Shown: in pieces, positions 1-64,000 of the stretch
Layout of the letters: each line of letters starts with the position of its first letter
How positions within the stretch are numbered: the first letter of the stretch is position 1
Source of the DNA: Rhizobium sp.
GTDB lineage: Bacteria; Pseudomonadota; Gammaproteobacteria; Burkholderiales; Thiobacillaceae
Direction of reading: 5' to 3'
Assembly: GCA_019459285.1 (NCBI GenBank)
Contig: JAIBEL010000021.1
Span: forward strand, 1 to 64,000
DNA length: 64,000 nucleotides
Made by a program: the position numbers and the translations under genes
Notes under the pieces: generated by a model
Databases searched by the model: none
Seen by the model: only the letters and a program-made list of their open reading frames with translations
What the model was told of the DNA's origin: nothing

Positions 1-871
1 CGGTACGCGACGACAGGTCGGCGTTCCCGGAGGCAATCTCCCGTGAGGCAACGGCAATGGTCTCGGTGCCATGACGTACCTGGCCGACGATGGTTACCAG
101 GCTGGCGTTCATGTCTTTGAGCGCCTGCATCAACTGGCCGATTTCATCGGTGGAGTGGACGTCGATACGTTGCGTCAGGTCGCCGGTTGAAACAGTCTGG
201 GCAAGCTTCACTACATGCTTGATCGGGGCCGTGATGGACCGCGTGATCAGCCAGGCGGCCAGACTGCCGAGCAGCAGCGACAAGACCATCATGAAAAGCA
301 TGAACACACGTGCACTGGCATAGACCGCCTCCGCGTCCGCCACCGCCTGGGCGCTTCCCTTTTCCTGAAGCCGGGCCATGTCTTCCAGGGCCTTGATCCA
401 TTGATCCTGTGCCGGGCGGGCTTCATCGACCAGCACCTGGGTCGCCGCAATGGGGTTGCCGAGCGCAAACCCCATTGCCTTGTCGAGCAGAGGATCGGTC
501 TTTGCGCGCGCCGCCGCAATCCTGGCGAGGCGCGACTTTTCCGCGTCGCCCGTCACCATGGCAGCCAGCTTCCTGCTTGCCTCGGCATACAGCGTTCGCT
601 GCGCCTGGACACGCTTCGCTTCAGCTTCCATGGCGTTGTCGTCCGTCAGCAGGACAAGATTGCGGACCGAGATGGCCGTGGTTTGCAGCGCATCGCGCAT
701 GGTGCCGACCAGTTTGATCTTGACCATGTGATCACCCGTTACCTGATCAAGATGGTTTTGGATCTGCGACATCCGCATCAGGCCGGACACTGCAATCAGC
801 AGCACCAAGGCCAGAACCAGACCGAATCCAGCGCCCATTCTGGCGCCAATTTTCATGTTTGCGAGCGACAT
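1..871 (-). CDS. Methyl-accepting chemotaxis protein, N-terminal part (cut by window edge)
   Basis: This is the first 290 codons of a transmembrane chemoreceptor reading off the left edge. The ATG lies at 871-869. A hydrophobic segment at about residues 10-30 is followed by a roughly 150-residue helical, probably periplasmic region of the four-helix-bundle type. A second hydrophobic segment at about 185-210 leads directly into a HAMP linker (LITRSITAPIKHVV, then the DEIGQLMQAL element). The highly conserved signalling hairpin that contacts CheA/CheW lies outside the window. The ligand cannot be inferred. No che genes are nearby. Assignment as an MCP rests on the TM-4HB-TM-HAMP order and the start of the signalling helix (SREIASGNADLSSRT). 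Confidence 0.88.
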   Translation of the reverse strand, partial: MSLANMKIGARMGAGFGLVLALVLLIAVSGLMRMSQIQNHLDQVTGDHMVKIKLVGTMRDALQTTAISVRNLVLLTDDNAMEAEAKRVQAQRTLYAEASRKLAAMVTGDAEKSRLARIAAARAKTDPLLDKAMGFALGNPIAATQVLVDEARPAQDQWIKALEDMARLQEKGSAQAVADAEAVYASARVFMLFMMVLSLLLGSLAAWLITRSITAPIKHVVKLAQTVSTGDLTQRIDVHSTDEIGQLMQALKDMNASLVTIVGQVRHGTETIAVASREIASGNADLSSRT

Positions 872-1037
872 TTCCTACCTGTTTATTGAACGAGCTACGG
901 ATCTCCTGAACTCTCGAATTCCGGGCGCGGAGCGGAAAGGATGGGGAATGTACTTGCTCCGCATGACAACGGTGTGACCGCGTTTGACTGCGGTGTGCCG
1001 CACTGGAATGGGCAAGGCCCGATGAGATCGACGCCCG

Positions 1038-1697
1038 TCAGAACGGGGCGGGACGCTCAAATTCGAGCGCTTCGCCGGTCAGCGGATGGGCGAAGCGCAG
1101 GGCACAGGCATGCAAGAGCAGACGCCCAGCCTGGGCCTGCACATCCGGCGGCGCATACAGGGTATCGCCCAGGATGGGATGGCCCAACTCGCGCAGATGG
1201 ACGCGCAACTGATGCGAGCGTCCGGTGACCGGTTCGAGTTCGACGCGCGTACGCGTTCCGGTTTCGTCGATCTCCAGCACGCGCCAGCGGGTGAGACTGG
1301 GCTTGCCGTGAATGCGATCGACCATCCGCAGCGGCCGCCGGGTCCAGTCGACGATGATGGGCAGGTCGATCGTTCCCCATCCATCCGTCGGCGGCTCAAG
1401 CCTGCCGGCCACGATTGCGACGTAGCGCTTCGTCACCTCGCGTGCCGCGAAGGCCTTGCTCAGTGCACGCTGCGCCGCTGGTCCGCGCGCCATCACCATC
1501 AAGCCGGACGTGGCCATGTCGAGCCTGTGCACGATCAACGCATCGGGATAGCGGGCCTGGACCCGCGCACTCAGGCAATCCTGCTTGTCGACGCCGCGTC
1601 CCGGCACGGCCAGCAGGCCGCTGGGCTTGTCGAATACCAGCAGGGTGTCGTCGGCGTAGAGAGGTTCGATGGCAACGCTGCCCGGGTACGGCGTCAT
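1038..1697 (-). CDS. rluA: RluA-family pseudouridine synthase (23S rRNA/tRNA)
   Basis: Pseudouridine synthase of the RluA class, which isomerises uridine in 23S rRNA and in some tRNAs. The catalytic motif HRLDMATSG, carrying the active-site Asp, is present at about residue 60, and the conserved RSHQLRVHL segment is near residue 165. There is no N-terminal S4 domain, which favours RluA over RluC/RluD. From the ATG at 1697 the protein is 219 aa, the usual RluA length; a GTG two codons upstream at 1703 is the alternative start. It lies 25 bp downstream of the M17 aminopeptidase on the same strand and is probably co-transcribed with it. Exact target uridines are inferred from family membership. 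Confidence 0.87.
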   Translation of the reverse strand: MTPYPGSVAIEPLYADDTLLVFDKPSGLLAVPGRGVDKQDCLSARVQARYPDALIVHRLDMATSGLMVMARGPAAQRALSKAFAAREVTKRYVAIVAGRLEPPTDGWGTIDLPIIVDWTRRPLRMVDRIHGKPSLTRWRVLEIDETGTRTRVELEPVTGRSHQLRVHLRELGHPILGDTLYAPPDVQAQAGRLLLHACALRFAHPLTGEALEFERPAPF

Positions 1698-1722
1698 GGT
1701 CACCGCTCGAGTGGGGTTTTTC

Positions 1723-3177
1723 TTACGCCTGAAGCCCTTCCAGCAACGCCAGCCCCCACGCCACGCCGAAGCCGTTGGCGTCGCTCATTACCGCACCCAG
1801 CCCGCCCTTGCAGCTATGGCCGGACAGGTCCATGTGCAGCCACGGCGTGTCGCCGATGAAGCGCGACAGGAAGCGGGTGGCGAGGATGTGGTCGGCCTCG
1901 CCTTCCATGCTGCACTGCTTGACGTCGGCCACCGTCGAATCGAGGCTGCTGTCGTAATCCTCGGGATAGGGAAAAACGACGATGCGTTCGCCGCTCACCG
2001 TCGCTGCGCGCGAAGCCAAGTGCGCCAGCGCGCTGGAGGTGGCGAACACGCCGGACATGCGGCTGCCGAGCGCGTAATGCATGGAGCCGGTGAGCGTGGC
2101 GAAGTCGGCGATGAGCGCGGGCTTGGCCCTGGCCGCCAGCGTCAGCGTGTCGGCTAGCACCATGCGGCCTTCGGCGTCGGTGTGGACGACTTCGATGGTG
2201 GTGCCGTTCAGCGCCGTGACCACTTCGTTCTGCCGGTAGGCCTGCGGGCTGATGTGGTTCTCGGCGAGCGCGACCCAGCCGTCCAGCGCGACCGGCAGTT
2301 TCAGCTTCGACGCTGTGGCGAGGATGCCGAGCACCACCGCCGAACCGTTCATGTCCTCGTGCATGCCCTGCATGTATTTGGCGGGCTTGAGGTTGTGGCC
2401 GCCGGTGTCGAAGCAGATACCCTTGCCGACGAAGGCGATCGGCTTCGCCTTGCCGGCCTTGCCTTTGTAGCTGATCCGCACGATCGCCGCGTCCCTCGCT
2501 GGGGACCCCTGTGCCACCGCGCAGAAGGCACCCGCGCCCATTTTCTTCAGCTTGTCGAAAGCGTATTCCTCGACCGTCCAGCCATACTGCTTGGCCAGCG
2601 CCTTGATGCGCTTGCGGTAGACGCCGGGGGTGAGTTCATCCGGTCCCTGCACGGTGAGGCTGCGGGTCAGGAGATTGCCTTCGGCCAGCGCCTGCACGCG
2701 GGAAAAGCCGCTGGACGACGTGTAGCCGAACAGCTGCACGCGCTTGAGCACCGTGTCGGTTTTGGATTTGCGCGACGGCAGCGGCACCGCGTTGACCAGC
2801 GTAGTGTAGACCGCGGCGTCCGCCGCACGCGCCTTGAATGCGTCGTCGCCGAACACGGCCAGCGTCAGCGCCCTGGGATGCTCAGCCATCAACAGGGCCA
2901 ATGCCTTGCGCACCCCTTCGTGGGTTTCGAAGGTGCTGGCATCGGTCTTGAGCATGGCGAACACCGCGAGCGTACCGCCGGCCAGTTGCACCGCCACCGG
3001 CGACTTGGCCAGCGCGTCGACCTTGAGGTCGCGCCGCTTCATCACAGCCTTGAGTTCGGCGCTGCCCGGCACGTCGGGCAGGGTTTTCGACACCGGCAGC
3101 AGCACGAGTGCATGGCCTGCTCCCTCTAGCGATTTGGCCGTGATTTCCTGTTTGTTTTCAGCGAGTTTAGGCAGCAT
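1723..3177 (-). CDS. Leucyl aminopeptidase family (M17) cytosolic peptidase
   Basis: Metallo-aminopeptidase that removes N-terminal residues from peptides in the cytosol. The two-metal site is recognisable: a GKGICFDTGG segment followed by KP, then HEDMNGSAVV, and the M17 signature HTDAEGR, which supplies Asp and Glu ligands and the catalytic Arg. An N-terminal macro-like domain occupies about residues 1-150. The open frame extends upstream to 3306, but the ATG at 3177 is preferred because an AAGGA ribosome-binding site precedes it, the upstream 43 codons look non-coding, and the longer frame would overlap pdhA. The 484-residue length suits M17. It could be PepA- or PepB-like; the subfamily cannot be settled here. 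Confidence 0.88.
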   Translation of the reverse strand: MLPKLAENKQEITAKSLEGAGHALVLLPVSKTLPDVPGSAELKAVMKRRDLKVDALAKSPVAVQLAGGTLAVFAMLKTDASTFETHEGVRKALALLMAEHPRALTLAVFGDDAFKARAADAAVYTTLVNAVPLPSRKSKTDTVLKRVQLFGYTSSSGFSRVQALAEGNLLTRSLTVQGPDELTPGVYRKRIKALAKQYGWTVEEYAFDKLKKMGAGAFCAVAQGSPARDAAIVRISYKGKAGKAKPIAFVGKGICFDTGGHNLKPAKYMQGMHEDMNGSAVVLGILATASKLKLPVALDGWVALAENHISPQAYRQNEVVTALNGTTIEVVHTDAEGRMVLADTLTLAARAKPALIADFATLTGSMHYALGSRMSGVFATSSALAHLASRAATVSGERIVVFPYPEDYDSSLDSTVADVKQCSMEGEADHILATRFLSRFIGDTPWLHMDLSGHSCKGGLGAVMSDANGFGVAWGLALLEGLQA

Positions 3178-3204
3178 GTGGGTTCCTTGGGGGTGGCGTT
3201 TTTC

Positions 3205-3233
3205 TTGATGGTTGGCGGGGTTTACCGGATAAT
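3205..3233 (+). promoter_or_regulatory. Putative sigma-70 promoter for the pdh operon
   Basis: A TTGATG -35 element (3205-3210) is separated by 17 bp from a GATAAT -10 element (3228-3233), about 57 bp before the pdhA start. It lies in the 112-bp spacer between the divergent aminopeptidase gene and pdhA. The match is good but is by eye only. Confidence 0.5.
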
Positions 3234-3289
3234 TGCGCGTTTGAATTTTTCCGGCGCTTTTTCCGAGCCCATCCACCAAGGGTAACCGA

Positions 3290-4291
3290 ATGAAGATTGA
3301 AGACAAGAAACGCGTGCTGCGCGAAATGGTGTTGCACCGCCGTTTTGAAGAGCGCTGCTATCAGGCCTATATCGAACGCAAGATCGGCGGCTTCCTCCAC
3401 CTCTACCCTGGCCAGGAAGCCTGCTGCAACGGCGTGATGGAGGCCGCACGCCCCGGCCATGACTATGTCATCACCGGCTACCGCGACCACGTCCACGCGA
3501 TCAAGTGCGGGGCCGATCCGAAGGCCGTGATGGCCGAACTGTATGGCAAGGAAACCGGCTCCTCCAAGGGACGCGGCGGTTCGATGCACATCTTCGACGG
3601 CGACAAGCGCTTCATGGGCGGCTACGCGCTGGTCGGCGGCCCCTTTCCGCTCGCGGCCGGCATCGCCAAGGCGATCCAGCTCAAGGGGGGCGACGAGATC
3701 GCCATCTGCTTCCTCGGCGACGCCGCCAACAACCAGGGCGTGTTCCACGAGACGCTGAACATGGCGGCGCTGTGGAAGCTGCCGGTGCTGTTCGTCTGCG
3801 AAAACAACCTCTACGGCATCGGCACCTCGATCGAACGCTCCACCGCCGTGGTGCACCAGCACAAGCGCGTCGCCGCCTACAATATCCCGGCCGACGAATG
3901 CGATGGCCAGGATATCGAAATCGTTTACGAAGCCGCACGCAAGGCGGTCGACCATGTGCGCTCGGGCAACGGCCCCTACTTCCTCGAACTGATGACCTAC
4001 CGCTATCGCGGCCATTCGATGTCCGATTCGCGCGGCTACCGCTCGCGCGAAGAGGAAGAACTGTGGAAGCAGCGCGACCCCATCTTCATCCTGCGCGACC
4101 GCCTGATCAAGGACGGTGCCATGACCATGGCCGACTTCGAGGCGCTGGAAAAGGAAACCGACGCCTACATCGAGAACGAAGTGATCAAGTTCGCCGAGGA
4201 ATCGCCCGAACCGCGCGTCGAGGATCTCGAGAAATACGTTTTTGCCGATCGCGCAACCCAGCTCCCGTGGCTCACGGGCAAGGCCGCTTAA
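3290..4291 (+). CDS. pdhA: Pyruvate dehydrogenase E1 component, alpha subunit
   Basis: Thiamine-diphosphate subunit of an alpha2beta2-type E1 that decarboxylates a 2-oxoacid (most likely pyruvate) and passes the acyl group to lipoyl-E2. The ThDP/Mg motif runs from GDAANNQG (residues 143-150) to the ENN at about 176-178. The plastid/mitochondrial-style features GYRDHVHA, GRGGSMH and YRYRGHSMSD are all present. Its 333 aa is normal for the family. An AAGG ribosome-binding site precedes the ATG. It is followed 20 bp later by pdhB. Most betaproteobacteria I know use a homodimeric AceE-type E1, so this form is noteworthy. A branched-chain or acetoin substrate is possible, but E1 alpha and the lipoyl motifs look PDH-like. 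Confidence 0.93.
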   Translation: MKIEDKKRVLREMVLHRRFEERCYQAYIERKIGGFLHLYPGQEACCNGVMEAARPGHDYVITGYRDHVHAIKCGADPKAVMAELYGKETGSSKGRGGSMHIFDGDKRFMGGYALVGGPFPLAAGIAKAIQLKGGDEIAICFLGDAANNQGVFHETLNMAALWKLPVLFVCENNLYGIGTSIERSTAVVHQHKRVAAYNIPADECDGQDIEIVYEAARKAVDHVRSGNGPYFLELMTYRYRGHSMSDSRGYRSREEEELWKQRDPIFILRDRLIKDGAMTMADFEALEKETDAYIENEVIKFAEESPEPRVEDLEKYVFADRATQLPWLTGKAA

Positions 4292-4311
4292 GGTTTTAAG
4301 GAAAAGACAGC

Positions 4312-5295
4312 ATGGCAAACATCATGTACTGGGAAGCGATCCAGCGCGCCCACGACGAAGAAATGGCGCGCGACCCGCTCGTCATCTGCATGGGTGAGGA
4401 CATCGGCGTGGCCGGCGGCACCTACAAGGCCACCAAGGGCCTGTACGAAAAATACGGGCCGCTGCGCGTGATGGACACCCCCATCTCCGAAGGCGGCTTC
4501 ACCGGTCTCGGCATCGGCGCTTCCTTCCTCGGCGTGCGTCCCGTCATCGAAATCATGTCGGTCAACTTCGCCTGGCTGGCGATGGACCAGATGTTCAACT
4601 CCGCCGCCAAGGTGCGTTACATGTCGGGCGGCCAGCTGACCGCGCCGTGCGTGTTCCGCTCCGCCGGCGGCGCCGCGCACCAGCTCGGCGCCCAGCATTC
4701 GGCGCGCATGGAGAAGGTGTTCATGGGGATCGCCGGCCTGCGCGTGGTCACCCCCTCGAATCCCAAGCAGGCCTACGGTCTGCTGAAGTCGGCGATCCGC
4801 TGCGACGATCCGGTGTTCATCAACGAACACGAACTGATGTACAACATGAAGGGCGAAGTGCCGGACGGCGAATATTTCCATCCGCTGGAAGGCTCCGAAA
4901 TCGCCCGCTCGGGCACCGACGTGACGCTGTTCGGCTATAACATTTCGGTACACTGGTGCCTCAAGGCGGCCGAGATCCTCGACAAGCAGTACGGCATCTC
5001 GGCCGAGGTCGTCGACCTCTATTCGTTGTCGCCGCTGGACCGGGCAGGCATCAAGGCATCGGTCAGCAAGACCCACCGCGCCGTCATCGCCGAAGAAGAC
5101 GAAGCGCCGGTCGGCGTCGGCTCCGAAGTCATCGCCATCATCAACGAAGAATGCTTCTTCGAACTGGATGCCGCACCGGTGCGCGTGCATTCGGCACTGG
5201 TACCGCAGCCTTACAACCACACGCTGGAAAAAGCGGCGATCCCGGATCATGAAGACGTGGTCAAGGCGGTACTGAAGCTCTTTGGCAAGGCGTGA
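4312..5295 (+). CDS. pdhB: Pyruvate dehydrogenase E1 component, beta subunit
   Basis: Partner of pdhA; completes the ThDP active site across the alpha/beta interface. The typical sequence MGEDIGVAGG near residue 27, the DTPISEGGFTGLGIGAS stretch around residues 60-75, the HSARMEKVF segment and the C-terminal transketolase-like domain (SAEVVDLYSLSPLD) are visible. At 327 aa it matches stand-alone E1 beta subunits. It is translated 20 bp after pdhA and followed by a 72-bp spacer before the E2-E3 gene. That spacer is rich in GTGAG/GTAAG words resembling those found between ccoP and ccoG. Confidence 0.93.
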   Translation: MANIMYWEAIQRAHDEEMARDPLVICMGEDIGVAGGTYKATKGLYEKYGPLRVMDTPISEGGFTGLGIGASFLGVRPVIEIMSVNFAWLAMDQMFNSAAKVRYMSGGQLTAPCVFRSAGGAAHQLGAQHSARMEKVFMGIAGLRVVTPSNPKQAYGLLKSAIRCDDPVFINEHELMYNMKGEVPDGEYFHPLEGSEIARSGTDVTLFGYNISVHWCLKAAEILDKQYGISAEVVDLYSLSPLDRAGIKASVSKTHRAVIAEEDEAPVGVGSEVIAIINEECFFELDAAPVRVHSALVPQPYNHTLEKAAIPDHEDVVKAVLKLFGKA

Positions 5296-5367
5296 GAAGT
5301 GAGAGGTAAGGTGCAGTTGCGCCCTGCCCGCCTCGCCGCTCACCCCTAACCCATCACGGAAATACAT

Positions 5368-8300
5368 ATGTCCCAACATTACGCCATCACGATGCCGCAG
5401 CTCTCGGACACCATGACCGAGGGCGTGGTCGTCACCTGGGAAAAGCAGCCGGGCGACAAGGTCGAGCGCGGCGACATCGTCGCTACGGTCGAGACCGACA
5501 AGGCCATCATGGACGTCGAGGTGTTCAAGGCCGGCTACCTGGCCGGCCCGCTGGCCGACGTCGGCACGACCATCGCCGTCGGCGCCGCGCTCGGCTACAT
5601 CACCGACACCGCGGGCGATGTGGCGATCGCCGCCGGCGAAGTGGTGGAAGAAAAGGCTCAGACCGAGATGATCCCGCACCATGCCGGCACGCCGATCGTG
5701 ATGCCGCAACTGTCGGACACCATGACCGAGGGCGTGGTCGTCACCTGGGAAAAACAGCCGGGCGACGTCATCAAGCGCGGCGACATCGTCGCCACGGTCG
5801 AGACCGACAAGGCCATCATGGACGTCGAGGTATTCCAGGAAGGCTTCCTCTCCGGCCCGATCGCCGACGTCGGCAGCGTGGTCGAGGTCGGCCATCCGAT
5901 GGCCTTTATCGTCGACGACGCCGCCAAGGCCAACGATACCGGCGTCACCATCAGCGCCGACCACAAGGTCCAGAACACCCACAAGGTGGCACCGCCGTCC
6001 GCCGACAAACCGGCGCACATTCCCACGCCCAAGGCCGCGCCCGCGCATATCTCCGCGGCTGGCAACGTGCCGCCGGTGGCGCGCCCGCAGGGCCGCCAGG
6101 CCAGTCCCTATGCGCGCAAGGTGGCGGCGCAGCTGGGGGTGAACCTGACCGGCCTCGCCGGTACCGGTCCGTCCGGCGTGATCGTCGCCGCCGACGTGGC
6201 GCGCGCGCGTCCCTCGATGCAGGAAGTCGCCCACTCGCTGCCGCAGGTCGACGTCCCCGGCCAGGGCCGCGCGATGACCTCGATGGAAAAGGCGGTCTCC
6301 CACGCGATGACCGCCTCGCTCACGCTGCCAACCTTCAACGTCACGGTGAACATCGACACGTCCAAACTCACCGCCGCTGCCAAGGCGAACAAGGTCTCGG
6401 TGACGGTCGCGATCGCCAAGGCCTGTTCGGTGGCGATGGCGAAGTTCCCGCGCATGAACTGGGCCTACCAGCCGGTCGACAAGCTGGTCGAACGCAGCAA
6501 CCACGACTTCGGCGTGGCAGTCATGTCGAACGACGGCGGCCTGGTGGTGCCAATCCTGCACGGCATCGAGAAGAAGCCGCTGGAAGCGCTGCAGAGCGAC
6601 TGGACCGGCCTGGTCGAACGCGCGCGGGTCAGGAAACTGGCCCCGGCCGAGTATTCCAACCCCACCTTCACCATCTCCAACATGGGCATGCTGGGCGTGT
6701 CGCACTTCACCGCGATCCCCACCCCCGGCATCTCCGCGATCCTGGCGATCGCCGCCAACGGCCCGCAGGGCACGCCGTTCACCATCACCGGCGACCACCG
6801 TGTGCTGAACGGCGCCGACGTGGCGCTGTATCTTGCGACCCTGAAGCAGACCATCGAGGCACCCGATGCATGGATGGCGGGCGGCGCCGTTGCGGCTGAA
6901 GCCGTCACCGGCACGGCCGCAACCGTCAGAGCACCGGTATCGCCCATCCCTGAGGGTAATTGGGACTTCCCGGTCGTCGTCGTCGGCGGCGGCCCCGGCG
7001 GCGAGGACTGCGCGCGCGATCTGGCCGACCACGGCGTCAAGGTCATGATGGTCAACAACGAGCCCTTCCCCGGCGGCGAATGCCTGTGGCGCGGCTGCAT
7101 CCCATCCAAGGCCTGGCGCGCCGCGGCGGACGTCATCCGCAACCGCGCGCACGACGCCGACATGGGTGTGGACGGCACGAATACCCCGAAATTGAACTGG
7201 GAGCAGGTCGAGAAGCACCGCCGCTGGGTGCAGTCGAGCCGCGGCGAAATGGCGCTGAAAGCCGACAAGGGCATGAAGATCGACGTACGCGAAGGCTACG
7301 GCGAATTCGTCGATGCCCACACGCTGAAGATCACCCCGGTCGAGGGCGAGCCCTACACCGTCAGCTTCGGCGCAGCCGTCATCGCCACCGGCGCCCCCGC
7401 CTTCGTGCCGCCGATCCCTGGCGCGCGCGAGAACCTGGCAACCGGCGGCGTCGTCACCTCAGACACCATCTGGAACCTCGCCACGCCGCCGAAGAAACTC
7501 GGCATCGTCGGCGGCGGCGTGATCGGCGTGGAAATGGCGCAGATCTTCCGCGACTTCGGCACCGAGGTGCTGATGCTGGAGCGCCACGACCGCATCCTCG
7601 CCGAAACCGAGGAGGAAATTGCCAAGCAACTGATCGCCTTGCTGGAAAAGGAAGTCACCGTACTCACCAGCGCCAGCATCAACGAAGTCAGCGGCACCCC
7701 GGGCGCGATGAAGCTGCGCTACGCCAACAAGGAAGGCGTCGAGTCGGTGTTCGATTGCGACGTCGTGCTGATGGCCACTGGCAAGCGCCCCGACACCAGC
7801 AAGCTGAATCTGGACAAAATCGGCGTCGAAGTCGACGGCGCAGCGATCAAGGTCAACGCCCGCTGCCAGACCAGTGCGCCGCACATCTATGCGGTGGGCG
7901 ACGTGATCGGCGGCTACATGCTCGCCCACACCGCCGCCACCCAGGGCCGCGTCGCTGCCAACAACCTGCTCGGTCACGCCAGCGAATACGACCAGGACAA
8001 GGACTGCGGCGTCACCTTCTCGCGCCCGCAGGCCGGTTTCGTCGGCCTGTCCGTCGCGCAGGCCAAGGCCAAGGGCATCGACGCGGTGGAAGCCAAGATG
8101 CCGATGAGCATCGACGCCAAGGCGATGATCACCGGCGAGACCGAGGGCATGATCAAGCTGGTGGCCGACAAGGCCACCGGCCGCATCATCGGCGTGCATT
8201 ATCTGGCCGACCACACCGACACCCTGATCGGCATTGGCGTGATGATGGTGGCGGGCGAGATGACGCTGACCCAGGTGGCCAAGGCGATCTTCCCGCACCC

Positions 8301-8373
8301 GACGCAGACCGAGCTGTTCGGCGAGCTGGCGCGGCGGCTGTTGAACCGCCTGCGGCGGACGGCGAAGAAGTAA
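5368..8373 (+). CDS. Fused E2-E3: dihydrolipoyl acyltransferase plus dihydrolipoyl dehydrogenase
   Basis: One 1001-residue frame carries both remaining catalytic parts of the complex. In order: lipoyl domain 1 (lipoyl Lys45 in ETDKAIMDV), lipoyl domain 2 (Lys148 in the same motif), a Pro/Ala-rich linker, a peripheral-subunit-binding domain (about 243-280), the acyltransferase core (about 300-497, catalytic His477 in DHRVLNGAD), a 30-residue Ala/Thr/Pro linker, then a complete flavoprotein E3 from about 532. E3 shows the FAD motif VVVGGGPGGEDCA, redox cysteines Cys572 and Cys577, an NAD-binding GIVGGGVIGVE and the C-terminal HPTQTE with catalytic His977. No frameshift or internal stop separates the halves. 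It is the third gene of the pdh operon and ends before a strong terminator. Confidence 0.93.
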   Translation: MSQHYAITMPQLSDTMTEGVVVTWEKQPGDKVERGDIVATVETDKAIMDVEVFKAGYLAGPLADVGTTIAVGAALGYITDTAGDVAIAAGEVVEEKAQTEMIPHHAGTPIVMPQLSDTMTEGVVVTWEKQPGDVIKRGDIVATVETDKAIMDVEVFQEGFLSGPIADVGSVVEVGHPMAFIVDDAAKANDTGVTISADHKVQNTHKVAPPSADKPAHIPTPKAAPAHISAAGNVPPVARPQGRQASPYARKVAAQLGVNLTGLAGTGPSGVIVAADVARARPSMQEVAHSLPQVDVPGQGRAMTSMEKAVSHAMTASLTLPTFNVTVNIDTSKLTAAAKANKVSVTVAIAKACSVAMAKFPRMNWAYQPVDKLVERSNHDFGVAVMSNDGGLVVPILHGIEKKPLEALQSDWTGLVERARVRKLAPAEYSNPTFTISNMGMLGVSHFTAIPTPGISAILAIAANGPQGTPFTITGDHRVLNGADVALYLATLKQTIEAPDAWMAGGAVAAEAVTGTAATVRAPVSPIPEGNWDFPVVVVGGGPGGEDCARDLADHGVKVMMVNNEPFPGGECLWRGCIPSKAWRAAADVIRNRAHDADMGVDGTNTPKLNWEQVEKHRRWVQSSRGEMALKADKGMKIDVREGYGEFVDAHTLKITPVEGEPYTVSFGAAVIATGAPAFVPPIPGARENLATGGVVTSDTIWNLATPPKKLGIVGGGVIGVEMAQIFRDFGTEVLMLERHDRILAETEEEIAKQLIALLEKEVTVLTSASINEVSGTPGAMKLRYANKEGVESVFDCDVVLMATGKRPDTSKLNLDKIGVEVDGAAIKVNARCQTSAPHIYAVGDVIGGYMLAHTAATQGRVAANNLLGHASEYDQDKDCGVTFSRPQAGFVGLSVAQAKAKGIDAVEAKMPMSIDAKAMITGETEGMIKLVADKATGRIIGVHYLADHTDTLIGIGVMMVAGEMTLTQVAKAIFPHPTQTELFGELARRLLNRLRRTAKK

Positions 8374-8389
8374 GGCCCCTGTCATCTGG

Positions 8390-8423
8390 CGTAAAAAGAG
8401 CCGCTGATGCGGCTCTTTTTACG
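8390..8423. terminator. Bidirectional rho-independent terminator between pdh and sox genes
   Basis: Two 15-base arms (8390-8404 and 8409-8423) form a perfect stem with the four-base loop TGAT. The GC-rich core AGAGCCGC is flanked by A5 on one side and T5 on the other, so it works in both directions. It lies 17 bp after the E2-E3 stop and about 80 bp beyond the convergent cytochrome gene. Confidence 0.9.
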
Positions 8424-8502
8424 TCATGCAAACAAAGAATGACCCAGTGTCAGTTTTTTACGGATAGGCAGTCAGAAGTAAATAACTATATGGAGCACTC
8501 GA

Positions 8503-9093
8503 CTAACGCAGGCGAGGATGCTTATCTGCCGGTTTGAAGTGATCTGGCCGGTGATCGGGAATAAACCCGTTGCGATTCGGCATGGCGACTTTTGACAGAC
8601 TTTTCGCAGTGATTGGCTCATCGCCGTTAAGAATCTTGGCTTCAGACAGGATATACCCGGTTACCGAATAGACCTCGTCATTCGTCAATGACCCTGGCGT
8701 ATAGAACGGCATGGCCCGCTTGATGTAATCGAACAATGTCGTTGCATAGGGCCAATAGCTTTCAACCGTCTTGACCGGCGCTTTCTTGGGATCATTGTTC
8801 ACCAGCGTTCCCCTTCCGCCGATCAGACGATCCCCTATGTCACCCTCCAACTTTTGTCCATGGCAGGATGCACACTTTTCGTCGTAAACCTGTTTGCCCT
8901 TTGAAATCGTGCCGCTGCCTGCCGGCAGATCCCGTCCATCCGGCAAGGAAGAGACGAAATCCTGCAGGTCGTTTGCAGATGCCGGCTCTCCAAATCCATA
9001 CCGCGTCGGGTCTGCGCTCACGGCATACGTATTCAATGCGAATAAAGCGCCGCACGCCGTTACCTGTAAAAAGAGTTTAGTAGTAGTGAACAT
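8503..9093 (-). CDS. Periplasmic monohaem cytochrome c, like the N-terminal half of SoxD
   Basis: Predicted electron acceptor for the SoxC protein encoded just upstream. A Sec-type signal peptide covers about residues 1-27 (cleavage near AVSA). One haem-binding CASCH is at 74-78, and a likely Met ligand is in RAMPF. The surrounding words YGFGEP, LPAGSGT, VKTVESYWPYATT, FDYIKRAMPF and NDEVYSVTGYIL are those I recall from the first haem domain of SoxD. SoxD proteins I know are dihaem and nearly twice as long; this frame stops at 196 aa with no second CxxCH. Its start overlaps the soxC stop by 17 bp, with a GGGGAG ribosome-binding site, indicating translational coupling. SorB-like sulfite dehydrogenase cytochrome is the alternative. 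Confidence 0.82.
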   Translation of the reverse strand: MFTTTKLFLQVTACGALFALNTYAVSADPTRYGFGEPASANDLQDFVSSLPDGRDLPAGSGTISKGKQVYDEKCASCHGQKLEGDIGDRLIGGRGTLVNNDPKKAPVKTVESYWPYATTLFDYIKRAMPFYTPGSLTNDEVYSVTGYILSEAKILNGDEPITAKSLSKVAMPNRNGFIPDHRPDHFKPADKHPRLR

Positions 9094-10543
9094 TGCTTAC
9101 TCTCCCCTCGGTATCAACTTTCCAGCTTTGGATTGCATTGAGATGGTAGATGGAACCAATGGGCCCGTTTAAACCCCGAACCTCAATAAGTTGCCCCAGC
9201 GTGGGTTGGACGTACCCTGTTTCATCCACGCAACGACTTTGCAAAATCGCTTCTTTACCGTCCCATACCCAGGGAAAACGAAAGCGTGTCTGACAAATAG
9301 GCAGGATCGGGCCCTGCAAGCCCGCAGGCTTCCAGGTTCTCCCCCCGTCCGTCGATACATCGACACGTTTTATGCGTCCGCGTCCGGACCACGCTAAGCC
9401 GGTAATTTCATAAAAACCGGGGCCTGAAAGCGTCATTTCTCCGGATGGCCGCGTAATGACAGACTTGGCATCCATGACCAAGGAAAATTGCACCGCCTTG
9501 CCGCTGGGTAGCAGATCGGTATATTTCGAGGTTTCTTCGCGCGTCATGAACGGCTTGTCAGATAACTCGATTCGGCGAACCCACTTGATATGCGTATTGC
9601 CCTCGTATCCTGGTGCGATCAGGCGCAACGGGTAGCCTTGTTCGGGACGAATCGCCTCCCCATTCTGTCCGTAGGCAAGGAAACAATCTTTCATTGCCTT
9701 ATCGATCGGGATGCTTCGCGTCATGACCGAAGAGTCGCCCCCCTCTACGAGCAACCACTTGGCACCCGATTTGACACCGACTTCGTTCAGGATTGTCGAC
9801 AGGGGAACCCCTGTCCATTCGGAAGTCGAGACGAGACCGTGCGTGCCCTGTACGGTTTTCAACGTAGGCTTCGACCACTCCGTGAGGCCATTGCCAGAAC
9901 ATTCAATGAAAAGAATTCGAGATATCGACGGGAAGCGCTTCACGTCCAGCATCGAGAATTTCTTCGGCTGCTTCACCATCCCGTGCACGAACACCTTATG
10001 CGTGGCTGGATCAATTGTGGCGATGCCCCCATGATCCCGTTCGAAATGCAGTCCTGACGGAGTAATGATGCCTACGCCATGCTCCAGTGGCGTCATCGAC
10101 CAGGATGAGAGGGGTGTCTTGGTACCAAAGCGCCAACGAACCTCGGTTTCGAACTGGGAGCGCGTCCCGTAGCCCCCGTCTTCGCCAATAGCGGTGCCTG
10201 GAATTTTCGTGGCATCTTCCGGGACCGACCGCCATACCGCCCCCGGAGGGGCTTTGCCGTCCGGGGACGCAGCGGTTTGCGCGATGGCTCTTCCGGCCAC
10301 GCTCGAACTGGCGAGCACCGCAAAGGAAGCCAGGAAATGCCGTCGATTGTGTGGTCGCTGAAGAGGATCAACGCCTTTGGCAGGCTCACCTTTTACAGGC
10401 TTTTCCGGCTCAATGTGATTCTGACTGAAATATGCTGAATTGGCGTTTTTTCTGGCTTTGGCGAGAAATGCTTCTTCGGCCTCAACCAAAGACGCTATTT
10501 TCAATTGGTTCTTGGCGTCGCTATTTGGATCAAGAATGGACAT
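9077..10543 (-). CDS. soxC: SoxC-type molybdopterin sulfane dehydrogenase
   Basis: Molybdenum-cofactor protein of the sulfite-oxidase fold. SoxC with SoxD oxidises the sulfane sulfur carried on SoxY in the periplasm. The Moco-binding cysteine is in FIECSGNG at about residue 215; other family words are HFERDHGG, VEGGDSSVMTRSIP, RPEQGYPLRL, EGNTHIKWVRR and the C-terminal dimerisation domain (GLAWSGRGRIKRVDVSTDGG). A twin-arginine signal, NRRHFLAS, sits at residues 66-73, after an unusually long leader of about 65 residues. The ATG at 10543 is chosen over that at 10549 because GGAGG is 7 nt upstream of the former and only 1 nt from the latter. No soxXYZAB genes are in view. A SorA-like sulfite dehydrogenase is less likely. 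Confidence 0.87.
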   Translation of the reverse strand: MSILDPNSDAKNQLKIASLVEAEEAFLAKARKNANSAYFSQNHIEPEKPVKGEPAKGVDPLQRPHNRRHFLASFAVLASSSVAGRAIAQTAASPDGKAPPGAVWRSVPEDATKIPGTAIGEDGGYGTRSQFETEVRWRFGTKTPLSSWSMTPLEHGVGIITPSGLHFERDHGGIATIDPATHKVFVHGMVKQPKKFSMLDVKRFPSISRILFIECSGNGLTEWSKPTLKTVQGTHGLVSTSEWTGVPLSTILNEVGVKSGAKWLLVEGGDSSVMTRSIPIDKAMKDCFLAYGQNGEAIRPEQGYPLRLIAPGYEGNTHIKWVRRIELSDKPFMTREETSKYTDLLPSGKAVQFSLVMDAKSVITRPSGEMTLSGPGFYEITGLAWSGRGRIKRVDVSTDGGRTWKPAGLQGPILPICQTRFRFPWVWDGKEAILQSRCVDETGYVQPTLGQLIEVRGLNGPIGSIYHLNAIQSWKVDTEGRVSNVHYY

Positions 10544-10695
10544 CTTCATTCCTCCACTTTTATTGATTAAGCCGTTGAACTGGACAGTTTCTTTCTTCCT
10601 CGAACTGAAGTCGCAAAATCGAACGTTGCCGTGACACTATCTCCCTTCTGCAATTTCCGGGTCGTGATCCAGCATGACTGCCCCTGGCATTGAAC

Positions 10696-10720
10696 GATTT
10701 GAAACAAAGTGTTTCAAATC
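10696..10720. promoter_or_regulatory. 11-bp perfect inverted repeat upstream of soxC, candidate operator
   Basis: Arms GATTTGAAACA (10696-10706) and TGTTTCAAATC (10710-10720) are separated by AAG. The centre is about 165 bp upstream of the soxC ATG, a distance typical of an activator site. There is no T-tract, so a terminator is unlikely. The cognate regulator is not identifiable in the window. Confidence 0.5.
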
Positions 10721-10962
10721 CGGGGCGTGGAACATCATGATTTTGACACTGGATCCAAACCAAGCAACTTTCACGCCAATCGCGCCATCTGAATTCTTGC
10801 CGCAGGGTTCCCAGGCATTTTCGAGCCCGTTGCGATACGGTTTTTCGAGCTCTGGCTGAGACAGCCCATTTGCGTAGCCATACCGACGCTTGGGTTGCAG
10901 GCCATCTCGATGTCATCGAAGCCGCAGTCGATACCGGGCAAAGATCACCCAACGTCGGCGAC

Positions 10963-10993
10963 AAAAAAGCGACCGCTCTTTCGAGGGTCGCTT
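10963..10993 (-). terminator. Rho-independent terminator of dacC
   Basis: Read on the minus strand, arms AAGCGACC and GGTCGCTT (10986-10993 and 10967-10974) enclose an 11-base loop and are followed by a run of T. It begins 20 bp after the dacC stop codon. Confidence 0.85.
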
Positions 10994-11013
10994 GTTTAGT
11001 CTGCGCTTGATCG

Positions 11014-12171
11014 TCAGCCGAACAAACCCTTGAAGAACAGCCGGATACTGTCCCACATGCGGCGGAAGAAGCCGCCTTCATCCACGTTCTCCAGCGCGAC
11101 CACGTCGGCCTGCTTGATCACCTTGTCGCCCTGGCGGATCTCGACCTTGCCGATGACGGCGCCCTGTTTCACCGGGGCGATCAGGGTCGGCTTCAGCACG
11201 ATCTGGGCAACGAGCTTGTCGGCCTCGCCCGCAGCCACGCTGACCGCCACATCGGCGCTCACGCCTGCCTTGACCTCGCGCGCCGCGCCTTTCCACACCG
11301 GCGCCTGCGTCAGCACGGCGCCCTTCTTGTAGAAGGTCTTGCTATCGAAAAAGCGGAAACCATAGCCGAGCAATTTGGCGGTTTCGGTCGCGCGCGCCGC
11401 TTCGCTGTCGGTGCCGAAAACGGCGGCGATCATCCGCTTGTCGCCGCGCTTGGCGGAGGCCACCAGGCAGTAACCGGCCTCTTCGGTATGGCCGGTTTTC
11501 AGGCCGTCGACACCGTCATCGCGCCACAGCAAGAGATTGCGATTGGGCTGATTGATGCCGTTCCACAGGAAATATTTTTGCGCATAGATCGCATAGTGCG
11601 CCGGATCCGCATTGATGATGGCGCGCGCCAGGATGGCCATGTCGTGCGCGCTCGAATAATGGCCCGGGTTGGGCAGACCGGTCGCGTCCAGAAAGTGGGT
11701 GTTGCGCATTCCCAGGCGCTGCGCTTCGGCGTTCATCAGCGTGACAAAGGCGTCCTCGCTGCCGGCAATATGCTCGGCCATCGCGATGCTGGCATCGTTG
11801 CCCGACTGGATGATGATGCCGTGGAACAGATCGTCCACCGAGACCTGCTTGCCCACCTCGATAAACATCTTCGAACCGCCCGTACGCCAGGCCTTCTCGC
11901 TGATGGTGACCATGTCGTTGGGATGGATCCGCCCGCGCTGCATTTCCAGGGTCGCAATGTAGGCCGTCATCATCTTGGTCAGGCTGGCCGGCGGCAGGCG
12001 CGTATCGCCGTCATGCTCGGCCAGGACATCGCCGCTGGCGGCATCCATCAGCACGTAGGATTTGGCGAAGATCTCCGGGGGCGGTGGAACGAAGGGGGCG
12101 CTCCAAACGGCCGGCGCGATCAGCACACTGAAAAACAGGACGAGTCGTTGCAGGAAATGCGGAGTAGTCAT
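11014..12171 (-). CDS. dacC: D-alanyl-D-alanine carboxypeptidase (PBP5/6 family)
   Basis: Periplasmic serine carboxypeptidase that trims the terminal D-Ala from peptidoglycan stem peptides. A signal peptide covers about residues 1-25 (cleavage near VWSA). The three active-site motifs are SLTK (about residue 63), SGN (about 121) and KTG in LKTGHTEE (about 225). The C-terminal beta-sandwich (PBP5_C) and a terminal amphipathic helix (FRRMWDSIRLFFKGLFG), which anchors PBP5-like enzymes to the inner membrane, are visible. At 385 aa it has normal length. It is transcribed alone and ends at a clear terminator. Whether it corresponds to DacA or DacC cannot be told; the symbol is by convention. Confidence 0.93.
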   Translation of the reverse strand: MTTPHFLQRLVLFFSVLIAPAVWSAPFVPPPPEIFAKSYVLMDAASGDVLAEHDGDTRLPPASLTKMMTAYIATLEMQRGRIHPNDMVTISEKAWRTGGSKMFIEVGKQVSVDDLFHGIIIQSGNDASIAMAEHIAGSEDAFVTLMNAEAQRLGMRNTHFLDATGLPNPGHYSSAHDMAILARAIINADPAHYAIYAQKYFLWNGINQPNRNLLLWRDDGVDGLKTGHTEEAGYCLVASAKRGDKRMIAAVFGTDSEAARATETAKLLGYGFRFFDSKTFYKKGAVLTQAPVWKGAAREVKAGVSADVAVSVAAGEADKLVAQIVLKPTLIAPVKQGAVIGKVEIRQGDKVIKQADVVALENVDEGGFFRRMWDSIRLFFKGLFG

Positions 12172-12324
12172 GGGCTTGTTGACGAGTGGTAAAAAGAATG
12201 GGGTTGAAGCGAAGAGACAGGCATCACGCGCATAGGTTCAGGATAACACCGACCGGCCGCCGAGCGGCAGCCCGGCGCGTTTCCCCTGTTAAACTCACAG
12301 GCAGCTTCCCCCTTCCCGCACACC

Positions 12325-13335
12325 ATGCTTTATTCACTTCTGCGACCTGCCCTGTTCAGCCTCGACCCCGAGGATGCGCACCGGCTGACCCTGTCCAGCC
12401 TCGACCTCGCGCAGCGGTTCGGCCTGCTGGCATTGCTGCCGCGCGCCGCCGGCAAGCCCGTGCAGGCAATGGGCATCGACTTCCCCAACGCCGTGGGCCT
12501 CGCCGCCGGCCTCGACAAGGACGGCGCGCACATCAACGCGCTGGCGGCACTGGGCTTCGGCTTCATCGAGATCGGCACGGTCACCCCGCGCCCGCAGCCC
12601 GGCAACCCGCAGCCGCGCATGTTCCGCCTGCCCAAGGCCGAGGCCATCATCAACCGCATGGGCTTCAACAACCTCGGCGTTGACAACCTGGTGAAGAACG
12701 TCAAGGCGAGCGGCTTCCGCGGGGTGCTCGGGATCAACATCGGCAAGAACAAGGACACGCCGAACGAGCATGCGGTCGACGATTATCTGGACTGCCTCGA
12801 CAAGGTCTACGCGCACGCACGCTACGTGACGGTGAACATCTCGTCGCCCAACACGCAGAACCTCCGCGAACTGCAGAAGGACGAGGCGCTCGACGCGCTG
12901 CTTTCCGCGATCAAGCTGCGCCAGTCCGAACTCGCGCAGAAGAATGGCAAATACGTGCCGATCGCGCTGAAAATCGCGCCCGACCTCGACGATGCACAGA
13001 TCGCCGCGATCGCCGCGCTGCTGATGATGCACCGTATCGACGCCGTGATCGCCACCAACACCACCATCGCGCGCGACGCCGTCGCCGGCCTGCCCAATGC
13101 GGAGGAAGCCGGCGGCCTGTCGGGCGCGCCGGTACGCGCGGCGTCCACCCGGGTGGTGCGCGAACTGGCACGGCATCTGAAAAACGAGGTGCCGATCATC
13201 GGCGTCGGCGGCATTTTCTCGGGCGACGATGCGCGCGAAAAAATCGACGCGGGCGCGTCGCTGGTGCAGTTGTATTCCGGCCTGATCTACCGCGGGCCGG
13301 AACTGGTGCGGGAATGCGTGCAACGCCTCGCCTGA
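12325..13335 (+). CDS. pyrD: Dihydroorotate dehydrogenase, quinone-linked (class 2)
   Basis: Oxidises dihydroorotate to orotate in pyrimidine synthesis, passing electrons through FMN to membrane quinone. Class 2 features are the N-terminal membrane-associating helices ([15 protein letters not shown]), the [13 protein letters not shown] segment, NRMGFNN, and NISSPNT, which carries the catalytic Ser. FMN-phosphate loops GVGGIFSG and [11 protein letters not shown] complete it. At 336 aa it is full length. It follows a 153-bp spacer after the divergent dacC gene, in which I see no clear promoter. The next gene starts 22 bp before its stop codon. Confidence 0.96.
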
Positions 13336-14588
13336 CGGCCATACGATTTGCGGGGGCCGTCATTGCGATGGGGCTGCTGCATGCCGGCGCACATGCCGCG
13401 CCGACGGAGCCGGTCCTGACCTATTTTCCGCAACCCGCCCTCGGTGCCGACCAGCTCGGCGTGATCGTCAACGACGACGATCCCGACAGCGTGGCGATCG
13501 CCGCATACTACCGGGACAAGCGCGGCATCCCCGCGGCCAACCTGATCCATGTGCGCTTCAAGCCCGGAAGCAGCACGCTCGCACGCGAGGAGTTCGTCAA
13601 CCTCAAGCGTCTCGTCGATCGCAAGACGCCGCAGAATGTGCAGGCCTATGCGCTGACCTGGGCGCAGCCGTACCGGGTGGACTGCATGTCGATCACGTCC
13701 GCCTTCGCCTTCGGCTTCGATCCCGCCTGGTGCGCCAACAGCTGCAAACCGACGCAGCCGAGCCCGTATTTCAACAGCAGCGTGACGCGACCCTATGCCG
13801 TCTATCGCATGCGCCCGACCATGAGCCTGGCCGCCGCCAGCGTGGCCGAAGCGAGGAAACTGATCGACCGCGGCGTGGCGTCCGACGGCAGCAACCCGGC
13901 CGGCACCGCCTACCTCGTCAGCACGAATGACAAGAACCGCAACGTGCGCGCCGCCGGGTACGCATCCGTGCGCGCACTGATGCAGTCCGTCATGCCGACC
14001 GAAATCGTCGAGGCCAACGCTCTCGAACACAAACCCGACGTGATGTTCTATTTCACCGGACTGGCCCAGGTACCGGCCATCGACAGCAACCGTTTTCTAC
14101 CCGGCGCCATCGCGGACCACCTCACCTCGGCCGGCGGCGAACTGTTCGGCGGCGGCCAGATGAGCAGCCTGCGCTGGCTGGAGGCCGGCGCCACCGGCAG
14201 CTACGGCGCGGTGGTCGAACCCTGCAACTTCCCCGCCAAGTTTCCGGTTCCCGGCATTGTCATGGCGCACTACCTGCAAGGCGAAACGCTGATCGAGGCC
14301 TACTGGAAAAGCGTGCAGATGCCGGGACAGGGCGTTTTCATCGGCGAACCGCTGGCGCGCCCGTTTGCCGGCATCCGTCACGATACCCGCGGCGGCGGCC
14401 TGACCTTGTCGGCGCGCCTGCTCACGCCCGGACTCTATGAGGTGCAAGCCGCGCCGTCGATGGTCGGCCCCTACCGCAACGTCGGCCGCATGGCCATCGC
14501 CTGGGGCACGCGCCAGATCAGGCTCGAGCACGCTCCGCCAGCGTATTACCGCTTCGAACGCCGCGCCGATTCCGCACCGGTGCAATAA
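13314..14588 (+). CDS. TIGR03790-like secreted protein of unknown function
   Basis: A 424-residue exported protein. A signal peptide covers about residues 1-28 (cleavage near AHAA). The mature part begins with a conserved-looking [12 protein letters not shown] and [13 protein letters not shown], followed by [17 protein letters not shown] and a Cys-containing region with CANSCKP. The overall pattern matches what I remember of the TIGR03790 family, which I recall as restricted mostly to genomes with exosortase. No PEP-CTERM tail is seen on this protein and no exosortase is in the window. The ATG overlaps the end of pyrD by 22 bp, suggesting translational coupling, but no functional link to pyrimidine synthesis is evident. 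Enzymatic activity is unknown. Confidence 0.75.
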
Positions 14589-14655
14589 AACCGGCCCTTC
14601 TGGCGTGTTGCAGCTTTGGCTATGCTGCAACTTATCCATCCCCACGAGGCTCGCC

Positions 14656-15738
14656 ATGCACATCGGCATTCCCAAGGAAATCAAGAATCACGAATACCGG
14701 GTGGCGCTCACGCCCGAGGGTGTACGGGTACTGGCCCAGGCCGGGCACCGGGTGAGCGTCGAGACTCGTGCCGGCGCCACCGTGGGGTTCGACGACGACG
14801 CCTACCGTGGGGCCGGGGCGTTTGTCGTTGCCACCGCTGCCGAGATCTATGCCGCCGACCTGGTAGTGAAGGTGAAGGAACCGCAAACAGACGAAGTGGC
14901 GCTGCTGCGCAGCGGCCAACTGCTGTTCTGCTACCTGCATCTGGCGGCCGCGCCGGAACTGGCGCGCGAACTGATGGCACGCGGCGTGACGGCGATTGCC
15001 TATGAAACCGTGAGCAACCCGACCGGCGGCCTGCCGCTCCTGCAACCGATGTCGGACATTGCCGGGAGGCTTGCGCCGCAGATGGGTGCGCTGGGCCTGC
15101 ATACCTCCCACGGCGGCAATGGCAAGCTGATCAGCGGCATGCCGGGGGTGCCGCCCGCCCATGTGGTCATCATCGGCGCCGGCGCGGTCGGCATGAGCGC
15201 CGCACGCATGGCAGTGGGACTGGGCGCACGCGTCACGCTGATCGACCGCCAGGCCGACAAGCTTGCGTACGCCGAAACGCTGTTCGGTGCGCGAGTGGCC
15301 TCGCGCTTCTCCTCACCCGAGGCGATTGCGACGTTTCTTGCACAGGCCGACATCGTCATCGGTGCCGCCCAGATCCCGGGACGCCATGCGCCGCGCCTGA
15401 TCAGCCGGGAACGATTGAGGCAGATGCCGCCCGGGTCCGTACTGGTGGATGTCGCCATCGACCAGGGCGGCATTGCCGAGACCTCGCGTCCCACCACCCA
15501 CAGCGCTCCGTTCTTCGTGGCCGAAGGCGTCGTCCATTATTGCGTCACCAACATGCCCGGCGCGGTGGCACGCACCGCCACCGACGCGCTCACCAATGCC
15601 ACCCTGCCCTATGTCCAGGCGCTGGCCGCGCAGGGCCTCGCTGCACTCGATACGGATACCGGACTGAAAGCGGGACTACAGGTGCATGCCGGAAAGATCA
15701 CCCACGCCGGCCTGGCGCAGGATCTGGTGCTCAACTGA
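14656..15738 (+). CDS. ald: Alanine dehydrogenase
   Basis: NAD-dependent interconversion of alanine with pyruvate and ammonia. The N-terminal signature is MHIGIPKEIKNHEYRVALTP. Catalytic Lys and His are expected in VKVKEPQ and near YLHLAA. The NAD-binding motif IGAGAVGMSAARMA begins at about residue 172, and the C-terminal NMPGAVARTAT segment is typical. At 360 aa it matches the family. A longer open frame begins at 14437 inside the previous gene, but the ATG at 14656 has an AGG ribosome-binding site and gives the canonical N-terminus. It stands 67 bp after the TIGR03790-like gene and points towards the truncated phosphatase. Confidence 0.95.
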   Translation: MHIGIPKEIKNHEYRVALTPEGVRVLAQAGHRVSVETRAGATVGFDDDAYRGAGAFVVATAAEIYAADLVVKVKEPQTDEVALLRSGQLLFCYLHLAAAPELARELMARGVTAIAYETVSNPTGGLPLLQPMSDIAGRLAPQMGALGLHTSHGGNGKLISGMPGVPPAHVVIIGAGAVGMSAARMAVGLGARVTLIDRQADKLAYAETLFGARVASRFSSPEAIATFLAQADIVIGAAQIPGRHAPRLISRERLRQMPPGSVLVDVAIDQGGIAETSRPTTHSAPFFVAEGVVHYCVTNMPGAVARTATDALTNATLPYVQALAAQGLAALDTDTGLKAGLQVHAGKITHAGLAQDLVLN

Positions 15739-15794
15739 ATCAGGTCGGGACGGACGCGGGCACGTCCAGCCACGCGTGTCCTGCCGCGCGCAGA

Positions 15795-16274
15795 TCAGGC
15801 GTGAGGCGATAGATCAATCGTCTGGCCACCGTGATGCCGCACCAGCCAGTCGATCGCCTCGCTCACTCGCCCGGCAAAGCCGCGCAGCGACTCGCCTGTC
15901 CCGAAATCGTAGTCGAGATCGCGCGCCACATAGTGCGCATACGCTTGCGGATAACGTTCGGCGCCTTCCGCCGCCGTGAGCCCCTGAAACAGCCCGAAAT
16001 GCCGTTCGCGCAGTTGCGGCAGGCATTTCACCTCCAGATCCTCGCGCTGGGCCAGTACCCGTGTCGTTTCCAGCGCCCACGTCAGATCACTGCGGTAGAT
16101 CGCGTCGAATCGATGGTGCGCCGCATTGAATGCCATCGCCAGCGCCTGGGCCCGTCCCGTCTCATTGAGCGGAATGTCGGTGTGGCCCTGGATGCGCTTC
16201 TCCACGTTCCATCCGGTTTCACCATGGCGGATGACGCAGATGTGGGTGCCTGTCGGTCTGGAAAATGGATGCAT
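15795..16274 (-). CDS. Histidine phosphatase (phosphoglycerate mutase-like), C-terminally truncated
   Basis: The first 150 residues are a normal branch-1 histidine phosphatase: the phospho-accepting RHGE at 16-19, IQGHTDIPLN, a second Arg in RSD (61-63), the proton-donor Glu in LRERHFG (about 90) and GESLRGFAGRV. The chain then runs HHGGQTIDLSPHA and stops at 159 aa. The region that should follow, containing the second catalytic His in a THGG or SHG motif plus about 50 residues, is absent. In the next frame, LIYRLT resembles what normally follows that motif, hinting at an out-of-frame deletion. The product is probably inactive as a phosphatase; it may be a recent pseudogene. Confidence 0.75.
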   Translation of the reverse strand: MHPFSRPTGTHICVIRHGETGWNVEKRIQGHTDIPLNETGRAQALAMAFNAAHHRFDAIYRSDLTWALETTRVLAQREDLEVKCLPQLRERHFGLFQGLTAAEGAERYPQAYAHYVARDLDYDFGTGESLRGFAGRVSEAIDWLVRHHGGQTIDLSPHA

Positions 16275-16300
16275 ATCAATTGCACGGGAACTGATCTATA

Positions 16301-16316
16301 CCAAATTCAAATTTGG
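16301..16316. repeat. Short perfect inverted repeat upstream of ccoN
   Basis: CCAAAT and ATTTGG (16301-16306, 16311-16316) enclose TCAA. It lies between the divergent phosphatase and cco genes, followed by an A-rich stretch. It could be a regulator site for either gene. Confidence 0.4.
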
Positions 16317-16397
16317 CATAAAAAACAGGGATGCGTCTTTTTTCGCAACGAAACAACACTATGGTCGACCGATCCGCTCAGCACGTGGTGCGACAAC

Positions 16398-16428
16398 TTG
16401 ACACACCAGAATAAATAGATATATTTAT
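16398..16428 (+). promoter_or_regulatory. Putative promoter with AT-rich palindrome for the cco operon
   Basis: A perfect -35 element TTGACA (16398-16403) is followed after 16 bp by TATATT (16420-16425). Overlapping the -10 region is the inverted repeat ATAAATA-GATA-TATTTAT (16411-16428). ccoN starts about 70 bp downstream. I looked for a TTGAT-N4-ATCAA FNR-type box and did not find a good one. Confidence 0.5.
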
Positions 16429-16495
16429 CTTCATATGCGAAACAGATCATCGAATTTGCATGTACTAATCAAGTCATCAATCACGGGAGACGTGT

Positions 16496-17938
16496 ATGGA
16501 AGCGACAACCTACAACTATAAGGTCGTCCGCCAGTTCGCCATCATGACGGTGGTGTGGGGGATCGTCGGTATGCTGGTCGGGCTCATCCTGGCCTCGCAA
16601 CTGATCTGGCCGGACCTGACCTTTGGCATCGAATGGCTGTCATATGGCCGCCTCAGGCCGCTGCATACCAATGCGGTGATCTTCGCCTTCGGCGGTTCCG
16701 CGATGTTTGCGGTGTCGTACTACATCGTGCAGCGTACCTGCCAGGTGCGGCTGTGGGCCGAGAAGCTGGCCGCGTTCACCTTCTGGGGCTGGACGGCCGT
16801 GATCGTTCTGGCTGCCATCACGCTGCCAATGGGCATCACCAGTTCCAAGGAATACGCCGAACTCGAATGGCCGATCGACCTGTTGATCACGGTAGTGTGG
16901 GTCTCCTACGCACTGGTGTTCTTCGGCACCATCATCAAGCGCAAAACCAAGCACATCTACGTGTCGAACTGGTTCTTCGGCGCCTACATCCTGGTGATCG
17001 CACTGCTGCATCTCGTCAACAGCGCCGAACTGCCCTGGATTCTGGGCGGCAGCACGAGTGCCTGGTACAAGTCCTACTCCGCCTACGCCGGCGTGCAGGA
17101 TGCGATGGTGCAGTGGTGGTACGGCCATAACGCGGTGGGCTTCTTCCTCACCACTGCCTTCCTCGGCATGATGTACTACTTCATTCCCAAGCAGGCCGGC
17201 CGTCCGATCTATTCCTACCGCCTCTCGGTCGTGCACTTCTGGTCGCTCAACTTCATCTACATGTGGGCCGGCCCGCACCACCTGCAGTACACCGCGTTGC
17301 CCGACTGGGCACAGTCGCTCGGCATGGTGTTCTCGCTGATGCTGCTGGCACCAAGCTGGGGCGGCATGATGAACGGCATCATGACGCTATCGGGCGCCTG
17401 GCACAAACTGCGCACCGACCCCATCCTCAAGTTCATGGTCACCGCGCTGTCGTTCTACGGCATGTCGACCTTCGAGGGGCCGATGATGTCGATCAAGACG
17501 GTCAACGCATTGAGCCACTACACCGAATGGACCATCGGCCACGTACATTCCGGCGCGCTCGGCTGGGTGGCCATGATCACCATCGGTTCCATGTACTACC
17601 TGATTCCGCGCCTGTTCGGCCGTGAATCGATGTACAGCACCAAGCTCATCGAGTGGCACTTCTGGTTCTCCACCATCGGCGTGGTGCTGTACATCGCCTC
17701 GATGTGGATCGCCGGCGTGGCCCAGGGCCTGATGTGGCGCGCAGCCAACCCCGACGGCACGCTGACCTACAGCTTCGCCCAGGTGGTCGCCACCATGCAT
17801 CCGTTCTACGGCATCCGTCTCGCGGGCGGAGCGCTGTTCTTCGGCGGCATGCTGATGATGGCCTACAACGTCTGGCAGACCGTACGTGCCGGACGCGTCG
17901 TCAATGACGCCCCCATCCCGCAAGCCGTCCACGCCTGA
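16496..17938 (+). CDS. ccoN: cbb3-type cytochrome c oxidase subunit I
   Basis: Catalytic subunit of the high-affinity cbb3 terminal oxidase in the inner membrane; carries haem b and the b3-CuB oxygen-reduction centre. About twelve hydrophobic segments are seen, with the expected histidines in [25 protein letters not shown] and [14 protein letters not shown]. At 480 aa it has normal length. It is the first gene of ccoNOQP, with GGGAGA as ribosome-binding site. The spacing to ccoO is 13 bp. The oxidase should let the organism respire at low oxygen. Confidence 0.97.
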
Positions 17939-17951
17939 TAGGAGACCGAAC

Positions 17952-18557
17952 ATGATTTCGCATGAAACCATCGAAAAGAACCTCGGTCTGCTGATCGTGC
18001 TGACCATCCTCATCGTCAGCGTCGGCGGTCTGGTACAGATCGTGCCGCTGTTCTTCCAGACTTCCACCACCACACCGGTGGAAGGCCTGAAGCCCTACAC
18101 GGCGCTGCAACTGATGGGACGCGACATCTACATCCGCGAAGGCTGCGTCGGCTGCCATTCGCAGATGATCCGCCCGTTCCGTGCCGAGACCGAACGCTAC
18201 GGCCACTATTCGGTGGCAGGCGAGTATGTCTACGACCGTCCGTTCCTGTGGGGCTCCAAGCGCACCGGTCCCGACCTGGCGCGTGTCGGCGGTCGTTATT
18301 CGGATGCCTGGCAGGTCGCGCACCTGATGAACCCGCGCGACGTGGTGCCGGAATCCATCATGCCCGCCTACCCCTGGCTCGACCGTCCGCTCAAGGACAC
18401 CGGCATCCAGGCCAAGATGCGCACGCTGGACATCGTCGGCCACGGCTACACCGAGCAGGAAATCGCCGCGGCACCCGCGGCGCTCCAGGGCAAGACGGAG
18501 CTTGACGCCGTCATCGCCTACCTGCAGGTGCTCGGCACCCACGCGCCGAAGAACTGA
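17952..18557 (+). CDS. ccoO: cbb3-type cytochrome c oxidase subunit II (monohaem)
   Basis: Membrane-anchored monohaem cytochrome c that feeds electrons to CcoN. A single N-terminal transmembrane helix spans about residues 11-33. The haem motif CVGCH is at 65-69 within [18 protein letters not shown], a hallmark of CcoO. An axial Met is expected in MPAYPWL. At 201 aa it is normal. The open frame begins at 17886 inside ccoN, but the ATG at 17952, with GGAGA upstream and the canonical [10 protein letters not shown] start, is preferred. Confidence 0.97.
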
Positions 18558-18564
18558 GCGCGGC

Positions 18565-18735
18565 ATGGACAGCGGAACCCTCAGCGGCATCATCACGGCG
18601 GTCTTCGTCATCGTATTCATCGGCATCGTCTGGTGGGCCTTCAGCACGCGCAACAAACAGCGCTTCGAAGAGGACGCCCGACTGCCCTTCGAGGATGACG
18701 ACGACCGGCCCGCCAAACAAGGAGACAAGCAATGA
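18565..18735 (+). CDS. ccoQ: cbb3 oxidase small subunit CcoQ
   Basis: A 56-residue protein with one transmembrane helix (about residues 7-27, ending VWWAF) followed by a charged, acidic cytoplasmic tail (LPFEDDDDRPAKQ). Size, position between ccoO and ccoP and the LPFEDD tail identify CcoQ, which stabilises the complex. It starts 7 bp after ccoO and overlaps ccoP by 4 bp (ATGA). Confidence 0.93.
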   Translation: MDSGTLSGIITAVFVIVFIGIVWWAFSTRNKQRFEEDARLPFEDDDDRPAKQGDKQ

Positions 18736-19652
18736 GCGATTTCACAAGCGGCTTCTGGCCGATCTACATCAGCGTCCTGACCCTGGTGAGCATCCTGGGC
18801 ACCTGGGTATTTCTCAAATCGCAAACCACCCGCAAGTTTGCGCCCGGCGAGAAGGCCGAGCTCATGGAGCACACCTGGGACGGCGATCTGCAGGACCTCA
18901 ACAACCCGCTGCCGCGCTGGTGGCTGGGACTGTTCTACGGCACCATGATTTTCGGGCTGGGCTACCTCGCCCTGTGGCCGGGACTGGGCAACTTCGCCGG
19001 CTTGCTGGGCTGGACTTCCAAAGGGGAATACCAGGCCGAGGTGAAAGCCGCCGAAGCCAAGTTCCAGCCGATGTATGCCGGCTTCATGCAGCAGGATGTC
19101 GCCACCGTGGCGGCCGACCCGAACGCGCGCGCCATCGGCAAGCACCTGTTCCTGACCTACTGCTCGCAGTGCCACGGCTCCGATGCCATGGGCGCCAAGG
19201 GCTTCCCCAACCTGACCGACAATGACTGGCTCTACGGCGGCGAACCCGACACCATCGTGGCCACCATCACCAACGGTCGCGCCGGGGTGATGCCGGCATG
19301 GGAGCCGATCCTCGGTGCACAAGGCGTCAAGCAAGTGGCCAACTACGTGCTCTCGCTGTCGGGCCGACAGCACGATGCCACCCTGGCCGAAGCAGGCAAG
19401 GCGAAATTCGCCGAGAACTGCGCCGCCTGCCACATGCCGGACGGCACTGGCATGAAGGCGCTGGGCGCGCCCAACCTCACCGACAAGGTGTGGCTGTATG
19501 GCGGCAACGAGGCGACGATCATCGAGACCATCGCCAAAGGCCGCAATGGTGTCATGCCTGCCCTGACCCAGACGCTCGGCACCACCTCCAACAAGGAAGC
19601 CAAGCTGCACCTGCTGGCAGCCTATGTATATGGGTTGTCGCAGCAGAAGTGA
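18732..19652 (+). CDS. ccoP: cbb3-type cytochrome c oxidase subunit III (dihaem)
   Basis: Dihaem cytochrome c subunit that receives electrons from soluble c-type cytochromes. Two transmembrane helices are predicted at about residues 8-28 and 65-85, separated by the conserved HTWDGDLQDLNNPLPRWW. Haem motifs CSQCH (144-148) and CAACH (230-234) lie in the periplasmic part, with Met ligands likely in GVMPAW and GVMPAL. At 306 aa it is the usual size. It ends the ccoNOQP core; a 121-bp spacer with a strong hairpin follows. Confidence 0.97.
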   Translation: MSDFTSGFWPIYISVLTLVSILGTWVFLKSQTTRKFAPGEKAELMEHTWDGDLQDLNNPLPRWWLGLFYGTMIFGLGYLALWPGLGNFAGLLGWTSKGEYQAEVKAAEAKFQPMYAGFMQQDVATVAADPNARAIGKHLFLTYCSQCHGSDAMGAKGFPNLTDNDWLYGGEPDTIVATITNGRAGVMPAWEPILGAQGVKQVANYVLSLSGRQHDATLAEAGKAKFAENCAACHMPDGTGMKALGAPNLTDKVWLYGGNEATIIETIAKGRNGVMPALTQTLGTTSNKEAKLHLLAAYVYGLSQQK

Positions 19653-19666
19653 CCGGTAAGCGGTAA

Positions 19667-19687
19667 GTAGTGAGTAGTGAGTAGTGA
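19667..19687 (+). repeat. Three tandem copies of GTAGTGA
   Basis: A perfect 7-bp tandem repeat, three units, begins 14 bp after the ccoP stop and is flanked by GGTAAGCGGTAA-type words. The spacer after pdhB (5292-5311) contains similar GTGAGAAGTGAGAGGTAA text. Confidence 0.85.
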
Positions 19688-19711
19688 GCGGTATTCGCCG
19701 GACAAGCCGGC

Positions 19712-19753
19712 GAGCCGCTTGAGCGCATTGCCCATAGTGCGCTCAAGCGGCTC
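19712..19753 (+). terminator. 16-bp perfect stem-loop between ccoP and ccoG
   Basis: Arms GAGCCGCTTGAGCGCA (19712-19727) and its exact complement (19738-19753) enclose ten bases. No T-run follows, so it may be an mRNA-stabilising or attenuating hairpin rather than a classical terminator. Its place after ccoP would allow ccoNOQP to be expressed above ccoGH. Confidence 0.65.
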
Positions 19754-19773
19754 AGACCTTCAACGGAAACGCA

Positions 19774-21189
19774 GTGACCAACGACAAGCAACCCGCCTCC
19801 GCCGATGCGGCGACCGAGCAGCAGCTCTACGCGATCCGGCAAAAAATCCAGCCGCGTGCGGTGCATGGCATGTTCGCCAACTGGCGCATCGCGCTGGTGC
19901 TGCTGACCCAGACGCTCTACTACGGCATACCCTGGCTGCAATGGGACCACCGCCAGGCGGTGCTGTTCGATCTGGCCGCGCGCAAGTTCTACATATTCGG
20001 CCTGGTGTTCTGGCCGCAGGATTTCGTCTACCTCACCGGTCTGCTGATCCTGTCGGCGCTGTCGCTGTTCCTGTTTACCGCGGTGGCCGGCCGACTGTGG
20101 TGCGGCTACGCCTGCCCGCAGACCGTGTACACCGAGATTTTCATGTGGGTGGAAAACTGGCTGGAGGGCGACCATCTCGCACGCAGGAAGCTCGACCAGT
20201 CGCCGTGGAATGCCAACAAGCTGAGAAAGCGCGGGTTGAAGCACGCCGTCTGGTTCGCGATCGCGCTGTGGACGGGCTTCACTTTCGTCGGTTATTTCAC
20301 CCCGATCCAGACGCTGGCGGCCGAGACGATTCAAGCCAACCTCGGTCCATGGGAAACCTTCTGGATCCTGTTCTACGCCTTTGCCACCTGGGGCAACGCC
20401 GGCTTCATGCGCGAGCAGGTCTGCAAGTACATGTGCCCGTATGCGCGTTTCCAGAGCGTGATGTTCGATTCCGACACGCTGACCGTGACCTACGACACTT
20501 CCCTCGGCGAGCCGCGCGGCCCGCGCAGCAAGAAAGCCGATTACAAGGCAGCCGGGCTCGGTACCTGCGTCGACTGTAACGTCTGCGTACAGGTCTGCCC
20601 CACCGGCATCGATATCCGAAACGGCCTGCAGTACGAATGCATCGGCTGCGCCGCCTGCATCGACGGCTGCGACCAGATCATGGACAAGATGGGCTACCCG
20701 CGCGGGCTGATCCGCTACACCACGGAAAACGTGGTGAAGGGGAAATACCCTGACACCGGCATCGTCAAGCACGTTCTGCGTCCGCGCACCATCATCTACA
20801 CCGTGCTGCTGACGCTGATCGCGGGTGCATTCCTCTATAGCCTCGCCACGCGGGTACCGCTCAACGTCGGCGTGGTGCGCGACCGCGCGGCATTGTCGAA
20901 GGAAACCGACGAGGGCAAGATCGAGAACGTCTATCGCCTGCAGATCATCAACAAGGATGGCCAGGCTCACCGCTATACGATCGAGGCACACGGCATCGAG
21001 CATCTCGAGCTCGAGACTGCCACGCACGATATCGCGGCCGCGCCTTTGCAGACCATCGACATTCCCGTCAGCCTGACAGCCGACCCGGAAGAACTGAAGG
21101 GCCGCTCGATCGCAGTCACGTTCACGATACAAGCCACCGACGATCCGCGCATCAGACAGGACGTCGCCACCAAGTTCTTCAACCGCTAG
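19774..21189 (+). CDS. ccoG: cbb3 oxidase assembly ferredoxin-like protein CcoG
   Basis: Membrane protein of the RdxA/FixG family, implicated as a copper reductase in cbb3 assembly. About five membrane helices surround two cysteine clusters: an early CGYACPQTVY motif, and a 4Fe-4S ferredoxin region with CVDCNVCVQVCPTGI followed by CIGCAACIDGC. A C-terminal immunoglobulin-like domain (FixG_C, about residues 350-471) faces the periplasm. It starts with GTG, preceded by ACGGAAA. At 471 aa it is complete. The order ccoNOQP-ccoGH is conserved in proteobacteria. Confidence 0.95.
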   Translation: MTNDKQPASADAATEQQLYAIRQKIQPRAVHGMFANWRIALVLLTQTLYYGIPWLQWDHRQAVLFDLAARKFYIFGLVFWPQDFVYLTGLLILSALSLFLFTAVAGRLWCGYACPQTVYTEIFMWVENWLEGDHLARRKLDQSPWNANKLRKRGLKHAVWFAIALWTGFTFVGYFTPIQTLAAETIQANLGPWETFWILFYAFATWGNAGFMREQVCKYMCPYARFQSVMFDSDTLTVTYDTSLGEPRGPRSKKADYKAAGLGTCVDCNVCVQVCPTGIDIRNGLQYECIGCAACIDGCDQIMDKMGYPRGLIRYTTENVVKGKYPDTGIVKHVLRPRTIIYTVLLTLIAGAFLYSLATRVPLNVGVVRDRAALSKETDEGKIENVYRLQIINKDGQAHRYTIEAHGIEHLELETATHDIAAAPLQTIDIPVSLTADPEELKGRSIAVTFTIQATDDPRIRQDVATKFFNR

Positions 21190-21207
21190 ATTGCGAGACA
21201 CGGCGCC

Positions 21208-21735
21208 ATGACGAATACAACCCTTCATGCCAAACCCTGGTATCGCGAACCTTGGCCATGGTTCCTCATGAGCCTGCCCGCCATCGCAGTCGCCGCCGGA
21301 CTGACTACCGTGTGGATCGCCTACGAGAGCGCCGACGGGCTGGTGGTGGGCGATTACTACAAGGAAGGACTCGCCATCAACCAGACGCTGGAGCGTGACG
21401 ACGCCGCGCACGCCCTGGCGCTCGCCGCCACCGTGAAAAGCGAGGACGGTGCACTGGTGCTCACGCTGACCGGTCATCTGACGGCCTATCCCGACCAATT
21501 GATCCTCACCCTGGCCCATCCAACCCATCAGGGGATGGATCACACGCTCACCTTGCACCACGCCGGCGGCAATCGCTATCGCGCCACGCTTCCCGCCATG
21601 CCCGACGGGAAATGGCATGCCCAGCTGACCGATGCCGCATCCACCTGGCGCCTTGCCGGCGTGTTGCACTCCCCGTTCAGGCAAGCCGTCACGCTGTCAT
21701 CCGATTCCGTCGTTCATCAACCACAGGGAGAATAA
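21208..21735 (+). CDS. ccoH: FixH/CcoH family cbb3 assembly protein
   Basis: A 175-residue inner-membrane protein with one N-terminal transmembrane helix (about residues 17-37, starting WPWFLMSLPAIAV) and a periplasmic beta-rich domain. The DYYKEGLAINQ segment is typical of FixH. It is thought to stabilise the cbb3 complex during assembly. It begins 18 bp after ccoG. ccoI (copper ATPase) and ccoS are not seen in the window. Confidence 0.9.
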   Translation: MTNTTLHAKPWYREPWPWFLMSLPAIAVAAGLTTVWIAYESADGLVVGDYYKEGLAINQTLERDDAAHALALAATVKSEDGALVLTLTGHLTAYPDQLILTLAHPTHQGMDHTLTLHHAGGNRYRATLPAMPDGKWHAQLTDAASTWRLAGVLHSPFRQAVTLSSDSVVHQPQGE

Positions 21736-21736
21736 A

Positions 21737-21871
21737 ATGGACGTTGTACTCAATCTGCTGTTCAGCAGCCCGATCGGCCTCTTGAGCCTGTTTACCATCC
21801 TCTTCATCATCGGCATGGCGATCTACCTGATGGTCTGGTACAAGCGCAAGATGAACAATCCCGAAGAATGA
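21737..21871 (+). CDS. Small membrane protein, DUF3149-like
   Basis: A 44-residue protein with one strong transmembrane helix (about residues 14-34, FTILFIIGMAIYLMVWY) and a basic/acidic tail KRKMNNPEE. The MDVVLNLLFSSPIGLLSL start resembles what I recall of DUF3149. It begins one base after the ccoH stop, with GGGAG upstream, so it is probably co-translated. Its role is unknown; position suggests an accessory part of cbb3 assembly or function. Confidence 0.8.
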   Translation: MDVVLNLLFSSPIGLLSLFTILFIIGMAIYLMVWYKRKMNNPEE

Positions 21872-21896
21872 CGTCCATCCAGACGAGGAGCACGCC

Positions 21897-22196
21897 ATGA
21901 TGCAGCGCCTGATCCACATTCTGTGGCCGTCCTTCCTTGTGGCTGGCGTGGCCGACATCGTTTTCACCATCTTGTTCGATCCGCTGGAGATCATGTACCA
22001 CGGCGAGGCGGTGATCGAACAGCGGCTCGCCGCCTATACCATCGGCTTCTTCGTGTTCTGGCTGCTGGGTATCGCGTCCAGCGCGATGACCTGCTATTTC
22101 CAGCGTGGCGCGGATGAAATCAACCGCTGCCCCCTGCCGCCGCGCAACCGGCCCGAGGGCTGTCCCAAGCGCGACGATGGTAGTGGCTGCTGCTGA
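21897..22196 (+). CDS. Small two-helix membrane protein with Cys-rich tail
   Basis: A 99-residue protein of no family I recognise. Two hydrophobic segments lie at about residues 6-27 and 47-67. The tail, about residues 67-99, contains five cysteines: one in MTCYFQ, one each in NRCPLP and EGCPKR, and a terminal pair in GSGCC. It starts 25 bp after the DUF3149-like gene, with GAGGAG as ribosome-binding site, and ends the cco-linked string. The spaced cysteines could bind metal, for example copper destined for CcoN, but that is only inferred from context. Confidence 0.75.
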   Translation: MMQRLIHILWPSFLVAGVADIVFTILFDPLEIMYHGEAVIEQRLAAYTIGFFVFWLLGIASSAMTCYFQRGADEINRCPLPPRNRPEGCPKRDDGSGCC

Positions 22197-22228
22197 AAAT
22201 CCATGTATCAGGTGACCGGCGCTGCAGT

Positions 22229-23692
22229 CTAACCCGGGCAAACCTGGTTGCGGCCCTGGTCCTTGGCCCGATAGAGCCCCGCGTCGGCCCGTCGCAGCAG
22301 GCCATCGATTTCTTCCGATGCATCCTCCAGCGCAGCAAGCCCGGCACTGACGGTAATATGGGCCGGGCACCCCGGGACCACGTTTTGTGCAATCAGCAAC
22401 CGCAGGCGCTCGGCCATCAGCAGGGCTTCAGACAGCCCCTGGCCTGGCAGCAGGACGACAAACTCTTCGCCTCCCAGGCGCGCGAAGATGTCGCCGCCGC
22501 GCAGCGTGGCGTGGATAGTGGCAGCCAGCGCCACCAGCACCTTGTCGCCGGTTTCGTGGCCGAAACGGTCGTTGACCGATTTGAAGAAATCGATGTCCAG
22601 CATGATCAGCGACAATGGCAGCCCCTGACGCTTGGCGCGGCTGATCTCGACCTTGGCCTGTTCCATGAAATGGCGCCGGTTGCTGGCACCGGTCAGGGGG
22701 TCGACAGAGGCCAATTCCTCTAGATGCTGGTTGGCCAGCTCCAAGTCATGGGTACGCGCCTCCACTCGTGCTTCGAGTTCGCAGTTGAGACGGTCGAGTT
22801 CGTCATGGGTCGCCCGCAGATCCTGTAGTAGCGCGGCCAGCGCGAGCGACGAGAATGCCAGCACGGCCAGATATTCCTGCAACAGCAGAACCGTGTCCGC
22901 CGGCGTGGCGGCAAGCAGGGGGCCCACGTCATTGAGCGTGGCCGTGATTGCGATGGCGGCGATCAGTAACACAATACTGGCCGCACCCCGCACCCCGAAG
23001 CGGACGGCCGCCCAGAGGGGCAGCGGAAACAACAGGAAAGGTCTTCTGGGGAAACTGTCGGTGGTGCCCTGCGAGAAAACCCAGGCGGTGAGCAGCAGGG
23101 TCAGCGCCAATAGCGCGGTGGCTTCCAGGAGACGGCGTATGGCTGGTTGGGACGGAGTCTGCAGCCAGCCCAGCACGAGCGGCGTGACCAGCAGTACGCC
23201 CATGCCATCGCCCAGCCACCAGATTGTCCATAAGTCCCAGATCGATGTGGTGGTCGGAGCGCTCAGCGAATAGATCGACGCGCCCAGCAGGGCGGCCAGT
23301 CCGCTGGCCAGCCCCAGGACCAGCCCGAACAGGGCGACATGGCGCAACCGATCGAGCGCAAAGGGACAGGCGACACGCTGCAGCAGCCAGGCAGCCAGCA
23401 GGCATTCAAACAGGTTGACGGCAGCAAAACCGATCGCCTGCGCGAGGTTGAAGGTAGGTAGGTCGGCGGCGATTTCCGCCGCCACGGCCGCCAGCAGATA
23501 GAGCGGCCAGTCGCGCCTCGGCGCCAGCAAAAGCGCCGCCAGCAGGATGCCGTTGGGCAGCCAGAAGATAGAGATGCCCTCGGACATGGACGAGGCGGCC
23601 ACGCCGAGCACGGCACCCAGGTAATACCCCAGCCCGACCGCAAGCAAGCGAAGGGGTCTCGCAGGCGTCGGCCCGGCGTGATTGAATGCCAT
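22229..23692 (-). CDS. Diguanylate cyclase with MASE1 sensor domain
   Basis: Makes c-di-GMP from two GTP. The N-terminal 300 residues form about eight to ten membrane helices of the MASE1 type (GYYLGAVLGV, FWLPNGILLAALLL). A short coiled coil (LDRLNCELEARVEARTHDLE) follows. The C-terminal GGDEF domain has an intact active site GGEEF and, five residues earlier, RGGD, the RxxD inhibitory site for product feedback. A TTG at 23722 extends the frame by ten codons; the ATG at 23692 is preferred, although neither has a good ribosome-binding site. It lies downstream of hemN on the same strand, 134 bp away. The signal sensed is unknown. Confidence 0.9.
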   Translation of the reverse strand: MAFNHAGPTPARPLRLLAVGLGYYLGAVLGVAASSMSEGISIFWLPNGILLAALLLAPRRDWPLYLLAAVAAEIAADLPTFNLAQAIGFAAVNLFECLLAAWLLQRVACPFALDRLRHVALFGLVLGLASGLAALLGASIYSLSAPTTTSIWDLWTIWWLGDGMGVLLVTPLVLGWLQTPSQPAIRRLLEATALLALTLLLTAWVFSQGTTDSFPRRPFLLFPLPLWAAVRFGVRGAASIVLLIAAIAITATLNDVGPLLAATPADTVLLLQEYLAVLAFSSLALAALLQDLRATHDELDRLNCELEARVEARTHDLELANQHLEELASVDPLTGASNRRHFMEQAKVEISRAKRQGLPLSLIMLDIDFFKSVNDRFGHETGDKVLVALAATIHATLRGGDIFARLGGEEFVVLLPGQGLSEALLMAERLRLLIAQNVVPGCPAHITVSAGLAALEDASEEIDGLLRRADAGLYRAKDQGRNQVCPG

Positions 23693-23826
23693 GTCTATCG
23701 GGTACGGCGCGTGAATGCGCAATACGCACCGCCTGCTTCCCTCCGCTTGTTATGTCACCAACTATCGCGAGGTCGCAGCGGAATTGTCAATGGCATTCGT
23801 CAATCACACTGAAGATGCGGCGGAAC

Positions 23827-25197
23827 TCAGGCGGTACGCGAATAACGGGGCTGCGTGCTGGCGGTTTCCTTCAGATAGCGGTCGAAGCACATGCCGATGT
23901 TGCGCAGGAACAGCCGGCCGCGCGGGGTGACGCTGATCCGGTCCGACGCAACCGTAACCAGCCCGTCGTCGGCGAGCGGGCGCAGATCGGTCAGTGCGTC
24001 AGCGAAATAATCGGTGAAGGCAATGTTCCATTCCTGGCCGAAGGCCGCAAAGTCGAGCTCCAGATCGCACATCACGCGGGTGATCGCGTCGCGTCGGATC
24101 TGGTCGTCGCGCGTGAGCCTGAGACCGCGCTCGACGGCCAGGCCGGTCGCAGCGATACGTTCCTGGTAGCGTTTGAGATTCTTCTCGTTCTGCATGTACA
24201 CGTCGGCTGTCTGGCTGATGCTGGAGACGCCGAAGGCCAGGATGTCGCAGTCCTTGTGCGTGGTATAGCCCTGGAAATTGCGCCATAGCGTCTTGTTCTG
24301 CTGGGCGCGTACCAGTTCGTCGTCCGGACGGGCGAAGTGGTCGAGGCCGATGTTGACGTAGCCCACTGCGCCCAGCATCTCGTTCACCGCCTGCTGCAGG
24401 CCGAGACGCGTCGCGGAATCCGGCAGGTCCTCTTCCTTAATCAGGCGCTGGTGCTTCTTCAGCCATGGCACGTGGGCATACGCAAACACCGCCAGGCGAT
24501 CCGGCGACCATGCGGTCACCTGTTCCAGCGTGTGGCGAAAACTGGCGACCGTCTGTTTCGGCAATCCCACGATCAGATCCAGATTGATGCTGGAAAAGCC
24601 CAACTCGCGTGACCAGTCGAGCACCTGCTGGATCAGGGCCTGCGACTGGATACGGTTGACTGCCTGCTGCACGTCCGGATCCATGTCCTGCACGCCAAAC
24701 GAGACGCGATTGAAACCGGATTCGCGCAACGCCACCAGATGCTCGCGCGTCAGTTCGCGCGGGTCGATCTCGCAGCTGATCTCGGCGTCGGCAGCCAGCG
24801 TGAAGTGCCGGCGCATCATGTCCATCAGGCGGCGAATATCGCCGGGATTCAGGTAAGTGGGCGTCCCGCCGCCCCAGTGCAATTGGCGAACCAGGCGGCC
24901 CGGATCCACCCGTTGCGCCGTATGCGCCATTTCCTGGTCGAGATAGGCCAGATAGGGCTGGGTCTTGCTGTAGTCGCGCGTCGCCACCATGTTGCAGCCG
25001 CAGAAGTGGCAGAGCGTGTCGCAGAAGGGAATGTGGGCGTACAACGACAACCCGCGGTCAGGGGATGCCGTAGCCAACTCATCGGTCCAGTCCGTCTCGC
25101 TGAAGCCGGTGCGGAAATACGGCGCAGTCGGATAGGACGTATAACGGGGGCCGGGTACGCTGTATTTCTGGAGCAGTTCCAGAAGAGTCGAAGTCAT
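23827..25197 (-). CDS. hemN: Oxygen-independent coproporphyrinogen III oxidase
   Basis: Radical-SAM enzyme that converts coproporphyrinogen III to protoporphyrinogen IX without oxygen, in haem synthesis. The cluster motif CDTLCHFCGC, with the HemN-type CxxxCxxCxC spacing, is at about residues 61-70 (HIPF just before). Also seen are the PGPRYTSYPTAP start, GGGTPTYL, and the C-terminal HemN domain with GFGVSSIS-like ILAFGVSSIS. The frame extends upstream to 25350, but the ATG at 25197 gives the canonical N-terminus and 456 aa. Its nearness to cbb3 genes fits low-oxygen respiration, where such enzymes are usually FNR-controlled; I did not find an FNR box. Confidence 0.95.
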   Translation of the reverse strand: MTSTLLELLQKYSVPGPRYTSYPTAPYFRTGFSETDWTDELATASPDRGLSLYAHIPFCDTLCHFCGCNMVATRDYSKTQPYLAYLDQEMAHTAQRVDPGRLVRQLHWGGGTPTYLNPGDIRRLMDMMRRHFTLAADAEISCEIDPRELTREHLVALRESGFNRVSFGVQDMDPDVQQAVNRIQSQALIQQVLDWSRELGFSSINLDLIVGLPKQTVASFRHTLEQVTAWSPDRLAVFAYAHVPWLKKHQRLIKEEDLPDSATRLGLQQAVNEMLGAVGYVNIGLDHFARPDDELVRAQQNKTLWRNFQGYTTHKDCDILAFGVSSISQTADVYMQNEKNLKRYQERIAATGLAVERGLRLTRDDQIRRDAITRVMCDLELDFAAFGQEWNIAFTDYFADALTDLRPLADDGLVTVASDRISVTPRGRLFLRNIGMCFDRYLKETASTQPRYSRTA

Positions 25198-25343
25198 GGA
25201 GGCGCCCACCATCAGATAACGATGTCTTTTTATCATAGTACGGACGCGAAATCCAGCACCCCCGGGCTGGGGAGCGCAGCGGGTTTTGCGGTAAAGTTCG
25301 GGCTGACAAAGCCGTTGGTATGCGCTGCTCACCCGGAAATCAC

Positions 25344-26156
25344 ATGTCATCCATTCCGCCGCCGTCTCTGGTTCGTTTCCTGCTGCTGGTCGCGCTGTTG
25401 CTCGGGGCCGCCGCCGTCCGCGCCGACGATGCGTCCGACCTGGCCCAGCGCGTCTACGACCGCCCCAACGGGCGCGACCTCACCACGCTCGGCCGCATGG
25501 TGCTCACCGAGAAGGGCCGGGCGCCGCGCATCCGCGAACTGGTCACCTACCGCCTCGACAAGGCGCGCGGCGAAACCGCCAACCTGATCCGTTTTCTCGA
25601 ACCTGAAGACATCGCGGGAACCGGCCTGCTCAGCATCGACAAGGCCGACGGCAGTACCGACCAGTGGCTGTACCTGCCCGCGCTCGACCGTGTACGCCGC
25701 ATTTCCAGCGACCGCAAGGGCGGACGCTTCGTCGGTTCCGACCTCTATTTCGAGGACCTGCAGGAACGCAAACCCTCGAAGGATCGCCAGCGCCTGCTCG
25801 GCAAACAACTCGAGAACGGCATCCTCTGCGACGTGCTCGAAAGCGTGCCGCTGGACGCCGACGATTCGGTGTACAAGAAACGCATCAGCTGGATCGATCC
25901 CGCCACCGCGATCCCGCAGCGCGTGGACTATTTCGAGCAGAGCGGCAACACGCCCAGCAAGCGCTGGCTGCTGCGCAGCAAAAAACGCACCCAGGGCTAC
26001 TGGACGCTCACCGACAGCCGCATGATCGACCTGGAAAGCGGGCACGAAACCCGGCTGGTCATCGATACGGCGCTGTACGACCAGAAACTGCCCGCCAAAC
26101 TCTTCACTTCGCAAGCCCTTGCCGACGAAAGCCTGGAATCGGAATATCGCCCATGA
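25344..26156 (+). CDS. Periplasmic LolA-like outer-membrane lipoprotein-sorting family protein
   Basis: A 270-residue exported protein. A signal peptide covers about residues 1-28 (cleavage near AVRAD). The remainder has the half-barrel pattern of the COG2834 outer-membrane lipoprotein-sorting family: IRELVTYRLDKARGE, IRFLEPEDIAGTGLL, WLYLPALDRVRRIS, GSDLYFEDL. Genes of this kind typically sit beside an RND exporter, as here. ATG at 25344 is chosen over 25320 because it opens directly into the signal peptide. It overlaps the next gene by 4 bp (ATGA). It probably ferries or binds a hydrophobic ligand in the periplasm; the substrate is unknown. Confidence 0.85.
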   Translation: MSSIPPPSLVRFLLLVALLLGAAAVRADDASDLAQRVYDRPNGRDLTTLGRMVLTEKGRAPRIRELVTYRLDKARGETANLIRFLEPEDIAGTGLLSIDKADGSTDQWLYLPALDRVRRISSDRKGGRFVGSDLYFEDLQERKPSKDRQRLLGKQLENGILCDVLESVPLDADDSVYKKRISWIDPATAIPQRVDYFEQSGNTPSKRWLLRSKKRTQGYWTLTDSRMIDLESGHETRLVIDTALYDQKLPAKLFTSQALADESLESEYRP

Positions 26157-27613
26157 AAAACCTGTTGCTGACTCTGAGCCTGTCGCTCGCCACTCTGCCC
26201 GTGCTCATCCCCGCCCATGCGGCCGATGACCTGCCGCCGCCGCGTACCGTCGCGCAGGATACGCCGGACGATCTGCCACCACCGCGCACCACGACGCGCA
26301 AACCGCGCCCGCTGCCCACCGAAGCCTCGCCCGCCGACAGCACCCAATCCGTCAGCACGGCGGACGATCTGCCGCCCCCGACTCCGCGCAGCCACAAACC
26401 GAAGGCGCGCGGCTTCCAGCCCTCGCTCAAGGCCGGCATCGAGGATCTGCTGCTGGAAGGCGGCAGCCTGCCCGACGCACCCGAGGCCGACACCTATTCC
26501 ACCCTGCGCACGAGCGCCTACGTCCTGTGGCAGCCCAGCCTCAACTGGGAATTCCGCGCCGGCGCGCGGCTCGACGGCATGACGCAGGATGGCGGCCTGG
26601 CCAGCCACCGCGAACTGCTGGCCGACTACGGCGATACCTATGTCCGCTACCGCAGTGGCGACACCCGCCTCACCCTCGGCGCGCAGACCATCATCTGGGG
26701 ACGCGTCGATGAAATCCCGCTGGCCGACCGCGTCAGCCGGGTCGACCTGACCCGGTTCGCCCTCGACGACCTGGCTGACCGCCGCCGCGCGCAGCTCGCC
26801 ACCCGCTGGGAGCAGAATTTCGGCGACTACAAGCTGGATGCGGTGTGGCTGCCGGTGTTCCGTGCCGCGCAGCTGCCGGACGTGGCCAGCATCTGGAGCC
26901 CGGTCAACCGCACCACCGGCCAGATCATCGGCATCGATCCTGCGCTCACTACCCCCTGGGTCAGCGCCGCGCGCATCGATGAGGACGAGCACGGCAGCGG
27001 CGGCGGCGCCCTGCGACTCACCAAGACCGGCGACCCCTTCGATTTCGGCGTAACGCTCGCACGCACCCGGCAGTCGCTGCCGTATTACCGGCTCGACCTG
27101 GCTGCGCTCAGGCTCACCGCCGTGCACCCGTTCAACACCTTCGTCGGCGCCGACATGGAACTCGAACACGACGGCCTCACCTGGCGCATGGAAGCCGGCT
27201 ACACCGGCGACGTGCCGGTGACCCTGCCCACGACCGTGATGGACACCACGCATTCGCTCGACTGGGTCGGCGCACTGGAGTTCTTCCCTGGCGGCGCCGA
27301 TACCCGCGTCAACCTGCAACTGGTTGCGCACGCACTGCAGACCGACCGCAGCATCCTCGAGCTGAAGGAATACTACGGCGCCAACGGCGAGATCGAGACC
27401 AACTTCGGCCAGGGACGCTGGAAGGCCGGGCTGCGCTTTGCCAGCGGCTTCAATGTACGCGATGTCTACCTCAGCCCCAAGCTCAGCTACGTGGGCTGGG
27501 AACCGTACGAACTCTACGTCGCTGCGCATTACTTCGATGGCGAAGCGCGCACCCTGGGCGGCTTCCACCAGGATCATTCGCTGATCACATTGGGCCTGCG
27601 CACCAAGTTCTGA
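26153..27613 (+). CDS. DUF1302-like outer-membrane beta-barrel with DDLPPP repeats
   Basis: A 486-residue exported protein. A signal peptide covers about residues 1-23 (cleavage after AHAA). Then comes a disordered Pro/Asp/Thr-rich region to about residue 90, holding three copies of DDLPPP, two of them followed by RT. The rest is a run of amphipathic beta strands (WEFRAGARLDG, DTYVRYRSGDTRLTLG) ending in LGLRTKF, whose terminal Phe is typical of outer-membrane barrels. The TIIWGRVDEIPLADRVSRVDLT segment recalls DUF1302 proteins. Middle gene of a LolA-like/barrel/RND operon, so it may be the outer-membrane part of an export route. Confidence 0.82.
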   Translation: MKNLLLTLSLSLATLPVLIPAHAADDLPPPRTVAQDTPDDLPPPRTTTRKPRPLPTEASPADSTQSVSTADDLPPPTPRSHKPKARGFQPSLKAGIEDLLLEGGSLPDAPEADTYSTLRTSAYVLWQPSLNWEFRAGARLDGMTQDGGLASHRELLADYGDTYVRYRSGDTRLTLGAQTIIWGRVDEIPLADRVSRVDLTRFALDDLADRRRAQLATRWEQNFGDYKLDAVWLPVFRAAQLPDVASIWSPVNRTTGQIIGIDPALTTPWVSAARIDEDEHGSGGGALRLTKTGDPFDFGVTLARTRQSLPYYRLDLAALRLTAVHPFNTFVGADMELEHDGLTWRMEAGYTGDVPVTLPTTVMDTTHSLDWVGALEFFPGGADTRVNLQLVAHALQTDRSILELKEYYGANGEIETNFGQGRWKAGLRFASGFNVRDVYLSPKLSYVGWEPYELYVAAHYFDGEARTLGGFHQDHSLITLGLRTKF

Positions 27614-27626
27614 CCGGGACCGGCGC

Positions 27627-29918
27627 ATGAAGCTGCTGAAACCCTGGATCGATGGCAGCCGCATGCTGCCGCCCTGGCTGGCGCTGGCCATCCTGCTCGG
27701 GATCCAGCTGGTATCGATACCGTTCCTGCTGAAGCTTCATTTCAACAACGCGCCGGACATCTACTCGCCCCCCGATTCGCCCACCATCCAACTGCGCGAA
27801 TCGCTGTTCAAGGAATTCCCCAACGACGAGGCCGTCATCGCCCTGTTCGAAGGCGACGACCTGTACACCCCGGCGTTTCTCGCCGCGCTCGACCGCGCCG
27901 CGAAGAAAATGGCCGCACTGCCTGCGGTCGATCGGGTCCTGACGCTCACCACGGTCGAGCACATCGACGCCACCGACGACGGTTTTGCGGTATCGCTGCT
28001 GGTCGATCCGAAACATTTGGCCGAACGCACGCCGGCGCAGTGGAAAGCCCGCGTGCTTGGCGACCCCATCGCGCCCGGTCTGATCGCCTCGCGTGACGGC
28101 CGCGCCGTCGCGCTGGTGGTGCGCCCCAAATTCCTGAAGGAAAGTCTCGCCCGCCGCGACATCGAGAACGCACTCGAAAAAACGATCACCGCCGAGAAGC
28201 TCGATAGCCACCACACCGCCACTGCCGGCACGGTGGCGCAGACGGTCGCGGAACTGCGCTCGCTCTGGCGCGATAGCGCGATCTTCATTCCGCTCACCTT
28301 CGCCATCGGCATGGTGTTGCTGTGGTGGGTGGTCGGACGCATCCGTCCGGTCGTGATCGGCGGACTGGCCATGGGCACGGTGGTATCGGCCAGCGTGGCC
28401 GGGCTGGTGGCTTTCGGCCAGCCCTATACACCGATCACCGCGATGATCCCAACCCTGATGGCGGCCTACACCGTCGCCACCATGCTGCATCTGTATGCCG
28501 GCATCCAGCGCGGCCGCATCGCGTTGCTGCCGCGGCGGCAACGCATTGCCCGCGCGCTGAAGGACACCTTCGTTCCCGGCCTGTTCAACATCCTGACGAC
28601 AGGCGCCGGCATGCTGAGCATGCTGTGGATCAGTATCCCCCCGGTTCAGACCTTTGGCCTGTCGGGTGCCATCGGTACGCTCATGGTGTTCCTGGTGGTG
28701 TTCATCCTGGTGCCGCCCATCCTGTTGAAATGGGACACGCCGCGCTGGCCCCGCCGCCGCTCGGGCCTGGCGCACGCCCGCCGGATCGCGGCGGTGGTGG
28801 CTGTATTCAGCCTGCGGCACGCGAAAGCCGTGCTGATCAGCTCGGCCCTATTGGTGCTGGTGACCATCCCGCTGGTGATGCAGGTCAAGGTCGAATCCAA
28901 CATCTTGGAGTTCTTTGCGCCCGACCATCCCCTCAGCCGCGGGACCGAACGGATCGAAAGCAAACTGTCCGGCGTCACCGGGCTCGAGATCGTGCTTACC
29001 GGCTCAGGTCGCGACAGCCTGAAAGACCCGGGCCGCCTGGCCCAGATCCAGGCCCTGCAGACCTGGCTGGAACAGCAGCCGGAAATCGACCGCAGCTTTT
29101 CGCTGGTCAACGTGCTGGAGGAAATGAACCGCGCCTTCAGCGGCGATGCGCCCGGCACGAATGCGCTGCCCACCAGCCGCAAGCTGGTCGAACAGCTGCT
29201 GCTCATCTATGACGGCAAGGATTTGTACGAGCTCGTCAACCACGAGTTCCAGCGCGGCCGCATCGCGCTCAGCCTCAATGTGCACGGTGCCAATGAAATC
29301 AGCCAGGTGATCCAGCGAATCCGCACACACCTGGACGCCCAGCCCATCGCCGGCATGCGCTACGATATTTCCGGATTTGGCCAGCTGTTTGCGGACCAGA
29401 CGGATCGCATCGTCAACGGCCAGATCAAGAGCTTCACTTCGTCCTTCCTGCAGATTCTGCTGCTGATGGCGCTTCTGTTCCGCTCGCTCAAGGCCGGACT
29501 CATCTGCCTGATCCCCAACCTGGCGCCGCTGTTCTTCATCTTTGTGGTGATGGGTGTGTCGGGTATCGCGCTCGACGTCGCCACCGTGCTGATCGCCGGC
29601 ATCATCCTCGGCATCACCGTGGACGACACCATCCATCTGTATCACGGCTATCTGCACCGCCTCAAGCATGGCGCCGGTCCGGTGTTTGCCATCATCCGCA
29701 GCGTGGAAAGCTCGGGCCGCGCGGTGATCGCAATTTCGGTAGTACTGATTGCGCAGTTCGGTCTGCTCGGGTTGTCCGACTACCGCCCCACCGCTCATTT
29801 CGGCATGCTGTGCGCCGTCGGCCTGTTCGCCGGTCAGGTGTTCGAATTGCTGCTGATGCCGGCCCTGCTCGGCATGCAATTACGCAAGCCGCGTCCCGTC
29901 GCCGTCACGGCACCGTGA
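27627..29918 (+). CDS. RND superfamily (MMPL-type) exporter
   Basis: A 763-residue inner-membrane transporter of the COG1033 predicted-exporter type. A first helix (about 17-35) is followed by a large periplasmic domain, five to six helices at about 215-385, a second first-helix (about 400-420), a second periplasmic domain, and a final helix group at about 610-755. The typical VDDTIHLYHGY, in which the Asp residues are candidates for proton coupling, is in the second helix bundle. It begins 13 bp after the barrel gene and ends overlapping the convergent coiled-coil gene by 14 bp. Relatives export hopanoids or lipids; here the substrate is unknown. Confidence 0.9.
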   Translation: MKLLKPWIDGSRMLPPWLALAILLGIQLVSIPFLLKLHFNNAPDIYSPPDSPTIQLRESLFKEFPNDEAVIALFEGDDLYTPAFLAALDRAAKKMAALPAVDRVLTLTTVEHIDATDDGFAVSLLVDPKHLAERTPAQWKARVLGDPIAPGLIASRDGRAVALVVRPKFLKESLARRDIENALEKTITAEKLDSHHTATAGTVAQTVAELRSLWRDSAIFIPLTFAIGMVLLWWVVGRIRPVVIGGLAMGTVVSASVAGLVAFGQPYTPITAMIPTLMAAYTVATMLHLYAGIQRGRIALLPRRQRIARALKDTFVPGLFNILTTGAGMLSMLWISIPPVQTFGLSGAIGTLMVFLVVFILVPPILLKWDTPRWPRRRSGLAHARRIAAVVAVFSLRHAKAVLISSALLVLVTIPLVMQVKVESNILEFFAPDHPLSRGTERIESKLSGVTGLEIVLTGSGRDSLKDPGRLAQIQALQTWLEQQPEIDRSFSLVNVLEEMNRAFSGDAPGTNALPTSRKLVEQLLLIYDGKDLYELVNHEFQRGRIALSLNVHGANEISQVIQRIRTHLDAQPIAGMRYDISGFGQLFADQTDRIVNGQIKSFTSSFLQILLLMALLFRSLKAGLICLIPNLAPLFFIFVVMGVSGIALDVATVLIAGIILGITVDDTIHLYHGYLHRLKHGAGPVFAIIRSVESSGRAVIAISVVLIAQFGLLGLSDYRPTAHFGMLCAVGLFAGQVFELLLMPALLGMQLRKPRPVAVTAP

Positions 29919-30480
29919 CTTTCAGCGCGCCGAATTCATCGTTGAACACCCCCACCTCGTCGCCCGACGCGAATTGCCAGCCTTCCAGATGGCCGAACTC
30001 GGTGCGTGACCGCGGTTCCAGATCGAGTTTGAAACGACGTGCCGTCGACAGCGTAGGATTGCGCACGGCGAGGAGCACGGTGAGATAGCGGTCGCTGGTA
30101 TTCTCGATTTCAGCCACCAGTCCCTTGCCCAGTATCGACGAGCGGAAACCGATGACAACCGGCAGGGCCGGTTTGGCTGCGACCGCAGCCGCCTGGACGT
30201 CGGTTTCCTTGTAGGCCAGTTGCGCTTTCAGTTGCTCGATTTCGCGCAGACTTTCGGTCAGTTGGTTGCGTGTCTCGATCAGATAGCGCTCGCTCTGCTG
30301 GCGCGACTCGGTCTCCTTGGACAGTCGCCGCTTCATATCGCCCAGGTCGACGTTGAGCATGAAGGCATACAGCGCGAGACCGCACACCAGCAAGAGCAGC
30401 ACGACATTCAGGCCGACCGACACGAACAGCCCGCGGCGTCTCGGCCGAGCGGGAGAGGACGTGCCTGCGCTCGTGTTCAT
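29905..30480 (-). CDS. Membrane-anchored coiled-coil protein of unknown function
   Basis: A 191-residue protein I do not recognise. A basic N-terminus (RPRRRG) precedes one transmembrane helix (about residues 21-45), then a charged coiled coil (about 48-95, rich in K, E, Q and R), then a C-terminal domain predicted mostly beta (VVIGFRSSILGKGLVAEI, YLTVLLAVRNPTL). The ATG at 30480 is two bases after the ppc stop, so it is probably co-transcribed with ppc. It may be a scaffold or envelope protein; no catalytic motif is seen. The 3' end overlaps the convergent exporter gene by 14 bp. Confidence 0.75.
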   Translation of the reverse strand: MNTSAGTSSPARPRRRGLFVSVGLNVVLLLLVCGLALYAFMLNVDLGDMKRRLSKETESRQQSERYLIETRNQLTESLREIEQLKAQLAYKETDVQAAAVAAKPALPVVIGFRSSILGKGLVAEIENTSDRYLTVLLAVRNPTLSTARRFKLDLEPRSRTEFGHLEGWQFASGDEVGVFNDEFGALKVTVP

Positions 30481-30482
30481 GC

Positions 30483-33302
30483 TCAACCGGTGTTGCGCAT
30501 CCCGGACGCGATGGCGTTGATCGATCGCATCAGCGGCGTCAGCCACGATTCCTGCTCGGCATCCCATACGCTTTCGGAACGATAGCGCTTCAGCATGCGG
30601 ACCTGGATGTGGTTGATGGGGTCGATGTAGGGGCGACGGCGGGACAACGACAAGGCAAGCGACTGGTTCTCTTCCAGCAGGGTCTCAATCTGCGCGACCT
30701 GCATGACGCCCGTCACCGTCAGCGCGAACTCGTCCACCACCGTGCGGTAGATCGCCATGGTGTTGGGGTGGTCGCACAGGCGCGCATATTCCTCGGAGAT
30801 TTCCATGTCGGCCTTGACCAGCGACATCTGCACGTTGGACAGCAGGCTACGGAAGAACGGCCACTCGCGGTACATGGTCCGAAGATGTTCGAGTCCCGCC
30901 GGATCGGCTTCGATGAAATATTTCAGCGCCGTGCCGATCCCATACCAGGCGGGCAAGGTATGACGCGACTGGGCCCAGCCGAATACCCAGGGAATGGCGC
31001 GAATCGACGCGAGCGAGCGATCGGCCTTCTTGCGGTGCGACGGCCTGCTCCCCATGTTGAGCAGGCCGATCTCGGTGACGGGCGTGCTTTCGTAGAAATA
31101 GTCGATGAAGCCCGGCATGCCGATCAGCGCACGATAGCTTTTCTCCCCGGCCGCCGCCATATTGCCCATCCAGTCGAGGTATTCCTGCGGGTAGCGTACT
31201 TCGCTTTGCGCAAGCGCCGTGGCGCTCGCCTTGAGCAGGCCGGTGACCCCCATGCCGATTTCATAATTGGCCGTTTCGGGATTGCTGTATTTGTAGTACA
31301 GCATCTCGCCCTGCTCGGTAAACTTGATCTCGCCATTCACGGTACCGGGGGGCTGCGACAGGATCGCCTCGTGGGTCGGCCCGCCGCCGCGGCCCACCGT
31401 GCCGCCGCGGCCGTGGAAGAGTCGGCATTCGACGCCGTAATGCTGGGTCAGCGCGATGATGGAAAGCTGCGCCTGATAGAGGTTCCAGTTCGACGCCAGG
31501 ATGCCGCCGTCCTTGCACGAATCCGAATAGCCGAGCATGACTTCCTGATGGTTGCCGTTGGCAGTCACCAATGCGCGGTAGACCTTGTTCGACAGCAACT
31601 GGTCGAGGATGGCCTCGCTGCGCTGCAGGTCGTCGACCGTCTCGAACAGGGGCGCGACCTGGATGCGGCAGAACCAGTCGCGGCCATTGTGGCCGCACAA
31701 GCCGACCAGCCGGGCCAGCAACAGGACTTCCAGCACATGCGAGGCGCTATGGGTCATCGAGATCACATAGGTGCCGAAGAGCTCGTCGCCCACTTCGGCC
31801 TGCAGCTTGGCCATGCGGCGGAATACCGCGAGCGCTTCGCGCGTCTCGTCATCCAGCGTGCCATCGCTGATCTCGATCAGGTCGATATGGCCGATCCAGG
31901 CCGCCAGGCGCTGCAGACGATCGGCTTCGGACGCTGCGGCATAATCGAAATCGGGATCGATCTGCTGCAGCACCGCCACGACCGTACGCGTATGGACGGT
32001 CGACTCCTGGCGAATGTCGAGCTGCAGCAGGTGGAAGCCGAAACTTTCGACCAGCCGGATCAGCGCCTGCAGGTCCTGCATGGCGACGATACGGTCGCCG
32101 TGGCTGATCAGCGAATCGCGCACCAGATAGAGATCGTCGAGGAAGGCCGCGGCATTCTCGTAGGCCAGGTGCGAGGTGAAGCTTGGCACGTCGGCCAGAC
32201 ACTGATGGACATAGGACAGATTGGCGTCGAGGCGTGCCAGCATCATGGCCGCCATGCGCCGGTAGGGCTCGCGGCTGTAGATCTGCACCGCGGTGCCGCG
32301 AAATACCTGCTCGCCGAACTCGGCCTCATACTCGCCCAGCCGTTCCAGGAAAGCCGCCGACGGCGTGCACCAACCGCTGCTATGGGTGAGCGTCTGCCGC
32401 AATTCGAGCACGCGTGCTCGGTATTCGGTGAGCGCCGCCTTCATCTGCGTATGCACTGTCCATTCGGTGACGTCTGCTGTCACGAACGGGTTGCCGTCGC
32501 GGTCGCCGCCGATCCACGAACCGAAGCGGATGAAGCTCGGCACGCTGACCGAGGCGCCCCCATCGGCGTTCACGCCGTAATGCTTGCGCAACGCCTTCTC
32601 GAAGTAGGAATACGCCTTCGGTACCGCCTCAAACAGGCTTTCCCGCACGTAGTACAGGCCGTTGCGTACTTCGTCGCGCACTTCGAGCTTGGCCGTGCGC
32701 AGTTCGTCGGTGCGCCACATCACCTGGATTTCCGCAGCCAGCTGCGCCTCAAGTTCGTGCTGGTCGTTCGCGCCGAGCGTAGGACTGTAGAGCTGGTCGC
32801 AGATCAGGAACACCCGGCGCATGCCTTCCATGACCGCGCGGCGACGCGCTTCGGTCGGATGGGCGGTGAACACCGGCGCATAGTGCAGGCGGTTGACCAT
32901 GCTCTGCAGCGTATTCGCCGAGAGCCCCTGCGCCTTGAGGTCGGCCAGGGTGCGGTCGAACGAGCCTTCCCACAACATCATGCTGTGCGACAGCATGCGG
33001 CGGCGGTTGCGGTGGGCAAAGCTTTCCTCCGCCACGTTGACCAATTTGAAATAGCTGGAAAAGGCGCGCACCACCAACTCGACCTTGGCGGCCGGCATGG
33101 CATCGATCAGGGCCATCAACTCGGTGCGGCGCTGCTGGTCTTCCTGCTGGTGCAGTTCGGCAAAGCCGCGGCGCAGGGTTTCCACCGCCTCGAACACGTC
33201 TTCGCCGGCAAATTGCAGCAGGACCTGGCCAAGCAGCGTGCCCAGCAGCTTGACCTGCGCGCGCAGGTGGTCATCCGTCAGGAGATTTTCGGGTGCGTTC
33301 AT
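30483..33302 (-). CDS. ppc: Phosphoenolpyruvate carboxylase
   Basis: Adds bicarbonate to PEP to make oxaloacetate, the anaplerotic entry to the TCA cycle. Catalytic signatures are intact: VFTAHPTEARRR with the active-site His (about residue 145), GGDRDGNPFV, the FHGRGGTVGRGGGPTHEAI loop with the second conserved His region, and the C-terminal RNTG that binds allosteric aspartate in other PEPCs. At 939 aa it is full length. It is transcribed downstream of purL (74-bp gap). With ppsA and the pdh operon in the same window, it points to an active PEP-pyruvate-oxaloacetate node, as expected in an autotroph. Confidence 0.97.
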   Translation of the reverse strand: MNAPENLLTDDHLRAQVKLLGTLLGQVLLQFAGEDVFEAVETLRRGFAELHQQEDQQRRTELMALIDAMPAAKVELVVRAFSSYFKLVNVAEESFAHRNRRRMLSHSMMLWEGSFDRTLADLKAQGLSANTLQSMVNRLHYAPVFTAHPTEARRRAVMEGMRRVFLICDQLYSPTLGANDQHELEAQLAAEIQVMWRTDELRTAKLEVRDEVRNGLYYVRESLFEAVPKAYSYFEKALRKHYGVNADGGASVSVPSFIRFGSWIGGDRDGNPFVTADVTEWTVHTQMKAALTEYRARVLELRQTLTHSSGWCTPSAAFLERLGEYEAEFGEQVFRGTAVQIYSREPYRRMAAMMLARLDANLSYVHQCLADVPSFTSHLAYENAAAFLDDLYLVRDSLISHGDRIVAMQDLQALIRLVESFGFHLLQLDIRQESTVHTRTVVAVLQQIDPDFDYAAASEADRLQRLAAWIGHIDLIEISDGTLDDETREALAVFRRMAKLQAEVGDELFGTYVISMTHSASHVLEVLLLARLVGLCGHNGRDWFCRIQVAPLFETVDDLQRSEAILDQLLSNKVYRALVTANGNHQEVMLGYSDSCKDGGILASNWNLYQAQLSIIALTQHYGVECRLFHGRGGTVGRGGGPTHEAILSQPPGTVNGEIKFTEQGEMLYYKYSNPETANYEIGMGVTGLLKASATALAQSEVRYPQEYLDWMGNMAAAGEKSYRALIGMPGFIDYFYESTPVTEIGLLNMGSRPSHRKKADRSLASIRAIPWVFGWAQSRHTLPAWYGIGTALKYFIEADPAGLEHLRTMYREWPFFRSLLSNVQMSLVKADMEISEEYARLCDHPNTMAIYRTVVDEFALTVTGVMQVAQIETLLEENQSLALSLSRRRPYIDPINHIQVRMLKRYRSESVWDAEQESWLTPLMRSINAIASGMRNTG

Positions 33303-33376
33303 GGCAAAAACTCAATGCCCGGCACAGCGGGATTCGGAAGCGACAAAGCCCGCTATTTTCTCATAGTCGGTGCCGA

Positions 33377-36300
33377 TCACCCAACCGTACGCCGGGCATT
33401 GCGGAACATACGCAACCACGGGCCCGCGCCGGTCATGCCGTCGGGCCGCCACGACAGTTGGGCGGCGCGGTATACGCGCTCGGGATGCGGCATCAGGATG
33501 CTGAAGCGGCCATCGGCCGTGGTGAAGCCGGTCAGGCCGCCGGCCGATCCGTTCGGATTGAGCGGATAGCGCTCGGTCGGCGCACCCTGGTGATCGACAT
33601 AGCGCAACGTCGCCACGGCTTGCGCCGCATGCGCGGCCTCGCGGAAAACGACCCGCCCTTCGCCGTGCGACACCACGATGGGCATCGTCGAGCCGGCCAT
33701 GTCGGCGAAGAAGATCGACGGCGAGGCCAGCACCTCGACCTGCGTGAAGCGCGCCTCGAACTGTTCAGACAGGTTGCGTTCGAAACGCGGCCAGGCGGCG
33801 GCGCCGGGAATCAGGTCATGCAGCTGGCTCATCATCTGGCAACCGTTGCACACGCCCAGGGCGAAACTGCCGGCTCGCCTGAAAAACGCTGCGAACTCAT
33901 CCCGGGCGCGCGGGTTGAACAGGATGGATTTGGCCCAGCCGCCGCCTGCGCCCAGCACATCGCCATAGCTGAAGCCGCCGCAGGCCGCCAGCCCGGTGAA
34001 ATCGGCGAGGCTCACGCGGCCGGACAGGATGTCGCTCATATGCACGTCGACGGGCGCAAAGCCGGCGGCGTCGAACGCGGCGGCCATCTCGACCTGGCCG
34101 TTGACACCCTGCTCGCGCAGCACCGCCACGCGGGGGCGTATGCCGCGGGCGATGAAAGGTGCGGCAATGTCGTCGTCCATCTCGAAAGTCGGCGCATAAC
34201 GCAGGCCCGGGTCGGCGGCATCGGCATTGCGTGCAAATTCCTGATCGGCACACGCCGGGTTGTCGCGCAGTTTTGCCATTTCATGGCTGGTGCGCGCCCA
34301 TGCCTGCTGCAGGTCGACGCGTGCCTCGTCCAGGATCACCCGCTCCTTGCGCAGCACGCGAACGCGGTCCGCCCCATTGGGCTGGCCGACTATATAGAAC
34401 TCGCCGCGCAGGCCGGCATCGAAGAAGGCCTGCATCACCGCCTGGGTGTCGCTGCGGCGGATCTGCAGCACGGCGCCGGCTTCCTCGCTGAACAGCACGC
34501 TGAAAATCCGTTCGGAGTAACCGCGCGGGTCCTGCATGTCCGGCTCCGGCAGGCCCTCGTCCTCGGCATCGTGGCGGATCTTCTCGGAGCACAGCTCGTC
34601 GACGTCCACCTCCACCCCGCAGTGGCCGGCGAAAGCCATCTCGCACAGGGCGGCGAACAGGCCGCCATCCGAGCGGTCATGGTAGGCGAGCAGCTTGCCG
34701 GCGGCGTTCAGCGCCTGCACGGTGTCGAAGAAGGCGCTGAGCGCCGCAGCGGCTGGCGCGTCCGGGCAGCGGTCCCCCACCTGCTTGTAGGCCTGGGCGA
34801 AGCTCGAGCCGCCGAGCCGGTTCTTGCCCAGCCCCAGATCGATCAGCACGAGATCGGTGTCGCCAGCGTCAGTGCGCAACTGCGGCGTCAGGTGCTGCGT
34901 CGCATCAGGCGTGGTGGCGAACGCCGAAATCACCAGCGAGATCGGCGAGGTCACCGACTTCTTCTCGCCGCCGGCCTGCCACACCGTCTTCATGCTCATC
35001 GAATCCTTGCCAACCGGGATGCTCACACCCAGCGCCTGGCAATAATTCGAGACCGCGGAAACGGTGTCGAACAACGCCGCATCCTCGCCGGGGTGACCGG
35101 CCGGTGCCATCCAGTTGGCCGACAGCTTCACGCTGCCCAGGCCCTCGACCCGCGCGGCAGCCAGGTTGGTGATCGCCTCGACGATCGCCATGCGCCCCGA
35201 CGCCGGTGCGTCGATCAGCGCCAGCGGGGCCTTCTCGCCGATGGAAAACGCCTCGCCCTGCGTGGTCTGGTAGCCCGCCAGCGTGATCGCGCAGTCGGCC
35301 ACCGGCACCTGCCACGGCCCCACGCACTGGTCGCGGGCAGTGAGGCCGCCGACACTGCGGTCGCCGATGGCGATCAGGAACATCTTCGATGCCACGCCCG
35401 GCAGCGCCAGCACGCGGTAGACCGCGTCCTTCAGGTCGATGCCGTCGAACGCAAGCGGTACCGGCAGAACGGTCTGGTGCGTAACGTCGCGCGTCATCTT
35501 CGGCGGCTTGCCGAGGATCACGTCGAGGCTCACGTCCACCGGTGCGTTGCCAAAATGGCTGTCGCTCACCAGCAAGTGATTCTCCTCGGTCGCTTCGCCC
35601 AGCACCGCGAACGGGCAGCGTTCGCGCTCGCAGATCGCGCGGAATTCGTCGAGGCGACCCGGCGGGATCGCCAGCACGTAGCGCTCCTGCGCCTCGTTGC
35701 ACCAGATCTCGCGCGGCGACATGCCTGATTCCTCCGACGGCGCGGCGCGCAACTCGAAGCGTCCGCCGCGGCCGCCGCCGTGCACCAACTCGGGCAGCGC
35801 GTTCGACAGGCCGCCGGCGCCGACGTCGTGGATGGAAAGAATCGGATTGGCCTCACCGAGCTGCCAGCAGCGGTCGATGACTTCCTGCGCGCGCCGCTCC
35901 ATTTCGGGGTTGCCGCGCTGCACCGAGTCGATGTCGAGGTCGGCGGCGTTGGCGCCGGTGGCCATCGACGAGGCTGCACCGCCGCCGAGGCCGATCAGCA
36001 TGCCAGGGCCGCCCAGCTGGATCAGCAGCGTGCCGGTCGGCAACAGTTTCTTGTCGACGTGATCGGCACGGATGCTGCCGACGCCGCCCGCCAGCATGAT
36101 GGGCTTGTGATAGCCGCGCCGTTGCCCGGCGACCGTTTCTTCGAACGTGCGGAAATAGCCGGCCAGGTTGGGGCGGCCGAATTCGTTGTTGAAGGCCGCT
36201 GCGCCGACCGGGCCTTCGAGCATGATCGCGAGCGGGGTGACGATGCGCTCGGGCTTGCCGTAGGCGTCCGTTTCCCACGGCTGGGCGTAGCCGGGAATGT

Positions 36301-37333
36301 TGAGATTGGACACCGAGAATCCGCACAGGCCGGCCTTGGGCTTGGAACCGATGCCGGTCGCGCCCTCGTCGCGGATTTCGCCGCCGCTGCCGGTGGCTGC
36401 ACCGGGAAACGGCGAGATCGCGGTCGGGTGGTTGTGCGTCTCGACCTTCATCAGCACGTGGGTGAGCTCGCTGCTGTAGGCATAGCTGCCGTCGACGCGC
36501 GGGTAGAAGCGGTCGATCTGCGCGCCCTCGATGACGGAGGAGTTGTCCGAATACGCCACCACCGTGCCCTCGGGATGCGCGGCATGGGTGTCGCGGATCA
36601 TGCCGAACAGCGACTTCGCCTGCGCTTCGCCGTCGATCACCCAGGCGGCGTTGAATATCTTGTGGCGACAGTGCTCCGAGTTGGCCTGCGCGAACATCAT
36701 CAGCTCAACGTCGGTGGGGTTGCGCCCGATGCGGGTGAAGTTGTCGACCAGATACTCGACCTCGTCGTCCGACAGCGCGAGGCCGAGTTCGCGGTTGGCC
36801 GCCTCCAGCGCGGCGCGGCCGCCCGCCATTACGTCGACCGTGGCCAGTTCGCGCGGCGGCACGTGCTGGAACAGCACGTGCGCGGCGTCGAGCGAATCCA
36901 TCACGACTTCCGTCATGCGGTCGTGCAGCAGCGGCAGCAGCGCCGTCAGTGCCTGGGCTGCCAGCGGGGCACCCTGCGGATCGCGCAGGCGATAGGCGAC
37001 GCCGCGCTCGATGCGGCGCAACTGGACGAGGCCGCTGTTTTTCAGAATATCCGTCGCCTTCGACGACCAGGGTGAAATCGTGCCCGGGCGCGGCGTGACC
37101 AGAACCTGCACGTCGTCGGCCGAAGGGCTGTCGGTCGGGGTACCGTAATCCAGCGTCCTGGCCAGCTGCTGTCCAGCCGCCGTATCCAGTTCGGCGTCCA
37201 GTTCAAGGAAATGCCAGTAGCGTGCGCTCAGCTCGCCCAGCGCCACCCCGAGACGGGCTGCCTCCTGGCGAATTTTGTCGAGCCGAAAGGAAGACAGCGC
37301 GTCACTGCCGGGGAGCGAAACGATGGAAGACAT
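33377..37333 (-). CDS. purL: Phosphoribosylformylglycinamidine synthase (large, single-chain)
   Basis: Fourth step of purine synthesis: converts FGAR to FGAM with glutamine and ATP. The 1318-residue chain holds an N-terminal PurS-like domain, two AIRS-like ATP-binding halves ([24 protein letters not shown] at about residues 300-325; [13 protein letters not shown] in the second half) and a C-terminal class I glutamine amidotransferase with the nucleophile in LGVCNGCQ (about 1190) and the final HPERVYR carrying the His. This single-chain form is standard in beta- and gammaproteobacteria. It starts 29 bp after the DUF3330 gene. Confidence 0.97.
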
Positions 37334-37361
37334 GTGCGTCTTTGCAAACAGGGCAAAGACG

Positions 37362-37604
37362 CTATTTTAGCCGATCGGAACGCTTCGCCGGACGGGTCGG
37401 TTGGCGAATGGCCGCCTGCTTCCGCCAGATTTCGAGACACTCGAGGCCGCAGAAATGATGGACATAATCCTGCGCGTCCGCCACTTTGGCCGCATCTGCC
37501 GGGATTTCCTTCAAACAGACCTCACAATTGATGACTGTGCAGGCATCTTCATCGGAACACTGTGCGACCGGCGCACCTGCGGGTGTGCGGTTATGGACCG
37601 TCAT
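37362..37604 (-). CDS. Small metal-binding-type protein, DUF3330-like
   Basis: An 80-residue cytosolic protein. Cysteine pairs in CEVCLKEI and, further on, [12 protein letters not shown] suggest a treble-clef zinc-binding fold; extra cysteines lie in [14 protein letters not shown]. The central [14 protein letters not shown] pattern resembles what I recall of DUF3330. ATG at 37604 is preferred over GTG at 37610 because GGAG lies five bases upstream. It precedes purL on the same strand by 28 bp. Function unknown. Confidence 0.78.
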
Positions 37605-37685
37605 ACGCACTCCGTTATGTGAACTGCAGATACCCGGAATATTAGGCCCCCGGGACCGGCTTGCAAGCCGTCCGTCCTTCCCCGA

Positions 37686-38483
37686 TCAGTATCCCGCCTC
37701 CTTGATTGCCGTTTTTATGGTTTTGTAATCCGCCTCTTTGTCGATCACAAACCCTGTCACTTTGCTGTGGATCGTTTTTTGCAAGGACTGGACGGCCTCC
37801 TGCTTCAGCTCAGCAGCCGCGGTACCCAGCTTGTCCTGCTCGACCGCGGTCAACCGATTGCTCGCCAGCAGCGTGAAATCCGGTGTGTTCGGCAAGGCGT
37901 ACCAAACCTCGAAATCCCCTTTTTCCAGCAGCGCATTCGCGGCCTTGCTCCGCAGACTGCCGGCCTGGGCGTAATTCCGTTCCAGGGCAATGGAGACATC
38001 TTCCTGTGTTTTGAAATTCAGGATCTTGGGGCTGCCCGCATTGTTGCGCTTGATGGTGTAGCGGCCCATCACGTCGAGCCAGGACTCCTTTTCGGTCAGC
38101 GCCATCGTCTCGATCGCGACGCCTTTCCGACGCACCAGCAGACCGGTGGCCTGGTCTTTCACCCGGGCCACGGGCGAATAATCCTGGTCGAGGACGGACA
38201 CGGCAACGGACGGCGGCACGAAATACACATCCAGCCGGCCTCGATCCAGCGAGCGAAGCGTCGACTTGATCGTGCGGAACAGCGTCAGATTGGGCTTCAA
38301 TCCCAGCGAAGCGCCAAGCGCCCGGGCAAATGGCATCGCCGCCGTGCGAAAGTCGTCCATGAACACATCGGCCTTGCCGGTCCCGGGGTAGATCCCGATA
38401 CTCAGCGCACTGTCACCGGCATAAGCCATGAGCGGCCATGCAGGAAGCAATGTCAGGCCCGCCAGAAAACCCCGTCTATGCAT
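37686..38483 (-). CDS. PhnD-like periplasmic phosphate/phosphonate-binding protein
   Basis: A 265-residue exported solute-binding protein. A short signal peptide has an N-terminal HRRGFLAGLTLLPAW and cleaves near AYAG; the RRGF pattern is twin-arginine-like, but the motif is incomplete. SALSIGIYPGTGKADVF begins the mature part, with DRGRLDVYFVPPSVAVSVL and DYSPVARVKDQATGLLV characteristic of the PhnD/TauA type II binding-protein fold. No ABC permease or ATPase is adjacent, so its ligand and partner are unknown; it could serve a sensor rather than a transporter. Confidence 0.82.
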   Translation of the reverse strand: MHRRGFLAGLTLLPAWPLMAYAGDSALSIGIYPGTGKADVFMDDFRTAAMPFARALGASLGLKPNLTLFRTIKSTLRSLDRGRLDVYFVPPSVAVSVLDQDYSPVARVKDQATGLLVRRKGVAIETMALTEKESWLDVMGRYTIKRNNAGSPKILNFKTQEDVSIALERNYAQAGSLRSKAANALLEKGDFEVWYALPNTPDFTLLASNRLTAVEQDKLGTAAAELKQEAVQSLQKTIHSKVTGFVIDKEADYKTIKTAIKEAGY

Positions 38484-38683
38484 GCTTTGTCTCCCCTATT
38501 CAGCCCGATGGCCGGCTGCACATTAGCGACCAACGTCCGGCAAAATGAACGATCGGAGTGGGGTCAATTATGACTATTCACCCGCCCAGGCCCGGCTGGT
38601 AGCGGGGTCCCCCGCCAGGCGACCGACCGCCATAGCCCCGCCCGGATTATGATGTCCGGAGTGCCCCTATTGAGCCTCGCCCC

Positions 38684-40120
38684 ATGCCGACCACGCCGCT
38701 CCCGTCTGCCGCTCTCCCGCTATACATGGCGACCGATATTCATGCCGGCGAGCGAATAGGGGCGGCCGCGCACCCCCACGACGTACTGATGGAGAAAGCG
38801 GGGGTGGCGGCGGCCGAATGCGCCGGCACACTGGCCGACGATTCGGGCGAACCGGTCCTGATTCTGGCAGGACCCGGCAACAATGGGGGAGATGCCCTGG
38901 TCGCGGCACGTCACCTCGCGGCACAGGGATTCCGCGTCGTCGTCGCGAGCCGTGCCGATCCGGCCCGGCTGCCGCAGGATGCCGCACACGCCCGGGATGC
39001 CTGGCTCCAACAGGGCGGGGTCGTGCTGCCCCACTTCCCGTCGTCGCAACGTTACAGCCTCGTGATCGACGGCCTGTTCGGTATTGGGCTGACGCGCGAC
39101 CTAACCGGCGAGGATGCGCGCTGGATTGCGCAGGCCAATGCGCTGGCCTGCCCCAAGCTGGCATTGGATGTGCCGAGCGGACTCGATAGCGACAACGGCC
39201 GGATCCGCGGTTGCGCCCTGCGGGCAGATCACACCCTGACTTTTCTCGGACTCAAACCCGGTCTTCTCACCGCCGAGGGGCCGGACTATGCGGGCACGTT
39301 ACATCTCGACATGCTGGGCGTCGACCCGGCCGCAATGCCGGCAACCCGCGGGATCGCCCTGATACACCTGGAGCCGCGCCACCATCTGCCAGCCCGTGCC
39401 AGAAACAGCCACAAAAGCCAGTTCGGCCATGTCGGCATCGTCGGCGGCAACAGCGGCATGGTGGGCGCCTGCCTGATCGCCGGCCGCGCCGCTCTGCTGC
39501 AAGGTGCCGGCAGCGTGACCGTAGGTGTGCTGGACGAGCGCATCGCGGTCGATTACGGTGAGCCGCGATTGATGTTTGCCAGCCCGGAGCATCTGGTGGC
39601 GGCCGCGCAATTGAATGTCCTGGCAATCGGCCCCGGACTGGGCCAGGGCGTGCGCGCGCATACTCTGCTGGAAGCCGCACTTCCGGTCCCCTGCCCGCTG
39701 GTACTGGATGCTGATGCCCTGAATCTGCTGGCCGGCGATCCCGAACTGGCCAAACAAGCGGCCCGTCGCACTCATCCCACCCTGCTCACCCCGCATCCCG
39801 GGGAAGCCGCCCGCCTGTTGGGCGTGAGCGGGATGGATATCCAGGCGAACCGCATCGAGGCCACCTGCACGCTGAGCCGAACCTACCACGCTGAGGTTGC
39901 CCTGAAAGGCGCAGGCACCGTGATCGCCCACCCCGACGGCCGCTACGCCATCAACACCACGGGCGGTCCCTGGCTCGCCCAGGCCGGTTCAGGCGATCGT
40001 CTCACCGGCATGGTGGCTGCGCTGCTGGGTCAGGGCATGGCGGCAGGCGACGCGCTCGAAGCCGCCGTATGGCTGCACGGCTGCGATATGGGCACCGCTA
40101 CGCCTTCAACAACGCGTTGA
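38684..40120 (+). CDS. nnrDE: Bifunctional NAD(P)HX epimerase/dehydratase
   Basis: Repairs hydrated NADH and NADPH. The N-terminal epimerase (YjeF_N, about residues 1-215) has GPGNNGGDALVAARHL and DVPSGLDSD. The C-terminal ADP-dependent dehydratase (ribokinase-like, about 225-478) has GHVGIVGGNSGMVGA, LTPHPGEAARLL and GSGDRLTGMVAALLGQG with the catalytic Asp. The end is unusual: after AAVWLHG, where relatives continue about 25 residues, this reads CDMGTATPSTTR and stops, overlapping the convergent tetR gene by 23 bp. The active-site Asp is retained, so it is probably functional. Confidence 0.92.
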   Translation: MPTTPLPSAALPLYMATDIHAGERIGAAAHPHDVLMEKAGVAAAECAGTLADDSGEPVLILAGPGNNGGDALVAARHLAAQGFRVVVASRADPARLPQDAAHARDAWLQQGGVVLPHFPSSQRYSLVIDGLFGIGLTRDLTGEDARWIAQANALACPKLALDVPSGLDSDNGRIRGCALRADHTLTFLGLKPGLLTAEGPDYAGTLHLDMLGVDPAAMPATRGIALIHLEPRHHLPARARNSHKSQFGHVGIVGGNSGMVGACLIAGRAALLQGAGSVTVGVLDERIAVDYGEPRLMFASPEHLVAAAQLNVLAIGPGLGQGVRAHTLLEAALPVPCPLVLDADALNLLAGDPELAKQAARRTHPTLLTPHPGEAARLLGVSGMDIQANRIEATCTLSRTYHAEVALKGAGTVIAHPDGRYAINTTGGPWLAQAGSGDRLTGMVAALLGQGMAAGDALEAAVWLHGCDMGTATPSTTR

Positions 40121-40664
40121 TGATCCTGCGCAGCGCGGCCAGCGCCGCGTTAGGCGAGGGATCGAATTGCGCCCGCACGATCGCGCCGTCGATCGCCAGC
40201 GCCACGGCCTGCGCGATCTGTGCGCGCTGCCTTGACTTGGGCAGCACGGCGGCAATCGCTGCGGTCATATCCTGCTTGTGGCTACGCGCAATCTCGATGA
40301 CGTCCGGCAACATGCCGCCCAGTTCCCCGACGCTGTTGATGAAGGCGCAGCCGCGATAACGCACGTCGCGAAACCATTCCTCGACGGCCGGCACGATCGC
40401 GCCGGCCTCGCCGCCGTGACGTGCCAGCGCATCGGTGAACCAGGCCATCCAGCGCGTATGCCGATACGCCAAATAGGCGCGAATCAGATCGTTCTTGCTT
40501 GGAAAGTGCCGATAGAACGTGACCTTGGTCACGCCGGATTCGGCAATGACGCGATCGATGCCGGTGGCGCGCACGCCATCCCGGTAGAAAAGTTCGTGCG
40601 CGGTGTGCAGGATGCGCTCGCGTGCGCTGGGCGACGCGTCGCTCCGATCGGCCTGGGTGTTCAT
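40098..40664 (-). CDS. TetR family transcriptional regulator
   Basis: A 188-residue repressor-like protein. The N-terminal helix-turn-helix is clear (RERILHTAHELFYRDGVRATGIDRVIAESGVTKVTFYRHFPSKNDL in overlapping pieces, about residues 14-60). The C-terminal ligand domain has LARHGGEAGAIVPAVEEWF and a conserved-looking YRGCAFINSVGE. The ATG at 40664 is preferred over in-frame upstream starts, which would read through the operators. The gene diverges from the SnoaL-like gene; two near-identical palindromes between them are its likely binding sites, indicating autoregulation and control of the neighbour. Confidence 0.93.
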   Translation of the reverse strand: MNTQADRSDASPSARERILHTAHELFYRDGVRATGIDRVIAESGVTKVTFYRHFPSKNDLIRAYLAYRHTRWMAWFTDALARHGGEAGAIVPAVEEWFRDVRYRGCAFINSVGELGGMLPDVIEIARSHKQDMTAAIAAVLPKSRQRAQIAQAVALAIDGAIVRAQFDPSPNAALAALRRIINALLKA

Positions 40665-40673
40665 GCGCCCATT

Positions 40674-40691
40674 GTAGACAGATCCGTCTAC
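40674..40691. promoter_or_regulatory. TetR operator 1
   Basis: Inverted repeat GTAGACAGATCCGTCTAC, one mismatch from a perfect palindrome, lies 10 bp upstream of the regulator's start codon. It shares all but one base with operator 2. Confidence 0.85.
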
Positions 40692-40712
40692 ATGACCTAG
40701 ACTGCGCCCAAC

Positions 40713-40730
40713 GTAGACAGATCTGTCTAC
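40713..40730. promoter_or_regulatory. TetR operator 2
   Basis: Perfect 18-bp palindrome GTAGACAGATCTGTCTAC, 39 bp from operator 1 and 20 bp before the SnoaL-like gene. Paired placement in a divergent promoter region is typical of TetR control of both genes. Confidence 0.88.
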
Positions 40731-40749
40731 ATCACGCCAAGGAGCCGAC

Positions 40750-41217
40750 ATGGAAAGCAAACCGCCACTGCCCCCCTTTACCGAGGAAACCGCCGCCAGG
40801 AAAGTACGCATGGCCGAAGACGCCTGGAATTCACGCGACCCCGAACGCGTTGCACTGGTCTACACCGAAGACACACGCTGGCGGAATCGTGCCGAATTCC
40901 CGGTCGGACGCGAGGAGGTCCGCCGGTTTCTCGAACGCAAATGGGCCCGCGAACTGGATTACCGACTGATCAAGGAATTGTGGGCCTGCACCGGCAACCG
41001 CATTGCCGTGCGCTTCGCCTACGAATGGCGTGACGATTCCGGGCAGTGGTACCGCTCATATGGCAACGAGAACTGGGAATTCAACGAGCACGGCTACATG
41101 ATGCGCCGCTTCGCCAGCATCAACGACCTGCCCATCAAGGAATCCGACCGCCAGTTCTTCTGGCCGCTCGGCCGCCGCCCGGACGACCATCCCGGTTTGA
41201 GCGATTTGGGACTGTAG
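40750..41217 (+). CDS. SnoaL/NTF2-like protein (DUF1348 family)
   Basis: A 155-residue cytosolic protein of the cystatin-like alpha+beta fold. The family words [42 protein letters not shown] and [15 protein letters not shown] [12 protein letters not shown] are clear and length is normal for DUF1348. AAGGAG is placed well before the ATG. It diverges from, and is probably repressed by, the adjacent TetR protein. Members of this group are often induced by electrophiles or aromatic compounds with such regulators, but the chemistry of this one is unknown. Confidence 0.9.
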
Positions 41218-41221
41218 TGCG

Positions 41222-41243
41222 ATCCGGGCGGGTGAACCCGGAT
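41222..41243. terminator. Hairpin between convergent SnoaL-like gene and galU
   Basis: Arms ATCCGGG (41222-41228) and CCCGGAT (41237-41243) with an eight-base loop lie in the 27-bp gap between convergent genes. No strong T-tract, so only a tentative terminator. Confidence 0.45.
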
Positions 41244-41244
41244 A

Positions 41245-42114
41245 TCAGCAGATGCGCGATTTGAGATAGGCGCCGAAGTCTTCGCTGACTTCGCTGTGCT
41301 TCAGCGCATATTCCACCGTGGCCTGCAGATAGCCAAGCTTGCTGCCGCAGTCGTAGCGGACGCCGTCGAAGGCATAGGCCAGCACCTGCTGTTCCTTCAG
41401 CAAGGCCGCGATGGCGTCGGTGAGCTGCAGTTCGCCGCCCGCGCCCGGCTTGAGATGCTGGATGTGGTGAAAGATGCGCGGGGTGAGGATGTAGCGGCCG
41501 ACCACGGCGAGGGTGGACGGCGCGTCTGCGGGCTTGGGTTTCTCGATGATGGCGTTCACCCGCGACACGCGCTCGGCCATGGGCGTCGCGTCGACGATGC
41601 CGTAGGACGCGGTTTCCTCGGGCGCGACCTGCTGCACGCCGAGCACCGAGCACTGGTAATACTCGTATTGATCAACCATCTGCTTCATGACTGCCGGGCT
41701 GCCGTCGATCAGGTCGTCGGCGAGGATGACGGCGAAAGGCTCGTTGCCGATCACCGGCTGCGCGCACAGCACGGCGTGGCCGAGCCCCAGGGCTTCGGCC
41801 TGACGGATGTAGATGAAGTTGACGCCGGCCGGGCGAATCGACTGCACCAGTTCCAGGTCGCGATTCTTGCCGCGCGCGGCCAGTTCGGTTTCCAGTTCGT
41901 AGGCCTTGTCGAAATGGTCCTCGACGGTACGCTTGGTGCGGCTGCTGATGAAGATGATGTCGGTGATGCCGGCGTCCATCGCCTCCTCGACCGCATACTG
42001 GATCAGCGGCTTGTCGACGATGGGGAGCATTTCCTTGGGGCTGGCCTTGGTGGCCGGCAGAAAGCGGGTGCCGAGGCCGGCAACGGGAAATACGGCTTTT
42101 TTGACTTGTTGCAT
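41245..42114 (-). CDS. galU: UTP--glucose-1-phosphate uridylyltransferase
   Basis: Makes UDP-glucose for envelope and storage polysaccharides. The nucleotide-binding start [21 protein letters not shown] and the following [21 protein letters not shown] are textbook GalU, as are ADDLIDG and [14 protein letters not shown]. At 289 aa it is complete. It is the last gene of the galU-ligA-zipA side of this minus-strand block, 25 bp after ligA. Confidence 0.97.
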
Positions 42115-42139
42115 GTCTCTTCCTTGAAAGTCCTTTGGT

Positions 42140-49564
<7,425 letters not shown>

Positions 49565-49603
49565 CTACTCCATCGCCCGTGATGGCTCAATGACACGGCC
49601 GAT

Positions 49604-51943
49604 TCAATGGCTTGCCAGCCGCCGCCAGGTCGCCGCCACCGTGTCGGGATTGAGCGAAATCGAGCCGATTCCCTGTTCGACCAGCCAGTCAGCCAGATCG
49701 GGATGGTCGCTCGGCCCCTGGCCGCAGATGCCGACGTATTTGCCCTGGCGCCTGCACGCGGCGATAGCCTCGGCCAGCAGTTTTTTCACCGCCGGGTTGC
49801 GCTCGTCGAAGCCGCCGGCCACCAGGCCGGAATCGCGGTCGATGCCGAGGGTAAGCTGGGTGAGGTCGTTGCTGCCGATGGAAAAGCCGTCGACATATTG
49901 CAGGAAATCCTCGGCCAGCAACACGTTGGACGGGATCTCGCACATCATGATCAGCCGCAGGCCATGATCGCCGCGCTTCAGGCCGTTATCGGCCAGCAGC
50001 CCGGCCACTGCCGCGCATTCCTCCACCGTGCGTACGAAAGGAATCATCACCTCGACATTGGAAAAACCCAGCGTCTCGCGCACCTTCTTCAGCGCCCGGC
50101 ATTCCAGCTCGAACGCCGGACGGAACATCGTCGACACGTAGCGCGCCGCGCCGCGCAACCCCAGCATGGGGTTTTCCTCCTTCGGCTCATAGCGTTCGCC
50201 GCCCACCAGATTGGCGTATTCGTTGGACTTGAAGTCGGACAGCCGCACGATCACCGGCTGCGGCCAGAAGGCGGCGGCCAGGGTAGCGACGCCTTCGGCC
50301 AGCTTGTCAACATAGAACGACACCGGGTCGGCATAGCCCGCAGTGCGCGCATCGATCTCGTCGCGCAATGCCGGCGTCTGGCCGGCGTAGTCGAGCAGCG
50401 CCAGTGGATGCACGCCGATCATGCGGGCGATGATGAATTCCAGCCGCGCGAGGCCGACACCGTGATTGGGGATTTGCGCAAACTCGAAGGCGCGCTCGGG
50501 ATTGCCGACGTTCATCATCAGCTTGATCGGCGGCTCTGGCAGCGTCTCGCTGGCCAGCGTCTCCACTTCGAACGCCAGTTTGCCAGCGTAGACCTTGCCG
50601 GTGTCACCTTCGGCGCACGATACCGTCACCAGTTCGCCATCCTTCAGCACCGTCGTCGCATTGCCGGCGCCGACCACGGCGGGAATGCCCAGTTCGCGCG
50701 CGACGATGGCGGCGTGGCAGGTGCGCCCGCCGCGGTTGGTGACAATGGCCGCCGCACGCTTCATCACCGGCTCCCAGTCGGGATCGGTCATGTCGGTGAC
50801 CAGAATATCGCCCGGCTGCACCCGATTCATCTCCGCCGGGCTGGCGATCAGCCGCACGGCGCCGGCGCCGATCTTCTGGCCGATGGCGCGGCCGCTGATG
50901 CGCACCTCGCCGCTGCCTTTCAGTACGTAGCGTTCGATGCTGCCGGCGCTGCGCGCCTTCACGGTTTCCGGACGCGCCTGGACGATGAAGAGTTCGCCGG
51001 TTTCGCCGTCTTTCGCCCACTCCACATCCATCGGCCGGCCGTAGTGCTGCTCGATCTGCATTGCCTGGCGGGCCAACTCCAGCACCTCGGCGTCGTTCAA
51101 TGCGAACTGCCGCCTCAACGCTGGCGGCGTGGTCTCGATCACAGTTGCACCGTCGCGCCACACCATACGCGTGGCTTTTTCGCCGAGTTCGCGCCGCACC
51201 ACCGCGGGGAAGCCTTGCGCCAGCATCGGCTTGTGCACGTAGTACTCGTCCGGATTCACCGATCCCTGCACCACCGTCTCGCCCAGACCATAGGCTGCGG
51301 TGATGAATACCACGTCGCGGAATCCGGACTCGGTGTCCAGCGTGAACAGCACGCCGGAGCAGGCGATATCGGAACGCACCATGCGCTGGATGCCCGCGGA
51401 CAGCGCCACGCCGGCGTGGGCAAAGCCGTGATGCACCCTATAAGCAATGGCCCGGTCGTTATAGAGCGAAGCGAACACCTTTTTCACATACAGCAGCAGC
51501 GCATCCGCACCCTGCACGTGCAGATAGGTTTCCTGCTGGCCGGCGAACGAGGCATCGGGCAGGTCCTCGGCCGTAGCCGACGAGCGCACCGCCACCGATA
51601 CCGTGTCGCCAAGCCCCGCATATGCTGTGCGCAGCCCGGTTTCCAGCGCAGGCGGCAGGCTGGCCGCCTCCACCCAGGCCCGGATCTCCGCGCCGGCCTG
51701 CGCCAACGCCGTCACATCCGCGACGTCGAGCGGCGCCAGCCGCGCGTCGATGCGCGCGCGCAGGTCGTTGTGATCGAGAAAGTCCCAAAATGCCTGAGAC
51801 GTGGTGGCGAAACCGCCCGGCACCTTGACCCCCGCACCGGACAGATGGCGGATCATCTCGCCGAGCGACGCATTCTTGCCGCCCACCACAGGCACGTCTG
51901 CCATCGACAGGGCATCCAGCGGCACAATATAGTCTGTAGACAT
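49604..51943 (-). CDS. ppsA: Phosphoenolpyruvate synthase
   Basis: Converts pyruvate and ATP to PEP, AMP and phosphate for gluconeogenesis. The N-terminal ATP-grasp domain has [12 protein letters not shown] and [21 protein letters not shown]. The mobile phospho-His domain has the swivelling [21 protein letters not shown], with the catalytic His at about residue 415. The C-terminal TIM barrel has [17 protein letters not shown] and [16 protein letters not shown], with the active-site Cys in [10 protein letters not shown]. At 779 aa it is complete. Divergent from ppsR; the two start codons are only 11 bp apart. Confidence 0.97.
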
Positions 51944-51954
51944 AGGTGAACTCC

Positions 51955-52731
51955 ATGAACGGTTACAGCATATTCTGCGTGTCCGACCACACCGGGGTGA
52001 CGGTCGAGTCCGTCGCCAAAAGCGTGCTGGCGCAGTTTCCTCATCTCGAGTTTAGCCTGATTAGCCTGCCCTTCGTCGACAGCGCGGAGAAAGCCCAGGC
52101 CGCCGCCGCGCGCATCGCCACAGCCCCTCGTACGCTGATCTTCTCCACCCTGACCGATCCTGCGCTCCGCCTGCCGTTTCGCCAGGCCGGGCTCAGCCTG
52201 TTCGACGTGTTCGACCTGATCGCACCGGCCGTCGAAACGGCGCTTGGCCAGATCGCCACCCCCAGCGGCGGCCACACCCACGGCATGGCGCCCGACTACG
52301 AAGCGCGCATGGATGCCGTCAACTTTGCGCTCAATCTGGACGACGGCCTCAATCCCGAACGTCTCGACCAGGCCGACCTGATCCTGGTCGGCGTTTCGCG
52401 CGTCGGCAAAACCCCCACCGCGCTTTATCTGGCCCTGCAGTATGGCCTGCGCGCGGCCAACTATCCGCTTACCCCGGACGACCTCGAACAGGACGACCTG
52501 CCCGCCTGCCTGAAAGCCCATCTGCCCAGGCTGCGCGGCCTGACCCTGTCGCCCGAGCGTCTTGCCGCCATCCGCCAGGCGCGCTACCCGGACAGCCGCT
52601 ACGCCAGCCTGGCGCAATGCCGCATGGAACTGGGGGCAGCCGAGACGTTCTTCAAACGTCACGCGCTTCTCGTTGTCGATACCACCCGTATGTCGGTGGA
52701 AGAAATCGCCGCGCGTTTGCGGCTGTCCTGA
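51955..52731 (+). CDS. ppsR: PEP synthase regulatory protein (kinase/pyrophosphorylase)
   Basis: Bifunctional DUF299 protein that inactivates PpsA by ADP-dependent phosphorylation of a Thr and reactivates it by Pi-dependent dephosphorylation. The N-terminus ([22 protein letters not shown]) and the P-loop [15 protein letters not shown] (about residues 145-160) are diagnostic. At 258 aa it is slightly under the usual 270. ATG at 51955 is chosen because AGGTGA lies five bases before it; the GTG at 51946 is within that site. Divergent pairing with its target ppsA is common. Confidence 0.95.
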
Positions 52732-53112
52732 GCGTTCCGCTGTCCTGATTGAGGGCCAACCCTCAAGTTTTGCGCGCTTCACCCGATTGAACAAACGACC
52801 CGGTGCGCGCTTATCCACCGTTCCAGTCCGCCAATTGTTCAATGATCAGGAGTTCCCCGATGTCTTGCCCCTGCCCGCGTACCCGCCTACACGCTGCAAT
52901 GGTACCGGTCTGCCCATCCCGGTCTTCACGGCAGCGCTGACGACAGGTTCGGCGCACTTGTCCGCACCCTCAAAAGGAAGGCTGACGCCCGCCGCCTCCT
53001 TGTTTCTCTCGAATGCACGCCATCGCTTGCCGCGCGAACGCCTGGCCTGTCCCGACTTGAATCCGAACGAAGCACATGACCTGTTTCGTTTCGCTCACGG
53101 AAAGTGCGCAGC
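52732..53112. other. 380-bp intergenic region between ppsR and the GGDEF-EAL gene
   Basis: A small GAGGG-CCAA-CCCTC hairpin follows ppsR at about 52750. A possible 26-codon ORF (52860-52940, ATG preceded by AGGAG) encodes a Cys/Arg-rich peptide and cannot be supported beyond its ribosome-binding site. No promoter, RNA gene or repeat was recognised in the remainder. Confidence 0.5.
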
Positions 53113-55137
53113 GTGAATACCGTTGCTCTTGATCCTGACAACGACCCTGTGCCGCCGGCAAGGCATTCCGTGCTTCCCGCAACCGGGCGGCGCGTGCTGC
53201 TGGCAGGATTCATTGTCCAGCTGTTACTGATCCTGTTCGTCACCACCATCGGCCTGCAACAGCTCCGGCTGACCGCCAACAATCTCGGCACGGTTGTCGA
53301 TGTCCATATGCGCAAGCTCAGTCTCACCAAGACGATGATGACGGCTGCACGCGAACGCACACTCTGCATGTTCAGGCTGTCGATGAGCCACGACCCGTTC
53401 GAGCGCGATCAACTGTTCGTGCAGTTCAACAAGCATGGTGCAGAGTTTGCCCATGCCCGGATGGCGCTGCTGAGCATGCCCTTGAGTCCCCGCGAGCACG
53501 AACTCATCGACCTGCAGGGGCGCCTGACCAGCATCGCCCGGCCGATGCAGAATCGGGTCGTCGATGCGCTGAGCAACGATTCCGGCAAAAAGGCCGAAGA
53601 GCGGGTCCTCAGCAGTGCCATCCCGGCACAGAACAACGTCCTGAGCGTACTCTCGCTGCTCGATACCGAAACCCAGAAGCTCGCGCTGGAAGCCAGCCGC
53701 AAGGCGCACCAGGCGCACGAAGTGGCGCGTTTCTGGATGTATCTCCTGTCGGGAATCGCCCTGTTGCTGGGCATCTTCGTCGCTACTGCGGTCATGTACT
53801 ACACCAAGCGGGCCAGCCGCGAACGCCACCATCTTGCCACGCACGACGCCTTGACGGGCCTGCCCAATCGCATGCTGTTCATGGACCGCCTGGAACAATC
53901 CCTGGTACGCGCGCAACGCCGCAACACGTTGGTGGGCGTGATGTTCATCGACCTGGACCGCTTCAAGCGCGTCAACGACACCCTCGGTCACGCCAGCGGC
54001 GACGCGCTCATTTGCGAAGTTGCGCAGCGCCTGCGTTCGGCCACGCGTGCAGAAGATGTCGTGGCTCGGCTGGGCGGCGACGAATTCGGCGTGGTCATTG
54101 ATGCTGCTCGGATCAGCCATGTTTTGCAGGTGGTGGAAAAAATCCTCGGCGTCGTGAGCGAACCCTATCGAATCGCGGAGCGCGAACTGTTTTCCAGCTG
54201 CAGCATCGGCGTCAGCGTCTATCCGAACGACGGCAGCGACGGCACCAGCCTGCTGAAGCATGCCGACACGGCGGCATTCACCGCCAAGAACGGCGGCAGG
54301 AACCGATTCCAACTCTATGACGCCGCCATGAACACCATGGCGGAAGAACGGCTGCAACTTGAAACCGAACTGCACTACGCGCTGGAACGGGATGAATTCC
54401 TGTTCCACTACCAGCCCAAGCTCAACCTGGAGACCGGACGCATCCAGGGTGTCGAGGCGCTGATCCGCTGGAATCACCCGGGCAAGGGCCTGCTCAGCCC
54501 GGCGGTTTTCCTCGAACTGCTGGAAGAAAGCGGCGGTATCGTCAAAGTCGGCCGCACGCTGCTGAGATCGGCCTGCTTCCAGACGGCAAGCTGGCATGCC
54601 GCCGGCTACGTCGATCTGGATGTGGCCGTCAACTTATCGGGCAAGGAGTTCTGGCACAACAATCTGGTCGCCGATGTCCGCGAGGCCCTGCAGCAGTCCG
54701 GCCTGCCGCCGCACTCGCTGCATCTCGAACTGACCGAAGGCATTTTCATGCAGAATGTCGAGGCGGCCGTCTCCATCATCCTGGCCTTGAAGGCACTGGG
54801 CGTGGCCGTGGCGATCGACGACTTCGGAACCGGCTATTCGTCCTTGGCCCACCTCAAGCGATTCCCGCTCGACATCCTCAAGATCGACCGTTATTTCGTC
54901 AAGGACATCCCGCACGCCCCGGTCAACGAAGCGCTCATCAGCTCGATTCTCGCCCTGTGCCGAGGACTGAAACTCGGCACCGTCGCCGAAGGCGTGGAGA
55001 ACCGGGAACAGCTCGAAGTCCTGCGCAAACTCGGCTGCCAGGTCGTGCAGGGGTATTTCATCAGCCGGCCGGTACCTGCAGGTGAAATCGCCGCCCTGCT
55101 GGATCGAGACTGGCTGAAGGAATTCGACCAGGCTTGA
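53113..55137 (+). CDS. c-di-GMP turnover protein with GGDEF and EAL domains
   Basis: A 674-residue inner-membrane signalling protein. A first transmembrane helix (about residues 30-52) is followed by a roughly 150-residue helical periplasmic region like chemoreceptor four-helix bundles, then a second helix (about 205-228). The GGDEF domain keeps an intact RLGGDEFGVVID. The EAL domain keeps GVEALIRW, the metal-binding DDFGTGYSSL and EGVENREQL, so both cyclase and phosphodiesterase activity are possible. No RxxD inhibitory site precedes GGDEF (the residues are RAED, which does fit R-x-x-D five residues ahead, so feedback is possible). GTG at 53113 is preferred over GTG 53104 because GGAAAG is better spaced. 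Confidence 0.93.
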   Translation: MNTVALDPDNDPVPPARHSVLPATGRRVLLAGFIVQLLLILFVTTIGLQQLRLTANNLGTVVDVHMRKLSLTKTMMTAARERTLCMFRLSMSHDPFERDQLFVQFNKHGAEFAHARMALLSMPLSPREHELIDLQGRLTSIARPMQNRVVDALSNDSGKKAEERVLSSAIPAQNNVLSVLSLLDTETQKLALEASRKAHQAHEVARFWMYLLSGIALLLGIFVATAVMYYTKRASRERHHLATHDALTGLPNRMLFMDRLEQSLVRAQRRNTLVGVMFIDLDRFKRVNDTLGHASGDALICEVAQRLRSATRAEDVVARLGGDEFGVVIDAARISHVLQVVEKILGVVSEPYRIAERELFSSCSIGVSVYPNDGSDGTSLLKHADTAAFTAKNGGRNRFQLYDAAMNTMAEERLQLETELHYALERDEFLFHYQPKLNLETGRIQGVEALIRWNHPGKGLLSPAVFLELLEESGGIVKVGRTLLRSACFQTASWHAAGYVDLDVAVNLSGKEFWHNNLVADVREALQQSGLPPHSLHLELTEGIFMQNVEAAVSIILALKALGVAVAIDDFGTGYSSLAHLKRFPLDILKIDRYFVKDIPHAPVNEALISSILALCRGLKLGTVAEGVENREQLEVLRKLGCQVVQGYFISRPVPAGEIAALLDRDWLKEFDQA

Positions 55138-55247
55138 ACCTGTCGGCCGCGGCTGCCATCCCTGGACGGCCCGATCCGCGTTTCCGTTAAAGAAACGCGA
55201 AACCGGGCCGAATCAGCAAAGGCGACCCTTCGCGAATGGGAGAGCGG

Positions 55248-55547
55248 ATGCTATCCGAAGACAACCTGGTCATCACCGGCATACAGGAGAATGGAAAGAA
55301 ATTCCGCCCGTCGGACTGGGCCGAACGCCTGTCGTCCACGCTGGCCAGCTTTCATCCTGACAACCGCCTGCGCTATTCATCGGGCGTCCAGCCCTGCATG
55401 ATCGAAGGGGAATACTGCCTGATCGTCGCACGCTGGCTGAAAGCCGCCGACCCGGCCGCCTATGACTATGTCATGGGATTCGCCCAGGCGAACCAGCTGC
55501 GGATCCAGATGGATCGACGCGCCGGCGCGCGCGCCTTATCGTGCTGA
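55248..55547 (+). CDS. Small cytosolic protein, DUF3579-like
   Basis: A 99-residue soluble protein. The segments NLVITGIQENGKKFRPSDWAERL, SGVQPCMIEGEYCLIVARWL and PAAYDYVMGFAQANQLRI match what I recall of DUF3579, a betaproteobacterial family. The ATG at 55248 is preferred to 55236 because GGGAG sits five bases upstream. A hairpin (CGCGTTTC/GAAACGCG, 55177-55199) lies in the leader. Function unknown. It converges on the SpoU methyltransferase gene with a 13-bp gap. Confidence 0.83.
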   Translation: MLSEDNLVITGIQENGKKFRPSDWAERLSSTLASFHPDNRLRYSSGVQPCMIEGEYCLIVARWLKAADPAAYDYVMGFAQANQLRIQMDRRAGARALSC

Positions 55548-55560
55548 CCCCCATGCGGTC

Positions 55561-56340
55561 CTAGGCGGCCCGCTGCCGGGCCGCCTCGAACACGGCCACG
55601 GCCAGGGCCGCCGCGGCATTCAGGGATTCGATCCTGCCCGGCATCGGGATGCGTATCGCGGCGCTTGCGGCGGCGCACACCGCCCGCGACAAGCCCGCGC
55701 CTTCGTTGCCCACGATCAGGGCCAACGCGCCGGTCAATGCATGCGCATACAGGTTGCTGTCCTCGGCCAGCGCAAGCGCGAGGCTCTCTCCTTCGAACCC
55801 CGCCAGCCAATCCACGATATCGACCCCGCTGACGAGCGGCAGCACGAACTGCGCGCCCTGCCCACCGCGCAGCGCCTTGGGCGACCATGGGTCGTGGCAT
55901 CCTTTCGACAGCACCGCCAAGGTAGCCCCCGCCGCCGCGCCGGTACGCAGCATGGAACCGAGATTGCCTGGATCCTGGATGTCTTCCAGCACGATGACGA
56001 GCGGCGTGGCTTCAATGGCGGGCGGCGTGAGCCAGGCAGCCTCGGCAAGCAGGCCGGTCGGCGTCGCAACCGGCGCGAGTTCGGCAAACAGCCCGTCCGA
56101 CAGCTCGACGGCCTTGGCGTGCGGACACCGCCCGGCCAACCGTTCGAAGCGGCCGGCATCCGACGAAGCCGTGCGCACCAGCGTATGCGGCTGGCCGCCG
56201 GCGTCGAGATAGGCCGCCAGCAGATGCTCGCCGTCGAGCAGGGTCATCCTGGCCTCGCGGCGCGCACGGGCGGATTCGGCAAGCTTTTTCAGCCGCTTGA
56301 AGAGGGGGTTGTCGCGTGAGGAAATGACGGTTTCGGTCAT
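55561..56340 (-). CDS. SpoU/TrmH family RNA 2'-O-methyltransferase
   Basis: A 259-residue SAM-dependent ribose methyltransferase with the knotted SPOUT fold. An N-terminal substrate-binding domain (SRDNPLFKRLKKLAES, LLDGEHLLAAYLDAG) precedes the catalytic domain: motif 1 LVIVLEDIQDPGNLGSMLRTG, motif 2 LALIVGNEGAGLS, motif 3 IRIPMPGRIESLNAAAALAVAVFEA. The arrangement resembles TsnR/RlmB-like rRNA enzymes. It is distinct from the rlmB at 62.8 kb. ATG at 56340 is chosen since the N-terminus from there is the canonical one; the frame continues into the divergent SenB-like gene. Target nucleotide unknown. Confidence 0.9.
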   Translation of the reverse strand: MTETVISSRDNPLFKRLKKLAESARARREARMTLLDGEHLLAAYLDAGGQPHTLVRTASSDAGRFERLAGRCPHAKAVELSDGLFAELAPVATPTGLLAEAAWLTPPAIEATPLVIVLEDIQDPGNLGSMLRTGAAAGATLAVLSKGCHDPWSPKALRGGQGAQFVLPLVSGVDIVDWLAGFEGESLALALAEDSNLYAHALTGALALIVGNEGAGLSRAVCAAASAAIRIPMPGRIESLNAAAALAVAVFEAARQRAA

Positions 56341-56385
56341 GTCAGGATTATCCGCGATTCGCCCCGCCGGGCGTACACTCACGCC

Positions 56386-57345
56386 ATGCGCATCGCCCTC
56401 ATCACCCCGTATGGCCGCGAGCATCGCAACGGCAACTGGCATACAGCCTCGCGCTGGGCGCGTTTCCTGCGCGAGGCCGGGCATACGGTGCGGACCCAAG
56501 TGGAATGGGATGGCCGGATGGCCGAGCTGATGCTGGCGCTACATGCGCGGCGCAGCTTTGCCTCGATACGCGCCTTTGCCGAGCGTTTTCCGAGCCGGCC
56601 GCTCCTGCTTGCCCTCACCGGTACCGATCTGTATCGCGACATTCACGAGGATGCCGACGCCCAGCAGGCACTTGAACTCGCACACCGGCTCATCGTGTTG
56701 CAGGATCGCGGCCCCGACGAACTGGCCGCACATCTGGCTGCCAAGACGCGGGTGGTCTATCAGTCGTCGCCCGACATCGCCCGCCGGTCCACCCCTGCCA
56801 ACACGTTCGACGTGCTGGTGATCGGCCACCTGCGCACGGAAAAGGATCCATTCCGGGCCGCCCTGGCCACCAACTACCTGCCGGATGCTTCGCGCATCCA
56901 GGTCACCCATCTGGGCGGCGCCCTTTCCGAGGACATGGCCGAGACGGCGGAACTGGCGCAAAACAAGCTGCCGCGCTGGCACTGGGCTGGCGATGTACCC
57001 CACCAGGCCGTGCTGAGGCGTCTCTCGCGCGCGCATCTGCTGGTCATCAGTTCGGTGATGGAAGGCGGCGCCAACGTGATCTGCGAAGCGCTTGCGGCCG
57101 GCGTGCCGGTATTGGCATCGCACATGCCGGGCAATATCGGCATGCTCGGCGAGGACTATCCCGGCTATTTTCCGGTGGGCGACGAACGGCAGCTAGCCAG
57201 GCTGATGGCCATGGCCGAGAGCGATCCGGCGTTCTATGCCGACCTGCTCGACCATGCCGCGAGCCGGCGCAGCCTGATGCGCCCCGAGCAGGAAGCCAGC
57301 CGGCTGCGCCAAGTGGTCGCGGAATTCGAGCAAAACCCGGCGTAG
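56386..57345 (+). CDS. senB: SenB-like glycosyltransferase (selenosugar synthase family)
   Basis: A 319-residue GT-B type glycosyltransferase of the TIGR04348 group, which I recall was renamed SenB: it joins selenophosphate and a UDP-sugar to form a selenosugar, a precursor of selenoneine. Seen here: the N-terminal MRIALITPYGREHRNGNWHTASRW, LTGTDLYRD, VIGHLRTEKDPF and the nucleotide-binding end VMEGGANVICEALAAGVPVLAS. The usual partners SenA (EgtB-like) and SelD/SenC are not beside it; it lies divergently from a SpoU methyltransferase. A different sugar acceptor cannot be excluded. Confidence 0.75.
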   Translation: MRIALITPYGREHRNGNWHTASRWARFLREAGHTVRTQVEWDGRMAELMLALHARRSFASIRAFAERFPSRPLLLALTGTDLYRDIHEDADAQQALELAHRLIVLQDRGPDELAAHLAAKTRVVYQSSPDIARRSTPANTFDVLVIGHLRTEKDPFRAALATNYLPDASRIQVTHLGGALSEDMAETAELAQNKLPRWHWAGDVPHQAVLRRLSRAHLLVISSVMEGGANVICEALAAGVPVLASHMPGNIGMLGEDYPGYFPVGDERQLARLMAMAESDPAFYADLLDHAASRRSLMRPEQEASRLRQVVAEFEQNPA

Positions 57346-57370
57346 CCCCGACACGGCTTGACCGGCCGGC

Positions 57371-58039
57371 TCAGCCCTCGCCAAACAGGATCCCGAACAT
57401 GCGTGCACGCCGGGCCTTGCTCAATCCGCGCCATACCCGAATCGCCTCGCGGGCGACACGCGCATCGCCCGTGACCGAGTACTCGACCGCGAGCGCGCGC
57501 CAGACATCGGCCAGTTTCGGATCGAGCGCCTGCAATTTTTGCAGGGCCTGCGTCACCCCTGCCTGGCCTTTCACCCGATAAAACGTCAATCCCAGGTTGT
57601 GCCAGGCCGGGAGATAGTCGGGATCGATCTCCACGGCGGCGCGATAAGCCCGCATCGCCTCACGCGCGTGTCCGCTGTCGCGCCAGGCATTGCCCAGATT
57701 GTTGCGGGCCAGCACGTCGCCCGGAGCCAGGCTGAGATTGTGCCGATACGCCGCGATCGCCTCGTCGAAGCGTCCCAGTTCGCCCAACGCGCGTCCCTGG
57801 ACGAACCAGGCCAGCGGATTCCTCGCATCGGCCCGCGCCCAATCCTGGCCCCATGCCAGCAAACCCGACCAGTCGGCACGCCTTTCCAGGGCTTGGGCCT
57901 GCGCGACCCACTCGCCCTGGGGCCGCGCCGCCAGGGCGGCCTGGTCGCCCTCCAAACCGAAGGTCTCGGCCGCGGCAACCGGCCCTGCGCAGGCAAGACA
58001 GGACAAGCACACAAGCAACAGGACGGCACGGCTAAACAT
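57371..58039 (-). CDS. Periplasmic TPR-repeat protein
   Basis: A 222-residue exported protein. A signal peptide covers about residues 1-22 (MFSRAVLLLVCLSCLACAGPVAAA); the Cys positions LACAG could also suit a lipoprotein. The rest is helical with three or more tetratricopeptide repeats (NPLAWFVQGRALGELGRFDEAI, DVLARNNLGNAWRDSGHAREAM, YLPAWHNLGLTFYRVKG), a protein-binding scaffold. ATG at 58039 is chosen for the signal peptide; an earlier ATG at 58093 is possible, and neither has a strong ribosome-binding site. Converges on the SenB-like gene. Partner unknown. Confidence 0.82.
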   Translation of the reverse strand: MFSRAVLLLVCLSCLACAGPVAAAETFGLEGDQAALAARPQGEWVAQAQALERRADWSGLLAWGQDWARADARNPLAWFVQGRALGELGRFDEAIAAYRHNLSLAPGDVLARNNLGNAWRDSGHAREAMRAYRAAVEIDPDYLPAWHNLGLTFYRVKGQAGVTQALQKLQALDPKLADVWRALAVEYSVTGDARVAREAIRVWRGLSKARRARMFGILFGEG

Positions 58040-58151
58040 AGGACGGGAATCGCAGCCCTTGCGGCCCGCGACCAGAGAATCGACCGGATTCATTTTACGC
58101 CGTGCTTGACGCATCGCTTATGCTGTTGCCTGTCCTGAATAGAGTCACCCC

Positions 58152-59870
58152 ATGCACGCCACCGAACATTTCATCCCCGGCAAGGACGCCTCGCTCGAAG
58201 CGTCGATCGCCACCCTGCAGTCCAAGCTGGAAACATTGGGCTTCCACATCGAGGAACGCTCCTGGCTCAACCCGGTGGAAGGCGTGTGGTCGGTGCACAT
58301 CCGCGACCGCGACTGCCCGCTGCTGTTCACCAACGGCAAGGGCGCCTCGGAACTGGCCGCGCGCGCGAGCGCGCTGGGCGAATACTTCGAGCGACTGTCG
58401 ACCAATTATTTCTGGACCCATTTCTATCTGGGCGAGACGATCGCCAACCGCAGTTACGTCCACCATCCCGACGAGCGCTGGTTTGCGCTCGATGGCGGCG
58501 ACGATGCCTGGCCGGCCGACCTGCTCACCCCCGCGCTGCATGGCCTTTACAACCCGGATGAAGGTGTGCGCGCCGACCAGCTGATCGACCTCAACTCCGG
58601 TAACGCCGAACGGGGCATCTGCACCATCCCCTACCAGCGGCTGCGCGACAGCAAGACCGTGTATTTCCCGGTCAACCTCATCGGCAACCTCTACGTCAGC
58701 AACGGCATGTCGGCCGGCAACACGTTGAAAGAGGCACGCACCCAGGCGCTGGCAGAAATTTTCGAACGCCACATCAAGTTCCGCATCATCGAGGAAGGCC
58801 TGTGCCTGCCCGACGTGCCCGAGGACGTGATCGCCCGCTACCCGCACATCGCCGCCGGCATCCGCGGCCTGCGCGAGGCCGGTTTCGGCATCCTGGTGAA
58901 GGACGCCTCGCTCGGCGGCCAGTACCCGGTGATGAACGTCACCCTCTTGCACCCGCAGGACCAGGGCTGCTTCGCCAGCTTCGGCGCGCATCCGCGCTTC
59001 GAGGTCGCGCTGGAACGCGCGTTGACCGAATTATTGCAGGGCCGCGCACTCGATTCGCTGGCAGGCTTTCCCGCCCCCGGCTTCGACCCGGCCGAAATCG
59101 CCGACCCGCAGAACCTGGAAATCCACTTCGTCGATTCCAGCGGCGTGATTTCCTGGCAGTTCCTGCGCGACACGCCCGACTTCGACTTCGTCGACTGGAA
59201 CTTCGGCACCACCACCGAAGAGGATTACGCGTGGTCAACCGACGCCTTGCATGCCGAAGGCCACGACCTCTACATCGCCGACTTCACCCATCTCGGCGTC
59301 TACGCCTGCCGCATCCTGGTGCCGGGCGTGTCCGAGATCTACCCGTTCGAGGAACTTGAGTTCGAGAACAACAGCGTCGGCAACCTGATCCGTCCGGCGC
59401 TCGCGCGCCTGCCCGAACTCAGCGACGACGAATGCGCCGAGTTGCTGGACCGGATCGTCGAACTCGAACTGGCCGACGACCGTCTGGTCACCGTGCTGAT
59501 CGGCCTCGCCCCCGATCCCGATTCGCCGTGGACCGACCTGCGCGTCGGCGAGTTGAAGCTGCTGCTCGCCCTCGCCCTCGGCGACGACGACGCCATTCTC
59601 GAAGGCTGCACCTGGATCGCCCAGTACGGCCAGCGCAGCGAAGCGCGCCTCAAGGTCTACCGCTGCATCGCCGACCTCGTCCAGCTCCACGATCCCAGTC
59701 CGTTCGAACCTGCGCTGGCCCTGATGTACGGCCGCGAGACGCTGGAACAGGCGTTCGCACTGTACAACCAGGACGAGCGCTTCTTCGGGTTGACCAAACT
59801 GGGAAGCAACTTCGAAGGCAGCGCGATCCACCAGCGCCTGCTGGACGCGTATCGCAAGGTGCGCGGTTAA
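58152..59870 (+). CDS. ycaO: YcaO, ribosomal protein S12 methylthiotransferase accessory factor
   Basis: A 572-residue ATP-using YcaO-domain protein. The E. coli homologue assists RimO in beta-methylthiolation of S12 Asp88. The conserved ATP-binding Glu-rich region is seen as NGKGASELAARASALGEYFERLS near residue 65 and LKEARTQALAEIFERHIKF near 205. SFGAHPRFEVALERALTELLQGR follows. The long C-terminal helical domain (about 420-572) matches the E. coli-type YcaO rather than peptide-cyclodehydratases. No RiPP precursor or partner genes are adjacent, which supports the housekeeping assignment. Confidence 0.93.
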   Translation: MHATEHFIPGKDASLEASIATLQSKLETLGFHIEERSWLNPVEGVWSVHIRDRDCPLLFTNGKGASELAARASALGEYFERLSTNYFWTHFYLGETIANRSYVHHPDERWFALDGGDDAWPADLLTPALHGLYNPDEGVRADQLIDLNSGNAERGICTIPYQRLRDSKTVYFPVNLIGNLYVSNGMSAGNTLKEARTQALAEIFERHIKFRIIEEGLCLPDVPEDVIARYPHIAAGIRGLREAGFGILVKDASLGGQYPVMNVTLLHPQDQGCFASFGAHPRFEVALERALTELLQGRALDSLAGFPAPGFDPAEIADPQNLEIHFVDSSGVISWQFLRDTPDFDFVDWNFGTTTEEDYAWSTDALHAEGHDLYIADFTHLGVYACRILVPGVSEIYPFEELEFENNSVGNLIRPALARLPELSDDECAELLDRIVELELADDRLVTVLIGLAPDPDSPWTDLRVGELKLLLALALGDDDAILEGCTWIAQYGQRSEARLKVYRCIADLVQLHDPSPFEPALALMYGRETLEQAFALYNQDERFFGLTKLGSNFEGSAIHQRLLDAYRKVRG

Positions 59871-59916
59871 CGCGGATTCTATTGACTTGATCATCGATCC
59901 AGATCAGCACTTACCA

Positions 59917-59944
59917 CCGTTCGCCCTGAGCCTGTCGAAGGGCC
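59917..59944. repeat. Dispersed intergenic repeat fragment (FDRLRANG-type)
   Basis: The text GTTCGCCCTGAGCCTGTCG and its GAAGGGC continuation match a short sequence widely dispersed in proteobacterial intergenic regions, whose spurious translation gives PFDRLRANG. It lies between ycaO and the RIO kinase. The imperfect dyad (GCCC...GGGC) suggests a REP-like element. Confidence 0.7.
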
Positions 59945-59990
59945 TGGCCGCACCCCTTAAAATCATGCGGCCACACAGATAAACCCATTC

Positions 59991-60839
59991 ATGAAAATAC
60001 CCAAGCGACTCGAACCCCTGCTCGAAGACGGCCTGATCGACGGCGTCGTGCGCCAGCTCATGAGCGGCAAGGAGGCCATGGTCTTCGTCGTCCGCTGCGG
60101 CGATGACATCCGCTGCGCCAAGGTCTACAAGGAAGCCAACAAGCGCAGCTTCCGCCAGGCCGTCGATTACACCGAGAACCGCAAGACCAAGAATAGCCGC
60201 CAGGCACGCGCCATGGCCAAGGGCAGCAAATACGGCCGCGAAATGCAGGAAGCCGCCTGGCAAAGCGCCGAAGTCGATGCGCTGTATCGGCTCGCCGCTG
60301 CCGGCGTGCGGGTGCCCACGCCGTACAACTTCCACGAAGGCGTCCTGCTGATGGAACTGGTGGCCGACGCCGACGGCAACGCCGCGCCCCGGCTCAACGA
60401 CGTGTCGTTCACCGAAGACGAAGCCCTCGCCCACCACTGCACCCTGATCGGGGAAGTCGTGCGCATGCTGTGCGCCGGCGTCGTCCACGGCGACCTGTCC
60501 GAGTTCAACATCCTCGTCGGCGCCGATGGCCCGGTGATCATCGACTTGCCGCAGGCGGTCGATGCCGCGGGCAACAACCACGCCAAGGCCATGCTGGCGC
60601 GCGACGTGAACAATCTGCGGACGTATTTCGGTCAGTTCGCGCCGGCGCTGTTGGCGACGCAATACGCCGAGGAAATCTGGTCGCTGTATGAGCACGGCAA
60701 CCTGAACCCCGAGGTCGAACTCACGGGGCGCTTCGAATGCGAAAAGCCGCCGGTCGATCTGGAGGGGGTGATGCGAGAGATTGATGACGCGCGTGAGGAA
60801 GAGGCGGCGCGGTTGTTGCGCTTGCAGGAACTGGCCTGA
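59991..60839 (+). CDS. RIO1-type serine protein kinase
   Basis: A 282-residue atypical protein kinase of the RIO group. Seen are the glycine-poor nucleotide loop SGKEAMVFVVRCGDD, the ATP-anchoring Lys in CAKVYKE, the catalytic loop VHGDLSEFNILV with the Asp at about residue 165, and the metal-binding IIDLPQAVD with its Asp. The flexible insertion (ENRKTKNSRQARAMAKGSKYGRE) typical of RIO1 is present. RIO1 acts on the small ribosomal subunit in archaea and eukaryotes; in bacteria its target is not well known. Stands alone. Confidence 0.9.
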   Translation: MKIPKRLEPLLEDGLIDGVVRQLMSGKEAMVFVVRCGDDIRCAKVYKEANKRSFRQAVDYTENRKTKNSRQARAMAKGSKYGREMQEAAWQSAEVDALYRLAAAGVRVPTPYNFHEGVLLMELVADADGNAAPRLNDVSFTEDEALAHHCTLIGEVVRMLCAGVVHGDLSEFNILVGADGPVIIDLPQAVDAAGNNHAKAMLARDVNNLRTYFGQFAPALLATQYAEEIWSLYEHGNLNPEVELTGRFECEKPPVDLEGVMREIDDAREEEAARLLRLQELA

Positions 60840-60895
60840 GTTGCTGTTTGTCGGGTTTATCAAAAACCGGGATCTACTGTAGACCGCCAAGTTGA

Positions 60896-60976
60896 TTGCA
60901 AGCATTTTTTTATAAACCGCTTGCAACGCTTGCTTTTCACGGTTAAATTGCAAGCTCTTTTCAAAGGAGTGCTTGC
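60896..60976 (+). promoter_or_regulatory. Iterated TTGCAAGC half-sites and putative promoter before P63C-like gene
   Basis: The octamer TTGCAAGC occurs at 60896-60903 and 60948-60955; its complement GCTTGCAA at 60919-60926; the shorter GCTTGC at 60928-60933 and 60971-60976. A -35-like TTGCAA (60921-60926) and a -10-like TAAATT (60944-60949) are 17 bp apart. The iterons look like binding sites for a dedicated regulator, possibly the gene's own product. Confidence 0.6.
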
Positions 60977-60977
60977 G

Positions 60978-62006
60978 ATGACCGATTCCAGCGATGAAGC
61001 AAAAACGAAACGTGCAAGCGGTGGTAAGGCGCGCGCAGCGAAGCTAACCGCCGAGCAGAGACAAGAAATTGCTCGTCAAGGTGCTCTTGCGAGAAACGCA
61101 GCACAAAACGCTATCCCGACCGCTACCCATCGCGGAATGCTAAAAATTGGCGACCTAAAAATTCCTTGCTTTGTCTTGGATGATGGACGCCGAGTCCTAT
61201 CTGGGCGCGGGATGACGGCAGCTATCGGCATGAAAGGCCGTGGCCAAGGTATTGCTCGGATTAGTGGCCTGAAGGTCTTAAATACATTTGAGAACAAAGC
61301 CTTATCTTTAGCCATCCAGACGCCGATCCAATTTCTTGGAGGCTCTCCAAAAGTCGGTGTACCAAGCGACGGATTTGAGGCCACTGTGCTTCAAGATCTC
61401 TGTGAAGTTTTACTGCAGGCGCGCGATGCAGGGTTGCTTAAAACTGAGGCGGAAGCGCGTTACGGGCTATTCGCAGACATGCTCATCCGGTCCTTCGCCA
61501 GGGTTGGCATCATTGCGTTGGTTGACGAGGCAACAGGGTTTCAATCAGAGCGGCCGGCAGATGCTCTTGAAAAATATCTTGAGCTAGTTATCAGCAAGGA
61601 GCTTGCTGCATGGGTTAAAAAGTTTCCCGATGAATTCTACGAAAACATTTACAAGCTGAAGGGGTGGACATGGCCAGGAATGAAAAAGAACCGCTATAGC
61701 GTAGTCGGCCACTACACACGTGATTTGGTGTTTGAGAGACTCGCCCCCGGTCTACTGCCTGCTCTTGAAAAGAAAAGCCCTAAGGATGACAAAGGCAATA
61801 GACCAAACAAGCTCCATCAATGGCTCACGCAAGACATTGGCGATCCCATGCTGGCCCAGCACATGCATACACTTGTTATGTTTCAGAGACTAGCCATCGC
61901 AAATGGCCATGGTTGGAATCGCTTCGTAAAAACAATTGATCAGGTACTACCGAAGCGGGGCAGCACTTTGGAATTACCACTTAGCGCCCTCGACTCCAAT
62001 CCTTAG
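60978..62006 (+). CDS. P63C-domain-like protein of probable phage or mobile origin
   Basis: A 342-residue cytosolic protein. A basic, Ala/Lys-rich N-terminus (about residues 8-50, GGKARAAKLTAEQRQEIARQG) resembles DNA-binding tails. The middle has FVLDDGRRVLSGRGMTAAIG. The C-terminal half has YLELVISKELAAWVKKFPDEFYENIYKLKGW, the pattern I associate with the P63C domain found in phage and mobile elements. AAAGGAG stands seven bases before the ATG. Its G+C is visibly lower than neighbouring genes, with AT-rich codons, suggesting horizontal transfer. No integrase or phage genes accompany it. Function unknown. Confidence 0.72.
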   Translation: MTDSSDEAKTKRASGGKARAAKLTAEQRQEIARQGALARNAAQNAIPTATHRGMLKIGDLKIPCFVLDDGRRVLSGRGMTAAIGMKGRGQGIARISGLKVLNTFENKALSLAIQTPIQFLGGSPKVGVPSDGFEATVLQDLCEVLLQARDAGLLKTEAEARYGLFADMLIRSFARVGIIALVDEATGFQSERPADALEKYLELVISKELAAWVKKFPDEFYENIYKLKGWTWPGMKKNRYSVVGHYTRDLVFERLAPGLLPALEKKSPKDDKGNRPNKLHQWLTQDIGDPMLAQHMHTLVMFQRLAIANGHGWNRFVKTIDQVLPKRGSTLELPLSALDSNP

Positions 62007-62048
62007 ACACACACTCACGAAGCGGGGCTTGCTGCAGTACCTCAAGCT

Positions 62049-62115
62049 CCGCGCTGCCGCACCGTCTCATACAAACACAGCGCCGCCGACACCGAGACGT
62101 TGAGGCTTTCCACCG
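62049..62115. repeat. Direct repeat copy A: displaced 3' end of rlmB
   Basis: 67 bp matching 62834-62900 with two mismatches (62096 and 62099). On the minus strand it encodes the last 21 residues of RlmB, VESLNVSVSAALCL then YETVRQRGA, with a stop in the same place. It is separated from the true rlmB by 785 bp containing only the toxin-antitoxin pair. Confidence 0.93.
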
Positions 62116-62163
62116 GATTAAAGGTTCCAGGCTCAAATTAGATTTCGGGTGTGTGCACCGCGT

Positions 62164-62448
62164 TCAGGCCGCCAGCTTCAACTCGCAATGCAAACCCGCA
62201 CGGGTGGCCAGCGTCACCAGCATATCCAGACTGAACTTGTCCCATTTGCCACGCATCAGGTCGGATACGCGAGACTGGCTGATGCCGAGCACCTTGGCAG
62301 CTTCAACTTGCGTCCAGTTGCGCTTTTCGACAGCCAGGCGCAATTGCGCCATCAAGTCCGCACGCATCGCCAGGATGGCCGCCTCTTCAGGCGGGAAGCC
62401 CAGGTCGGTGAATACATTGCCGCTGGAGCGGGTGATTTTTTCTTTCAT
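62164..62448 (-). CDS. HigA-like XRE-family antitoxin
   Basis: A 94-residue DNA-binding protein, second gene of a toxin-first pair. The helix-turn-helix is TQVEAAKVLGISQSRVSDLMRGKW (about residues 45-68 in overlapping pieces), followed by DKFSLDMLVTLATRAGL, a pattern typical of antitoxins of HigB/RelE-like toxins. It begins three bases after the toxin stop, so the two are co-translated. Expected to neutralise the toxin and repress their shared promoter at the palindrome 62778-62793. Resides in the cassette bracketed by the rlmB repeats. Confidence 0.88.
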   Translation of the reverse strand: MKEKITRSSGNVFTDLGFPPEEAAILAMRADLMAQLRLAVEKRNWTQVEAAKVLGISQSRVSDLMRGKWDKFSLDMLVTLATRAGLHCELKLAA

Positions 62449-62451
62449 GGC

Positions 62452-62766
62452 TCAATCTCCTATCAGCTTGTAGCGGCGCGCAGCCAGGTCGATGTCTTCC
62501 TTACGGGTTTTCTGCGTTTTCTTGCGGAAAGCGTGCAGGACGTACACGGCTTCCTCGAACTTTGCCACGTAGATGACGCGCCACTCGCCCAGGACATGCA
62601 CCCGGATTTCGAAGGCGCCCGCGCCGACGGCGGGCATAGGCTTGAAGTCGGACGGGCTCAAGCCACGCTGAACCTGCCATAACTCGAAACCCGAAGCACG
62701 CCGGGCCTCCAGCGGAAAATCCGTCAGGTCGTCCAGGCTGCTGCCCACGAATTTAAGCGCCTTCAT
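62452..62766 (-). CDS. RelE/HigB-like (Gp49 family) toxin
   Basis: A 104-residue toxin of the RelE/ParE superfamily, phage-derived Gp49-like branch. The end VYVLHAFRKKTQKT, then KEDIDLAARRYKLI is diagnostic. FEIRVHVLGEWRVIYVAKFEE is the central sheet. Such proteins cleave mRNA at the ribosome. ATG at 62766 is preferred over TTG at 62775. If the promoter assigned upstream is right, the transcript begins within a few bases of the ATG, giving a nearly leaderless message. Toxin-before-antitoxin order is that of higBA. Confidence 0.88.
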   Translation of the reverse strand: MKALKFVGSSLDDLTDFPLEARRASGFELWQVQRGLSPSDFKPMPAVGAGAFEIRVHVLGEWRVIYVAKFEEAVYVLHAFRKKTQKTRKEDIDLAARRYKLIGD

Positions 62767-62773
62767 TGCGACC

Positions 62774-62802
62774 AATAATATAAGTACTTATATATTTGTC
62801 AA
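62774..62802 (-). promoter_or_regulatory. Toxin-antitoxin promoter with 16-bp palindromic operator
   Basis: On the minus strand TTGACA (62802-62797) and TATTAT (62780-62775) are 16 bp apart. Between and overlapping them lies the perfect palindrome ATATAAGTACTTATAT (62778-62793). A repressor bound there would block RNA polymerase, as expected for antitoxin autoregulation. Confidence 0.75.
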
Positions 62803-62826
62803 TGCAAACCAGAAGGCCGGAATGAC

Positions 62827-63591
62827 TTATGCCCCGCGCTGCCGCACCGTCTCATACAAACACAGCGCCGCCGACACCGACACATTGAGGCTTTCCACCG
62901 TGCCGCCGATGGGAATGCGCGCGACCTGATCGCAGCTCTGCTTGACCAGACGGCGGATGCCTGCACCCTCGGCGCCGAGCACCCAGGCGATGCCGGTCTT
63001 GGCGTCGATGCCGGACAGGGGTTGGTCGCCGTCCATGTCGGCGGCGATGACCCAGATGTTGTGTTCCTTCAAATCTTCGATGGTGCGCGCGAGGTTGGTG
63101 ACCATGATGTAGGGCACGGTCTCGGCGGCGCCCGAGGCGACCTTTTCCACGGTGGCGTTGATGCCGACGGCGTTGTCCTTCGGTGCGATGACGGCGTGGG
63201 CGCCGAAGGCGTCGGCCGAGCGCATAATGGCGCCGAGGTTGTGCGGGTCGGTGACGCCATCGAGGATGACCAGCAGCGGCGGGCCCTGGATGTTTTCCAG
63301 CACCTCGTCGAGCGAATGCGTCAGCGCGACCGGCTTGACGCGGGCGACCACGCCCTGGTGCTTGGCGGCCTTGCCGACCAGGCGATCCAGCCGGTCGGCT
63401 TCGACCTGCGCGAGCTTGACGCCGTTGTCCCTGGCCTGATGCACCAGGTCGCGCGCACGCGCATCACGCCGGGTCAGGTCGAGGTAGATTTCGAAGATGC
63501 CCGACGGATCCTGACGCAGGCGGGCCAGGACGGGGTGAAAGCCGTAGATGAGTTTTTCTGCGGCGTGTTTATCGGCGGGCTTCTCGCTCAT
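62827..63591 (-). CDS. rlmB: 23S rRNA (guanosine-2'-O)-methyltransferase
   Basis: Methylates the ribose of G2251 in the 23S rRNA peptidyl-transferase loop. N-terminal L30e-like substrate domain (KLIYGFHPVLARLRQDP), then the SPOUT catalytic domain with LLVILDGVTDPHNLGAIMRSADAFG, WVLGAEGAGIRRL and the final IPIGGTVESLNVSVSAALCLYE. At 254 aa it is full length. ATG overlaps the rnr stop by 4 bp, the conserved rnr-rlmB pair. Its last 67 coding bases plus stop region are duplicated 785 bp downstream, beyond the toxin-antitoxin cassette. Confidence 0.96.
   Translation of the reverse strand: MSEKPADKHAAEKLIYGFHPVLARLRQDPSGIFEIYLDLTRRDARARDLVHQARDNGVKLAQVEADRLDRLVGKAAKHQGVVARVKPVALTHSLDEVLENIQGPPLLVILDGVTDPHNLGAIMRSADAFGAHAVIAPKDNAVGINATVEKVASGAAETVPYIMVTNLARTIEDLKEHNIWVIAADMDGDQPLSGIDAKTGIAWVLGAEGAGIRRLVKQSCDQVARIPIGGTVESLNVSVSAALCLYETVRQRGA
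62834..62900. repeat. Direct repeat copy B: functional 3' end of rlmB
   Basis: Second copy of the 67-bp repeat, inside rlmB and covering its last codons. Together with copy A at 62049-62115 it brackets the toxin-antitoxin module, in the arrangement of attL/attR after integration into a gene's 3' end. Confidence 0.93.
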
Positions 63592-64000
63592 TTCCGCTTG
63601 CCGCCGCTTCTGCTGGCCTTCTTCTTCGGCGCGGCGGTTTCTTCCTGCACCGGCTCGATTTCCGTGACCAGGCTGAAATCGATCTTGCTGGTTTCGATGT
63701 CGGCGCGCATCACCTTGATGCGCACGCGGTCGCCCAGGCGATATTTCTTGCCCGTCCGCTCGCCGAGCATCATGTGCTTGGCCTGGTCGTAGTGGAAGTA
63801 GTCCTGGCCGAGTTCGGACACGTGGACCAGGCCCTCGATGAAGATCTCGTCGATCGCGACGAACATGCCGAAGCTGGTCACCGCGCTGACGGTGCCGTTG
63901 TATTCGTCGCCGATGCGGTCCTGCATGAAATAGGTCTTCAGCCAGGCGTCGACGTCGCGGGTGGCGTCGTCGGCGCGGCGCTCGGTCATCGAACAGTGGG
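63588..64000 (-). CDS. rnr: Ribonuclease R, C-terminal end (cut by window edge)
   Basis: Last 136 codons of the processive 3'-5' exoribonuclease RNase R. The visible part begins HCSMTERRADDATRDVDAWLK, the end of the RNB catalytic domain, followed by the S1 RNA-binding domain (YNGTVSAVTSFGMFVAIDEIFIEGLVHVSEL) and a Lys-rich tail (PKKKASRSGGKRK) that helps unwind RNA. The catalytic Asp cluster is beyond the window. Translationally coupled to rlmB by a 4-bp overlap. The frame is open to the edge, so the Met at 63989 is internal. Confidence 0.92.
   Translation of the reverse strand, partial: HCSMTERRADDATRDVDAWLKTYFMQDRIGDEYNGTVSAVTSFGMFVAIDEIFIEGLVHVSELGQDYFHYDQAKHMMLGERTGKKYRLGDRVRIKVMRADIETSKIDFSLVTEIEPVQEETAAPKKKASRSGGKRK

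Follow-up and report, generated by a model that had tools for sequence, protein, structure and literature searches.

Organization of the locus

The window analysed here, a continuous stretch of 64,000 nucleotides from the genome of a Thiobacillus or a near relative, contains two adjacent genes for the subunits of a pyruvate dehydrogenase E1 component and, just downstream of them, a single long open reading frame in which an E2 (acyltransferase) and an E3 (dihydrolipoyl dehydrogenase) component are joined. The genes and their parts are as follows.

3290..4291, forward strand: pdhA, pyruvate dehydrogenase E1 alpha, 333 aa (TIGR03182, 414.7 bits against a cut-off of 393.85; PF00676)
4312..5295, forward strand: pdhB, E1 beta, 327 aa (NF006667, 357.4 bits against a cut-off of 321; PF02779 and PF02780)
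5368..8373, forward strand: fused E2-E3, 1001 aa (single open frame without a stop; domain content; recurrence in relatives)
5386..5598, forward strand: lipoyl domain 1, residues 7-77, with Lys45 (best PF00364 stretch; Lys45 in 108 of 114 rows, with 6 gaps)
5695..5913, forward strand: lipoyl domain 2, approximately residues 110-182 (edges approximate), with Lys148 (second PF00364 stretch; TIGR01349 over residues 110-499; alignment)
6097..6198, forward strand: peripheral subunit-binding domain, residues 244-277 (PF02817, 45.3 bits; Arg250 in 114 of 114 rows)
6271..6876, forward strand: E2 acyltransferase domain, residues 302-503, with Asp476, His477 and Asn481 (PF00198, 139.9 bits; Asn481 in 114 of 114 rows)
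6877..6966, forward strand: linker that joins E2 to E3 at the junction, residues 504-533 (distance from Trp502 to position 534; invariant residues)
6967..8346, forward strand: E3, dihydrolipoyl dehydrogenase (Lpd), residues 534-993, with Cys572, Cys577, His977 and Glu982 (TIGR01350; PF07992 and PF02852; 6uzi_D)

The first-pass annotation of this DNA, made from the letters alone, had proposed that E2 runs without a stop into E3, that every E2 chain thereby bears an E3 of its own, and that the accompanying E1 is of the alpha2beta2 type, and all three proposals were borne out. The 1001-residue frame contains all of the domains in order on one polypeptide, and its Pfam matches all exceed their cut-offs: Biotin_lipoyl (in two stretches), E3_binding (244-277) and 2-oxoacid_dh (302-503), followed on the E3 half by Pyr_redox_2 (535-860) and Pyr_redox_dim (882-987). 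The pdhA and pdhB models likewise score over their cut-offs, and the genome contains no match to AceE (TIGR00759). Of 80 named loci supplied, 63 have enough upstream sequence by a script's estimate, and 62 of these show the same arrangement, with an alpha/beta-type E1 immediately upstream of the fusion; the single exception (L121) displays a match for the beta subunit and none for the alpha subunit.

Both halves of the fused chain fall below the curated cut-offs of the NCBIfam models that nonetheless describe them best: the E2 part scores 291.2 bits against TIGR01349 (cut-off 445), and the E3 half 372.6 bits against the Lpd model TIGR01350 (cut-off 408.8). A predicted structure of the whole chain as a monomer (mean pLDDT 73.4, pTM 0.50, with the linkers and parts of E2 at low confidence), which shows neither docking nor core, was used solely for a fold match of E3, for which the best PDB entry is again an Lpd (6uzi_D, over 460 columns). 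The linker at the junction, measured from Trp502 to position 534, varies between 16 and 42 residues across 114 distinct fusion rows, and four of its residues (Ile527, Pro528, Gly530 and Asp533) are invariant in 25 aligned sequences.

On the other strand, adjoining the pyruvate dehydrogenase genes, lies soxC (9077-10549, reverse strand; TIGR04555, 559.3 bits against a cut-off of 420), beside which is found a small frame that encodes a c-type heme motif and matches no NCBIfam model (span of both 8503-10549, reverse strand); together these are perhaps a soxCD pair.

Recurrence and inheritance of the fused gene

The distribution of the fusion was determined by counting only those matches that lie in one place, in one open frame, and with at least 100 residues covered on each side of the junction. 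Within the genus Thiobacillus, the fusion is present in 31 of 36 genomes, that of the window included; three of the others contain fragments (E3-end pieces only in G016 and G027, and pieces in broken frames in G007), while in the search of these 36 genomes no fusion-type match was found in G006 and G021, which are 82% and 75% complete. Within the order, 36 of 399 genomes match at an E value of 1e-100, and 35 of them contain the fusion, the remaining one (G354) having the E3 alone. Within the class, 78 of 369 genomes match and 75 contain the fusion; the three others contain a piece with approximately 50 residues of E2 (G464), an E2 alone (G639), and halves that lie apart (G714). In the last of these, an incomplete assembly, an E3-type piece (C1:110880-111956) and an E2-type piece (C1:2253874-2255166) are found far apart and on opposite strands, reflecting either a split gene or a misassembly. 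Of 398 genomes sampled across the phylum, three match, and since all three belong to the same order, the fusion is no general feature of the phylum. The 574 plasmid records that contain relatives of E2 include none at 60% identity or more. The closest named record, in a comparison from which records of the same genome were possibly excluded, is that of Thiobacillus thioparus DSM 505, which is 97% identical and contains the fusion in one frame; this comparison places the host within Thiobacillus or beside it.

That two neighbouring genes were joined artificially, by an assembly error or a frameshift around positions 6880-6960, can be dismissed almost entirely, since many separate genome assemblies contain E2 and E3 in a single frame, comprising 35 of the 36 matching genomes of the order, 75 of the 78 of the class and the named strain DSM 505, against which stand the few assemblies (G007, G464 and G714) that carry pieces only. 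The E2-E3 fusion is a genuine variant of the pyruvate dehydrogenase complex, and a recurring one. The raw pairwise distances of its E2 and E3 halves are correlated (0.89 over 6441 pairs), a value that would fit a joint inheritance of the two.

The lone halves found in relatives bear on the history of the fusion. The lone fusion-type E3 of G354, a genome of genus g27 in the same family, is 491 residues in length (L160:4972-6444, reverse strand), displays intact redox and His-Glu motifs, and shares its contig and strand with aceE and with a 585-residue Lpd that bears a lipoyl domain. Because it is nested within the fused E3s in a tree of E3 halves (in a clade of five, with a support of 0.87), it is probably a secondary split; replacement of an old pyruvate dehydrogenase by one of the AceE type, leaving the E3 half behind, would explain its presence. 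The lone E2 of G639 has no firm placement in the corresponding tree of E2 halves. A fusion-type E2 preceded by E1 genes is found at L161:1587-2894 (reverse strand; 436 residues, with the motif DHRVING and one lipoyl domain), and the 8 kb examined there contain nothing that matches E3.

The first-pass annotation had linked the novelty of this architecture to whether it is already common and described in relatives. It is common there, at the frequencies given above for genus, order and class, but no account of an E2-E3 fusion was found, among the matches listed, in the literature searched, of which the coverage is thin for older and subscription papers. Work from the 1990s on the pyruvate dehydrogenase gene cluster of Thiobacillus ferrooxidans is said perhaps to have reported a joined E2 and E3 already; priority is therefore not claimed, and the novelty of the fusion lies in its distance from known complexes. 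The accessible parts of papers on Thiocapsa, Acidithiobacillus and Sideroxydans do not mention a fusion, and that on Thiocapsa lists an AceE-type complex.

Non-overlap with AceE and association with RuBisCO

When the same 369 genomes of the class were scored for AceE (TIGR00759, at an E value of 1e-100), 247 were found to contain AceE, 78 a match to the fusion, none both, and 44 neither. The fusion takes the place of AceE, and the non-overlap of the two is clean throughout these genomes. The alternation is visible even within the family to which the window belongs, in which five genomes of genus g27 contain AceE without the fusion, and three others (G000, G078 and G265) contain the fusion without AceE.

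The fusion also goes with RuBisCO, and is found mostly in bacteria that carry that enzyme too. Scored by PF00016 at an E value of 1e-30, a threshold that also admits RuBisCO-like proteins, RuBisCO is present in 71 of the 78 fusion genomes, in 91 of the 247 AceE genomes, and in 14 of the 44 genomes with neither. The difference between fusion and AceE genomes corresponds to a Fisher value of 2e-18, which, being uncorrected for phylogeny, makes the independent evidence look stronger than it is.

Conservation of active-site residues

Residue conservation was assessed over the 114 distinct fusion rows, in which Thiobacillus and its kin are heavily represented; two of 150 loci, L148 and L154, were not parsed by a search pattern and are absent from these rows. 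Asp476, His477, Cys572, Cys577 and Glu738 are each found in all 114 rows, Lys148 in 113 (with one gap), His977 in 107 (with six gaps and one Arg), and Glu982 in 107 (with six gaps and one exception).

Two sets of unfused E2 proteins served as controls. AceF sequences were drawn from 20 regions of well-scoring AceE genomes, of which 18 could be parsed for the E2 motif (one of those dropped being filler, and the other cut by a contig end) and 17 for the binding domain. Because AceF alone would confound the effect of fusion with that of E1 type, a second control was added of 10 unfused E2s of the alpha/beta type, hand-picked from 60 listed matches on named plasmids, nine of which lie beside annotated alpha/beta E1 genes.

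The earlier claim that the catalytic residues of both enzymes are kept holds for the six residues that it named (Lys45, Lys148, His477, Cys572, Cys577 and His977), all of which are found at the positions given, but it missed an invariant substitution in the E2 motif. The last Asp of that motif (DHRxxDG), four residues past His477, is replaced by Asn481 in every one of the 114 distinct fusions, while the same position is occupied by Asp in 28 of 28 unfused E2s (18 of 18 AceF, with DHRxIDG, and 10 of 10 plasmid E2s); on these sequence counts, Asn481 is characteristic of the fused proteins as a group. According to the available text of PMC5986005, replacement of this Asp by Ala in the E2o of Escherichia coli leaves 9.5% of complex activity, as compared to 2.1% for His375Ala, and the activity of the fused E2 is accordingly not certain.

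Other E3 proteins and lipoyl carriers in the cell

A separate lpd elsewhere in the genome, for which the first-pass annotation had advised a search, is present: two proteins with a Pyr_redox_dim domain are encoded, namely the fusion and a 471-residue Lpd that passes the TIGR01350 cut-off. Its gene lies between those of two GcvH-like lipoyl carriers (L162:3566-6882, forward strand), which NCBIfam calls GcvH, and is neighboured by ABC transporter genes of the nitrate/sulfonate type and by a gene for flavocytochrome c sulfide dehydrogenase. Related carriers, termed LbpA, take part in an Hdr-like pathway of sulfur oxidisers, where an Lpd has been proposed to reoxidise them, but the accessible part of PMC6067878 also notes that bacterial hdr-like clusters have no apparent Lpd gene. 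By eye, no lpd-like frame was seen in 16 kb around sucA-sucB. The SucB of the same genome (365 aa; L163:6761-7855, reverse strand) displays no E3-binding domain at an E value of 1, and has an Ala-Pro-rich stretch between its lipoyl and catalytic domains. Among 20 fusion genomes chosen for high completeness, six contain a stand-alone Lpd that exceeds the TIGR01350 cut-off and 14 do not; relatives with lower scores, which might take on the function of Lpd, are present in all 20.

The role of the subunit-binding domain and the identity of E3

The retention of a peripheral subunit-binding domain in a chain that already carries E3 had initially been regarded as a puzzle. The domain is indeed retained, but the puzzle largely dissolves, because the bacterial domain docks E1 as well as E3: the two bind to it in a mutually exclusive manner (PMC2880790, in its accessible part), and one such domain from Geobacillus stearothermophilus engages one alpha2beta2 E1 (PMC2663715, likewise). 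The fusion would still need the domain for the docking of E1.

Three arginines of the domain, which we take to be Arg135, Arg139 and Arg156 in Geobacillus numbering, presumably contact E3. The first corresponds to Arg250 and is found in all 114 fusions, all 17 AceF and nine of 10 plasmid E2s (with Lys in the tenth). At the place of Arg139, Arg is found in none of the 114 fusions, 17 of 17 AceF and three of 10 plasmid E2s; since only those three of the alpha/beta-type controls have it, this difference from AceF follows E1 type and not fusion. At the place of Arg156, Arg is found in none of the fusions, 17 of 17 AceF and seven of 10 plasmid E2s, and is also missing from PDB entry 1w4i; this comparison, which is partly informative only, hints at an effect of the fusion itself. 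Together, these residues weakly suggest that the binding domain now likely serves E1 alone.

The most serious alternative, which we regard as distinctly less probable although by no means negligible, is that the domain still docks E3, either in cis, from a neighbouring chain, or as the separate Lpd, such that the fusion adds to normal docking and replaces nothing. The domain scores over its Pfam cut-off with Arg250 invariant, and loss of both other arginines need not mean that E3 binding is lost, because unfused alpha/beta-type E2s vary at these places as well; in addition, a separate Lpd over the cut-off is available in the genome of the window and in six of the 20 chosen fusion genomes. Weighing against continued docking are the uniform absence of Arg from the Arg156 place in fusions, as compared to its presence in 24 of 27 controls, and the frequent lack of an evident second E3 that could be docked, given the 14 chosen genomes without a stand-alone Lpd over the cut-off.

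A reading of the E3 half as a specialised disulfide oxidoreductase rather than a lipoamide dehydrogenase, with a separate Lpd serving the complex, is considerably less likely. The score of this half below the TIGR01350 cut-off would agree with such a role, as would the 25-34% identity of unfused E3-type matches from the same order (among the matches listed), but the best NCBIfam model and the best fold match for the E3 half are both Lpd, conservation extends to its redox, NAD-side and His-Glu residues, and the same 14 genomes lack another Lpd over the cut-off (again with lower-scoring relatives in all 20). Finally, an internal start may yield a free E3, as residue 503 is Met (ATG at 6874), but Leu or Ile occupies that position in several of 25 aligned sequences.

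A proposed mechanism, and its relation to known complexes

On the basis of domain content, conservation, gene order and the non-overlap with AceE, the locus very probably encodes a variant form of the Thiobacillus pyruvate dehydrogenase complex, in which E2 and E3 form one polypeptide and the binding domain is probably used for E1; from these observations we infer the activity of the complex, the specificity of that domain and the pairing of E3. E1 (PdhA2-PdhB2) would decarboxylate pyruvate and acetylate a lipoyl domain, which would then swing to the E2 domain, where the acetyl group would be passed to CoA; the dihydrolipoyl arm would be reoxidised by the C-terminal E3 of the same or a neighbouring chain, generating NADH. 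Because the chain itself holds E3, the binding domain need not do so; it would be freed, probably to serve E1, and E1 and E3 would no longer compete for one site. E3 enzymes of this family work as dimers, and each E3 dimer would thus have to join two E2 chains.

This organization most closely resembles the pyruvate dehydrogenase complex of the G. stearothermophilus type, with which it shares a PdhA/PdhB E1, the order of the E2 domains and an E3 of the Lpd fold, and from which it differs in the covalent attachment of E3 to the C-terminus of E2 and in the E2 motif DHRxxNG. The AceE-AceF-Lpd complex that is usual in the class carries out, by homology, the same overall reaction and occupies the same place as the fusion, but differs from it in having AceE as its E1, separate E2 and E3 proteins, and the unaltered E2 motif of AceF. 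The 585-residue Lpd of G354 (L160:9112-10866), with its N-terminal lipoyl-type domain, resembles the fusion in joining E3 to a carrier domain, but has neither an acyltransferase nor a subunit-binding domain. Actinobacterial OdhA/KGD also combines two 2-oxoacid dehydrogenase components in one chain, although there E2o is fused to E1o and lipoyl groups are provided in trans, while the Thiobacillus chain fuses E2p to E3 and carries its own lipoyl domains (accessible part of PMC10415282). In the eukaryotic complex of E2p and E3-binding protein, E3 likewise reaches the core while bypassing the binding domain of E2, by way of a separate binding protein rather than a fusion (PMC2880790, as available).

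A more far-reaching proposal, which we offer as speculative and rather improbable, is that in many RuBisCO-bearing gammaproteobacteria (in the GTDB sense) the fused chain is the only true E3, that E3 dimers between E2 chains at the two-folds of the core build a fixed 1:1 shell of E2 and E3, and that 2-oxoglutarate dehydrogenase (OGDH), for which the SucB of this genome displays no E3-binding domain, and the glycine cleavage system borrow the tethered E3, producing a shared PDH-OGDH particle. Actinobacteria reach such a shared particle by a different road from the one that this proposal would assign to the fusion.

The copy number and position of E3 on the pyruvate dehydrogenase core represent an old question, in a system where, in bacteria, a single docking domain normally serves both E3 and E1. 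The fused chain fixes the ratio of E2 to E3 at 1:1, such that the effects of copy number and channelling become testable by cutting or shifting the linker. Taken with its association with RuBisCO, the non-overlap of the fusion with AceE suggests a pyruvate dehydrogenase variant that has been kept by CO2-fixing lineages, in which the complex would mainly feed biosynthesis.
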